Shown here in pieces: positions 1 to 64,000 of a stretch of 64,000 bases of DNA (the stretch's first letter is position 1; every line of letters starts with the position of its first letter). This stretch comes from Macrotrachela quadricornifera (Eukaryota > Rotifera > Eurotatoria > Philodinida > Philodinidae). The notes beneath the pieces were generated by a model. The model searched no databases. It worked only from the letters and a program-made list of their open reading frames with translations, and had not been told where the DNA came from. The position numbers were made by a program, and so were the translations under genes. The DNA lies in contig JAJEKB010020703.1 of the NCBI GenBank assembly GCA_022393335.1, forward strand, positions 62,001 to 126,000, given 5' to 3'.

Positions 1-562
1 GAATCTGCTCTTATTACAACATTGATGTTTCTTTTCAAAGAAATTTGTTGTCGGCAGATTAGAGATAAACTCGCTCGCTATATTTTTCTTTTTTGTAAAA
101 CAACTTTTTATTTTCAAATAACTAGTTGTTCATTTATATAACAAAACCCTTGATTAATCATTACATCCTCTGAACCATAATTTATTCTTTCAATACTACT
201 ACTTCTATTTCTTCAGTGTACTTTGAAAACGACATTCATTCACATAATCTATTGGAGTTTCTATCCGGTAAAATTCGAGGATTTTATCAACACTTATACT
301 ATTAAAATACTTGGTTCAAACTAAGTCAGTCATTTTCGTTCGAAAAAAGTTTTGTGTGGTCTCGAAGAGTCGATAAACATTCACTCGTATCTTTCTCATT
401 GGCTTTGAGTGGAGTCACAAGTTTTTGTTCTCTTAAAAATACAGTTAGAGTACCATTATTTTGATCTGTGCTTCGTTGAAAATATTAACAACTGCTATTT
501 CAAAATCATTTGCATAGATTTTACCAAGAATCAGTGTGTTGTGTGTAAAATAACATCATCAA
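1..562. other. AT-rich flank without a recognisable gene
   Basis: Only short open frames occur here, with no domain motif, no signal peptide and no convincing splice pattern. I see nothing supportable in it. Confidence 0.5.
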
Positions 563-751
563 ATGAGGGAACGTTTTCAAGTGTCCAAAAGCTCTTCAGT
601 TCGAACTTTATGCATTCGATAGATCCCAGTGAAGTACTTAGGGCAGTTCAAAAGTAGTGAGAGTGACACCTCAATAATGTGCATAAGCTCTACAAAGCTT
701 TCTTTCTATATAGCTTGATAGAGAAAAGCATGCTCTATTTTTCTATGCTAT

Positions 752-1124
752 TGTTAGGTGGTAGTTCATACATTTGAATATATCATCTCCTTGTACATGT
801 GTTCTCGTTATCTTCTCTCGTATTTGATATTTTCCTTTCGTTCTCCTTTACATATTTCGTTTGTATATCACATATATTTGGGTTTTTCCATTCCTGCGTA
901 CCACATATGTTGCTCATTTCTTCTTTTTCTATGTGCGTTATCTTTTCATATGCAGTATGTTTCATGGGATCTATCCTGATTATCTGATCGACATTTCCTA
1001 ATGTTGTGTGATCTACTATCCTATATAAAGCCAGCGATTTTCTATGAATAAATAGAGTGTGTTCTACGACTACATTCATCTGATCTTATCATCCAGTCGA
1101 CGATCTATAGTTAGCCACCTAGTA
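752..1124 (+). mobile_element. Solo-LTR-like insertion, 373 bp
   Basis: The ends are TGTTAGGTGG and CCACCTAGTA, a short imperfect inverted pair, and the element is flanked by a 4-bp direct repeat CTAT at 748-751 and 1125-1128. Removing it together with one CTAT restores the alignment of this arm to the opposite arm of the surrounding inverted repeat, which marks it as an insertion. A TATA-box-like TATATAA lies at about 1022-1028 and an AATAAA at 1047-1052, the order expected of an LTR promoter and polyadenylation signal. There is no internal retroviral-type coding region, so it would be a solo LTR. A MITE with 4-bp target duplication is the alternative. Confidence 0.65.
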
Positions 1125-1901
1125 CTATTTAGTCATGCTTCAACTAATATCATAATATTAAAATTTCGATAAGATCTATTTTTCCACCGTATATAACGCT
1201 TATACTGTGTGTTTTGAATAACTTTTGATAGAAATAAGATAGACAGCTGCGGTTTTCACCATTGGAAAATGGAGATGAAGATGCACAGAACTGCATATTA
1301 TTTAATTTCCTAGACGTTGTCTTAAGATCCGTCAATCAATTTTCTAAGTATCGAGAAAAATTGTTTTTTATTTCTTCACAGAAATTGCTAGAGAATCACT
1401 TAGAGCTTCCACTAGAACATTTATAACTCCCAAAAGATTAATTCAAAATATTTGAATCTTCTACTTTTGCGTAAGTCGTCCATCGATGGTTTGAATACAC
1501 ATTTGACAATTGTGAATTTGCTGTAAACACTGCGAAATAGGTTTGTTTTTAAAGAGGTCGATTGAAAGCCTTTCAGGAGCCATGACAGCAAAATCTGTAA
1601 TATGCGATTCGATGCGCCTTCATTTCCTCTTTCGAACAATAAAAAACCGGAGTTTTCTATCTTGTCTCTATCAAAAGCTATTCAAAAAATATCCATTGAA
1701 TAGCCATTACTATAACCGTCAAGTATAATGGAAAAACAAATCTCATCGAAATTTTATTATTATGATATTATTTGGAGCATGATTAAGTAGCATAGAAAGA
1801 TAGAGCATTCATTTCTCTAGCAAACTATGTAGAAAGAAAGCTTTTTAAAGCTCACTATACCGTATTAAAATGTCACCCTCACTACCTTTGGAGTGCCCTA
1901 C

Positions 1902-2379
1902 GTATGAAAAACCGCAAGAGATTGAATCTTGTTAAATCTTTTCTGTCCGAAGCTATAGGCATTTTACATGAATTTTAGCATAAAACAGCGTATATACCAA
2001 AAAACTGAACTAAGACGTTTCGACCTAAAATTTTACCCACAGATAGTTTTATTTACGAGTACAACACCCTGAAATTTTCAGCTAAAAAAGTGTTTCCATC
2101 TCGAGATATTCATATCTCGAGAACGGTTCATGATATTACAAAGGGTGCTAGGATTTTTTGGGTTCTGACACAAGAATATCTCGAAATGGGAACACTTTTT
2201 AGCTGGAAATTTCAGGATGTTATACTCATGAATAAACTTATCTGTGGGTAAAGTTTCAGGTCAAAACGTCCTAGTTCAGTTTTTCGGCACATACGCTGTT
2301 TTATGCTGAAATTCTTGTACAATGCCTACAGCTCTGAACAGAAAAAATTTAAGGAGATCCAATCTCTTAAGATTTTTCT
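1902..2379. mobile_element. Nested fold-back (palindromic) element, about 478 bp
   Basis: The first half (1902 to about 2140) reads almost identically to the reverse complement of the second half. Shared strings include AAAACAGCGTAT, AACTGAACTA and ACCCACAGATA. It lies in the right arm of the larger inverted repeat, and the arm resumes on both sides of it. A 3-bp TAC at 1899-1901 and 2380-2382 may be the target duplication. No coding capacity; a MITE-like or fold-back element. Confidence 0.7.
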
Positions 2380-2460
2380 TACCTCACTAGGATCTATTTT
2401 ATGCAAAAAGTTCGAATTCAAAAGCTTTTGTACAGTTGAAAACGTTCCCTTGTAAGTCTC

Positions 2461-3844
2461 TCAACATGCATGTAAGCAATGTTTTCGGTATTGGGCTATT
2501 GCTGTTGTCTACAAAATTTATTGGGCAATTGATTTTAAACTATTGGGCAATTGCCCATTGGCCACCCCCCTGGCTACGCCACTGGTTCTTTAAGGAGTGG
2601 TGGTAAATGTTACTCACGATCTTCCGGACATATTTCATTACGGACATCCTATTCCTTTAATTAAATTTTGTCATTCCGACATCCTTGACGAAAATTTTGA
2701 ATAATTTTTTTGCTGGAAGTTCGTAACAGACACCTGCTACTGAAGTTCGAGATGACGAGGCGGTACGAAACGTAGTTTTCCCGTGAGATCTACACATTGT
2801 TCTTTGGCGTATTTTACCGGCACATCGATAACCAATTTGTCCTTCACACTTGTTTTAAACGAAATATGATAAGATGCATATAGATAACGTGTTATTGCAA
2901 ATATACAAGCGATTGACTTATGTTATCATGTAAGTTTTCAACATCTACTGTAACTGTTTTCATTTTTTCAGGGAGTGTAACAAATGCTAGCAGGTTGTGA
3001 GCGTTTTTGCTCTTCTTGATGTAGAACAATACTTGTATCACAGGATCTGGTCACATCATCAATTTGTCCTTTGATAGCCTATGCCATCTGATTATTTTCA
3101 GTTATGAATCTTGAAGTAGACGTATCTATTGGCTGATTCATCGATGTACAAGACGAGAAACATTGTTTGATGGTATGTAATCAACATTGAGTTCGCTCGA
3201 TGGGGAAACAATGCATCGATCGCAATGAATCTCTATTACACAGTTTAGCCTGCCAATAACAGTAGTGTTTCAAATGGTAATTCGATCTTGTTCAATCAGA
3301 CCAGTCTTCACATAACTCATCGAATAATGTGGTCATCAAAAGTAGTGTCTATGAAATCGATATATGACTTTCAAAATGACGATAGTAACTTATTCTGTTC
3401 GTGGCAAACCCCTTCATCGTATGCGATAAATATCCTACAATCTACAGCACCAATTCATATCAAACTACTAGTCGTTCTCCTAGTGATGGTAGACAAGTCG
3501 AAGTAATCGTTCATGATTTCACATACATCGATCCAACGGCAAGTACAATAGTATTCACCATGAGAGTGGTGACCTCTTTTACCATGATTTCCTTGTCTGT
3601 TATTGTTCAACTCATTTTAGTATTCCTTGGTAGTCGTTAGAAAATTCAATCAATTCTGTACTCCATTCCGCATACATTTCGATAATATTTTTTCAGTCGT
3701 GCATTTATTTTTTTTAATATAACTATAGAGAGTGCTTCTATGTTTGATTTTTGTCTTGACTTTCCTGATGTTATTTATTAATAGCTGGAATATATTACTC
3801 TTATGACACAGAAGAATTCAAAACGAGAAAATAAGTAAATTGAT
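2461..3844. other. Unassigned region with decayed repeat sequence
   Basis: Short open frames at 3288-3640 have no recognisable domain. A block around 2490-2585 with repeated attgggcaattg reads like a degraded transposon end. No supportable gene was found. Confidence 0.4.
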
Positions 3845-4351
3845 CTAGCATTCTCTTTGAATCTTCGCGTAGAGAGTTCTGTAATTGGCTGTATTTCCAT
3901 TGTATCCGTCGTCGATATGTACCGGATCGGTCTCACTGAAATCTCCTCCCCATCGTAATCCTGTTCTTTTGACAGCATCGATGAAACATTTGACTGCTGC
4001 TGGCTGTGTTTCACCAAGGCAACGACTATTGCATAATGTGTTACTCGTTCCATAGACAACATTCATATCAATAGCATGTCCAATCTTATGGTTGCTGAGT
4101 TGAGCCGGTGGAACAATAGGATTAAGCACAATTGAATCAGGCTTTCGGTACGAATCGGTGATGTACAATTTCACTCCACAATTGCTTGCAGCTGCACAAA
4201 TATTATTCATCGACGATCGAAAGCTTCCATCGATACTCACCGATTTGCTTCCACTGACAAAGCATCCAGTGGATAAATAAGTCTCAATTGGACAAACACC
4301 GTAGGAGACACCTAATGAAACAAGACAGACAAGAAGAGAAAAAGTAAGCAT
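3845..4351 (-). CDS. Secreted M15-family peptidase (peptidoglycan D-Ala/L-Ala peptidase-like)
   Basis: This is a single-exon protein of 168 residues with a hydrophobic signal peptide (about residues 1-18). The zinc-peptidase pattern of family M15 (VanY/endolysin type) is visible: SNHKIGHAID at 86-95 gives the SxHxxGxAxD ligands H88 and D95, followed by W134-GGDF and DPVHID with H145. The family cleaves peptide cross-links of bacterial cell walls. The mature part has eight cysteines, which suits an extracellular disulphide-rich enzyme. A TATATAAG box lies 40 nt upstream of the ATG and an AATAAA signal at 3774-3779. A bacterial origin by horizontal transfer followed by adding a eukaryotic signal and promoter is likely but inferred. 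The role could be digestion of bacterial food or antibacterial defence. Confidence 0.85.
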   Translation of the reverse strand: MLTFSLLVCLVSLGVSYGVCPIETYLSTGCFVSGSKSVSIDGSFRSSMNNICAAASNCGVKLYITDSYRKPDSIVLNPIVPPAQLSNHKIGHAIDMNVVYGTSNTLCNSRCLGETQPAAVKCFIDAVKRTGLRWGGDFSETDPVHIDDGYNGNTANYRTLYAKIQREC

Positions 4352-4383
4352 AGTTGTATTGCGTGATGAAGAAACGAAACTTT

Positions 4384-4391
4384 CTTATATA
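4384..4391 (-). promoter_or_regulatory. TATA box of the M15 peptidase gene
   Basis: TATATAAG on the minus strand, ending 33-40 nt before the start codon. At usual TATA-to-start spacing the mRNA would have a leader of only about 5-10 nt. Confidence 0.6.
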
Positions 4392-7300
4392 CTGCACCGA
4401 AATGTGATTCTGTTTTTCGTAGAATTAAATAGAATTCGGTAATATATGTGTCACTTCCATCGATCAGAAGAAAAATATTTACTTTCCATGAATAGAAACT
4501 TGTTATTCTTTTCATGCAGAATAATACAATGACGCAGAATATGTACAAATTACATTTCATCGATTGATTCAGAGATTGGAGTGAATAAGAAGCTTGTGAT
4601 TTTTCTAGAAAAATCCTTTACATCTTTTCAAATTAACCTGTTTGTTCGATCACGATTTGGTCGAGCTTCTATGTGGTCTCGAAAATAATTCATCGATGTA
4701 TTATATTTTCGATATTAAAATCTTAACGTTTTGATCCGAAAGTCATATTATAAAATATTAAAGGGTAAGATAGCACTATCTTATGTGTGAATCAATCCAA
4801 ATTTGTATATTATGTATTATTACCATATCTGAAACTAGTAAAGATCTTGTTGCCTAATCGCCGTGTTTCTCTCGTAAGGCCTTCCTCTCCCTCAAAAACA
4901 GTCAATTTTTATGAAGAACTTTCAAATTGAAATAAGCGCATGGGGAGATAGCTCGTCTTCAGCTCTTTCAGAAATGATGTTTATTTTTCAATATCTCTTT
5001 TTTTATCTGACAATTTTAGCGATTTCTTTAATCAACTACCGTAAAAATACGATTTTTTACGTGGAAAACACATCATTTTAATAGAATTTAAAGATACTCG
5101 GACTTTCATCTCTTTAGTACAATCCTAATAGAAAACGATTTATAATAATCGGAAAAAAATAAATATTCAATCAAAATCTAGATTTGTTACTTACTCTTTC
5201 AAAAACATAAATACACTCACATTATGGTAAAAAAAATAAACAAACATGGCACATACTCTTGTATATATTAAGGAGACTATTGGATATTAGAGAGCACGAA
5301 TGTAAATAATCAAAAAGTGACGAAACGCAAAACAAAGTCAAGATATCAAGAACAACATCATCTACTGGAATCGATAGATATCATATCAATGATCACTCTT
5401 ATGATACTTTCTTTGCCCTCTCTCTATCTGTTAACTGTTTATGCATCAGAAATACTGGTTTAGTGTTTCTAAACGTACGAAATACTTGTCGTGAATATCT
5501 TTTATCAGTGAAAAGAATGGCTAAGACAATGTATAGTCAACAATAGTAGTACCTTTTCGCGTCAGTGAAAGTAAAAAACTTTGTTTGTTGATGTTCAGCA
5601 TGTCATACAAGGGTCCTAATTATACACTGTTAAAAATCATGTGGACAACTATTAGTCACTGAGTAATAGTCAGTTTTTCTAAAACATATCATAAAAATTT
5701 ATTTTCAGAATAACATTTTTCGTTTTTTCTCTTTCTCAAATGCGCATTCAATTTTTTTCTTTCCAGGTTCTATTGATGTATAAATATTTTTTTTTCTGTT
5801 TAAAAGAGCGTGTCCAAATGCAGGGGAAAACAAGGCTCAATTTTTTAATTAAGTCATGTCACTATTGTATATACAGGCAGTTAAATATCTCAGTGATCAT
5901 TTTTCGAGTACTTTTTTGGTCATTTAACAAATGGTCTCCTTTTTGCATTTAAAGAGGAAATATTTAGATAAAGAATCTCATACTGCCCTGCATCTTGCGA
6001 CGCTCTTTCAAACAAAAAAAATATCAACATATTGACTAAGCCCACCCATGTAAGTACGAAACGTAAACTCGATGCGTTGAAACGCGGTTTCATAATAAAA
6101 CGCGTTTAGTTCTTGTAAATCGAATGTGATTTTATCCAAAAATTGTTGCTATAGAATAGTTAACTGCGTGATCAAAATCATTCGTTTACATATATTTTAC
6201 ACATCTAGACTTTATTAGACTTCTTAATAGAAATGTCAAGATTATTTTAAAATAGACAAAGGTTCAATTAAACATACCGCAAATAATCCATATTTATCTA
6301 AAGTTTCTATAAATAACAATAAAACAATATTGGAATAATTTTCAGTTATCCATAACCCTTTCGCCAAACTATACTAAATACTACTATTTAAATAATATTA
6401 ATTGCATGTAGTAGACAATAAAAAAAAATTATTTTTAGGCGGGTGTCGCACTAATGTTAGCATTGTATTAAATAATGCTAAAGCATTAGCAATATTTTAA
6501 TACTAATGCTAATCTGGCCCTTCTAATTATTTTATTAAAAATTAATACAATCATTTAAGAAGATAAATGAAAAATCATATGATGTGCTTAATATCTTAAC
6601 TTTGAAAAAAGTACATATTATGAAAATAAAAGTATTTAATCGATTAAATTCGGATTCAAATATATTTTATTTTAAATAAGAAAAGATTTCGGGCTATGAT
6701 AGCTTAGTAATGTGTATAAATGACTTCTGATCACTGGTTCATCTGTTCAAATTTGATCGAATGTCATCGCTTAAGAGAAAATTCAATCTCTTTGTCAGGA
6801 TAGACTAAGGCTATAGAAAAATGTTGATGATGGTGGCTCAGTTCGAATGTGAGATATATTCGAATATATTTTTCAAAATTTTTAAATTTTTTACGAAACG
6901 CGTTCAGATGCGTTTCTAAAATAAATTGCGGCTAAACCCTTCGTTTGTTTCACTGGGAACACGTTTAGATGTGTTCTCTCTTAACGTTGTACAGGCAAAC
7001 ATATTTACGTGATGGACAGAAAAAAATAGATTGCCAAATAACCTATTTTTGAGCTTTGTTTGGCCAATATCTTTCCCAAAACTCGATATTTAAGCCTGAA
7101 AATTTTATCATAGTTTCTTCATTATGTTTCCAACATAATCTCTAAATTTCAGATCATTTGAATATTCCTAGGCAGAGATCGGTTTTTTGAGGGGATGGGA
7201 GCCTTATAAACTTCAAAATGCAACACTTATGAAATGGTATATGAGTGATGTCGAGCAACTATGTTTGCCTTATGATTTATGAGTTCATGTCATTTTCCAT

Positions 7301-7602
7301 TGTGATGTCTTTCAAGATAATACGAAACTATTTTCTATTAGACGTCCTGTTATCAACGGAAGCAATATTTTTGTTGGATGTATGAGGTCCTGAGTGGAAG
7401 ACTAATTTCATTTTGGCGAATGTCCTGTTGCATATCAATCAAAGCATCACAGAAGTTGGACTTATTGATGTATTGTTCTCAAAATCATTCAGACCATGAA
7501 AACTTCTAGTTTATAATATAGAACAATAGATAAAAAAGAAACATTTTAAATAGCGTATCTGGTCTAATAAAGACGAAACAGTTTATAGTATTAGACACGT
7601 AT
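4392..7602. other. Long gene-poor AT-rich stretch
   Basis: Apart from an ankyrin-like scrap near 5970 and a weak imperfect palindrome near 6437-6520 (repeats of TTAGCATTAG), I find no gene, RNA or mobile element that can be supported. Small open frames on both strands lack motifs. Confidence 0.5.
5970..6035 (+). pseudogene. Ankyrin-repeat-like fragment
   Basis: One frame reads ESHTALHLATLFQ before a TGA at 6033-6035. TALHLA is the core of the ankyrin repeat consensus. Only about half a repeat survives, with no flanking repeats or splice sites, so this is either a relic or chance. Confidence 0.3.
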
Positions 7603-8900
7603 TTATCGGTACTTTTGAGCTTTTGGACCGGATCGATGCTTGAATTTGTCGAACTGCGGTCGTGTAGGCAAGGTATTAAAACGTCCTGATCGTGCTGATT
7701 TTGCTTCATTTTTCTTCCGTTCTAGTTTGATTTGATCTAAGTGTAGTTCTCTGTCGTCAGGATTTTCACATAACAATTCTGCTCGCTCACGTAAAACGGG
7801 CAGTAAATTATATTCACTTATTGACGAACGAAGAGATGACCATAATGAATTTTCCTCATGTTGTCTGAAGATTGACAAAGGATAATTGAGTGTCTAAAAT
7901 AAAGTGAATAACAGTTTAAATTCAGACATAAGCTCTATGTGTAACTCACTCGCCATAAATGTTCAGAGTAACTTTTCGGGTAATATATTAGTAGAGCACA
8001 TGGAAAAATAAAAGGCTCACTATCTGAAATTTCATTGTTTCGAGTCATATTTAACCAACTTGGTAATAAAACGTGTTGATCGTGTATTTTATCTTCGTTG
8101 AAGTTCGAGTTACAATCATCATTGATATTTTCTTCTATTGGAATATGAACACCTTACCAAACAAATACATTATCAAAATGATCAGGAAGCGGTTCAGTAT
8201 CACTGTACAAATATATCAAAGACTTCATCTTAACATTTTGAAGAGATTCTTCAACAATATGTAATTGACGTTGTTGTTTATAAGAAAAATGTGAAAAACA
8301 ATGTTTTTTCGTTATTTTCCACAAATGATGACATATACATAAACCAAAAATCTTAGGACTAGAAAGAATATTCATGATAAGAGAGTAGATACTATATAAT
8401 GTATCATGATCATCTAAATCATATTCATTTTTGCTTATGGCAATAATAAACTGAACAGCTGTATCACGTACTACTAATAAATTCTCCGCACGAATATATT
8501 CAATGCGCATTTTTTTATTAGGGATATCATCAGTATTCAATCGAATTAAATGTTGATCTTTTAAACGAGGTATTGGTAATGGATTTATGCATAGATAATC
8601 ATATAATTGAAGCATTCCCCATAAATTTGCTTCTCGTGGTAATTCAGTAAGTAAAGCAGATGGATGTTTCGTAATGATTGATTGATAGAAAGGCATAAAC
8701 CATGTAAAACGGATTTGAGAATCCAATATATATTCATTATTTTCGTTTTGAATAGATACAAAATCATCTTTATGAATGATCAATGCGGATAAATAAGGAA
8801 AATGATCAAGTTCTTGTTGAGTGAGTTCGACAGTTTCCTTCGAAGTACCAAAACGAAATTTATACAATGTCTCTTGATTTTTTTTAGATATTTCACTCAT
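7603..8900 (-). pseudogene. Two-exon gene with one in-frame stop; weak BTB/POZ-like resemblance
   Basis: Exon 1 (8900-7950) and exon 2 (7893-7603) join in phase across a 56-nt GTGAGT..TTTTAG intron, giving 412 codons before the final stop. The frame is open throughout except for a TAA at 8156-8154 directly after a tryptophan. The 67 codons after it in exon 1 and all of exon 2 continue in the same frame, so it is a single nonsense change (or an assembly error), not a true end. I do not recognise the family with confidence. Residues 20-110 (an ELDHFPYLSALI-type start, then ELPREANLWGMLQLYDYLCI) recall a BTB/KCTD fold. The C-terminus is basic. A hidden intron starting at GTAAGG and ending at TTTCAG would create another stop and does not rescue the frame. 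Confidence 0.6.
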
Positions 8901-9576
8901 TTGTTGTCACGCAAAAAACATGAAATGACTATACCTGTTATATCTACCTGTAATATTTTATCGCATTTACTTGGAAGAACGAAGAAAATTTTCTTTTTTT
9001 TCTTTATTATTCCTCTAAGAATGAATCATACTCATGTTGGTTTATTCCAATAGTCGTTATACTATCCTTTTGAAAATATTTCAACTAAATAGATGCATCG
9101 ACTAAAAGAAAAAGATTATTTCAACTTTTATGAATATTAAAATTATCATCTTTTCTGTTTAGTTATCCTTTGGTTAGATAAGTAAGCGACATCATCTATG
9201 AAAATAATAGAAACAACATGTTCTTTACAATTCTCATGTTCGAAAGGTCTTTTTCACTTACATATCATGTGTAAAATCTAACTGTAGAATCGTTTATCCT
9301 GGTTTAAGACAACCAAAAATCTGTCTAAAGACGAAACTTGATTTAATATAGATGTCGTGTTTTTTTTTCTATGGAAAAAACAAACCTATAAGAATTACAA
9401 ATGATGATCAGTGAAAATAGAATGTGGTTATTCTTTAAAAGCTGTTCGAATACTCGTTGTTCTCGTTTTACTATTAGCAGTCAATGATTCTACTGATTGA
9501 TGTATATCCATACTAAATTTTTCTACTATTTCTATTTATTATAGCTATGTTCTTCAAACATTTGCCGTTCGATTTC
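8901..9576. other. Intergenic, nothing recognised
   Basis: AT-rich sequence with homopolymer runs and no supportable gene. Confidence 0.5.
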
Positions 9577-11400
9577 TCATGTCGATTGAAGAGAATGTTT
9601 CGAACGTTCCAGAAAAGTAATGTACAACTTTTGCACATTGGTTAGTGATAATCGTTGTATACCAAGAGTTTGGATAGATTTGAAAATACTCTCTTCATTT
9701 AATCGATCCCAATTTTTGTCTTTCTGCTGTTGGATATGTTCATCAATTAATCTATCACCGAGATTTTGAGGCGAAAGTTGTTTGTCTTTGATTTGGTTGA
9801 CCCTTTCGGGTGCTGATTGAACTAATCGCATTCATTCACATTCACTTATCTGTTTCAAATGTGTTTTTCGAAGTTTATAATCAATAAATTTATTTAGAGC
9901 TTCTTTATATTTTTCAAATCCTTGTGCTAAAGAACTATCAAAATGATTTTATTTATTAGTAATAACATGATATTCTTCAGAATTTTGATCGATAATATGG
10001 ACTCTTGAACAAGCAACAAGGATATGCTTTGAGAAGTTCGTAATTTTTCCCGAATAATATATTCGTATAAATAGCAATTTCTTTAATTATATTGCAATAA
10101 ACTTCTTTAGTGATAGAAATATATAATTGTGCGCGAAATGAACACTACTGCTGAGAGAAAGATAAAATAAACTGTCGTTTCCATCTGACTATGAAGTCAA
10201 ACTTTCTTTCAAAGTTTTACAGGTAGATCTTCCAAGAAAACGTTTATCTTTCTACATCATCTCTGTGATGGATCTGTAGAAAGAAACTCTGTTATCAATA
10301 GAAAGTATCTCTAAAAGATATTAGTTGGAATTTCTATTTCATCAAAAAAGAATTGTCGTTTTTGAAGCATTTTATTAAATAAAAAGATAACATGAATGTT
10401 CCATTAGTGATTTTTCTAATGTATTTTTGCCAATTAGTCAGTGAAATGTTTCTTTTCAAAATAATTACATACAAAAATAGATTTAAACAGAGTTTCGTTA
10501 AATGAGAATTAAACCATTACATCCTTCATATTGAATGTAAGTGGATGTATTTGATTTGATTTTACATTGAAAGATCTCGAACCAATACCCCCTTGTATGA
10601 CAAAACGTTTTGCAATGTTTCGTTATCGGTGTAATACATTATGTATCCGATTGTATTGACTAGATGATAGTAAATACTCTACTTCGGTAATCCAATGATC
10701 AATTTGATCATTCGTAATTGTTGAAAAACGATTCAATGTTTATCTTATTAGCATGCGATCTGATACTAGCAGTATACAGAGATAATATGCAAATTGATTG
10801 TCTTTCTCAACAGGATCAAATGTAATTAGTGCAAGTTGTTCAATATGCAACTTGAAAGCTATCGCACTGATAGAATTAAGTTTGCTCAGACCAAAGCATG
10901 ATGAATGATCGATTAGATGAATCCCGAATATCCGCTGTTTTCGGGATGGTGACTAAAACATTTCCTGCATTACGGTCAACATTTTCCATGAAGTGATCGA
11001 ACAGATCCATACGTGCCATGATTGGATGAGTCATTAGCTTACCTCTTACCATCAATAGTAAATCTACTGATGTAATAGTTTTTTCACCTTCCTAAGCTCA
11101 GGAATAAAGACACAAGGCAATGAATCCTTCCGAGGTTTTTCATACCTCATTGAGATCTACTTGTCTCCAAAAGATGGGATCTAAAATGCTTAAACACTTC
11201 ATTATATTCCCTCGTTAGTGCTAGAAGATTTTGTACAGTTTAGCGATCTAGTGGATGATCTTGATCCACATAACTTGTCTAATCTAACTTTAAGTTCAGT
11301 TGATTCGAAATAAGTATTCAAGCAATTATTTAGTTCATTTGTAGAGAGTCGATGAAGGTGATATAATCTATCCCGATTCCTTACTATTCGTAAGGATAAT
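9577..11400 (-). pseudogene. Decayed multi-exon gene, family unknown
   Basis: Protein-like reading on the minus strand is broken by stops and frame changes. The 3' part (about 10080-9577) reads for some 160 residues with only two in-frame stops and ends in an 84-codon frame beginning MRLVQSAPERV. Further upstream, segments such as DNQFAYYLCILLVSDRML and NDQIDHWITEVEYLLSSS (about 10850-10640) and MTHPIMARMDLFDHFMENVD (about 11030-10970) are clearly codon-like but out of register. They probably belong to one large, formerly multi-exon protein. I cannot name it. No start or promoter was found. Confidence 0.5.
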
Positions 11401-12440
11401 ATTTTTCTAGAGTTTGATCAAAATGAATCTTTAGTCAATTATTTTTTACTTTTTTAAGTATATATATAACACACGAATTTAAATCTGAAATTTACATATT
11501 TATTTTTATGTATCACAAGTTAATTTTTGCTGTAATGTAACGTTAAACTTTCGATATATTCCGATGGATTTGTTCGTGTTAGTAATATGAATTGATATGA
11601 TATGTTCTAAGTATAAGAGTCTATTCTTGTAGTAATAAACAAAAGTTTTCTGTAATGTATTTTTGTTTGACACATTCTCATTGAATTGTTCTAATGAAAA
11701 TGTTAAATAATAATTTCTTATTCATTAAACAATTTTTTCATATGATCTTTTTTATTGCCAATGATGAAATAAAATATTATTTTCAATTGTTATAAATTAC
11801 TAAGATAAAATATATCGCAAATTGTGACACATTCTGAAAGCATGATTCGATTTTCCTATAGAGCATATTTTTAATTATTTCTTAGATAAAATTCTTCATA
11901 TACTTTTTTGTATTTCATTAATCTAATTGAAAATAAATCAATGTAGGTTAAATAAATATTATTTTAATTTGATTCTATCAAAAAAAGAAAATGATTAAAT
12001 AATATGAAAAGAAAAGCAGTTAAGTGACATATAACGAATGATGCAAAAGTTTTTGTAAAACAATTTTCCGAGGAATCAAAAATATCTATTTGGAATCTAT
12101 GTTGAAAGGGGTTTTGTTATCTGTAAGGTCCAGCAATATACGATTGAATACATAGGAGAAAATCGAAAAAGTTGATTTTAAAGAATAAATTTTAGTGTCC
12201 TTCGAATATGTTTCGTATCCAATGGAGAGACTCTGAAGTTATTTCAACCACAGAGATAAAAATTCTTTCAATGTAGATTCTCAACAGGCACTTTCGATCT
12301 TTCTCAAAAAAGTTTCAGCTGACGAAAGATAGTGCAACATTTTTGCATCACCTATTAGATAATAATTTAATTAACTTGAACTTCGATCAAAAATTCTTTT
12401 TCCATTCAAATGCTTTTTTTGTTTCATTTCGAAATGTTTT
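11401..12440. other. AT-rich spacer with a possible fold-back at 12035-12357
   Basis: Both ends of 12035-12357 carry GATGCAAAA in opposite orientation, with loosely matching inner arms (AATCTATGTTGAAAG against AATCTACATTGAAAG). The rest is very AT-rich with no gene. Confidence 0.35.
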
Positions 12441-13346
12441 TCATATAATTAAATTAACATAATAACTTGTACAAAATGGAATTGAAGCACTAAATAAACA
12501 AAAATTTGTAATAACACCTTCAATTTGTATTCGATCAAAACTCATTAATGAATATTGTATTATTTGTTGATATATTAAAAATGCAAAACTGAACAATGCA
12601 TATATAATTATATCCATTAATAACATTAATATAAGTTGACGATCTTTTTCAAGTATTCAATTGAATAGATTTTCTTTCGACATTTATTCGACTTACAGAT
12701 AATAATGTATTATCAATATTAATACGATGTAAACTTCGAATATTTTTTATAGACCATAATCCACATATTAACATTAATATAAGTGTTAAACTTTCTTTTA
12801 TTAATGAATAATATGTTGCAAATATAAGATGTATACCTTCTTGAAAATAACAAAGATAAATATTTGGAGCTATTTGTCGAATATTTGAACTTATTAATGC
12901 ATGAATATGAAATAATGACCAAAAATAATGTTCCTACTATTATACATAAATATGTAAAACGAGAATTACTTCGTTGTCGTGTACGTGCATTTGATGATGT
13001 TAATAATATTCTATCAATTGAAGCTAATATTATATAAAATGAACTTAAACAATTAGATAAAATAACAACATAAAGATAAATACGATAGATAATTAAATTC
13101 TATATAAGTGCATTTGTATTATATCCTAAATTTAATGTTAAAGCTAATAATGATGAATAAATAACTATTAAATTAACAATATTATATCCAATAAAATATA
13201 TTGAACATGGTTTTTTTTCGTAAAACTTTTTGACTAAAAACAACTATGTTTATTATACAACTAATTGTACCAATAAATTGATATAAATATTTTTGTGCTA
13301 ATCTCATTGTAATAAGTGTAGCACTTGGTAATGGTATTGAGGACAT
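12441..13346 (-). pseudogene. Seven-transmembrane receptor (rhodopsin-type GPCR) pseudogene
   Basis: Reading from an ATG at 13346 and allowing frame changes, most of a small class-A receptor can be followed. Helix 1 (IGTISCIINIVVFSQ) is followed by helix 2, a helix-3 end with ASIDRILL in the place of the DRY motif, helix 5 (LTLILMLICGLW), helix 6 beginning KDRQLILMLLMDIIIYALF, and helix 7 ending at the TGA at 12443-12441. The gene is broken by one extra base in an A8 run near 13218, an in-frame TAG near 13100, and two further frameshifts near 12935 and 12655. The length (about 300 codons) matches intact single-exon receptors, so only small lesions have built up. The ligand cannot be guessed. 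Confidence 0.75.
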
Positions 13347-14223
13347 ATCTATTTCGAATAAAGTTTGATTTATAATTAATATATTTGAAATAATTCATCA
13401 ATTGTTTTTGACAACAAAATTAATAATTTTTATTTGTTCTTGATTATATAAAAAAAATAGATTAACAACTTTCGATTATAATAGTAAATGTTCTTTTAGT
13501 TTGATCTATTCGATAGAGAAGTTTTTTTTCTTTGAAAAAGTATGTCGCAACAACCGAAAAAGAAAAAAAAAATTTATTTAAATTCTAACTTATAATTATA
13601 ATTTATCAAAAGGAAAGAAATGTCACAATATCTAAAAAAAAAGAAAAAAATATATCTTTATTATAAATTAACATTTTGAAAGAATGTTAAATTTTCAATG
13701 ATTCAATAATTTTGTCATTCTCAATTTGTAATTAATGAATGAACTAGATTGAATGATCACGCTTCATATTCTAATTTTTACCAACTTGATACATTCTATT
13801 AAAAACCAAAATATACAACGTGAACAGCTTGAAAATTTACACAGAATAATTCGAGAAGGTTGATTTTCGATTGTAGGAAATGAAGATAGCGTAGTCATAA
13901 TCAGACATTTACAGATATACTGTGTTATTATTTTTTATTTAGTTTAGTCGAAATCGAACGTGACGTGTCGTCGTTCCTACTGGTTTCAATCCCACACCAA
14001 TAGAATCGTCACAAAATATTACAACGAGTAGAGATTTATAATTTATTTTTGTTAGAGACATCACGTTCACATACATCTTTATTTTCGATATTTTTCTCTT
14101 TCGGCGTTAATCTATTCGACATTTACACATTCTACATTTTTCCGCTTCATTCAACTTTTTTCCTTTCTGTATTAGTTCATTCGGTCTCTTTCTTTTTGGC
14201 CTAATGATGGCCAATCTATATTT
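13347..14223. other. Intergenic, nothing recognised
   Basis: AT-rich, with homopurine and homopyrimidine runs. No motif or gene supported. Confidence 0.5.
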
Positions 14224-14860
14224 TTATGATCGAGAGCCTCTCAATATATACTCACGGGGAACCTGCATGTGCATCAATCGGTGATGCATGAAATAATTCA
14301 TTAAATTATGCTCTATAGCAATGGAACGAGAATGATCATCATCTTGTCTTTTCTCTTCATTGAAATCTATTGATTTGTTTCTTTTGTATAAACTTAACGT
14401 TAACATCACTGAAAATCTAACATGTTGCTTTTCTATAACTATGTACATAAAAAGCATTAATTAAACCAAGGATTTCGAGCATTCTACGTCCTGGAAAATA
14501 TACAACACAAACAATTTGATTTGTAACAAACATTTGCTCTGATTCGCTTATTTCATGATAATAAAAATCGGAACAATTCATAATAATGAGTATTTTGAAA
14601 AATCTAGGGCCTCTGTACAAAGACAGAAATTTTTTGTGCGCGAAATATATATTTAAAATGTCCATATCAAATTATTACGATTGTAGTATGCTCTCCGTAG
14701 TGATTTGTTTTCATATGAATATTCTACACAAATACTTTTGCTATTTGACAAGAATCAAGCAACATTAAATACCTGGTGATGTAGCATCTAAATCATTAAG
14801 AGAATCATCTGGTGGGAGAAATACCTTTGACATAAACCAAAAGTAAATGGGTCATGATAG
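14224..14860 (-). pseudogene. Fragment of an unidentified multi-exon gene
   Basis: Three minus-strand pieces look like consecutive exons. One near 14845-14772 reads WFMSKVFLPPDDSLNDLDAT up to a GGTATT donor-like site. One at 14583-14420 contains VTNQIVCVVYFPGRRMLEIL. One at about 14405-14230 is hydrophilic and ends in PREYILRGSRS. No start, promoter or complete frame exists, and neighbouring genes do not extend it. I do not recognise the family; the middle piece might come from a membrane or channel protein. Confidence 0.35.
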
Positions 14861-15194
14861 CTCATCTATGCATATCACATGTTGTTAGTTAAAAGATGTG
14901 GTTTGAGTGTCTGAATGCTCGAGATTGTTGATGTTTGTATGTTTTTTGAAAAGCGAAGTGTATTTGAAACAAAAAGACAGATAAAAAGTATATCTACTAC
15001 AAGATGATGATAAATATGAAACCATCAAGCCAAGAGAAAAAAAATCTCGATGTTGATCTAATTTTTGTACCATGGCCAAGTTTCTTATTTCGCAGACGAA
15101 TCATTAGACATGTGCGACGTTGTCATTTCGAGTTCAGTTTGATCTTGCTATAAAAAGATTCCAAAGTTCACATTTATCGCTCAAAATATGTAAC

Positions 15195-17731
15195 TTAATA
15201 TACCTTTCCTTTCAAATGCGTGTCGTAGCTGACTCTACATTGAAGCCATTTACGGCATCGTTTCGGCAAACAACAGCAGCACATATCACCTAGTGGTATA
15301 ATCAATTTTGGATCGATCTGATGTGGTTTCAATGGATGAGTTAAGTAAGAAACGATGAGACCGACAAGCACGACAGTAATAACAGCAATTGGTGTGTACC
15401 ACATGTAACTCACCGAATATAAATCGATGAGAGGATCACGTCTAAATAGAAGTGTTGGAGTATTAGAAAAAAAAAATTTGACCATCCAGTCTCTAGTGCT
15501 TCACATTTAAAAACCTTTCCAGTATTGAAACGTCCTCAATAAAAAAATCTTTTTCTGAATGAAACTGTCTTTTGAAGGATCTTACTTTATTGTTACGATA
15601 GTTGTTGTCCACTTTGTTGTCATTTCTTCTACTGTGCCGTTTTCACTATAAGGACAATTGACTATCGACAATGGCAATTGCACACTTGCCATTTGTTTTC
15701 TTGTAATTTGAGCACCCAAAAAGATCCATAGAAGTAAGGCAAGACTAGTCAAGAATCCAGCAAGACCACCATGCTTATTGGCTTGTGGAAAAAAGAAACC
15801 AAGAAAGAAGACACCCATGATAGGACCTTCCAAGACGCCGAACAGAGATAAAGCTGCATTAAGAATCGAACCTAAATAACTGACCACATAGGTAAGTAAG
15901 ATAACAAATGCTCCAAGTACGACTGAAAATATTTTTGATATAAAACCTTGTCTTTGATCACTCAATTGACGACCCATTAATCCTTTGTAAACATCTTCGA
16001 TTAGTACTGCTGCTAGACTATTCAATCCGGATGAAATTGTCGATAATGAACCAGAAAAGATACAAGCAAGAAATATACCTGGTAAACCCTTCTTGTCACC
16101 CAATACTTCCATGACAAAATATGGAAAAACTTGATCAACTTCTTCAATTTTTTTAGCTGTATATGGATCACAATCAGCATAATATGCATAGATTACCACT
16201 CCGATCAGACTTGAGATGAGAATAACTAGTGCAGAACATACTGCATTAATAATCAGAGCTTGTTTAGCACCACGTGTAGAACGTATACATATATAACGTT
16301 GTATTAATGTTTGATTAAATCCATATGTAGCAAGAAAATTGAAGGAACCACCGATAAGCACTGACCATATCGTATGCCGAGCACGAGGATCAAAGCTGAC
16401 ACTAAAGTCAAAGAAAACTACCAATATAACACTCCTTCAATATGGTTTTCTATTTCATACTTGTTGAAGACAATCCTTCCACCTTGTGATGCAATCGAGA
16501 ATGTTTTTTTAAAACCACCGAGTGTAATTAGACCTTGAATAATAGCAGCAAGAAGACCAACCATAATCACTACTGCTTGTAGAACGTCAGTCCAAATGAC
16601 TGCTTTCATGCCACCCTAAATGGCAAGATATTAATAATCTCTTATCTATTTATAATTACCACAGAAGAATAAAATGTACAAATAGCACCGATCGAAACAA
16701 CAGAGAGCCAAATGTTTAAACCAGTAGCTAAATAAACTCCATATATAATTCTTTCTTTTTCATAGATTCAAAATTTGTTTACTTTGACTCAGTGCCAATG
16801 CAGGTGCATATAACACAATTGCCATGTAGATTAACTGAACAACAGAAGTACAAATAAAATATATTGCAAGTTAACTCATTCTTACCATAATGGATGAGAA
16901 GGTGAGTGAAACACACATTTGTACTGTTCGATCGAAGCGCTGCTCTAGATACTATAATGCATGTGAAGTTTATTTTTAGAAAATCAATTTAAGAGAAGTA
17001 TACTTCATAAGCACTTGTAAAGTTCATCTCACGAAATTTCGGCATAAATACAAATGCGCTCACAAGTGAAGCGATCGTCACCGTAATAACTATCAATAAA
17101 TAAATACTAAGTTAATGATGATGAATAAAAATCCAACATTCTTTTGTGAAACACGACTTAAAAGGAGTGTTAAAGTTTAAAGGTAAAAATTTGCATTCAC
17201 TCCCCTGACCCTTTCCTTCACTGACCGTGACCGACAGATTAGGGTAGCGTTACATAGTCTGGCCGCTTACTATTCTAGTATGGACTGTAATATATAGAGG
17301 ACTAAAGACCATTGTACAAACTTAATTGAACAACCATATCCTGCAGAGATTACGCTAATAGCTTTTTACCTTGGTAACAATACATAGTACCGAACAAGTA
17401 AATTTCACTCGGTGTTCCCAATAAAGTAATGGCTGAAAGAAATGAAACTGCGATACTAAGTGCTGTTGGAAAGACCTATGCAGATTTATAGAAAGAGTTG
17501 TATATAATCATCTATTTCTACTTACTCCCATGGTTCCATCAGCTGTAAAATAATGGGAAGATATATATTAACACTTGAATATGAAAGTGAAGTAATCATA
17601 CCTAGAAGAAACTCTTTCGCTGAGCTTCGTTTCGATTTGAAAAATCCAAATATCACACCAATGACAGCTGAAGAGAGAAGAAGCCCCACAAGAAGAACAT
17701 AATCAACAGCACTCAATGTATGTGTTGCCAT
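15195..17731 (-). CDS. Sodium/solute symporter, SLC5 family (sodium-coupled monocarboxylate transporter type)
   Basis: Ten exons join in phase to a 580-residue protein: 17731-17602, 17542-17526, 17475-17370, 17089-17004, 16951-16886, 16834-16783, 16727-16660, 16615-16461, 16401-15586 and 15441-15195. The N-terminus (TLSAVDYVLLVGLLLSSAVIG) is the first membrane helix. Then come SAITLLGTPSEIYLFG and YLEQRF, a typical SSF signature zone, GGSFNFLATYGFNQTLIQRY, and ACIFSGSLSTISSGLNSLAA, all hallmarks of SLC5A8/12-like carriers that import lactate, pyruvate or iodide with Na+. A conserved SYMWYTPI helix and a cysteine-rich cytoplasmic tail (MCCCCLPKRC) close it. Length equals the family norm, with no lesions. 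Exon 2 is only 17 nt. Intron 3 (280 nt) is longer than the others and may hold an insertion. The substrate cannot be fixed from sequence alone. Confidence 0.92.
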
Positions 17732-18206
17732 ATGTGTTGCGTATCAACTTCAATATTGTCTGAAATATGCGTAATAAGGACAATTGAATGATTAAATCTA
17801 TTATTTTCTTTAGTTGTCAGTAAACGGAAAAAAGCAAATAACAATAAGAATAATAATAAGTATCTGAAAATATATGTGAAGAATGATAAATTTATGGCTT
17901 AAACATAAAACTTTCTCGTGTTTTTTTTTCATTTCAAATTAGAAAAGAAAGTTTTACGATGGCATACACATACATGATATCCTTACCTTTACTATTTACT
18001 TTGGCTTACATTGAATTTGCATAGAGAAGAAAAGGGTACGACTAGATCGTAAAGATTAGGTGTAACTCTCATACTCACATTTTAATCAATCCTCTTATGA
18101 GGCTTCTTAACAGATAAAAAGCCTTTATTTTAAACAATATCAGAGAAGCGTTGACGTTACGTATGATAAATTTCAACGTCTAACGGAAATTAGATATACC
18201 GTCAAG
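17732..18206. other. Upstream flank of the symporter gene
   Basis: AT-rich, no second gene. The promoter of the symporter must lie here, but I see no clear TATA box at standard spacing. Confidence 0.4.
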
Positions 18207-18214
18207 CCTAATTG

Positions 18215-19877
18215 CAGGGGCGGCGCGAAGGGGTAAAAGCAGAGGGGGGGGGGGGTATTTTCTAAAATGGAGAAAATTTTAGAAATCGCTTGGACTTTAA
18301 AAAATTAAAGTCTTAGTATCTAAGTTAATAATAAAAATAACTGTATTATTAGCCTCTACTTGTTTGTCTATATATTTAATTAAAAGTAATTTTTAAAAAA
18401 ACCAAAGAAGAACATAAACAAATTAAATTCAACGCCCAACTTTATTTTTTGAACTAATTTTTAATTATCAATTTGATCTAAAGTTGATGTTTCTAATGCA
18501 CATGTAAGTAATGAATTATAGATCTTTGTTGTTGATGGATCACGAGATATAATTATTTCGGATGATCTTAATTTATCAACATCAACAGTTGTTGATGTGG
18601 ATGACATATTTTTAAGTATTGTATTACATAAAACTAGTAAATCATTTAGTGACTCTTTTATTTTTCCAAAAGATGATGCTGTTTCAATTAAAAAATTTTT
18701 TGTACTAACAGTTTCATCAAATAACATACCAAAACTTTAGATGCAAGTTGAGTCTGTTTTAAAATAAATTGAATATGACCACAAATATTATTTTTTATTT
18801 CAATGATATTTTGAGAACTATCTGAAGATGTATATTCATCGAGTAATACATCAGATGATGATACACATTCATTATCAGCTAATGCTTGGGCTATTTCTTC
18901 TCCTATTATATCTTGTGATGTTTCATTTGATGTTGGTGTTAATGGCTCACTCGGTGTTGTAAATTTTAGAAAGATGTTATTAGCTAATGATTATTTTTAC
19001 ATGAATTATATTACTTGATGTCCATAACTGTAAAGATTGATTATTAATAGTTTATTTAAGTGGTTTTAGTAATTTTTTATATTCTCCTTTAGTAGCAACA
19101 CTATTATGACGAGCATCACAGTGACGTTTAAAGTTTTTGATAAGAATCGTTGTAAAACATAATGAACATTTCCTTCAAGAACTACTGAACATTGTATTAA
19201 TAAATCTAAAATACAAGTCTACTAGTGTGATGTGAAACTTTCATTTGGTGGATCGAGTATAGCTACCATAATAAAGTTCACGAAAAAAAATTCTTAATGG
19301 CAAAGCTAAAACAAATAATAAAATCATTCTATACGTTATCCGTTAGGAAAGGAGAACAAAATAATATTATTATTTGATAATACACGCACCAATTAGTGAT
19401 CATCATTATCTCAGATTACTAGGCATTTCAAATCATAAGTGTCTATAGTAGAAAGATCGAATTTGAATATAGCTTGTATTGATCTTACACTAGTCGTGAC
19501 ATGCTTCTCGATAAACAAACGATTAAATATATATCAACTAAGGAGAATATTACTTCAATTTGTGACACATATAATATTTTTATAATGATTTCTTAGTATT
19601 AATAATTCTTTCTTTTCAAAGCAGAAGAATAATGAAATTTTGAAGTTTTCATTATAAATCAGGAAAAAATCGAGAGAGCTAAAATAAGTTGTCAAGTACC
19701 CAAGAAGTTTGAGATATATATATCCTCCCAAATTGGAGAAAATGCAAGGTATATTTTCTCGCAAATCAGAGAAAGTTTTAGATAATTTTCTAGCAAAATC
19801 AGAGAAAATTCTGTTCACATTTTCTAAAAGCAGGAGAAGGGTACCCGCCTATCTCCCCTCCGATCGCGCCGTCCCTG
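18215..19877 (-). mobile_element. hAT-superfamily DNA transposon, non-autonomous, 1,663 bp
   Basis: The ends form terminal inverted repeats, CAGGGGCGGCGCGA on the left and the complement of CAGGGACGGCGCGA on the right. A perfect 8-bp direct repeat CCTAATTG flanks it at 18207-18214 and 19878-19885. An 8-bp target duplication with a CAGGG end is diagnostic of hAT elements. The interior has coding remains on the minus strand (described separately) but no transposase catalytic core or dimerisation region. A G12 run sits 30 bp inside the left end. Transposition would need enzyme from another copy. Confidence 0.9.
18461..19200 (-). pseudogene. Zinc-finger and acidic ORF remains inside the hAT element
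   Basis: A C2H2-like finger (KCSLCFTTI...FKRHCDARH) is readable around 19180-19120. About 110 nt further on, an acidic, Ser/Thr-rich stretch (SQDIIGEEIAQALADNECV) and then an 88-codon frame (18727-18461, start MLFDETVSTKNF, stop TAA) follow. The last two parts are out of register by one frameshift near 18730. The finger is of the kind found at the N-terminus of hAT transposases that bind element ends. The rest has no recognised fold. Confidence 0.5.
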
Positions 19878-20075
19878 CCTAATTGTCTTAGGACATCTGT
19901 CCAAATAGCAGAAGATGATCAAGAATTTATTATTAGTTAAAAGCAATTTGTTGTGTTAAACACAAAAATTTTTGAAATCAATCTATTGATGAAGCAATCA
20001 AGAAAAAGACTTTCTTATATAAATATTCACAACACTTGAAACAAGATGTTGTTTATGTAACTGTATAAAATGTTT

Positions 20076-21515
20076 TCAGTTATTAGCACAAAAACTTCCT
20101 TCGGCAGCATCATTTTCGAAACATGGAAAGTTCATTTTGAATTGAGACACTAAAGCTCGAAGAACAGATTTTGCAGCACCATCAGCCCAGGTGGCTCGAT
20201 TTAGATAATACGCTTCACCAACCATTGTTAATGCTTGGCGGTTAAATCTCGGTAGAGGATTTAAAGCCCATTTAGTAATGTCTTGGTTGGTAACAGTACT
20301 ATTAGGACGTTGGAAATGCCAAGCACTTGGCCAGACTTTAGGGAAGGTTCGTAATGGTCTAGGAATATTGACATCTGGAAAAAGTGATTGAAGACCTCGT
20401 CTTATCTCTTCAATAAGATCATCAGATGATGATCTAAGAATATATTCTTCCCATACACCAACACATGCACTATCATCATAAACTGATCGAGTCAAATTTT
20501 CACCATGACCATCAGGACGCTGAACGGATAGAACTTCAATAAAATTAATACAGTTTTGACGTGTCCAAGCACGATCAAGAGAACCTAATGGTGAAACTAA
20601 TTGTGTTTCTTCCCACCATCTTCTGGGCCAGTAATTATGAATTGTAATCATTTTAATTGGTAAAATTGCTTGGAAATATGGTGAAGATTTAATCTCTTGT
20701 GCTACAGAACCTACGATGTTTTGCCAACCATATGGATCAATTGCGGATATAATCTGTTTAGCACGAATTTTATATCTTGTTGTTTCTACAGAAAATACAA
20801 AGCTGGCATCATCATTTTCAGTATAATCTTCAACTCTTAACACTTCTTCAGTTAAATACAATCGAGCATTCAATTTTGTTGTAGCATTGAAAATCATTCG
20901 TTTTGAAAACTGAGACATTCCACCATGTGGATAGAGAATGTCTCCACCAACATCAAATTCTTGACTAAGAAATTTCATATAAGCTTTAGGATGTGTATCT
21001 TGAAAATCAGATCGAAAACGAAACGAATCACGCAAATATTCAGTCACTTCATCGCCAAAAAGCGAACGTGCATATGCATTAATACAAGGGGGAAAAAGCG
21101 GATCCTTGGATCCTTGGTTCCTCGTGGATCCTCATGGATCCTTGGATCCTAATGGATCCTCGTGGATTCTTGGATCCTTCTGGATCCTACGATAAAACTA
21201 ATATATTTTAATGATACTACGTCAAGGAAGAGAACGCTGTACCTGTATCGTTGGATCCACTCGAGCCTTACAAAAATATTGATATGTGTCAATGATACTA
21301 CTTAGTGTTATTAAAATATATTCATTTTATCGTAGGATCCAGCAGGATCCAAGGATCCAAGAGGATCCGTCAGGATCCAAGGATCCATGAGGATCCGTCA
21401 GGATCCAAGGATCCATGAGGATCCAAGGATCCAGGATCCGCTTTTTCCCCCTTGCATTAATAGATGTATGAAAAGAACAACGATACGTCCAAATGTTTTT
21501 TACGACAATTTAGAA
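20076..21515 (-). pseudogene. Flavin-containing amine oxidase, 5'-truncated and split by a transposon
   Basis: The intact 3' frame (21047-20076, 323 residues) carries the substrate and second FAD-binding parts of the amine-oxidase family: YPHGGMSQFSKRM, then KQIISAIDP, and near the end MVGEAYYLNRATWADGAAKSVLRAL, the GE.Y...W.DGA.KS pattern that contacts FAD. Upstream the same frame runs through FGDEVTEYL and NAYARSL to the target site of the insertion at 21085-21454, and continues beyond it for about 16 codons (TYRCSFHTSI) before a TAA at 21512-21510. The N-terminal dinucleotide-binding motif (GxGxxG) is nowhere nearby. So the gene has lost its 5' third and has also been interrupted; it cannot make a working enzyme. 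Confidence 0.8.
21085..21454. mobile_element. 370-bp hAT-type MITE made of GGATCC repeats, inserted in the amine oxidase
   Basis: A perfect terminal inverted repeat of 20 bp or more begins CAAGGGGGAAAAAGCGGATCC and ends with its complement. It is flanked by an 8-bp duplication CATTAATA at 21077-21084 and 21455-21462. Both subterminal zones are packed with the hexamer GGATCC (about 21 exact copies in total), separated by short spacers such as TT, AA, CTCAT and GTCA. The core (about 21192-21340) is itself palindromic, with CGATAAAA..TATATTTTAATGA mirrored. No coding capacity. The 8-bp duplication points to a hAT transposase acting in trans. Confidence 0.9.
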
Positions 21516-22259
21516 AAAGAATATCAAGAATTAGAAGCTTCAAAAAGTGTGCATTTTTTTAATTTGACAGTTTCAAAAGTTTAAGAAGTGTATCATTGTA
21601 AAATATTTTTACTTAATCTGTTAGTCTGATTGTTTTGTGCAGTTAACTTAAATAATAAAAAAAGGCAATGTATTGACAAATAGTAGAACGATTAGAACAC
21701 TTGATATATAGTCTCTGTAATAACAAGCAAAGCTGCATGTATAATATTCTTTTAATGAATGAAAGTATATTACACTGTCAATCATTTTTTTATACAAAAT
21801 AAAATGATGTGTTAATATTAAAGATGAGATAATTCCATACAACAATCATTGTGATATGTATTTTATCTATAAGTAAATATTAATGAATTATTGTGAAACC
21901 AATAATACGCACAAATTCTTTGAGAGAGGCATTTACTATAGTAAAGTCAACAATAGGAGGGAGCAAACAAACTCCTTAAAAATGTAAATTTTAGGTCGCA
22001 AAAGTATTCTGTGCAAAATTTCATTGGATTTGCTCATACCATGTTCTAATGCATGAAGAACACACAGACAAACTTTCTTCTTTATATATATAGATATAAA
22101 AAGGAAAAGTATGCAGCAAAGGCATCTTATTTATTAATCGGTTTTAGTCTTATTATGAAGCAATTCAAGTTGTAATTTCTCAAGCTGAAAATTAACATAG
22201 AAAATTAAGTGAATTGGTTTTTTGATAGTTTTATCGTCGAAATATTATCAAAGAAGTTA
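21463..22259. other. Intergenic, nothing recognised
   Basis: A plus-strand frame at 21463-21584 (VFYDNLEKEYQELEAS) overlaps the amine oxidase remnant on the opposite strand and has no support of its own. The remainder is AT-rich. Confidence 0.45.
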
Positions 22260-24153
22260 CTAGAAGGAAAAATTCATTGATTTTAAACGATTAACCACAG
22301 AAGCATATGTAAATTGTAGGACATCATGCGGTGAGGTTTTCCAGCGGCGTCGAATTTCAGTTGAACTTATATCGATTAGATTTTGATGCTCACCACTTAA
22401 AGGTATATAGATAATGTTGGATGATTCATCAAGTGTGGAAATATGCCGATCGTCATATCCTCTACGATATATAACTGCACATTTTATATATTTTTCTTTA
22501 GCCAAGCGTCTAATTTCTGAACTTTTGTTGAAATGATCCAGACCACAAACATAAATCACATATAATGGATTTTTGAAAAATCGATTAGATACTAGAAGAG
22601 TCGAATTGAGATATTGACGAAGTGCAATTGTTGTTGGAGCAAAATCGACAAAACCATTATAATATTCAGCTTCAGCTCGAGACACGCTAAGCCAATGGGA
22701 TTTTCCTGTTTCACGCTCATGTTCTTCTATTGCCAATTCACAAAGATCACATCGATCATGACCTGCTATGGTTGATTTGCCTAATTTACCACGGACATAT
22801 GAATCACTAAACATAATAAACAATAAAAAGTGATGATTAATCACATTATCAGATAAAAAATTACTGAGTAGGAGAAAGATAACCTGCAAGTACATTCCAT
22901 CGTGAATTACTTTGTTTAAGATAATTCTTGACTTGTTCTAAATTGTTGATGTGTGAACGGTGGATAGGATTTAATGAACCAGTTGTTAACAACACACAAC
23001 TAAGATGAATTAGAGAATAATAGAGTATATTTAGGAATGTTTATTGAATTATACTTATATGGATAATCCCATGCTTGATACTCACTACATCGTTTCATTA
23101 GATTTCTAACATCTGTATTTCTTTGATTAAAAAGACCTGGAACAATGATGTCTTGCCATTCCTTTTCAAAATCATTACGTTCTGCATCTGTTACTTTGTT
23201 TTGATGCATTGAATCACTTGGCAGAGCATTCCGTTCATCCCCTTAGTAAAAGCGAAATATGGTTAGGTGAGAAACTTCAATAAGAATATGGACGAATCTA
23301 TAGAAGTGTAGTTTATGGCAAAGATTAAACTGATACCGATGGCCTAACAGCTGACTAACAATCAACTGCTCCCTCTTGTTTATTTTTCTAGTTTCATTGC
23401 CCAAACTGACTCAAAATCTTTATTGCTTCTCGATGATACTTCATGAAAAATATATTAGCAAGTTATTTCTTCCACATTCACATCCTATCCTCACAGAAAT
23501 TGCGCTAAAAAAATTTTTGTAAAAAGCTAAATTTATGTACTGATCGTACTCTTACCTCTCTCTAATATAACATTTCCTTTTACGTCTGTATCATGCTTTT
23601 TGTTCATATGATTGCTATGATCTGGTTTTATTTTCGGATTTGACGACCATTTTTCGATTAATTTCCATAAATATCGAATTGAGTATGAACGTTCTTGTTT
23701 ATCTCTTTCATCAAGTATTACTTTCTTATAAATTTCAATATACTTAGCTATCGTTTTATCTTGACGGCCGTTTACGATGCAGATTACAGGTACTTTACCA
23801 CCGCAAATAGTAGAGACAATGAAACAAAAGTTAGAAAAGGCTGTTTCATTCAAAATATCGTTATTGGCAATAAATAAAATCAAATGGATTCCACTAATGA
23901 TGTAATTATTCAGTTGGTTCCAAAGCAATGGTTGTTGATCCTGGCCATTCATGCGCAAGTCCAGTTTGCTAAGTATAGTTCCATATATAAATAAATACAC
24001 ACAATCATCACGTATACAAGGGTTAATATGGATAAAGTCAGGCTGCGAATTATGCATTACATATTGCTCTTGTCCACATTGATATACAAGTTCCTTTATG
24101 ATGCCTAATTTAGCATCATTTGTTGCATCAATGACAAGGATTTGTCGATACAT
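22260..24153 (-). CDS. GTPase-like domain fused to an NMN adenylyltransferase (NMNAT)-like domain
   Basis: Four exons join in phase to 488 residues: 24153-23556, 23241-23055, 22999-22865 and 22806-22260. The C-terminal half matches NMNAT/nucleotidyltransferase motifs in order: GSLNPIHRSH (the GxFNPxxxxH nucleotide loop), GYLSPTHDSYVRGKLG (compare GxxSPxxDxYxKxxL), HRCDLCELAI-like and WLSVSRAEAE segments, VCGLDHF, and ISSTEIRRR (the ISSTxxR signature). The family joins NMN or NaMN with ATP to make NAD or NaAD. The N-terminal about 190 residues read like a P-loop GTPase fold (ILVIDATNDAKLG, then GIHLILFIANND and VPVICIVNGRQD), but the GxxxxGKS loop is missing, so nucleotide binding there is doubtful. 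Intron 1 is 314 nt, longer than usual. If that splice is wrong, two separate genes would be the alternative. No lesions seen. Confidence 0.75.
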
Positions 24154-24509
24154 TTGTCTATATATAAGAGATTATTTTTCTGTTTTCTAAAAGAATTGTC
24201 AAAATCATACATTTTCCTAAGATGTACATGCAAAAATGTCTATTTTCTTTATAAAACAAAAGATAATATTCAATTATTGGCATGTGGGTGCAAGACGATA
24301 CAAGCACTATTGACTAGCTTAGGAGTCTATTTTGATTTCCGTAATAGTTGAAGAAAACTTCGCAAGATTATGAAAAATGGGTATAGTTGAATTATAGATC
24401 TTCTTCACTAAAAATGCATTTCTCATTTTGAGGGTGGATGAGAATGCAGAAGATCCTATGTAGTAAAATCATGGCAAGGCATGATATAATTTTCATGAAA
24501 TTTTTCTTA
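24154..24509. other. Upstream flank of the NMNAT-like gene
   Basis: No gene seen; presumably the promoter of the minus-strand gene. Confidence 0.35.
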
Positions 24510-24685
24510 AAGAAAAATGACGACAAAAATAAAAAAAAAATGCGATTTCACTTGATGAAGGCGACATAAAAATCGATGTTTTTCATTTTCATCGATTAAA
24601 AATCAAAATCATTAAATGTAACTGATGCAAATGAAAAACATCGATTTTTATGACACTTTCATTAAAAAAACGTCATTTTTTGCCA
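24510..24685. repeat. Short palindromic element
   Basis: Arms 24563-24588 and 24629-24654 match at all but one base (ACATAAAAATCGATG against its complement). Outer blocks AAAATGACG and CGTCATTTT near 24515 and 24672 extend the symmetry. MITE-like, no coding capacity. Confidence 0.6.
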
Positions 24686-24897
24686 CGTTTTGATTACATA
24701 GGTAGAGTAATAAAGTTAATGATTCCTGATAGAAAACTAGGGTACAAGATTTTGTGTATTCTAACACATAGAGTTAACTCTCGAAAACATTGAAAAAGGT
24801 ATTTGTAAAGACAGATGTCGATATGAACTCTAAACTCATCATTTTCCTGGTGAATTTTTAAAAAAATATCATGACACATAATGTATTTTATATGAAA

Positions 24898-25100
24898 GTC
24901 ATTAAATGAAAATGATGAAAAAATAATGAGAGTAATGTAATGACTTTGATTTTTGCGAAGTAATCAAAATCATCGAATGAAAATGATGTTAAAGTAATGA
25001 AAATAATGTAATGATTTTGATTTTTCTGAAGCAATCAAAATCATCGAATGAAAACCGTGCAAAATTAATGAAAATAATGTTATGATTTTGGTGATTTTCG
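24898..25100. repeat. 71-bp tandem repeat, about 2.8 copies
   Basis: The segment around AATGAAAATGATG recurs at 24904, 24975 and 25046, a fixed period of 71 bp, with AATCAAAATCATCGAATGA between copies. It is minisatellite-like and adjoins further AT-rich degenerate copies up to about 25150. Confidence 0.7.
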
Positions 25101-25149
25101 AGAAAAGTAAAGTCATGTAATTTTTTTAATGAAAATTTAGAAAATCATC

Positions 25150-26096
25150 ATTTAAATGAATTTTTTTTTGTTTTTTAATTACATGGGGTCTTTCGAAAAA
25201 AAAGTTAATTCTGAAAATTGAAATGCAAAAAAATTAATGTCAAAAATACCGAGACATTCGTTGTTTCTTCTAAGCATTCATTTTAAAATTGACAACAGGT
25301 AATCGTAGTGTTGCTCTTTCATTTTCTTTTTTGTTTGAAATTAAAAACAAATATGAGATTAAAAAAAGAATATATTTACATACTTTTGACTGTGTTCTCT
25401 TTTTCGTAGAGAAGAGTCTTAGAAACACAAATTGTTTGTTTGCTTGTATGTCTACACCTCACTGATTGGTGCAAAACCTACGTAAAGGTAAAAATGAGAT
25501 TTTTTTTTATAAAGGTTGACCGATAGGTAATCGAGATCGAGGAACTCGAATCTGAAGTTAGTTTGTTAAAATATTTTTGAGGATCATTTTTTTAAACAAA
25601 TGACAAATTTTTAACAAAAAACATTTGTTTTTATGAAGTTTGGTCAAAATAAGTTGAAGTCGAGGAACTTGAATCTGAATTCGGTTTTTTTTAAATTTAT
25701 AAATGAATAGCTTGACGGTAGTTTAGAAACACGATTCCTACGAGAAAGATCTGAGCGAGTCTCTAAACGAGCGTTACTCTAGGATGCTTGTGCACAGTAT
25801 GAAGTTGAAAAATAAAAATAGTGCAGAACTTTCACACCACCCAATAAAACAATGTTTATATTGTCTGACTAAGCATACATACAATCTTTATCTGATAGAT
25901 CACGATGTATGCATAGTTAAAAGATTTTTTTTTTGAAATTGAGAACAGTTTTATATATATTAGAAGGTAAGTGCAAATTTCTTTCTCAAAGTGTACATCA
26001 TACGCTCTACGTCTTGGAGAAAGTGACAGCGGCGTATATTTTTGGAGCAGCAGATGTCCTGTATATTTTGCTTCTGCTGTGTACACTTGCCATTAG
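25150..26096. other. Gene-free stretch
   Basis: AT-rich with poly-T and poly-A runs and two loosely repeated phrases (TCGAGGAACTCGAATCTGAA near 25540 and TCGAGGAACTTGAATCTGAA near 25660). No gene supported. Confidence 0.4.
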
Positions 26097-26840
26097 AAAC
26101 ACTGGTTAGCAGATAATGACCCTCGGGCATCAGCCTTCGCTATTGCCTTTTATACGGGTTCTAGAAGTGAAGCATGTAGTCGAGGCGCCAGTCTTGTTGC
26201 TCGTCGTGCCAATGGTGTAGTTGTCGAAGAAAGAACTGCAGATGAAATGAAGAAAGCATCGATCATTCTATATTATTTAATTAAAGGTCTTTCGAATATT
26301 CCTTATTACTGGGGTTATGTTACACAAGCCTGTCAGCTTAAAGATCATGAAGTGGAACTTTATTCACCTGGTGCTTTAATAACATGGCTTCAGTTTAGTA
26401 GTTCTAAACGAGGCACAAATGTTGCTGAAGGTGGTGGCTTTGAGCTTTGGATGGACGATCAAATATTTGATGAAGAGTGGGAGAATAAATGTGCAGCTGC
26501 AAAGGCACTGAATTTGAATGTATACTTTATTTCAAAATCAACTACTGATTACACAATCTCTTTTCTTAAATCACCTTTCGGACAGTGTTTAAAAAGCAAA
26601 GATACATTTCGTATTGTTACTGACATGAATCGTAAAAATGAACAATCCTCACACAACGCAGGAGTACGTCTAATCAAAAGATTAAGACAACTTGGCTTCG
26701 AAAATCAAACTATGGTTTTTACAAGTCATCAGCGGAAGGCAGACGAAATTATGTCAAAGGAGCTAACTGCTCAAGAATTACGAAATACAATCGTTACAAC
26801 AAGTACACAGGATTTAAGACGTTTTATTAATTTTCAATAG
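26097..26840 (+). CDS. ADP-ribosyltransferase-like fragment fused to a receiver/TIR-like domain (5' incomplete)
   Basis: An open frame without its own ATG starts after an AG at 26096 (HWLADNDPRASAFAIAFYTG) and runs 247 codons to TAG; the first ATG is at 26247. Residues 1-105 resemble arginine-type ADP-ribosyltransferases (AFYTGSRSEA, then a Y-rich IPYYWGYVT, then GALITWLQFSSSK as the FsSts strand). The catalytic arginine place reads YYWG instead of a YRG-like motif, and the ExE strand is absent, so activity is unlikely. From about residue 115 a second alpha/beta domain follows, with an acidic pair (FELWMDDQ), IVTDMNR, MVFTSH and a final FINF, spaced like a response-regulator or TIR fold. An upstream exon with the start may be missing or lost, so this could be a pseudogene. 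Confidence 0.6.
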   Translation, partial: KHWLADNDPRASAFAIAFYTGSRSEACSRGASLVARRANGVVVEERTADEMKKASIILYYLIKGLSNIPYYWGYVTQACQLKDHEVELYSPGALITWLQFSSSKRGTNVAEGGGFELWMDDQIFDEEWENKCAAAKALNLNVYFISKSTTDYTISFLKSPFGQCLKSKDTFRIVTDMNRKNEQSSHNAGVRLIKRLRQLGFENQTMVFTSHQRKADEIMSKELTAQELRNTIVTTSTQDLRRFINFQ

Positions 26841-26984
26841 TCATTGTCAACTTACAATTTAACCTTATGAACTGAGAGATTAATACCGACATAATTCGAA
26901 TTGATGTATTTGAAAGTTTGACAAAAACAAGTGTAGTAATCTCGGATTTAAATTCGAGTGTTATGTGTACTTCAAAAAGTAAAA
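26841..26984. other. 3' flank of the ADP-ribosyltransferase-like gene
   Basis: Short spacer before the next inverted repeat. Confidence 0.3.
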
Positions 26985-27690
26985 GATGGTTCCAAAGTTT
27001 CGAGCTCTCTTTAGTAAATCAAGAATACCTATATAAAACTCATATGAAGATATTGATCAAATTATATCATTCTATAAAATAAGATAAGACCTATTATCTG
27101 GAAGAAAAACAATTTGAAATACATAAATTTATTATAAAATTATGGTTTTTTTACCAGTTTCGAGTGAGAATTTTTACTTTTGCAAGTTTTTTGCAAAAAC
27201 ACAAATATTCTTAAAATACCTGAGCTAGAATCGTGTATTAAAGAATGCGTGCTTAGTCTCCAACATTTTTGGTCAATCGACTATTTAAACTACTTCTGAA
27301 GCACGCAAAGGATATTTTCATCTACACTACCTGACAGCGCATCTCAACACATAAAATGATACATGGAACAGTCGATCTATCAAACTTATTGAATGTTACG
27401 TACATCCTATAACACATAATTCACCAGATTTTTATTATTTTGCAGTCAAAAGAGAATCAACATTTTTTTAAGCGTGCATATTTTGGTAGAGCTTGTCAAA
27501 CTCTATCCATTCATATAGAAATCTATATTTCAATCGACTTTGATTACTCAAATTTTGCAGTTATCAGATGATAGGTCTTCTCTTTCTCTACAAAATGACA
27601 TAATTTGATCAATACTTTCATACGAGTTTGATATACGTATTCTTCATTTACTAAGCGGGGTTCGAAACTTTGGGACCATTCTTTAAAAAG
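26985..27690. repeat. Inverted-repeat element, arms of about 140 bp
   Basis: The segment 26985-27125 (CCAAAGTTTCGA, then GATCAAATTAT) is mirrored by 27545-27690 at roughly 80 percent identity by eye. The loop (27230-27500) has a broken frame with HNSPDFYYFAVKRE that faintly recalls the end of a mariner-type transposase, but no catalytic residues can be placed. Probably a decayed DNA transposon. Confidence 0.55.
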
Positions 27691-28106
27691 AATTGACGAC
27701 AAATTGATTTTGATGAAACTGTCTAGAAATTAGCTGTCTTGAGTGTATGCTCAGTATTTTGACCTTGTCTCATGAACGACTAGACCATCTGAACTCTGGT
27801 TCATCTCAATTGGACAGAAAACAGTTTAGTCTACAAATTCATTCTGCTCAAGTGAGTAAGTTATGAGATAAAAGAAGTGAAAAACTGCGTAAAACCAGAG
27901 AAATCTTACACTCCGGAAGGTGGTATTTTGGATTTTTCTCTCGTGGTGCACGAGATCCTAGGCTTATTATTCTACAAGACATAGATCTCATCAAGAAACA
28001 TCTTTTACCACTAAATTGTAAGAATAAAAAACGCGGGGAGCCAAGTTAGCATGGACGACACTGTAGGCGATCCTATCTACTGATCATTGACTCAACTTTC
28101 ACAGTG
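27691..28106. other. Unassigned spacer
   Basis: No gene or structured element supported. Confidence 0.35.
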
Positions 28107-28809
28107 ATATAATATCTTTAGAAATCACAGAAGTCGAATTCAGATTCGTCTTCAGCTTAGAAAACTGAGTAGGAGGAGTTATTTCAGAATGAATTTGTGC
28201 TTGTATCTAGCGAGATTATGGTCATAGGTAATCTCATGGATCTATTAGAGACATGTGATGCACAGAGGCATCAGTAATTTCATAATAATCCATCAATATA
28301 AATATCTATCAAGTTTGGATTTTGTTCCATTTGATAACTTTTTTAAGTAGCGACAAAACCATGCGCCTAGAACATCTCAAAATTGCTAGTCATCCGAGAC
28401 ATATTTAGGCACACTGGCCTCAGAATACAAATTTTGGGACCTTGTTTAGGCATTTTTCACTTATAAAACTACGATTTCATCAAAAACTAATATTATATTC
28501 AGAATGAGCGTTAAACACTAAATCGATTCATGTATATTTTAAATAGTTCTGAGAAAAAAATTTCTTTGAACAAATCCCTGTACCCCCCTCAGGACTGGTC
28601 TGGTCAATAATGGCAATTTTTTCGATAACTCAGCCATTGCTCGACGGATCCTTCTCATCTTCATACTTGACCGAGATATTGATGAGACAATTCTGTGCAC
28701 AAAATTTTAGCTCAATCAAATGTAATTATGAAGAGTTATCGTGTAAACGACCGGACGACCGAACACACTGACCAATTCTACAGTGTACTTACTTTTTGAG
28801 TACACAAAA
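28107..28809 (+). repeat. Dispersed ~0.7-kb repeat, copy 1
   Basis: The whole stretch matches 35252-35943 in the same orientation at roughly 80 percent identity by eye. Shared stretches include CTTTAGAAATCAC, AGATTATGGTCAT, CAAAACCATGC and GAGATATTGATGAGACAATT, ending in ACTTTTTGAGTACACAAAAA. No terminal inverted repeats and no open frame; an unclassified repeat family. Confidence 0.8.
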
Positions 28810-29520
28810 ACAGCGGATTCTGGAATTTTTAGAATATTCACGACGCGTTTGGTCCTTGGCTAAGGTGCTCATCAAGTGAATAATATAGCTTGTTCGATTC
28901 AATGTGTAGAGAAAAAAGGAAACATACGTACAATTTGTTACGAAATTACGAGACTTTAAGGGCGGCAAGATCGTATGACGGGAGCAAAGATATATGTGGG
29001 AGTAAAACAGCATAGGGACAATTGTTGGTGAGGGCAAGCTTTCTTGAGGAAAGTGGATCGTGCATTTTCTTCTTTGTTTTCATTATTCTTTTATCTTTGT
29101 AGTTATTTCATTAGTAGTACGACTTTTATCTCATTATTGATCGTTATTCTTTTTCTTGTTTCTATTCACAATATCAACGCACTTCTTTCTTCATCATGTA
29201 TATCTGTTCTGTGCCATTGTATCTTCTTGTTCTCTCTTTCTCTTTTGATTAATCATTCTCTCTTTTTGTTCTTTATTCATGCAAATATAACGGTGAATCT
29301 TCATTTGCCATCATTTCAATTTATCATTATTTCATTGCCTGTCACTTCGTAGTGGCACCTGAGATAAAGGTCGTAACGAATTAACGAGTTCTACACTACT
29401 AAAGTCATACACCGTATCAAATCGTTTTATTCATGTTTACCTGTAAAAAAATACAAAGCAAAAATAATTACTCTCACAATGATCTTTTGCCTCGAATTTG
29501 TCATTAAAGGAAGAAGAGTT
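28810..29520. other. 3' flank of F-box/LRR gene 1
   Basis: Overlapping open frames of about 80 and 100 codons at 28789-29352 are low-complexity (hydrophobic, Phe/Ser-rich) and have no motif. I regard them as chance. Confidence 0.4.
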
Positions 29521-32500
29521 TCAGCACCCATTATTTCTCAATCGTTTATTTCGTTCAATGAGCTCATCTAATTGAATTGCCATTTTATCGTTAACTGCAT
29601 CATCATCGATATTTAATGCAATAAGTGTCTAAGGGAAAAAATGTATATGAAAATATGAAAGAGATGTCAAAAAAATGATAGATACCCTATTATTTCGTAG
29701 TGCATCAGCCAGATAACGCACTCCTCTGTCGCGGATTTGGTTTTTCCGAAGATTTAATGTATTGAGTGTCTGAGTAGAAAATTGTAACTATATATATATA
29801 TATATATATATATCCCTGGAAAACAAAAGCTGGACACGGTATTTCGACTCTTTTGACACTCTGAAAGCGCATTTTGGAAAAAATAATTATACCATTGGAT
29901 AGTGTTTGGAGTTCTCTATCACCTTGTATATTTTTGTTTTAGTTTGCTGTTAAGCAATACTATGATAAATTGAGTGCAACGAAAGCACCTTCAAATCCAG
30001 ATTCTCAAAGGCGTGATTTTTCTATTGTCATCAAGATTAGTTTTTTAAATTTTGTCTCACTATGGAATTATCTTTTTAAGAAAGTAATGATATATTTCGA
30101 TAGCGCATGAAATTTTCTATCATCGCATATATTTATCTATTATCTTGCATGTATTGGTTGACAAAATAATTTGAACACAATGAACCTATCCTGACTTGAC
30201 AAGGTTTAGAAAATCTGCATGCTTTTTATTACTTAAACTAAAGATAACATATTTATATATAGGATGATAGAGAAATTTAAGCGCTACCAGAATATATAAT
30301 TCATTTTGTAAAGATTTATTTCTACTGAAACAATAATATGAGAAAAACATTAAAAAATTAGAAAAAATATTGGAATTTTTAAAATTTTGCCAATTGAGGG
30401 TATCCTCATTGTATTCAAATTATTTTATCAACCAATACATAGTATTGCTTAAAAGTAAACTAAACCAAACATACAAGGTGATAGAGAACTCCAAACGCTG
30501 CCCAATGGTATAATTATTTTTCCAAAATGCACTTTCAGAGTGTCAAAAGAGTCGAAATACCGTGTCCAGCTTTTGCTTTCCATGGGTATATACAGGGTGT
30601 CCAGTAAGTCCTAATAGTAATATTTAAAAAATGTTCTCTTTAACCTTGTCCGTATGGATTTGGAGTGTTAACATGCATCAATCCTTGGGAAAAGGATGAG
30701 CCCATTTGCTCGAGGCGTAATGGAGATATTCACATTTTTCTTCAACTAAGGACTTACTAGACACCTTATATATATATATATGAAATAGACCAAGAGAGAC
30801 GGAGACCTACTGTATTTTTGCCTAATGTATCAGCTAAATAGCGTGCTCCATTATGTCCAATTTGATTGTCCTGAACAGACAATATAGTGAGTGTCTAGGT
30901 GACGAAAAAACAGATAACTATATGATATCCATAAAGAAAGAATTGTGATTACCGTATTATCCCGTAATGCATTAGCTAAGTATCGTATCCCTTCATCGCC
31001 AATTCTATTCTTGTGAAGATCTAATGCTGTCAGTGTCTGAGTAGAAAAGTATAAATGTTTATATATGAGATAAATAAAAAATGAAAGAAGATTACTTTAT
31101 TTTTTTCTAATAGATCAGCCAAATGTTGTGCTCCATCAGGTTCGATTTGATTGTTTCCAAGATTTAATATTTTAAGTATCTAGATGAAAACAAAAGAGAT
31201 GACTAAATGGGATAGATAAAGCGAGAATGGAGATTACCCCATTATTTTGTAATGCATCAGCTATACATTGTACTCCGACAATTCCAATCTGATTGCTCTC
31301 AAGATTTAACGTAGTGAATGTCTACATCGAAGAAGCGCAGGTAGATAAATAAGATTGATAAATAGAGGATGTAGATTACCGTATTGTTTTGTAATATATC
31401 AGCCATATATTTTGCTCCGTCGTCACCAATACGATTGTTGCCAAGATTTAATAAGAGAAGTGTCTAAATGGAAAAAATGATAGATGAACATATGCGATTG
31501 ATAAAGAGGTAACGAACATTACCATATTATCCACCAATACACTAGTAAAGTATTTCACTCCAACAGATCCAATATTATTGTTTCCGATGTTTAATGTGGT
31601 AAGTGTCTGATTAGAAAAACGTAAATTTCTATACCTAAGATAGATAACAAACGAATGAAGACTACTGTATTATTTCGTAATGCATCAGCCAGATATTTTG
31701 CTCCAATAGGTCCGATTTGATTGCATTCAAGATTTAACGTAGTGAGTGTCTAGATCGAAGAAGCGCAGGTAGATAAATAAGATTGATAAATAGAGGATGT
31801 GGATTACCGTATTGTTTTGTAATGTATTGGCCATATATTTTGCTCCGTCGTCACCAATACGATTGTTGCCAAGATTTAATAAGAGAAGTGACTAAATGGA
31901 AAAAATGATAGATGAACATGTGCGATTGATAAAGAGATAACGAACATTACCATATTATCCACCAATACAGTAGTAAAGTAATTCACTCCAACAGATCCAA
32001 TGTTATTGTTTCCGATGTTTAATGTGGTAAGTGTCTGATTAGAAAAACGTAAATTTCTATACCTAAGATAGATAACAAACGAATGAAGATTACTGTATTA
32101 TTTCGTAATGCATCAGCCAGATATTTTGCTCCAATAGGTCCGATTTGATTGTATTCAAGATTTAATGTAGTAAGTTTCTGAATGAAAAAATGCAAATGGA
32201 TGTGTAATTATATTACATAGATAAAAAGAAAATGAAACTTACCTTATTGCATTCTAATACACTACTCATATCTTGTGCTCCAGAGTCTTCGATATTATTA
32301 TTGTTAAGATTTAATGTGATCAATGTCTAAATAAAACCGCACTTATAGATGTATGAGATAGATAAAAAGAATATGAAGATTACTTTATTATTTCTTAATG
32401 CATCAGCGAAATGTTTTGCGCCGATCTTTCCAATTTTGTTGGCATCAATATTTAATGTGATCAATGCCTAAATAAAAATGTGTATGTAGGCGTATGAGAT

Positions 32501-33936
32501 GTACAAAAATTACCGTATTATTTCGTAATGCATCAGCCAGATATTTTGCTCCTGTGTCACCAATACTATTGAAGCGAAGATTCACTGTAGTGAGTATCTA
32601 GATGAAGATAAGTGTAGATAGATATAGAAGATATATAAATAAAAAATTGATTATTGTCATACTGTATTGTCTCGTAATGCATTAGCTAGGTATTTTGCTC
32701 CTTTGTCTCCAATTTGATAGTGTTCACGATCTAATTTGGTAAACTTCTGGAAGACAAAGATACAATTAAAAATTTCAAATAAAAAAGAAACAAAGTGGCA
32801 ACACTCATGTTACTCTGTAATATATCTAGACATCAGCGATTTCATTTTCGGTCTTTTACACAGTAGAATCCGTTTTCATCCTGAAAATATCGTAGTCGAT
32901 TCTTATGTTTGCAACTGGAATGAAAAATTTCACATTGTAGCTTAGATATTTATATAGAACATACATTTGATAAACTACAGAAGAAGACATCAGAAGTTCT
33001 GAGTGGCATAAAATACACTAAACTCATTGATTGCTATAGAATTCGTCTAAACTGATATGGCAAATATTAAAACGTCATTTAATGTCTTTCTTTGAGAATA
33101 TATCAAAGATATTGGCTTCAAAATAAGACGTATGTTACTATTACAAAATTTCAAGACAAATTCTTTAGTTTTTTTTGGACGAAGAATGATGGAGAGTATT
33201 CAAATTATTTTTTGTCTGCTTTATATACATACACATTAATCCCTTTTCTTTTTATTTCGTTCTTTGCTATGACATGTGAGATATGAAAAAGAAAGAAAAA
33301 AGTACTGGGTTTTTTTATTTGCGTCTATATATTTCTTTTATACAGTTCTAGTGTTTGAAAATATATTTTTTGAAAGAGACTTTATGCTGATAAATTATTT
33401 TGCTTTGAAAGTAAGGTTTTGATTTGTATTTAACATATTCGCGGCGATAAGAATACTGCTTTTACATAATTCATGAAATGTTCCATTTCTTTATTCATGG
33501 CAATTGTAATACTTCAAAATAGCATTTTTCAATGTTTCTCTTATGGATATGATCTACGAACATTCCTTTATCAGTAATGAAAGAACCAGTTTGTTTAATC
33601 AAAATATGACAGAGACATTAAAAGTCTTCTGCTCTAAAGGAACTTGTGTCTCGTCGAATAGTAGGACCCACTGGTGGGACTGATCGCCTCGAATGTGTTA
33701 AGTAGATTTATCCTATCAAATCATATATCATAATTGAAAAGTCAATGAAAATTCTATAATTATTCTAAAAAAAATAAATTTACTTTATATGGATTATATG
33801 TATCCACTATTCTATTAAGCCATTGACATACATTTCGCATTGAACATAAAATAGTGATAATATCTTGCTGGTCAAGTATACGATAGACAATTTCGACTGG
33901 TAACTTGAGAAAAGAAGCGTTGTTGTTATTCGTCAT
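29521..33936 (-). CDS. F-box protein with 15 one-per-exon leucine-rich repeats (gene 1)
   Basis: Exon 1 (33936-33784, 51 codons) encodes an F-box-like helix set (LPVEIVYRILDQQDIITILCSM). After a 1,037-nt intron come fifteen exons of exactly 84 nt. They start at 32746, 32597, 32467, 32326, 32177, 32034, 31891, 31749, 31606, 31463, 31321, 31179, 31036, 30894 and 29769. A 108-nt last exon follows (29628-29521, stop TGA). Each 84-nt exon is one 28-residue repeat of the ribonuclease-inhibitor/NLRC3 type (TLTTLNL..N.IG..GA..LADAL..NT), all in phase 0 between introns of about 45-70 nt. The spliced protein has 506 residues and no lesion was found. It probably acts as a substrate-recognition subunit of a ubiquitin ligase or as a sensor. 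The last intron is swollen to about 1 kb by two transposons. Confidence 0.85.
29786..29813. repeat. (TA)n microsatellite
   Basis: A run of TA dinucleotides in the last large intron of F-box/LRR gene 1. It is the landing site for the adjacent TA-flanked elements. Confidence 0.8.
29814..30586. mobile_element. Fold-back DNA element, about 773 bp, in an LRR intron
   Basis: Nearly the whole element is a palindrome. CCCTGGAAAACAAAAGCTGG at the left end is mirrored by CCAGCTTTTGCTTTCCATGGG at the right. The arms continue through CGGTATTTCGACTC, ATTATACCAT and GGAGTTCTCTATCACCTTGTAT into the centre. It is flanked by TA-rich sequence. No coding capacity. Confidence 0.85.
30593..30768. mobile_element. 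Tc1/mariner-type MITE, 176 bp
   Basis: Terminal inverted repeats CAGGGTGTCCAGTAAGTCCT and AGGACTTACTAGACACCTTA, flanked by TA on both sides, which fits TA target duplication. It sits a few bases from the larger fold-back element in the same intron. No coding capacity. Confidence 0.8.
31320..32175 (-). repeat. Recent tandem duplication of three LRR exons (2 x 428 bp)
   Basis: Positions 31320-31747 and 31748-32175 are nearly identical, introns included (for example AGAAGCGCAGGTAGATAAAT in both). Each unit holds three LRR exons and three introns, so one event added 84 residues to F-box/LRR gene 1 without changing phase. In the second copy one acceptor-adjacent base changed, turning a Thr codon into TCA (Ser). 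Confidence 0.85.
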
Positions 33937-34489
33937 TGATGAAAATTGTTAAAATATGTGATGGATTCTTTTATAGTGTGCTTTTATTTTTATAGTAAGT
34001 ATGGCCGTATAAATACTCATTAAATGTAAGCATGGCTCGAAGCAAATAATACGAAGACGAAGAAAGGTAGAGAGGAAGAGAATCAGTAAACGAACATTAT
34101 ATGAGAACGAAGGCGTGCAATAATATAAAAAAGAAAGAAAAACATTAATGACACACCGCACCACTATAAAAGGACGCGTGTGATAATATAAATAGAAAAG
34201 AGAACGATACCCACTACAAGAATCCTGTGGGAACAATTTTTTTTCGTAGTTTTCCGTCCCGTTTTCCGCGGAAACGGGAACGGAAATTCCCGTTGTAATT
34301 TTGCCAACGGGAACAGTATAATAAAAATGATGTTCCCGCAACGAAAGTTATGTTGTCTTGTTTTTCATGTGTTTTGGTATTTTCAAAAAAGATTTTTATT
34401 CCCAATAACTAAATAGCTATTTTACGTATGATTAATGTGAAAAAGGACAAACAAGAATCACATAATAATAATACACTATGAATTAATCC
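33937..34489. other. Upstream flank of F-box/LRR gene 1
   Basis: Contains a GC-richer hairpin at 34257-34278 (CCCGTTTTCCGCGGAAACGGG) followed by repeated GGGAAC/GTTCCC words. Minus-strand frames of 63 and 130 codons here are built from these words and are not believable genes. Confidence 0.4.
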
Positions 34490-34552
34490 CAAGGGGGAAA
34501 AAGCTGACCCCGGAACTCAAGGACTCCACTCTCATCTGAAGTCGTGGAGTCC
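34490..34552. repeat. Orphan transposon end and hairpin
   Basis: CAAGGGGGAAAAAGC at 34490-34504 equals the first 15 bases of the terminal repeat of the 370-bp MITE at 21085. An 8-bp-stem hairpin GGACTCCA..TGGAGTCC follows at 34521-34552. No matching right end was found within the next 3 kb, so this is a related but truncated or diverged copy. Confidence 0.5.
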
Positions 34553-35251
34553 ATGTTTTTCATACAGTTTGCTGTTTTCGCAATCAATTATTAAAACAAA
34601 AAAAAATTTAATGCCAGTGAAAAAACACGTGGACTTTCGTAGAGACTGCAAAAAATATTAAGTTCTCATCGAAAGAAAATAAAAGGATTCTTTAATTACT
34701 ATCGACATATTGCATATTAGCTTTAGAGTCAGTGGTAAAATGTAATAAAAGCGAAAATATAAATATGAAAACGATCAATTATTTACAGATCAAGCATGAA
34801 AGAAAATAATAAGTGAATGGCGAAGCTAAAAAAACCTGAATTCGAAAATAAAAAATGTTTCTAAATCAGAGACCATCAAAAAAGTAATACGAAAAGCACA
34901 AAGAAGATAATGTTCCGCATGTAAGTATTATATTTTTCTCGTTTTCTTTGCTAGTTCTCTTGTGTTGTACGAAAATTCTGTTGTTGAAACCTTTCTTTTT
35001 GCTTGTCTCTTCGTTGTCAATGATGATGATTATTTTCTAATACTTCGATCATCATCTGTCGATGCTGAGATAGAAGATGATGTGGTTCAAGTTGAATCTG
35101 ATGGAATAGCGACTGATAATAATATTGTACGTACACGATTTGGTGATGATGCTTGTTGAGGTACATTATCTGATGTTGTCAGTTGTTGTTGATTATTTGT
35201 TGATAATGATAATGTTGGTTGAGGATTAGAAATTATCTCTTTCATCATATC
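34553..35251. other. Unassigned AT-rich spacer
   Basis: A 65-codon frame at 34962-35159 lacks motifs. Nothing supportable. Confidence 0.4.
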
Positions 35252-35943
35252 ACATAATATCTTTAGAAATCACACAAATCGAGTTCAGATTTGTGTCCAG
35301 CATAGAGAATTGGGTAGGTGGAGTTAATTAAGAATGGATTTGGGATTGTATCTACCGAGATTATGGTCATGGGTAACCTCATGGATTTATGATAGATATA
35401 TGATATATAGAAACATCAGTATTTTCATAATAATGCATCGATATTAATAGCTATCGAGTTCGGATTTTTTCCACTTGATAAATCTTATTAGTAGCAACAA
35501 AACCATGCTTCTAGAACACCCCAGAACCACTAGTCACCTGCGACATATTTACGTACACTGGCCTCAAGATACAGATTTTGTGCATTTTGGAACCCTGTTT
35601 AGGCAACTTTCACTTGAAAAACTACGATTTCATTCGAAATCAATATCATATTCGGAATCAGCATTAAAAACTGAGTCGATTCATATATATTTTAAATAGT
35701 TCTAAGAAAAATTTTGTTTTTTGAAAAAATCCCTGTACCCGTCCCCCCCCTCAGAGATGGTCTGGTGAACAATGAGAATTTTCTCGATAACTCAACTATT
35801 TCTTGTCAGATCTTTCCCATCTTCGAGCTCGATCGAGATATTGATGAGACAATTTTGTGCACAAAATTTCAGATCAATCCAATAAACGGACAGACACACT
35901 GATCGATTTTAGTAGTGTACTCACTTTTTGAGTACACAAAAAT
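35252..35943 (+). repeat. Dispersed ~0.7-kb repeat, copy 2
   Basis: Direct-orientation partner of 28107-28809, offset by about 7.14 kb. Together the two copies bracket F-box/LRR gene 1. It contains the same closing TTTTTGAGTACACAAAAA. Open frames inside it are not conserved between the copies. Confidence 0.8.
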
Positions 35944-38127
35944 GAGAATTTGGACCGATTAGCTGATGTGTGAGCGTGAGAATCAAGAGAAGGCTATCAT
36001 ATTTTTTAACGTTTTATAGCGCAATCATCCTATTCTGCGATGTTGAACATTTGGAAACTAGTTTCGCGCCGGAATCGACTTCTTCCGATTCTACAAAATC
36101 GAATATCACACAAAATACGAGATTCACTCGACATTGATCAACTTTCCACAGATTCCATGAGTGAAGTCCGGAATTTCATAGAATTCCTTTCAATTTCAAC
36201 ACGATGCAATTCTGAAATGTTCAATATCACGAAAAATAGTGTGCCAATCTAAATGATGGTACATTTTCCGTTTCCCTTTTCTCATATACACTTAAATACG
36301 TTTGTCCTTACCCTACACATGGCGCTATCCATACTGTTCTTTCTCTTTATCTACATATATACACTTTGAAAGGATGCTATTTTGTTATTTTCTCGCGCAC
36401 ATCACACATCCCACCCGTTCCATGTGTGCTCCCTGGCATGATATTCCTATTCTGTTCCATCTTATCATATGGTATGATACATATTTAGGTCATTCTCTCA
36501 TATGGCGATATTCATATTTATCCTCTAAACTTTCTACACATACTGAAACAGTATCTGAAATCGTCACAATAAGATGTATTCTCTTTTAATAAGTCTCTGT
36601 TGAAGGCAATATTTAACAACTTCATAAATGATCTGAATAAACTGCGATCATCCTTCCCCCATTTCCTAAGGGAGAGGCCTTCGAGAGAATTTGTAGTGAA
36701 CTTTTTCAGCACCCAAAGATTCATGAATCTCCTTTTAGTGACAGGTTCACACCAGAAAACTTGTGCCAATTTTTGTGAAAAAAAACGAGACATGACATCC
36801 TCTTTGTCTTTACACATTATTTTTATTTCAAACACCGCATTTATAATCTAGTACGCCTCGGTTTATGGAATCGCTAATAACCACTATATTCAGAACCACA
36901 CTTTGCGATTATCGTGGTTACTAAAAACCGAAATTTTGAGAATTGTTTTTCATGCGAAGCTTCAGAACTACTCGTATCGGAATACATAGCTATATAATTG
37001 GCTCTGGACAATTTAGCACTTTCATTGTTTTTATTGTTGGCTATTTTCAATCCGCAAAATTGAAACACAATTGAATGTGAGCAACAAAAATCATCAAAAT
37101 ATTCCATAAAAACAAATCATACAAGTGAATTAAAAGTTTTCTACATATAAAATGCGTAGATAGGGATTTTCGATGTTGGAAAATGCCAAATGAATTTTGT
37201 CTGTATTATTATTATTTTATTTTGAATATTTATTTTTATCAAGTGTTCTTCGAAGAATGAACAAGACCGAGTAGTATGAGGGTTGATGAAATCTATTGTT
37301 TTTATAGATAAGATTACAAGTGAAGCGGCGCAATTACCACTGACCCTTGACTGAAATGATGTGATCAGATCGTTCATATCTCTTGATCACTTGTTCAACA
37401 GTCTTTTACTCATACTCGTTTTGCTTACTATAATCCACTCAAACTAACGTCTAGTCGCTCGTCGGCTTCTCTCCGGTCAGCCACTCACGACTATCCGTTG
37501 ATATATATAATCAATTTTCCTATTTTCATATCAACAAACTAACTTGTTTATGTTAGGTCGGTTCATAATCGAAGATATTGAAACTTTACCTAACAATGTG
37601 GTCTGCAGCACAAATTTTATTCTTCTCTTCATTTTTAGGAACTAATAATCAGCCGAACTTATTCTTAAAGAGGCATTAATTAAGTTCCTTCGAAAAATCA
37701 TTTAAACTATCTGAGATTCTTTCAAATCTCATCTTTGAAGTGACTCTCCAAATAAACGTCTAGCTGTTTCTATCGACACCCCCACTAAACCTTCCATTTT
37801 TTATTTTCTTTCTAAGCCAATAAATGAGTTGATTTTCATTCTATGTTCACTTGACTACCCTTGATGATTGTTTGAAAAAAATACACAAAAGCGTTTCTTT
37901 TCGGCATTGAAAGGTAAAAGACCGACGCAGAATCACAGTGGATTCGAAAAAGCTAATTCAAAACTAACATTCCTCGCCACTCATAATCATTCGTCAAATT
38001 CTAACAACATAGCTGATTTTCTCGTAACCGTAATATCAAAAAAGACTGACGTCAGATTTGACTTCCTCGACCTCAATTATCTTTGGTCAAACTTTACAGA
38101 AAACTATAATAAATATACAGGCTAAGA
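35944..38127. other. Long gene-poor stretch
   Basis: Several frames of 60-105 codons occur on both strands (for example 36835-36518 minus), none with a motif, a start context or splice partners. No RNA gene or mobile element could be supported. Confidence 0.45.
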
Positions 38128-38140
38128 ACGAACGAACGTA

Positions 38141-38450
38141 CCAGAGGTGCACGGGGCACAGTTTTTTTACACCACCGGTCTGATCTGTCCCGTGATCCGC
38201 AGACCCCGAGAATTTTTTAAAAAGAAGCTTCGCCCGGTGTTAACTTAGTCCTGTGCCCCGTTCCACCCATTTATGACATTATATGACTATCTTGAGCAAA
38301 CACGCCACTTGCTTGGTGTTTACATAAGTTGACAGGGACTTATTTGTTGAGATTTTGAAAAATATGAACACATTCTATTTACAAGAGATTTTTTCATCGC
38401 TCACCCATCCCGCCCTGCCCCGTATATCTTTGATATGTACGTACATATGT
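38141..38450. mobile_element. Possible 310-bp insertion flanked by a 13-bp direct repeat
   Basis: ACGAACGAACGTA occurs at 38128-38140 and 38451-38463. The enclosed segment is distinctly more GC-rich at its start, with GTGCACGGGGCACAG at 38148-38162 mirrored by CTGTGCCCCGTTCCAC at 38251-38266 and a third related CCCTGCCCCGT near 38415. A SINE-like or MITE-like insertion fits. Chance GAAC repeats are the alternative. Confidence 0.4.
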
Positions 38451-38463
38451 ACGAACGAACGTA

Positions 38464-39721
38464 AATTACTCGCTCAGCGTATGATCCTCCTCTCAGTAGA
38501 GGGAATAAAAAGAAGAGTATTTGCAGATCTATAGTACATAATAGAGTACCTTACATAAAGTAAAATCAACATGTTTTTTTTTAAATTTAAAGGATGAGTC
38601 CACGTGAGCATTAGAACACTGTTGACATTACAAAATGAGGACGGCAAATATATATCATTTTCTATCAAATATAAAATTAAAAAACTGTTACAATCCCTCT
38701 GATATTCTCTAAAATTATCTTATTCTATGTGAATTTTCTACTATTCGTGGTATATTTTAGTACTATGTGTAGATTTTTTTTCAAAATCTGTTATATTAAT
38801 GATTGTTGTTTGGTAATCTATATGAAATACTATTCTAGTATTGTAGTTATTTATCTCGCATCATCCTCAAGATTTTTTCATTTTCATGGACATATTTTAC
38901 ATAAATGTTGTTTTACGATCCAATAGTTAACATTTATATGAATATTGGTATTTAAATGAAGAACAATGACATAGGTCAAATATGTCTTCCACACTATAAA
39001 TAAACGAATTTGTGAATAAGTCTAACAACTAATTCGTCGAAAATTTTGTCAGATAAAACTATCTACTAGTTTTACAATGGTGAATCAAGTGTTATTTAGC
39101 GAAATGACAATTAATTTAACACTCAGAAGTTTATTGTAAAAGTTTAAATTTTTCATTGATTATAAGTTTTATTAAGAAGATTCTTAGAATTTCGAACTAA
39201 TTAGTAACGTGTCTTATTTATAATGCAGTAGATATGTCTACATTTCTCCATTTCACACGTTTTCCTTTCTCTCTCAAACAATATTTTGTCACTCATGTAT
39301 TCAAATGTTATATTTGACAGTATATATAGAATGGAAGATCATTCATTAAGTTCGTATTCATTCGATTTACTTAGTTTTTTGTTGTAAGTAAATCAATAAT
39401 TCCGAGTTGTGCTTTGTATTAAATATCAAACAAATGTTTTTGATTGGCTAGCTTCAGTATACCCTATAGTAAGACTTGGGAAATATTCTTTTCGTCTCGT
39501 CGGATTTCAAATGATATTAAGAGCTTACTGTGAAAATTTTAACTTTCTAAATTTTCCTCGAGAAAAGTTAATATGAAACACACCTGGGTGTATGCTTGCT
39601 TATTTTTATAAGTATCTCATGCAATAAATCCTTATATATGTATACGTGATATTTGCAAAAGACGATGCTTTAAGAAAAAAAGGATTGAGTGACTACGATT
39701 ATATTCAAAAACTAACAAAAA
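38464..39721. other. AT-rich intergenic stretch
   Basis: Nothing recognised before the small secreted peptide gene. Confidence 0.45.
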
Positions 39722-39964
39722 ATGCACATTTATTTCAACTTGATTGTTACTATTTTACTTTTCGTTACTGCAAATGCTGAAAGTAATGGGAAAGGACAAT
39801 GTTGCATAGGTTATATTCGTGAATATGATCATCTTGAAGCATGTTATCGGTTCGAAGATGGCAGATGCTGTGCGAACGATGCTATTTATAGTAAAAAACA
39901 TAGACAAATAATTGGAACAGAGAATGCACGAACAATTACAGAAAATGAACCTGCTTTATGTTGA
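39722..39964 (+). CDS. Small secreted cysteine-rich peptide, 80 residues
   Basis: A start in good context (AACAAAAAATG) opens a signal peptide (residues 1-19, ending VTANA) and a mature part of about 61 residues with six cysteines in the pattern CC (27,28), C (41), CC (49,50), C (80). AATAAA lies at 40093-40098, about 130 nt after the stop. The double-cysteine pairs suggest three disulphides. No family was recognised, so the role (antimicrobial, mucus or signalling) is open. It is single-exon and sits alone, ahead of the VIT/vWA gene on the same strand. Confidence 0.65.
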   Translation: MHIYFNLIVTILLFVTANAESNGKGQCCIGYIREYDHLEACYRFEDGRCCANDAIYSKKHRQIIGTENARTITENEPALC

Positions 39965-40613
39965 GAGTGTTTTAGTAATATCGTTGAATGTTAAGAAACA
40001 ATATGCATTCCATCAAAATACTGCTGATTTTTTTCACAATCAGTATTTTTCTTCTTCATCATCCTTTATCTATTAATTTTCTGTTATTTCACAATAAATA
40101 ACTTTTTCAAACATATTCTTTGAGATTAGATATTTATAAATATTTTACATGAAAAGACTAAAATCTCAGTTGTTGATATAATTTACTCGTAATACGATTC
40201 AAATAATCTCAATATAAGTTTCCTCTAGTTTGAAGTACACTATTCTTTAGTATCGACAACTCGATTGTTAATAAAATCAGAGTCACGATAAAATGATCAA
40301 CAAAATTTTTAACATATAGATAGAATGAGTGTTTATGATTGGTACATTTGATAGAGAATCATTAGAATATACATAACAAATGGTGTATGTGTTTTCATCA
40401 TCACCCTCTTGATGTTGTGCAATTATCATGGTTTATCACCTCTGATTCTCCATTTTTATAAATAACTCAGCATTCATTGTCGCTTGAATCTTTTCTCGTC
40501 TATTGGTGTAATTTCTTTCCGTTCTTTGCATGTTATTTCCCATAAGCAGTCGATATTTTCTGAGTCATATTCATGACGTGTGTCTGTTTCGTAGACAGAA
40601 GAAAAACATACGA
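39965..40613. other. Spacer and upstream region of the VIT/vWA gene
   Basis: Carries the AATAAA of the peptide gene. A minus-strand frame at 40674-40474 overlaps the promoter of the next gene and is not credible. Confidence 0.4.
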
Positions 40614-40621
40614 TATATAAG
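40614..40621 (+). promoter_or_regulatory. TATA box of the VIT/vWA gene
   Basis: TATATAAG, 40-47 nt before the ATG. The same octamer stands before the M15 peptidase gene. Confidence 0.55.
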
Positions 40622-40660
40622 AAGAATTGGTAAGCATACAAAGCACACATTATTTTAAAA

Positions 40661-43162
40661 ATGCTTCGAATCAAACAAAACTCAGAAGTAGCTATTAAAC
40701 ATTCGGAAGAACAACAGTACGTGCCTCTGAAAAGAGTGAATATTGAAGCTACTATTCGATCATTTGCTGCCGATATAAAGATTACTCAAATATTTCGAAA
40801 TGATGAAAAAACTTCAATTGAAGCAGTCTTCTGTTTTCCTATTGAAGAACAAGCAGCTATTTATGCATTTGTGGCACGTATAGATGATCGTGAAATTATT
40901 GCTCAATTGAAAGAGAAGAATAAAGCTCAGCAGGAGTATACAGAAGCACTCGAACAAGGTCATGGAGCTTATTTACTTGAACAAGATGAAAAATCGCAAG
41001 ATAATTTCATTATCAATGTTGGTGCTCTTCCACCTGGCAAAGAATGTGAAATTACTATTTCATATGTCTCGGAATTGGATCTAGTTGAAAATGGTACTAA
41101 AATTCGTTTTGTTGTTCCAACAACCATTGCACCTCGCTACAATCCTGATAAGGGTGGAATCAGTTCACCAGCTGGTACTACCTCTAAATATGTTCAAAAA
41201 AGTTCATACACTATTGGATTTCAATGTCAAATTGAAAAAGTAGGAGTCGCTCGTATTAGTTCAGTATCTCATCCAATTAAAGTAGACCTCGGCAATCAAG
41301 ATGCTTATGTGATTACATTTGCCCAAGAGAATACTCATTTGGATCGTGATATTATTGTTGATATCGAGCTAAGTAAGAATCGATTGAATACGATTGTTGC
41401 TATTGAATCTGGTGCAGTAATGGCTTCATTTACACCGAGTGAAGAAGATTGTCAAAAAGCTGTGAATAATGTTGAAACTATGAATGAATTTATTTTTATT
41501 GTTGATTGCAGTGGATCAATGGAAGATGAAGGAAAAATTGGTCTGGCTCGTCAAGCCATGTTACTCTTTCTCAAAAGTCTTCCAGTCAATTGTCAATTCA
41601 ATATTGTTCGATTCGGTTCTACTCATCAGACTTTTTTTAACGAGATTACTAACATCTATGATGAGAAGAATGCTGAAAAAGCTGAAGGATTAATTAACAG
41701 AATGAAAGCCGATTTGGGTGGTACTGAACTGGTAAGTATACCTTCTTCCTTCATTTTTTATTTATTTATCACAATGATTGTTCTCTTTTAGTTGAGCCCT
41801 CTTCAATGGCTTGAAACAAATCGTCCAGCTCATGGTCGTGCACGTCAAATTTTTCTACTTACCGATGGTGAAATTTCCAATGTCGATCAAGTACTCGATC
41901 TTTGTCGTTCAATGGCTACTTCTTCTCGTATTTTCTCTTTTGGTTTGGGTCATTCTCCTAGTCGTTCGCTTGTGAAAGGCTTAGCTCGAGCAACAAATGG
42001 ACGTTTTGTTTTCATTCCACCGAATACCAGTGCCGATGTACATGTCGGTGAACAATTACAAAAGGCCTTACAGCCTTGTATTACAAATGTGCAAGTCAAA
42101 TGGAATTTAGGCACGACAGCATTAATCAATGTGCCAACAAACACACCACCTGTTTATGTTAACGATCGACTTATCGTCTATGCTCTCATTGAAGATAAGT
42201 CTTATGAATTCAATCATAATTCTAGTGTCGAATTAAAGACAGAACAACATCGATTAGGTGAGGCAAATATCACTCAAGTACCCAGTATGAGCAACAATGC
42301 GACAATCGCTCGACTGGCTGCTAAAGCACTTATTCTTGAACTACAGCATTCAAAATTGCCACCATCAACCAATAAGGGCTCACTACAAACTCGATTTCAA
42401 CAACCAGTTGTATCAGAAGATGAAAGTGCAACAATGAAGGAAACTATACAGAAACGCATTATTGATCTGTCACTCAAATATAATATTCTCAGCCCTCATA
42501 CAGCTTTTGTCGGTGTTGAGAAACGACTGAATGCTAGCAATGCTGATATGGTTTTGCGTGAGGTGCCTATTCAAATATCCGCAGATGATCAACATTTAGG
42601 AATACATTCTTCAAGATTTTCTATTCTCACTGCAGGTATGAAGCCCTGCTTTAGACCAATGCCCCAAATGATGATGTGCAATTCGTTAATCAGTTTTCCC
42701 AATAGAGCTGTCTCACACAATGCGGCCAATATCTGTTATCCCATGAATGCTGCCTTCATGGTAGATGATTGCTTCGGTGCTGACGATATGGATGAAGAAT
42801 GTGACTTTCAAGAATTCTCAAGTGTCATCAATCCAAAAGTAAACGAAGACGTGTGGCCGACAGACAATCAAGATATTGTTCGTCATTTGATCAACAAACA
42901 AAAGTTCGATGGCTCCTGGGATTTGGATTCAAAAAGCATTGAAAAATTGACTGGTAAATCGCTGAGTGACTTTCAACAGTCGATAAATAATCAAGTACTC
43001 ATCTCGGGCATTGTCATCATCGTACTTGAAACACGATTTGCTGCGTTTTCGTCCATGTGGCATGGTATCGTACAAAAAGCACGTAAACGTCTCATCGATC
43101 TTCTTGGTAAAGATAGCAACAAACTTGAAAGTTTACTCGAAAATATTCGCAAAAATTTATAA
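40661..43162 (+). CDS. VIT and von Willebrand factor A domain protein (VWA5A-like)
   Basis: Two exons, 40661-41731 and 41792-43162, join in phase across a 60-nt intron (GTAAGT..TTTTAG) to 813 residues. A VIT domain occupies about residues 10-140 (AVFCFPIEEQAAIYAF, then ALPPGKECEITISY). The vWA domain follows from about 275 with a complete metal-binding site: D282-C-S-G-S, the GGT near 355, and LTDGE with D382. The C-terminal 100 residues (KFDGSWDL onward) match the conserved tail of VWA5A/PARP4-type proteins. Length agrees with the family (about 790 residues). These are intracellular proteins of poorly known function, and no signal peptide is present. No lesions. Confidence 0.93.
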
Positions 43163-43613
43163 ACTTATTTTTGCTTTTATTATAAAAAAAAACATTCATC
43201 AAAATTTTCTCCTTATAATCTAGAACAAGAACAGAATTTATAGTTTTAATAATCATGTAATTTTGCTTTCTATATTAAATATAACCGTCATAAAATAAAA
43301 AATGATTGAAGCCAGAGTAATAATAATAATCGCCAAATCTCGTGTCAAAGTTCTATTTCACAGTGAGAATATTATAATGGATTGAATTATTGTAGAAAAT
43401 AACAATATATTAAAAAGAAAGATAAATATTGATTAATAGATGTAGTGACAGCACCCAGGATAAACTGTATGGGACTTTTTCACTGCGTTGAAACTAACGC
43501 TAATGTTTTAAAGAGAATACTATTATTTTTCGATTTTCTATTCTGACTAATTTCAATGGAAATAACATATTATTTTTATAAGAAATTCAATAAAGAAATA
43601 CTTTTTTTTTTCA
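43163..43613. other. 3' flank, nothing recognised
   Basis: AT-rich, with poly-A runs after the VIT/vWA stop codon. Confidence 0.4.
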
Positions 43614-43928
43614 ATGCATTACTTGTATGCTCTGTTTTTGACAATCCTCACGCAACACATTTGTGGCAATCGAGTTCTGGATCACGAATCCTTAGACAAA
43701 GAAATGATGTTACATTGGAATACACCACCGCTTCATCTAGCAGATCCATTCATCAAATCCTGTCTGAACAACTGTTTCTCTCAACTGAAGGATAAATATT
43801 GGATTTTCTTCAAAAAAAGTAGGATAACATCGTCTATTCAAATTAGTTTCAGCTGGTTCAATTGTTTTGAACCACTTGAGAAAAGAACAAGTTGTCAAAA
43901 TAATGTATTAATATGTCTTAATATATAA
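43614..43928 (+). CDS. Possible small secreted protein, 104 residues
   Basis: The frame starts MHYLYALFLTILTQHICGN, which could be a signal peptide, and continues with LADPFIKSCLNNCFSQLKD (a CxxxC pair) and a basic end. The AATAAA-like signal is close behind. There is no homology I recognise, and the second half may be read-through of a short intron after KKS. It resembles the peptide gene at 45068-45400 only in having a CxxxC pair. Confidence 0.35.
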   Translation: MHYLYALFLTILTQHICGNRVLDHESLDKEMMLHWNTPPLHLADPFIKSCLNNCFSQLKDKYWIFFKKSRITSSIQISFSWFNCFEPLEKRTSCQNNVLICLNI

Positions 43929-44560
43929 TAAAATGAAATATTTTATATCCCATTTTATGATTAAAATGAATTAAAGTAGATAAGTAGATATGGTATTAAT
44001 GCATTGTGTGATATATATTCATGATTTAGAATTATTAGACAGACATTGTTTACTATTATAAAATAGTTCGATTATAGATGAATTAAAATACGATTAGAAT
44101 TAATTTTAACTTATGTTGTAAATCATTATTTGTCTATAACAAGCTTTGTTTTCATTAATAACATGCAATACAAAAGTAATGGAATATTCGCTAACCTTTT
44201 TCTGAAATAAAACATTTGTTTACTACGTTTAGAAAAGCTCTGACTACATCACATAACCTTATTCAAAGTATGCTGATATAATGCAATAATCGGAGTAAAG
44301 TGATTTACATTTTCAAAAATTCACTATAAAACATATATACATAACTAAATATATGCCTGAATGATAAACAGTTAATGAAATTCAAAGAAGCATTTAGAGT
44401 GCCGTAAAAGTTATGTAGAATTTCAATTGTGAGGAATACATTAGAGTCATCTACTCAAGATTTACAATTTTACGCAAAGGTGAAATTCTTGTTTTCTTTT
44501 ATTTAAAAATTATTCGCTTCATATTGATGATCAAAAGTACTCGACACATTCATTTTTAAC
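43929..44560. other. AT-rich intergenic
   Basis: Nothing supportable. Confidence 0.4.
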
Positions 44561-44690
44561 TAACAGATGTGGCAAAATAAATGGTTCTCTCAATGTTTTA
44601 CAATTAACTCTGTTTTGTTTCGATGAAAATATGTAGTGTAAAATTCTCTACAAAACATTGAGAGAACAATTTATTTTGCCATATCCGTCA
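44561..44690. mobile_element. 130-bp MITE-like inverted repeat
   Basis: GATGTGGCAAAATAAATGG at the left is mirrored by TTATTTTGCCATATCCGTCA at the right. The arms continue through TTCTCTCAATGTTTT / AAAACATTGAGAGAA with one or two mismatches. No coding capacity. Confidence 0.75.
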
Positions 44691-45067
44691 CGTATTTCCA
44701 TTTGTTAGGAAACCTAGAAACAGATATTAATATGCATATAAAAAATACTTTCTTGAAAATGAATTAAAGGATTTCGAGCTGTCCATAACTATCGAGCCAA
44801 TGAGCACATTGGCGATCTAAACCTGATAGATTGGTTTCTTGACTTTTGTTACAAAACTTAATAGTTCATTCGATAGTGCTCGTTAATTAATCAATCGTCG
44901 GACGTGGAAATTTATTATATTTTTGATAAAGAAGAGTAAATGAAAGTTTAATGTTTATAGTCAAAAAGAAAAAGGGATTGAACCCGAATGATAATAATAA
45001 AAACACGCTAGCAGTTTATTACATGTAAAAGAATAAAACTAAAGAAGAGAACAGTTCTATTTAGAAT
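44691..45067. other. Spacer
   Basis: Holds the AATAAA (45020-45015, minus strand) of the next gene and nothing else recognised. Confidence 0.4.
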
Positions 45068-45400
45068 TTATTGACCACCATTGCATTTGTTGTAACAGTC
45101 TTCAAATTCGACATCAGGAACTGGAAGGCACTTGTTTACGCATGTCTTCTGTTTTTCATTTAAATCCCTAGAAAAAATTGATTTCTTGCTCATAAATTTG
45201 TCAAAATAGGATTCCAGTTGGCGTCGAGACATCTCGGCCGAATCTTCTTCGTCGTTGTCAACAAGATCACGTAACACGTTACGTAGCTCTAGATTTGTCT
45301 TGGCGTGTAATCGCGAACGTTTCTGGACGGAAACACTTTCGACATTCACGATGCATATAAGGGCCAGCAGTAGAAAAACGCCAATGAAGATAGTACGCAT
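45068..45400 (-). CDS. Secreted prepropeptide with a CxxxC-x10-CxxxC hairpin, 110 residues
   Basis: A clear signal peptide (residues 1-20, IFIGVFLLLALICIVNV) is followed by dibasic sites KR 27-28, RR 59-60 and KK 72-73, an acidic stretch (DNDEEDSAE, 48-56), and a C-terminal mature part with four cysteines at 87, 91, 102 and 106. That spacing (CVNKC ... CYNKC) is the pattern of a disulphide-clamped helical hairpin. The layout (signal, acidic pro-part, basic cleavage sites, small Cys peptide) is typical of secreted defence peptides or peptide hormones. No family can be named. Single exon, with AATAAA about 50 nt after the stop. The function is inference only. Confidence 0.65.
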   Translation of the reverse strand: MRTIFIGVFLLLALICIVNVESVSVQKRSRLHAKTNLELRNVLRDLVDNDEEDSAEMSRRQLESYFDKFMSKKSIFSRDLNEKQKTCVNKCLPVPDVEFEDCYNKCNGGQ

Positions 45401-46419
45401 GATCGAGGACGATCGTGTCAGTTGAATACAGATAATGAGAGAAATTGAGAACTAGGAGTATATTTGTGTGTGCACACTGCTTCTCTTAATATATATATAT
45501 ATATATATATATGTCTATGTTGGTGGATGGTTGGAAGAACGACCAAGAAGACAAGGTAGCCATTTGTTCGAGCGTGACTATGTCTGTTACGATTTTTGTT
45601 GGTCGTTTAGTGAAAATGAATTATTTCGTCACACAATCGATTCAATCAATATTTAAGTATATTGATGAGGGAAAAAGTGATTCTCAGGGTCAAGCAACTC
45701 ATTAATGGGTTGCGTTTGCTCCGTTTGATTAAGCAATAGAAATGGCCTCCACATTATTCAAATAACTCAGGGATGTAGATGAATAATCAATCAATGAAAA
45801 GTACTTTCTATAATGAATTGAGAAATATGTAACACAACGAAAAAGGTCTAATTGTATAACAATATTTGGCTTCAAGAAGTAGAAACGAACATAGTCCTTC
45901 TTTTCGATTTAATAAAATTCAAGTTTTGTAACCTCTACGAAAATTTCTTGGCATCAATTAATATGCTAATATAAAAGCTGAATAATTTCCTGTATTAAAA
46001 TGAGAAGAAACAAATAATAGCACTTGAATGACAAGATGTTTATAGAGAATCGATCTGTGTAATTATATTTGTTGTTTTCCGAGGCAAAGTAAAATAGATT
46101 TCCTCAATAAAGCAAAAGTAGCTTTATTCATGAGAAAGTTGAAACACATAAGAAACTGCTTATAATTGAAAATTGAATAGCGCATCTAGTGAAGTGGTCA
46201 AAAACTCGCTCGATATGACTTACGAGCCCTCAGCACTTGGAAAATATCAACAAAGCTTATCAGTGCACTTCTTTGGGGCTAAAATGTAGAACTCAAACAT
46301 TCATATAAGCTAAAAGTTATTTTATTACTGATTATATTGATATATGTTTACAGTAAAGCTGTATATGAAATAGAACGATTAAAAACCATAGCAGATATTT
46401 ATTATATTGTGCTGGTCTG
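45401..46419. other. Intergenic with an (AT)n run
   Basis: An AT dinucleotide run lies at about 45488-45512 upstream of the peptide gene. Plus-strand frames at 45468-45705 run through it and are not credible. Confidence 0.4.
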
Positions 46420-48470
46420 CAGGGGCGGCTCAGATATTCGAAAAATTTTTACATCTTTCATTTTGGCTTTATTTTTCGGCAGTGATAATTATTTGAACAA
46501 GTATTACTTGATTTTTAGGAAAAGCTTATATTCAGTCTGATGTCAGACGACAAACATTTATAACTGTATTAATTTCAACACATCTTCACATATTACTACT
46601 AAAGATTTTTTAATGAAGAGGATAGTCAATGCGTTGAACACATCGATGGTGTTCGGCGTATTTTTATTTATCACTAAAACTTTTATTATCATCCTCACTT
46701 GATTGTTTTAAGATTTTGAACTGATAATCATAAATCTTTGCTTTGTATTTTATGGGAAAGACATTGCAACGAGTTCCGTTTTCTGTTACTTTTCACAATA
46801 ATTCGAATATTCTCTTAACCTATCTCGTCGAATTGACCGACTTGCTTCTTCATTCATCTCGTTATCATAGGAAAAGAAAAAGAACAAGTATATATATATA
46901 TATATAATTGTGCACTTGTCAAATGTCATCTTTTTGTTCTGTTTTAAATCAAACACATTGAAAGAAAAAGCTGATGCTTTCGAAACGTATGTAAATAAAA
47001 TTATTGTGAAAGAGTAACAAAAAATTGAACTAACCAATAATCTGTGTAAAAATTTAATGTCAATAAAACAGTATGCAATCACGTCCTTCTTTCAAAATAA
47101 CAAACAAAAAAGCATGTAAAGATGCTGACAATCATACAGTTAGTTCAAAGAATTTTTCCATTAAGTTAACTAATGATGAAGAAAATGTGAATCAATTTAA
47201 ATGCGACTTAATTTGTTGTACATATAATGATCGCTATATTCCAGAAAAACAGTCAGATCTTAAACCAACAAATGATAAACGTAGTTGCCGATTAGGATGG
47301 TTTGATAAGCACGAATGGCTTTCTTATTACCAAGTAAGGAAATGAACGAAAACTTTCTCAAAGTCAAACGCATACTTATAAAGCTACTTATTATTATTTT
47401 TCTTTTTTTCAATATTAGAGTAATGGGAAGGTTTATTGTTATTATTGTCGAAAAGCTCATCAAAATAGTTATCATTCGCAAGCAAATAAAATGTCTAACT
47501 CTTCGTTCACAGTACGTGGATTTCATAGTTGAAAGAATGGTTTAGTACTATGTGCATTGCAATGCGCACTCATTGGATCTTGCTCTACAAGATTTAACTC
47601 GTGAATCACCACCTATGGCATCTGTATTAGATATAACGAATACAATTGTGAATTTTATGCGAAAGTCTCCGAAACGTTTTCAGTTATTAAATGATTCAAT
47701 TGAGCTAAACTATTGTACAAAATTAAAGCCATTGTGTTCAACTCGATGGACGGTAAGAACTTCGTTAATAGATTCATCAACTGTCAATTATGATTTAGCT
47801 AAAATGTCATTGGATGAAGTTAGTGCTGAAGATGGCCTGCCTTCTTTCAAGGCGAATGAATATCTAGAACAAATGTAAAAGTTTTCTATGTATTTTGGAT
47901 TGAAATTAGGTAAGTTCAAATTTTTCTCTTCTATATAAACCACAACAACAGTATTAGTTTTTGCGGCCGCAAATCTGTTATAATCTAGAATGATTGAAAA
48001 CAAAAGGATTAATAAGTCAAATGTCATGTGAGAAAATTCTTGTGATTCTGTTGTCAGAAATTTCAACAGTAGGGAAATACTCTTTCATTTGTGAGATATG
48101 TTTTGCAGAAACATAAAAAAACTGACTTTAAGAACTCAATACATAAGCATACATTCTTTCCTTCTTCTCTAGGTCATTTAGTCTTTTCTGCTACAGAAAA
48201 ACTTTCATGCTCATTACAACATATTGAAATTTATTTACAAGATATTTTATGTTCAGTTCAATCATTAACAAAATATTTAGAGAGAATTAATTATATTGAT
48301 TATTTTAAAACGTTTTATGAATCAATTTTGAAAGAAGTCAAACAGTTTATCAAAGTCCTTATGACATGTTTCAACAGGAGTATTTTGACTTTATCAATAA
48401 AATTTTAAATACAGTAGATTTACGTTTTCAGCAGTCCGTATTTTCAGTGCTGTGTATAGGAATTTTGAGA
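46420..48470 (+). pseudogene. hAT-family transposase relic (ZMYM1/TTF-finger type)
   Basis: A CAGGGGCGGCTCAG at 46420 matches the end sequence of hAT elements, including the one at 18215. From 47073 coding scraps follow in order: RLGWFDKHEWLSYY, then GKVYCYYCRKAHQ (TTF-type zinc finger) and FTVRGFHS-stop-KNG, where a TGA stands at the usual tryptophan. Then HCNAHSLDLALQDL with SPKRFQLL and LKPLCSTRWTVR at 47555-47760 mark the hAT core, and EKLSCSLQHIEIYLQDILC and YFDFINKILNTVDLRFQQ lie near 48190-48450. Frameshifts and stops separate them, and parts of the core are deleted. No matching right end was found before the next gene. Dead element. Confidence 0.8.
46785..47072. repeat. Low-complexity segment with (TA)n inside the hAT relic
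   Basis: A TA run at about 46890-46908. A 98-codon minus-strand frame here spans it and has no support. Confidence 0.4.
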
Positions 48471-48726
48471 AAAAAACACAAATAATTTCTTGCCAGCCCA
48501 ATATCTTGTGAATGAATCCTATATGCATCGATTTTCGATCTTTTACGTACCGATACTTTTCTTGAATAAATCTGATGAAATGTGAAAGAATGGAACTCCA
48601 CGGGTCGTTCGTCCTGATACCGATACCTTTTATTCAGAAATCATCTGCTATGTATATTACATAAGATAGAGATGAAAAACCTGGACATTATACGAAGATA
48701 AATAAGAAAAGAGGTGTGAATCGGCG

Positions 48727-51700
48727 TTAAACGAAGACTCTGGTCACATCATTTCTATTCAATCTTTGGATATGTTTATGTATATCCATGCCACGAATAT
48801 TATTGTGCACAATGTCGAGGTGAACAAGTGTCTACATTGAATTATATTGTTCGATATAAGAACAATCAGATGCAAACTTGACTCACCGTGTTACGTTGTA
48901 ATGCATTAATTAGATGTTGTGCTCCTATATCTCCGATAGAATTGAACATCAGGTATAACGTGGTGAGTGTCTGTTAAAAATAAACAATGATTTCTATGTG
49001 ATCAATGAGAAGAAAATATGTCTGACTGTGTTGCTTTGTAACGAATTGGCAAGATATTGCGCTCCTTCACTACCGATACAGTTGCGATGGAGATCTAGTG
49101 TAGTAAGTGTCTATATTGAATAATATTACTCAATATGTCATCGATGAAAAACAGTTCTCTCACTCTATTCATTGTTAATACGTTAGACAAATGTTCTGCA
49201 CCTTTGGCGTCAATAGAGTTTCTCTGAAGACCAAGAGTGGTGAGTGTCTGTATGAAATAATAATATTAAACATAGGTCTGGTCGATTAAAACAAAGTTAA
49301 TCCAACTTTGTTACTATGTAATGCATGAGCCAAATGCTGGATTCCTTTGGCATCAATAGAATTTTCGCCAAGATGTAAAGTAACAAGTGTCTATGTTCGA
49401 TGATTATGTAAACATCTGATCAGTTGGAAGAGAATGACCTTACCGTATTACTTTGTAATGCCTCAGCTAAATGTTGTATTCCTTCTACTCCGATCGAATT
49501 CTTCGAAAGATTAATTATAGTAAGTGTCTATGTTAAATAATAGTAGCAGATAGATTTGTGATTAATAAAGAAAAAAATTCATCTGACTTTATTGATCTGC
49601 AATGCATGAGAGAGATGTTGCGTCCCTTGACTACCAATAAAGTTTTCGGCAAGATTTAGTATGGTGAGTGTCTATATGAAAGGATAATGGTCAATATTCG
49701 ATTGATGAGAAGGAACTTGTCTCACCGTGTTTTGTTGTAATGCTTGAGCCAGATGCTGTATACCTTCTATACCGATAGAGTTCCTGGAAAGATTGAGCGT
49801 CGTGAGTGTCTGTAACAAACAAAAATGACAGCTGTGTAATTTAGAAATATAATACTACTCTGACTGTGTTATTTTGTAATGCATGAGCGAGATCTTCTGT
49901 CCCTTCATTACCGGTACGTGTTCCGCAAAGATTGAGCGTGGTAAGCGTCTGTATTGAGTGATAAGACAGATACGGGATTTTCAAGGAGCAAATTTCTCTC
50001 ACTTTGTTAGTGCGTAATGCACAAATAAGATGTTGTGCTCCTTCAGTACCTATACAATTCCAATTAAGATTGAGCGTGGTGAGTGTCTAAATAGAATTTA
50101 AACGGCAATTATTTGTTTAACACAAAGAAAATCTATTTCACAGTATTATTTTGTAATGCATGAGCTAAATATTGTGCACCTTTATCACCAATATAGTTTG
50201 CATCAAGATCTAGTGTGATGAGTGTCTAGATTGAACAGCAATAGAGAATATAATATCGAATTAAGAAAGAAAATTGTTGCACTTTGTTATTTTGTAATAC
50301 ATCAGACAAATGTTGTGCTCCTGCTGCACCGATATTATTATTTCGAAGATTGAGTGTAGTAAGTGCCTGTACAGAATGATAGTAACAGATATCTAAAGAA
50401 CAAAAACAAAATCTATCTTACTAAGCCATGTGTGAATACATGAGCTAGATGTTGAGCTCCTTCATCGCCGATGTCACTATCCTCAAGATTTAGTTTAACA
50501 CCTATCTACGGTGAATGATAATAGGAGATAAATGATGAATAAGAAGAAAATTTGTTTTACTGTATTAGCCTGTAATGCATGAGCAAGACTTTGTGTCCAT
50601 TCGGAATCGATTCCCATGTATCGAACATTCAGATTCATTGGTGTCTGTATCAAACAAAAAATAGCGAATATTTGATCAGTAGTTTGAAAGAAAACATATC
50701 TCACTCTGGTATTCTGGAATGCATCAGACAAATGTTTTATTCCATCTGCACCGAGAATCTTATTCCGAAAAATGATCGTTATGCATGTCTATATTGAACG
50801 ATGATAACCGATGTCTAGAAGGTAACAACGAAACTTAACTTACCATGTCACGGTGTAATAGATGAGCTATGAATAGTGCTTCACTATCACCGAATTGATG
50901 AACCTGGAGATTGATTGTGGTGAGTGTCTATACTAAATAATAGCAATATATAAATGTCATCAATGAAAAGAAAACTTGTTTTACCGTGTTACTGTGCAGT
51001 GCAGGAATAAACAGCCGAATCTTGCCATCATCTGTTAACGGCAATGTCAAATTCAGTTCATTGAATTTCTATTGAATTTTCAAATAAAAATTAAAGTTTA
51101 GATGGGTATGCACGTGTGGGAGAGGGAAGCCGACTATTAATGTTTTACCAAAATTATGTCAACGTTTCCAAATTTACATAGAAAACCGAATACAGAATTT
51201 GTTGGAGCAAGCTACGATGTACAACACTCACTATGTCTCGTTTCTCTAGAAAGTAGAGTTCATATTCATCTCGTCGTACACGTTGATACCTGCACTACTG
51301 TAACAGTATGGCGAAATGAAATAAAATATATCATGAAATACCCTACCAAAAAAAGCAGAAAACTGTTTTTTAGCAACGTTTGGACTTTAGTATTTTTTAC
51401 TATAATTCAGTTATTTCTCAAAAAGAAATCTGAAACTATTTGTAGCAAAATTAACCGTGATGGGAAAAAAAATTTTGAGAACCTTAGTAACTTCAGAAAT
51501 ACGTAGAAACAAAAAACATCTGATCCATTACTGATATCAATGATGTTTCAAAATCAATAAGAATATCATTCTAAAGAAAAAGTAAAAGTTCACCTGATAC
51601 TGAAGATAAGAGTTAGTGATGTCATTAAGTCGTTTGCAAATATTGTAAAATGACAGTAGAATTGTGAAGTTATCGAAGTTCTCCATTATTCGATAGACCA

Positions 51701-51746
51701 ATTCGATGGGCAACGTATGAAGAGTTATAGTAATGTTGGCAGACAT
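48727..51746 (-). CDS. F-box protein with 16 one-per-exon leucine-rich repeats (gene 2)
   Basis: Exon 1 (51746-51594) again has exactly 51 codons with an F-box-like sequence (LPIELVYRIMENFDNFTILL). A 525-nt intron is followed by sixteen exons of exactly 84 nt. They start at 51068, 50927, 50788, 50644, 50505, 50366, 50225, 50086, 49948, 49809, 49671, 49527, 49390, 49247, 49110 and 48970. A 105-nt last exon follows (48831-48727, stop TAA). Each is one 28-residue ribonuclease-inhibitor-type repeat in phase 0, with introns near 55 nt. The protein has 533 residues and no lesions. The identical exon plan to the gene at 29521-33936 shows a shared ancestor, but repeats have drifted more here and no recent internal duplication is visible. 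The role is presumably recognition in ubiquitin ligation or sensing. Confidence 0.85.
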
Positions 51747-52528
51747 TATTTGCTGAGAAAGTGTGTTATCTTCAAAGTAAACAAAAGAAATTTCAAGTGA
51801 TTCTAGAGTTTCATTGTAATGTGAGTAGCAGCAAAACATCAAAAAGTAATGAAATAAAACTATTTATGAGAAACAACATCACATTACTCACGTCATTTTC
51901 TTAAGGAAAGAAAAAGAACAAAGGAACGAACGAAGAAAAACTAACGAATATGCCACACATTGCATTGAAATTTTGTATAATAGAATCAAAAAAAAAACTT
52001 CTACGCACGTGCAATTATCATCAAAGCAATGTACAGAACAGAAAAAATATATGTAAATACAGAAAAAATGGAAGAATCATCAGTAAATGCACCAAATATA
52101 ACAAGAATTGAATCAAACGAAACTAAAGTGGCAGCTACAATCGCGACTCCGTTTGTCGTGACTTAGGTCATGGTGTAAGTACAGTGATGCCACCTGTTGA
52201 GTCCTCTAAGCAAGGACTTACTATCGAATTAGTGTTAAACTATTATTGGAATCTAAAAAAGAAAGGTTAATGGGGGATATGTATCTAGAAAGAAACCAAA
52301 ATTCTTCCAATTGTTTTCGATACTAGTTCCAGCAGACAAAGTTTTGACTGAGCTACCGAGTTTTCGAAAAAAAAAAACAATTTTCATTTTTTTTTCAGGC
52401 CTACTCCTTTAGAGATCATTCTTGAAAATGGCATCTAAGCAACCACTCGATATGCTTCCTTCGTAAAGCTACAGTAGTTTTATGCGAGCGAACATTCACA
52501 AGAGAGTTTTCGGTGATGAAGAGAAAAT
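51747..52528. other. Upstream flank of F-box/LRR gene 2
   Basis: No second gene. An upstream in-frame extension of exon 1 to 51842 exists, but the shorter start keeps the 51-codon exon shared with gene 1. Confidence 0.4.
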
Positions 52529-52746
52529 TTAAAATATTTGGTTATCTGCAGCACTGATCAGCATTACAGTGCTTGTTTGAAGTTCGGACAAGTTTTTCTC
52601 TGCAAAACTAAATAAAACAGGTTTAGTCAAGTTTAATTTAACGGTATCTTGTTGTTTATTTTCTTCAAGAAAAGAATGACAGTTTATGTTTTTCTTTAGA
52701 ACACTCCGATCGTCCCAAAATTCCAAGGTCCGAACAGGGAAAAGAC

Positions 52747-53000
52747 ATGATAAGATTTGAATTTCATAAGTTGATTGAAGGAAAAAACTATCCAACGTTG
52801 ACCAAACTATTAACAAGGATCCCTTTGGATTCAGAAGCATTCGTAGCGGAACGTGCTCGCTATTTTCTAGTACTTCAAGAACATCGAGAAGCAAAAGTTA
52901 GCCTTTTTTATCATGACGAAAAATGGATCAATTTACATGAAGTTAAAAAACTTATTTGGACACTGGAAGAAGAAGGTTCAAAGTTTTTCTGTTTCTCACT
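52747..53000 (+). pseudogene. Tc1/mariner-like transposase fragment
   Basis: The frame contains LFYHDEKWINLHEVKKLIWT, which fits the first catalytic Asp strand of IS630/mariner-type transposases (YHDE.W.N...W). Before it lies REAKVS preceded by a short helical part. The rest of the catalytic core is missing, and no end repeats could be assigned. A decayed piece. Confidence 0.5.
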
Positions 53001-53291
53001 AAGTGTCTATCTAAATTATAGGTACTCGCTTAGCAGTCTCTGCTGTCATCAGTATTAATGGCTATCACATTCGTTCAATCAATATATGGACCTGCACAGA
53101 AGAGGATCAAATGAATTCGGTTCGGTTCTTGTCTTGATTGGATTCAACTTGTGCAACATTGAGAAGTGAAATTGGTCAGATTTGTGTACTCGTGAAAGAG
53201 TGTGTTTTTGTATTAAATATGTCTGATGTTTCTTTGTAGGTGACAAAAAATCTTTTGCTATATGCCTTCTACGAGGCAGCCACCCGAGATG

Positions 53292-53848
53292 CCCAGCGCC
53301 GATTTCCTTTATTCATAGGCCGTTTGATAGTGAGTATCGAGATAGTAAAAAGGGTCAATTTTCTGTTCTTTCGAGGTAAACTGGTCAAAATTTGAAAACC
53401 TTACAATTAAGTCAAGAAAGATCGTAAACACTTGAAGTTTTGAGTACTACAAGCTGGCAAACACTGCTGATCATTCTGAAAACTCTAGAAAACTTAATGT
53501 TGTGTGAGAAATTTTGCAGTCCATCCAAGAATGAGCGTCATTTTCGATCTGCCTATTTCCAATCACTAAATGCTAATAACCATTTAACAAATGATACAAA
53601 TAAAAACAGAAGACATACAATTATCCAAGACTGAAAAAAGACAACACTATAGATAATCGCAGAAATGTACTTTTTTATGCCAAGTAAAACTCTTATGAGT
53701 TTGTAGTGCTGAAAATTTCAAGTATTTACGATCTTTCTTAACTGAATTGTAAAGTTATCAAATTATGACCATTTTACCTGAGAAGAACAGAAAATTGGCT
53801 CTAACTTTTCAAGAAAGCGACCTATGAATGAAGGAAATCGGCGTTGGG
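53292..53848. repeat. Inverted-repeat element, about 557 bp
   Basis: CCCAGCGCCGATTTCCTT at the left is mirrored by AAGGAAATCGGCGTTGGG at the right. The arms continue about 170 bp inward (CAATTTTCTGTTCTT, AAGAAAGATCGTAAA) at roughly 80 percent identity by eye. Non-coding loop; a fold-back or MITE. Confidence 0.75.
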
Positions 53849-54643
53849 TACCTTGTTAGTGAGAAACCAAGATAATATTTAGAATCACTACATAAAACTG
53901 CGTCGAATGGTGTACAATACAAAATATTTTCTAATAAAAATACGTACAAACAAGACAAGTATTTTATTTCTAAGTTAATTATCAATTTTTAACGAATCTT
54001 CATATTACTTTAGAATACATAATTTTTAATTTAAAAAAAAAATACAAATGAATTAAATCTCGATTCTTATACAATGAAAACAAACTTAAATATACTAGCG
54101 AAAAAAATCAACCATACTGTTTTTTCCTATAAAACTACTTCCTCTTTCTTTATTTAACACAGATTTATCACAAGTAATTTTTCAACTTTTTGCAATGAAT
54201 ATTTTTACAAATGAGAATTCTGCTGACTTTTACAATAGGTGAAATCTGTACTACAAAAAAAAAATTACATCTTCGAAAAATTAAGAATTTATGTAACATG
54301 AAAGATGAGATCCCATATAGGAAAGGTAATTTTTCTTTTTTTTGAAGAAAGTTTATTGATTTTATTCAGCTAGTTAAATCATAAAATTTATGAACAATAA
54401 ATTTAGTTATTGACATAATATGATATGATGTAAGAAATAATTTATAACCAAATGAATCTGATACTCCATTGAAATGTGTTTAATAAAGCATTAAGACAAA
54501 TAAATATTATTTCTTTAAAATTTAATATTTGATGATAATGAGAAATGATGATGGATTTTGATAAAGTTGAGAAATATTTTCGTATAGTTTTAGTTTTTTT
54601 ATTGAATAGACATTTTAGGCTATTTTACTTCTAATTGAATATA
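53849..54643. other. Very AT-rich spacer
   Basis: Nothing supportable. Confidence 0.4.
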
Positions 54644-55520
54644 TCATTCACGAATATATCTATCATACCAATAAAATATTTTTGCTGTTATTTCAATTTG
54701 ACATTGATAAAATGTTTTAAATGCACGATGAAGCGCTGATTGAAATCTAAGATGTTTATCTAATATAGTTAAATTAATTGGTGATAATCGTTCTATTTTA
54801 TCATCAATATATTCATTTTTCATAATATGAATTTCATGATTTATCATTAAATTCTTCCAATCATTTGATATAAATTCTTTATTACCATATAAATATAATC
54901 TTAATGGAGATAATTTATTAATTAATTCACATATATAATGTAGATATTCATATTTAAATAATGTTTGAATATGTGGAAAAAGGAATGATTTTTTTTCATT
55001 ATTCGTAGCTATGAAAACTTACGGATTTTTTTGGTAATGGTTCTTGAACACTATTTTATTTTTTTTGAATACAATTCAACGGAATGACAAGAATATAACA
55101 TGCTACAATCTATAGATTGATGAAATAGGAAATATGATAAACAGTAATATTATTATACATTGAGAGTTGACATAACTTATTCTTTTAATAATCATGCTTG
55201 ACGATAGTAAATTCTAACCAATTGTAATCATTCTAATTTTGTTTGTTTTTTACCTTCAATTATTAAAAAAAAAAATGTACAATATCTGCTATTAAATCAA
55301 GTGCAAATTGTTTTTTGATAATTCGATATACATGTCAAAGTTTTTCGACTATAGGTTATTTAAACACGATGATTAGTTTGTAGATGTTCTAAAAGAATTA
55401 CAAACTATCGTTGTAAACTTGTGTCAGACAATTGTGGATCGAATATAACGAGAACTTCAAGTGATATTTCATTAATTATAAATAAAAATGAAAGTAGAAG
55501 TCATAAATTTATTGTTAAAA
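54644..55520 (-). pseudogene. Decayed gene of unknown family
   Basis: The 3' part (about 55000-54644) is an open frame of some 115 residues (LFPHIQTLFKYEYL, then NLTILDKHLRFQSALHRAFK, YWYDRYIRE-stop). Upstream, about 55490-55170, protein-like reading continues (SLEVLVIFDPQLSDTSLQR, IKKQFALDLIADIVHFFF) but with several stops. TGA falls three times at points where tryptophan would read naturally. I do not recognise the protein, and no start remains. Confidence 0.45.
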
Positions 55521-56469
55521 TAGTTTTTCTTGATTAAAAAAGCACGACAACGGGTTCCAAAGATACCATACAAAATTGTATTTTTCCAACTATTTCAAAC
55601 TCAGATGTTTATGGTGCTCTTTTCGATGTACTAAAAGTGAATAGAAATGACGAATAGCGCTTTTTAAAGGTGTGAATAATAACGAAGGAAGAAGAAGAAA
55701 AAAACAAATCGATATTAAGTTGGAAAAAACCCAAGCTATCTTAACCTTCGTTCTATTGACTGTTTGTTCGTCTCAAACTTGTTAAAAGCCAACAATTTAT
55801 TCTAATATGATATTTAGGTATGTGTTTTTTTTAACATTAAATGCAATTTTGAGCTACAATGAAATAATGAAACTCGTATTATTGAATGTGTACATACTTG
55901 ACGGTGACTATTTTAACTGTGTATGTTGTTTTTTTCTTTGTCATTTGACGTATTCAAATAGAAATGCAAATAGAATGATGTATTTTACTCTATTATTCAA
56001 CATTACCTTTTCATCCTCGAAAAATAAATTAAAATATAATAAAAGAAACATTTAAACAGTCATAAAGAAAGAGAATAATGCATTTACCATGTATTTTTCG
56101 TATTGAGAAGATGTACTTTGGCTCATTATAGAATAATATTAGTTTTTGTTTGCAATTAGTATCAATGGGAATCTATGTGTTTACATATAGCACAGTTTCT
56201 TTTGAAGTTACACAAAGTATAGAAATCAAAAATGTCTAAAAGCTAATATACAGGAGCGAGTAGTTTCGAGCTGCTAAGTAATTTTCTCTAGTTTAAATAT
56301 AAAAGATTCAATCGTTGGTTTAAAGTTTTACAAAATAGCCGTTGGATATGTTTTATTCATTGATATTTTCGTGCAGTTGTCGAATTTTTTGTTTGATGAA
56401 GTTAGTCGCCATATTTCCGAACTGATGCTGCCATTCTTTATCACGCCAAAAGTCAAATTTGAGTTGATC
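55521..56469. other. AT-rich intergenic
   Basis: Nothing supportable. An 82-codon plus-strand frame at 55807-56055 is hydrophobic and low-complexity. Confidence 0.4.
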
Positions 56470-56955
56470 TTAACAATTTACAGCTCTACAATTACACTTT
56501 ATACCAGCTATCAAACTATCTTCTGTCTCAAAGCAGCCATAATGAATGATAAGTTCTTCGCCTGCATTAATGTCCCGTCGAGCGACGAGTGCCCAATTCG
56601 CATTCGAGCTATCATAGTCACAATTGGGATCACATGAATGATTGAAAATGGCACATTCATCAGTGAGTATTTGTGTATCAATATAACGTGGAACTTCAAG
56701 GAGATCATCATCAATCATTAACGCATAGTTTCGGATGAAATCATAAGCTTCTGGATGATCTTCCATAAGTTCAAGGACTTGTGAACGGGTAAATTTATTA
56801 CGCGGATCACTTTCTGGATAATAGGAACATGTGACAGGATCACACTCATAAACTGTCTCACCACGACGAATAGGTTCTAACGTGATGAGCCTCCGCTGTT
56901 TTGTACCATATTTAAATGAAAGATCACGTACTACTATCTTTTTAAGTAACGGCAT
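56470..56955 (-). CDS. Compact SET-domain protein (lysine methyltransferase-like), 161 residues
   Basis: Nearly the whole single-exon protein is a SET domain. ITLEPIRRGETVYECDPV (24-41) begins it, NHSCDPNC (105-112) forms the pseudo-knot that binds S-adenosylmethionine and substrate, and GEELIIHYG (132-140) carries the catalytic tyrosine. CNCRAVNC at 154-161 gives the CxCx4C post-SET zinc site with C112. The family methylates lysines of histones or other proteins. It lacks any other chromatin-reading domain, so the target is unknown. Small stand-alone SET proteins are found in bacteria as well as eukaryotes. No lesions; starts at the first ATG. Confidence 0.85.
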   Translation of the reverse strand: MPLLKKIVVRDLSFKYGTKQRRLITLEPIRRGETVYECDPVTCSYYPESDPRNKFTRSQVLELMEDHPEAYDFIRNYALMIDDDLLEVPRYIDTQILTDECAIFNHSCDPNCDYDSSNANWALVARRDINAGEELIIHYGCFETEDSLIAGIKCNCRAVNC

Positions 56956-57920
56956 TATTAGAAAGCACAGACACTATGCTCTATCTTGTTGATTGAAGAC
57001 ACTATTTAAGTAATGAACAAGTTAATGATGCATAACAATTGTGTACTTTTATTAATGTAATTATGTAATATAAATAATGACTCATGGCTTGCGTAACTAG
57101 GTAGAAGACCATCTAAAAGCTGAAAAATAAATTTATCTTCATAATATAATGTTTTTCTCTATCTGAGTAATTGGAGAAAAAGCGGGACAAATTCATTTTA
57201 TTTCGTGATAAATGAAGTAATAGACAAACCTGTTTTGCCAAGATTATCGATAGAAATTCTGTAGCTTCAAGAATCATCTATAGAATGTATCATTTAGTTT
57301 TTCAAACTAAAATGCATGCAATGTAATTCTATATCCTTTTTGAGGACAAAACCTATTGGATCGTTCAGTCTACTGTTGTTGCTATTTTTATCTGAATATT
57401 TGCTTATATAATATAAAAAAACAATTTTCAGTTTTTTCCCAATATATATGTATTTGTTTTTTATGTTTTCTGCTAGGTGGGATATGATCTTATGTAGCTT
57501 ATAATATCTGTACTTTTTCTATTTTTTTTCTGTGAAAGTTAGCTATTTATTTTATCTTTATTTTAGATAAAAGAGCTCAATGCAAAAAAGAATATAACAG
57601 ATAGATACCAGTAATAATTTCAAGTAAATATTGTAGAATATGATCTAGGTACATTTTATAAAATCATAAGAACATAACGTGTATTTCAACAGATAAATTT
57701 ATGCTTTAAATCTGCAGTAATGAATACATATCGAAAAACCGAAGACAAAAACAATTATTGATTACTTTTATTATTAATTTTTGCGACTATTTTTCTCAAA
57801 GAAAAGATGAATATATCAACAACAACAATTAGTAAGTAAATTATTACTTCTTAGGATGCGTCTTTTTTACTCATAATCGATCAATATATTCGAATATATA
57901 CTACACTAGAAACAATAGAA
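56956..57920. other. Intergenic, nothing recognised
   Basis: AT-rich, with a possible weak TATA (TTAAATAG on the minus strand, 57009-57002) for the SET gene. Confidence 0.35.
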
Positions 57921-58595
57921 CTAATAATTACATGGTATCATTAGCATTAGATGATATGAATTGTGATGGCAAATAGTGCAACTAAAACAATAGAAATAAA
58001 TTATTTAGTGTTAATTATTGTTACAGATATTTTAGCAAAAACAATCATTATTTTTCTCATTGATAGACATAATAGCTTTGTTAAATACGCGAGCTATTCT
58101 TTTGATTCGTTATCGTTTCATTTGATACAAACAATTTATTTCAAGAACATGGGTCCAAGGATTATAACAATAACTAATCTTAATCATGATGGAAATCTTG
58201 ATATAATTGTTACATTCTCTTGGATATTGGTAATGGAACTTTTACTACTTATGCGAACATTCTTACTAAAAGCAGACCAGCCCATATGGTTGTAGCAGAT
58301 ATTTGTCACACATTCGTTTGCAGAAACTACTGGTATTTATTTCAATACTGGTAATGGCAAATTGACTAATGCAGCAATTTACCCAATCAATATGATAGCC
58401 GATCCACTAGCAGTTAATGATAATAAACTTGATATTAATATTGGTAATGGTACATTTAACACTAAAACACCATATTCAACTGATTACAATACTTTTTCTG
58501 TTGTAATAGTTGATGTTAATGGTGATAATCGACATAATATTATTGTAGGACACTATAAAAGTCTTCGTATTTTATATAACGATTGTCATGTATAA
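57921..58595 (+). pseudogene. VCBS/FG-GAP beta-propeller repeat protein relic
   Basis: Three propeller blades can be followed: SLALDDMNCDGK near 57940, IITITNLNHDGNLDIIVTF with DIGNGTFTTYAN near 58155-58255, and NIGNGTFNTKTPYSTDYNTFSVVIVDVNGDNRHNIIV to the TAA at 58595. The D.N.DG.(L)DI.V...G.G.GTF pattern is the calcium-binding FG-GAP/VCBS motif of secreted adhesion proteins. At least three stops or frameshifts divide the blades, and no signal peptide remains. Relic of a longer gene. Confidence 0.7.
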
Positions 58596-59210
58596 ATCAT
58601 GCGGATAATTTGTTATTTCTGGTAGCAACAACTGCGACGAAAAAAAAGAAATCGTCAAATGTAATACATATACAACACAGTATTGAGCAAATAAGAGAAC
58701 AATGATATTATGCAAATGAAATAAATCTTGTATTGTAGGAATTCATTAATCAATTATTTGCATTTCAGCAATATATTGACTACTGTCAACAAAAGGATAA
58801 GAAAACTGTTGACGAATCAACATAGTTCTATAGTATTTGGTTACATAGATAGTTTTATTTACGCAATATTAGAACATAAGTAAGTAATCATTTAACTGAT
58901 ATCTTAAACTATAGATTAGTTATATATTATCGATGCATTGTACTAAAACATTCACATAGAACAAGATCTATGTGAAAAAAGAAATGTTTTTTTTTGTCGT
59001 TCACTAATGTGTATTACATTTATTAATGATTACTCCGTTCTCTTTTGTAATCTGAGCATGTGTTGTGAAGATAAGAGATACATTTTGTAATATAAAGAGA
59101 ACGAAATAAGTGGTAGACATATTCTCTCTTATTTAATGCATTACACGTAGCCTATCATTTTTTTTCTATTCATTCTTTTTATTTAGTTAAAAACGTTATC
59201 AGTTGCATTA
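58596..59210. other. Upstream region of the amidase
   Basis: No gene. An AG after a pyrimidine tract near 59187 could be an acceptor for an untranslated leader exon or trans-spliced leader, but this is unproven. Confidence 0.35.
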
Positions 59211-60836
59211 ATGGCGATTTCATCTATTCAACGAGTGCGTGAAATTCGAGATGCATCTATTCCTAAGGATAGTTTACTTGGACATTTACTTCCCGATTCA
59301 TCTGTTCTTGATGTGAGTAATATTCCACATCAATGTGGTCTTTTATCAAATGATGAAATTGCTATTACTGAAAATTATTCAGCAACTCAACTTTTAACTC
59401 AATTAGCTCAAGGTCAATTAAAAGCTGAACAAGTTACTAAAGCTTATTTAAAACGAGCTGGTATTGCTCATCAATTAACAAATTGTGCAACAGAATTTCT
59501 TGGTAAAGAAGCAATTGATCGAGCTAAATATTTAGATGAAGAATTAAAAAGACGAGGAAAACCTGTAGGTCCACTACATGGTTTACCAATCTCTATTAAA
59601 GATTATATAACTATGAAAGGTCGACGAACTGATGCAAGTTATATAAAATGGATTGATAGAATCGCTAATAATGATGCTCTTATTATAAAAATTCTTTATG
59701 AATTAGGTGCTATTTTTTATGTTCGTACTACTGGACCACAAACTCTTATGCAATTAGAATGTAATAGTCCTATTTATGGTATTACTGTTAATCCATATAA
59801 TCGAAATTTAACTTGTGGAGGTAGCTCTGGTGGAGAAGGTGCAATTCTTGGTCTTAAAGGTAGTCCATTAGGTGTAGGAACTGATATTGGTGGAAGTGTA
59901 CGTTCTCCAGCTGTTAATAATGGAGTTTATGGATTGCGACCAACAACTTTTCGATTACCAAAAAAAGGTATACTCGGAACACAGCCGGGACGAGAAAGTA
60001 TTATCAGTACAATTGGTCCACTTGCTCATACAAGAGAAGATATTAATCTATTCATGAAAATAGTACTCGATACTGAACCATGGTTACAAGATCCATCTCT
60101 CGTACCAATTCCTTGGAGATCAATCACATTGGAACCAAAGAATTTAACAGTAGCTGTTATGTGGGATGATGGTGTTGTACATCCTCATCCACCCATTACT
60201 CGAGCTCTTCATGAAACTGTCGAACATTTAAAAAGGGCTGGAATTCGAGCTATTGACTGGGAACCAATTGATCATCAAAAAAGTTGGGACTTAATTAGTG
60301 CATTATATTTTTGCAATGGAGCTGAAGAAGAACGAGGTATGATGGTTGAAGTAGGTGAACAGCCACTGCCATTATCAGAATGGATTCTTAATCAACCACA
60401 AGTTAAAAACAGAAATTGGACAGAAATGAATGAATTAATTTCGGAAAGAGAAATGTATCGTAATCGTTATGCACAAACATGGAATCAACGAGAAATATCT
60501 TTTAAATGTTCTATTGATTGTCTTCTAACACCAGCTGGTCCATCAGCAGCTCCTCAACATAATACAGCTAAATGGTGGGGTTATACTTCTGTATGGAATC
60601 TTCTTGATTATCCAGCTATTGTTTTTCCAGTCACAAGTGTCGATTCTGTCAAAGATCAAGTAGAAGTTGATTATAAACCTAGAAATACACTTGATGATGA
60701 AAATTATAAATTATATGTATCACCAGAATCTTATGCTCATGCTCCAATTGGATTACAAGTTGTTGGTCGACGATATCATGATGAAAAAGTGATGAAATGT
60801 CTCGAAATAATTGAACAAGCCATGGGAAGAACATAA
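59211..60836 (+). CDS. Amidase-signature enzyme (acetamidase/fatty-acid-amide-hydrolase-like)
   Basis: A single exon of 541 residues with the full amidase signature. GLPISIKD holds catalytic Lys130, GGSSGGEG holds the cis-Ser205, and GTDIGGSVRSPA holds the nucleophile Ser229. Spacings 75 and 24 equal those of the known Lys-Ser-Ser triad. The enzyme hydrolyses carboxylic amides to acid and ammonia. Length and the C-terminal WWGYTSVWNLLDYPAIVFPV segment fit fungal acetamidase-type enzymes (about 540-550 residues) better than short bacterial ones. The lack of introns beside intron-bearing neighbours, and the fungal look, suggest horizontal acquisition (inference). No signal peptide, so cytosolic. 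AATAAA at 60924-60929. No lesions. Confidence 0.93.
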   Translation: MAISSIQRVREIRDASIPKDSLLGHLLPDSSVLDVSNIPHQCGLLSNDEIAITENYSATQLLTQLAQGQLKAEQVTKAYLKRAGIAHQLTNCATEFLGKEAIDRAKYLDEELKRRGKPVGPLHGLPISIKDYITMKGRRTDASYIKWIDRIANNDALIIKILYELGAIFYVRTTGPQTLMQLECNSPIYGITVNPYNRNLTCGGSSGGEGAILGLKGSPLGVGTDIGGSVRSPAVNNGVYGLRPTTFRLPKKGILGTQPGRESIISTIGPLAHTREDINLFMKIVLDTEPWLQDPSLVPIPWRSITLEPKNLTVAVMWDDGVVHPHPPITRALHETVEHLKRAGIRAIDWEPIDHQKSWDLISALYFCNGAEEERGMMVEVGEQPLPLSEWILNQPQVKNRNWTEMNELISEREMYRNRYAQTWNQREISFKCSIDCLLTPAGPSAAPQHNTAKWWGYTSVWNLLDYPAIVFPVTSVDSVKDQVEVDYKPRNTLDDENYKLYVSPESYAHAPIGLQVVGRRYHDEKVMKCLEIIEQAMGRT

Positions 60837-63372
60837 TTGAAGAAAAGAAGTTAAATTTCATTTTATTATTGATTTGCTATCATTTTCTTTTAAAAGGCAT
60901 GTAGTTTTCACGAGAAATATTAAAATAAAAACTATCCTTCTATCAATGAGATATGAAGTCTTTGTTATCATTTATTCAAGAACAATGCTTACGCGAGTTA
61001 ATTTAAATAACATGAATTGCATTTCATGGATTGGTCCTTAATATTTCTGACAATTAGCATATACGTAATGATTTGGAATACGAGCCAGTTTGATCACTCT
61101 CTTCGAGAAAGAATCGGTGCTCTCAAAAAGATATTTCGTGTTATAAAAATTATTTAAGTAAAACATCTGTAAGAAAGATCGCTTTGGATGAATAATATAG
61201 AGGGCATTTTTTAAATATATACTAAAAAAAAACCAATCTTCATTTAGCTACTCATCAACTTGCGGTAATTCAAGAAGTTTTTTTGGAACATATAGCAGTT
61301 CTGCGCTACGTTCAATTGATCGGCTACCTTCTGAAAACGTTTCATATCATGTATCTCGTAATAGTTTTTGCAAAATAAACGTTAATTTGAAATTATGAAA
61401 ACGTCTTCTCTTTATCTATTATCCTTTTATAGAAATATTTGCTATCTGTGATTCATATATAAATGATAATCATTCTTTTAATTTACTTCTTCATGAAATA
61501 AATCTTATTTATTATATCTATGTCAAAGACTATCACTCAGTAGGAATTTGTGTATGAAAACTTGAAAGTATGATTCTCAGACCATTATGTCAAACAATAT
61601 TCCCTTCTACTTTGAAATGTAATTTCTTGTAACTAATCATACAAACTACATTAGTCAATCCGAATGTGCCATCGGACAGAAATAACTTTATCAAATCATG
61701 AAGGTGAGTGACACATTGATCATCAGATGTCACCTGTCTGCACTTCTAAAGTCAAGTATGAAATATAAGACGTAATGTTGTTTAAAACAGCTCTTCTTCC
61801 TCACCTATAAAATATGTTGCATTCAATTTATCATAAACAGTTCTTAGACAAGAATTTTTGATAGTTTTATGAAAAATCCGATTGATTAGTTCTATACTCA
61901 TATGTATCTTACTTTTAAAATGTTATGATGCACTTACAAACATCGTAATTTATATTTTGATTAGAATGCAATACCAGTGTTAAAAGTAAATCCTCACTTA
62001 TTTTAGCAAATTGATTTGAGAGAATGCATAAAATTAGGAAAAAAATGTGAGTCTTTGACTTATTAATTTGATATTATTTAAAAATGCAATAAAGTAAAAA
62101 TCCAGTTAGAATAAAAGCCAATAGGATTTTGAAAAACCATCAATAAAAATATTAATGATTTAAAATTTTAAAATGAAAATCGTATTTGTATAAAGCATGA
62201 TAAATGGAGAAGACCCCAGATCTCTAACATACATTTTTCAAATCAATAATTCTGTGCATTATTCTCAAATATACTGTTTCATACAATATCCTTTTACTGT
62301 AAACAGTAATCTTCAACGATCTCTCATAATAACGGTTTCAATAAAGAACTATATATTAAACTAAAAATCGATAACTTTTTTCTTTAGTTAGAAAAGTATT
62401 ATAGTATGTCTTTTGTCAGATCAAGTTAATTACAACATGGATATTGTGCAGTCTTATATTTTCTGTAAAAATTCAATTAACGATAGTTTTGCTACAAACT
62501 TCGATTCTGGTTTGACATACTTTCAATAAATATACCGTATGAGTACCTATTCATTTGTCAGTGTAGCTTCAATGCGCCATATATAGTTAGCCGGTCTTAT
62601 ATTCAACCTTAATAAATTGTTCAATAGTTCATTCACTGTACTTTTTCTGGTTCTATCAAAGTGATAGCTATATAACCGAATGGATTTGATTTTGACGACT
62701 AATATGTTTCAATGATAGAAAATATCAGCAAAGAGTAAACAACGATATAAAGGACAAATTAGTTGGAATAATAATGTGTTAACAAGAATTTTCTTACCGA
62801 AATAATCAATAACTAAAGCACTACAAGTATTCAACAAGAAAATAGAAAACAGATTACTTTCAAAAAAAACTCTACAACTGGTTGAGAGATTGAGTATATA
62901 TGGAATAATCGAATTTGTTTGCATTAAACAATGAGTCTGCACAATACTTAATGATCAATAAATTTAAATTAAATATAATTGACTTTTTGATTTGATGGAT
63001 TAAATGAACAATCACAATTAAACTACTCGTCTTTTCGAAAAAAAACTGCCTGAATTTAGAGAGTTTCAGCAAAGTATGATACAGGATATTCGTGAATTCT
63101 TACAATTTGAAATCAATCTAGCCAAAGGATTTTGAATATGTTAGGATAATCAAATGAGATAGATGTTATGAAAAATACTGATTGTCTTTTAATGTTCCTT
63201 TAATAAACCAGAATTAAATGCCACTCAGATATGATCATAGAAAATGAACCAAACACGCTAGCCAAAGAACTATGGTTCACTTCATATGGAAAAAATGAAC
63301 GAATCAAAATTCGAGTTCATGATTCAACATAGATGTATCGCATTGGCATTTGCTTGCATTATCAAGTGATGC
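60837..63372. other. Gene-poor AT-rich stretch
   Basis: Frames of 66 and 77 codons near 62709-63072 are motif-free. A 45-codon frame near 61246 (LATHQLAVIQEVFLEHI) has no support. Nothing else found. Confidence 0.45.
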
Positions 63373-63490
63373 CCTTGAAGACTTTTCAAAGGCTATTTGA
63401 GGGTATCCTCAGTAACTTTTCAACGGCTACGTGAGGCTGCCCTTAGTAATTTTTCAAGGGCTATCTGGGGGTACCCTTAGTGGCTTTTTA
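63373..63490. repeat. 34-bp tandem repeat, about 3.5 copies
   Basis: Units start at 63373, 63407, 63441 and 63475, each opening CCTTAGTAA or a variant and containing TTTTCAA.GGCTA. The spacing is exactly 34 bp, with moderate drift between copies. Minisatellite. Confidence 0.8.
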
Positions 63491-64000
63491 TGAATATCCA
63501 TTAACATATTTTCAGAAGGTATTAGGAGTATAATATCTATGAAGTTTTGGTTTGCAGACGCCATCCGTCTGAGATTCTAGTCATTTCGATGAATATTGTG
63601 AAACTCACATATATGACGAAGCAAAATAGTGAGTAAAAGTTTTAGGGCTCCCTTCCTTTTTTAAACACACCCATCACAGGCAGCTTCCTTTAGTTACCGA
63701 AAAGCGCAATATAGGTATCTTCTTCCTTGCTCCGTTCGTATTACAGACATCCTCAATACAAAAAGTTGTCCTCAGTCACCGGCAGGTGCAAAATAAGATC
63801 TAATTGCTACATTTTTTTAAAACTTTTTTCATTATAAGTTAACCTAAAAGGTCATCAAAATTGAAATACCTAAGTATATTATAAAGTTGACGAGCAGCTG
63901 TCAATACACAACTACTCATACAAAAATTCTTTCGTGAAAGTAACTTCTTATATATATGAATATGTGAGTTCCTCATTTAACCTCAAACGGGGTGCGCTGA
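63491..64000. other. Terminal stretch, nothing recognised
   Basis: No gene or element supported. Confidence 0.4.

What the first reader, a model, noticed from the sequence alone, without database searches (positions are those of the whole stretch)
22260..24153. GTPase-like/NMNAT-like fusion gene
Four exons join in phase to place a GTPase-like fold without a P-loop in front of a domain with the ordered NMNAT motifs (GSLNPIHRSH, GYLSPTHDSY, VCGLDHF, ISSTEIRRR). NMNAT enzymes are normally stand-alone or fused to Nudix or kinase domains. A pseudo-GTPase partner would be unusual and could couple NAD synthesis to a regulatory or immune module. Both domain calls come from motif reading.
Basis: partly seen in the sequence, partly recalled or inferred. 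Interest (0 to 1): 0.75.

Follow-up and report, generated by a model that had tools for sequence, protein, structure and literature searches.

The report
Dead-GTPase fused to NAD-making-type enzyme
A rotifer gene joins a worn-out GTPase-like domain to an enzyme domain of the kind that makes NAD, and the NAD-using enzyme that lies beside it is fused to the same enzyme domain in other rotifers, which points to an undescribed link between making and spending NAD.

The parts
22260..24153 (-). Gene for the 488-aa pseudo-GTPase / NMNAT-like fusion
   Evidence: Open spliced frame; five further copies in the genome with the same exon structure, one of them with an in-frame stop; 60% full-length homologue in R. 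socialis
23556..24153 (-). Exon 1 (598 nt): N-terminal pseudo-GTPase domain, residues 1-199, modelled elements within about 2-170
   Evidence: Model; Foldseek/VIA; hhalign
24106..24132 (-). Degenerate G1/P-loop position, IDATNDAKL (residues 8-16), where a P-loop relative has IGSTGEGKS
   Evidence: MAFFT alignment with P-loop relatives
23242..23555 (-). Intron 1 (314 nt, GTAAGAGT...ACTAAG); same position and phase in all six copies, length 314-4161 nt
23055..23241 (-). Exon 2 (187 nt): linker and pre-NMNAT segment (NTDVRNLMKRC), with counterparts in front of ART-fused (P0004) and stand-alone (P0014) NMNAT domains
22865..22999 (-). Exon 3 (135 nt): TTGSLNPIHRSH nucleotide-binding motif of the NMNAT domain
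22260..22806 (-). Exon 4 (547 nt with stop): rest of the NMNAT domain (SPTHDSYV completed, VCGLDHF, ISSTEIRRR); the position of human Trp92 is Ala (SRAEAEY)
26106..26834 (+). Decayed ART (arginine ADP-ribosyltransferase) gene, head-to-head with the fusion gene, first match 1953 bp from its start codon; lacks the part matching P0004 1-182 and the stretch with EDEVLFLPHS that the B1 copy has
   Evidence: tblastn with P0004/P0008; Pfam finds no family in this remnant but ART in the B1 counterpart

Best explanation
It is one real gene of a bdelloid rotifer family. SHOWN by computation: the frame, the splice structure kept in six copies, an NMNAT-type adenylyltransferase domain at the C-terminus with its nucleotide-site motifs kept, and an N-terminal domain homologous to AIG1/GIMAP-like P-loop GTPases whose G1, G3 and G4 motifs have degenerated. 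INFERRED: the N-terminal domain no longer binds or hydrolyses GTP and works as a protein-interaction or targeting module (as in known pseudo-GTPases) that places or regulates the adenylyltransferase; the enzyme joins AMP from ATP to a mononucleotide, NMN/NaMN or a close analogue, and so feeds or balances NAD-consuming ADP-ribosylation by ART enzymes, one of which is (or was) encoded head-to-head beside it, the same pairing that other bdelloids fix as one ART-NMNAT polypeptide.
Against: No expression or biochemical data. Two A. steineri models (P0002, P0026) start at the Met that aligns to residue 248, i.e. without the front half. Only 2 of the 62 proteins found have both parts, both from Rotaria. 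The position of the Trp that flanks NMN in human NMNATs is Ala or Gly in 20 of 20 bdelloid-clade rows, so NMN may not be the substrate. In the window's own pair the ART is decayed, so this copy cannot serve that ART; at C2 no ART was listed on the contig (56 of 142 candidates scored) and at B2 the contig ends too early. The three gene pairs share ancestry, so the conserved neighbourhood is one event kept, not several. The N-domain model rests on 4 sequences and is of moderate confidence; its Foldseek TM-scores are about 0.5.
Confidence: 0.55

Rival explanations
1. Two genes, or two isoforms: a short pseudo-GTPase protein ending just past exon 1 (stop at 23533-23535 in the window) and an NMNAT-like protein that starts at Met248 in exon 2.
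For: A. steineri models P0002 and P0026 start exactly at the Met aligned to residue 248, as does the more distant R. sordida P0037. In three N-only proteins (P0013, P0028, P0034) the read-through past exon 1 is as similar as the domain itself (29/35 against 179/212; 31/41 against 149/199; 26/33 against 160/199).
Against: Donor and acceptor are kept in phase in all six copies; the read-through tail differs among pairs A, B and C of this genome; intron 1 differs by 97 nt, not a multiple of three, between pairs A and B, with 157 gap columns A1 against B2 where the exons have none; the R. socialis model joins the parts. The N-only proteins look like unspliced ORF calls (inference), and for P0013/P0028 the stretch upstream of the Met is similar too (11 of 13 by eye), so the tail similarity does not prove coding.
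Confidence: 0.2
2. The C-terminal domain has lost NMNAT activity or changed substrate (another nucleotide or nucleotide-like ligand), and the gene has nothing to do with NAD.
For: The Trp92 equivalent is Ala/Gly in 20 of 20 bdelloid-clade rows, Trp in 7 of 7 outside rows (alignment to human); Trp92 and Trp169 lie at the NMN site (PMC12606303, passages). The score for the NadD equivalog model is 39 bits against a cut-off of 112.45.
Against: Nucleotide-site motifs and the fold are kept; omega is 0.20-0.30 between pairs; the domain is fused to an NAD-using type of enzyme, ART, elsewhere. The Trp is not universal among NMNATs: the Chaetomium enzyme has Tyr there.
Confidence: 0.3
3. An ordinary gene-family oddity: random domain fusion by duplication and shuffling, kept passively, with no coupled function.
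For: NMNAT-like domains occur in other odd annotated combinations: U-box/kinase (P0012), ankyrin (P0017), forkhead (P0016, perhaps a chimeric model); one B copy carries an in-frame stop and the window's ART is decayed.
Against: omega 0.20-0.45 between gene pairs in both halves; the architecture is found in this genome and in two Rotaria species.
Confidence: 0.2

Closest known systems
Eukaryotic NMN/NaMN adenylyltransferases (human NMNAT1 and 3; Arabidopsis and Chaetomium enzymes, PDB 9rpk/9rpm, 9iw1)
AIG1/GIMAP-type GTPases
   Same: G-domain fold, GIMAP2 is the first Foldseek hit; homologous to P-loop GTPases of the same genome, of which the one scanned passes the Pfam AIG1 cut-off
   Different: No P-loop, no DxxG, degenerate G4; no Pfam AIG1 match of its own; VIA ranks Rab/Rho/Ras chains highest, so the GIMAP kinship rests on sequence more than on the fold ranking
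Pseudo-GTPase domains such as pG1 of p190RhoGAP (PMC5593906: abstract, outline and one section read)
   Same: GTPase-like fold thought unable to bind nucleotide, in a multidomain protein that also has an enzyme or regulatory domain
   Different: Different GTPase branch; lack of nucleotide binding was measured for pG1, not here; the partner domain is an NMNAT-like enzyme, not a RhoGAP
Bdelloid ART-NMNAT fusions (P0004, P0005, P0007-P0011; several named NAD(P)(+)-arginine ADP-ribosyltransferase by their source)
   Same: Same bdelloid NMNAT clade; the pre-NMNAT segment is recognisable in most of them
   Different: ART instead of pseudo-GTPase at the front; in the window's genome no ART place listed with P0004 has a listed NMNAT match directly behind it (56 of 142 candidates scored)

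Membership tests
NMN/NaMN adenylyltransferase (NMNAT) | Nucleotidyltransferase fold | tested here: met
NMN/NaMN adenylyltransferase (NMNAT) | GxFxPxH/TxxH-type and ISSTxxR motifs in order | tested here: met
   GSLNPIHRSH and ISSTEIRR against human NMNAT1 GSFNPITNMH and ISSTKIRR (profile alignment)
NMN/NaMN adenylyltransferase (NMNAT) | Aromatic residue at the NMN ring (human Trp92) | tested here: not met
   Ala/Gly in 20 of 20 bdelloid-clade rows, Trp in 7 of 7 outside rows (human alignment); so it is filed as NMNAT-like, substrate open
NMN/NaMN adenylyltransferase (NMNAT) | Makes NAD or NaAD from ATP | not testable with these tools
   Needs an enzyme assay
NadD equivalog (TIGR00482) | Score over the curated cut-off | tested here: not met
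   39 bits against 112.45
AIG1/GIMAP GTPase | G-domain fold and homology to P-loop GTPases | tested here: met
   controls
AIG1/GIMAP GTPase | G1 P-loop GxxxxGK[ST] | tested here: not met
   IDATNDAKLG in the window, IDSTDDVKSS in R. socialis (alignment)
AIG1/GIMAP GTPase | Pfam AIG1 gathering score | tested here: not met
   No Pfam hit for exon 1 except DUF2262 at E 0.13, below its cut-off
Pseudo-GTPase | G fold with degenerate G1, G3 and G4 motifs | tested here: met
Pseudo-GTPase | No nucleotide binding (class without binding) | not testable with these tools
   Needs a binding or thermal-shift assay
IRG immune GTPase | IRG-specific kinship | tested here: inconclusive
   No IRG row among those shown; absence from a list excludes nothing

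The most novel reading that the evidence does not exclude
Bdelloid rotifers run an undescribed NAD module in which an NMNAT-like enzyme of unusual substrate site is deployed next to, or fused with, arginine ADP-ribosyltransferases, and a dead GIMAP-like GTPase domain recruits it to active GIMAP-like GTPases: local making and spending of NAD (or of an NAD-like product) as a stress or immune response.
Probability: 0.25. Interest if true: 0.82.

Novelty: new variant of a known kind. Interest (0 to 1): 0.55.

Why it matters
Neither a pseudo-GTPase-NMNAT pairing nor an ART-NMNAT fusion turned up in the openly licensed papers searched (listings, not full reading). NAD supply and NAD-consuming signalling are usually separate proteins (general knowledge); lineage-specific genes that tie them together would let one ask directly whether an ADP-ribosyltransferase is fed, or reined in, by a dedicated NAD-type synthetase, in animals known for surviving desiccation. 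The absence of the NMN-flanking Trp throughout the clade also makes a testable case for a new substrate.

Tried and rejected
Rejected: chance reading frame (six copies, purifying selection); descent of the N-domain from the other domains at hand (hhalign of it to NMNAT, ART and post-ART segments at or below 0.2%; 20 column shuffles of the GTPase alignment at or below 1.3%, reversed 0.6%); prokaryotic defence family (PADLOC: none for exon 1, P0001 and P0004). Led nowhere: the region search for residues 1-200 gave only P0013 (it even missed P0001, so it is word-limited); the scan of viral contigs for a back-translated exon 1 peptide gave 0; IRG kinship not seen in the rows, which excludes nothing. 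Whether this genome also has an ordinary animal NMNAT stayed open: the whole-genome search with a human NMNAT1 piece did not complete; the same piece run against the 71 loci already held gave the NMNAT-like loci already listed, the best two (L043, L045) of a further type with 35-36% identity. Literature: bdelloid with ADP-ribosyltransferase 0 papers; NMNAT with pseudoGTPase 0; bdelloid with GTPase and NAD 5, listing only; NMNAT with fused and ADP-ribosyltransferase domain 2, listing only; pseudoGTPase with pseudoenzyme and nucleotide binding 8, listing, from which PMC5593906 was opened; rotifer with GIMAP 7, listing only; bdelloid with nicotinamide 13, of which 12 listed, and PMC3499245 searched for three terms, one pathway-table row found; NMNAT with domain architecture and ADP-ribosyltransferase 1 review, listing only; NMNAT with Trp169 or nicotinamide ring 15, 8 listed. 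PMC5593906: abstract, outline and one section. PMC12606303: passages. Other statements on pseudo-GTPases and motif names are recalled.

Full report
WHAT WAS CHECKED. The finding describes a minus-strand gene at 24153-22260. Splicing 24153-23556, 23241-23055, 22999-22865 and 22806-22260 gives an uninterrupted 488-aa frame with GT-AG introns of 314, 55 and 58 nt. The window is part of an unnamed 450-Mb assembly; the closest named proteins are from bdelloid rotifers, so I take the source to be a bdelloid of unknown genus (inference).

THE GENE IS REAL AS A UNIT, AS FAR AS SEQUENCE CAN SHOW. A six-frame search of the genome with exon 1 gave 7 matches: the window, five further copies and one weak match at E 0.66. 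The copies form three pairs by identity: A (window C4285 and C4631), B (C4576 and C2346), C (C4475 and C4074). In all six the NMNAT exons follow exon 1 in order and orientation, exons 1-3 are 598 or 601, 187 and 135 nt, and the three introns have GT-AG ends at the same place; intron 1 is 314, 314, 411, 411, 4151 and 4161 nt (sites in the other copies were located by my script from matching sequence, not predicted independently). Five copies are open to the end; C4576 has one in-frame stop in exon 2. Across different pairs omega is 0.33-0.45 for the N-terminal part and 0.20-0.30 for the NMNAT part; within pairs it is 0.30-0.48 where defined, on few changes. Between A1 and B2 the four exons align without gaps while intron 1 has 157 gap columns. 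R. socialis has a 493-aa protein (named 'partial'), 60% identical over the whole length.

EVIDENCE AGAINST THE UNIT. Of 62 proteins found with the family profile (only the 7993 candidates sharing most words were scored), 2 have both parts (P0001 of R. socialis, P0003 of R. magnacalcarata), 4 only the N-terminal part and 56 only the NMNAT part. Several of the last two groups come from metagenome sets and look like unspliced exons; P0013 and P0027 report the same longest contig length, 6558, so they may be the two ends of one gene (inference). But two A. steineri models, P0002 and P0026, and the more distant P0037 of R. sordida start at the Met aligned with residue 248; P0002 also ends in an unrelated stretch. 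In three N-only proteins the read-through past exon 1 is as similar as the domain (29/35 against 179/212; 31/41 against 149/199; 26/33 against 160/199), which a coding tail or simply close relatedness could explain; in this genome the tails differ among pairs. RNA data would settle it and were not available.

THE NEIGHBOUR. On the other strand, first match 1953 bp from the start codon, lies a decayed ART gene (26106-26834). The same head-to-head layout is found at A2 (1992 bp, decayed), B1 (2760 bp, ART with EDEVLFLPHS kept, one in-frame stop in its early part) and C1 (7498 bp, C4475:410614-412044, letters not read), that is 4 of 6 copies; the B2 contig ends 2.5 kb upstream and no ART was listed on the C2 contig (56 of 142 candidates scored). 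By my count of the rows there are 26 ART-like places, alleles and fragments included, in 450 Mb, so an ART within 10 kb of a given place is expected in about 0.1% of cases; as the pairs share ancestry this is one arrangement kept, not several. Independently, in A. vaga, A. steineri, R. magnacalcarata and R. socialis the same NMNAT domain follows an ART domain in one annotated protein (7 proteins). Those 7 fall, with P0012 and P0016, in a 9-row group (99/99) inside a bdelloid clade of 20 rows (97/94) that also holds the pseudo-GTPase group (8 rows, 95/97); P0003 stays outside that group on an open fork, and the bootstrap had not settled.

MECHANISM. Most likely the adenylyltransferase half makes an NAD-type dinucleotide and the dead G domain gives it an address or a partner, perhaps an active GIMAP-like GTPase, with NAD-consuming ADP-ribosylation as the setting. 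The last two steps are inference from neighbourhood and fusion. In the window's own pair the ART is decayed, so there the link is historical or served in trans by other ART copies.

NOVELTY. Each part is of a known kind; I found no paper describing the combination or the ART-NMNAT fusion in the library searched, which holds only openly licensed papers. I rate it a new variant of a known kind.

Noticed in passing
window 26106-26834 (+): Decayed arginine ADP-ribosyltransferase gene head-to-head with the fusion gene; a fuller copy lies at the B1 locus.
   Followed up: yes
database proteins P0004, P0005, P0007-P0011: Bdelloid ADP-ribosyltransferases annotated as fused to the same NMNAT-like domain in Adineta and Rotaria; one protein would both make and use an NAD-type substrate.
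   Followed up: partly
L054 4848-6287 (C4935): NMNAT-like exon whose open frame of 480 aa runs on into a stretch with LLHDIGKII, recalling HD-domain hydrolases; perhaps another NMNAT fusion.
   Followed up: no
L047/L048 (C4576 against C2346): One copy of pair B has an in-frame stop in the fusion gene and another in the neighbouring ART gene; the C2346 copy of the fusion gene is open to its end.
   Followed up: partly
L049, L050 (C pair): Intron 1 is about 4.15 kb, exceptional beside the 55-58 nt introns, with no ORF of 90 aa or more on either strand wholly within it.
   Followed up: partly
P0012, P0016, P0017: The NMNAT-like domain also occurs in annotated models with U-box plus kinase, forkhead or ankyrin; some may be chimeric gene models.
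   Followed up: no
window 20079-21131 (-), 40634-43156 (+), 59187-60833 (+), 15585-16436 (-), 3848-4384 (-): Other coding stretches by Pfam: amine oxidase, VIT/VWA, amidase, sodium:solute symporter, M15 peptidase.
   Followed up: no
G000:C3972:37568-37924: An NMNAT-like match reported inside an open frame of 16834 aa; perhaps a run of N read as open, not checked.
   Followed up: no
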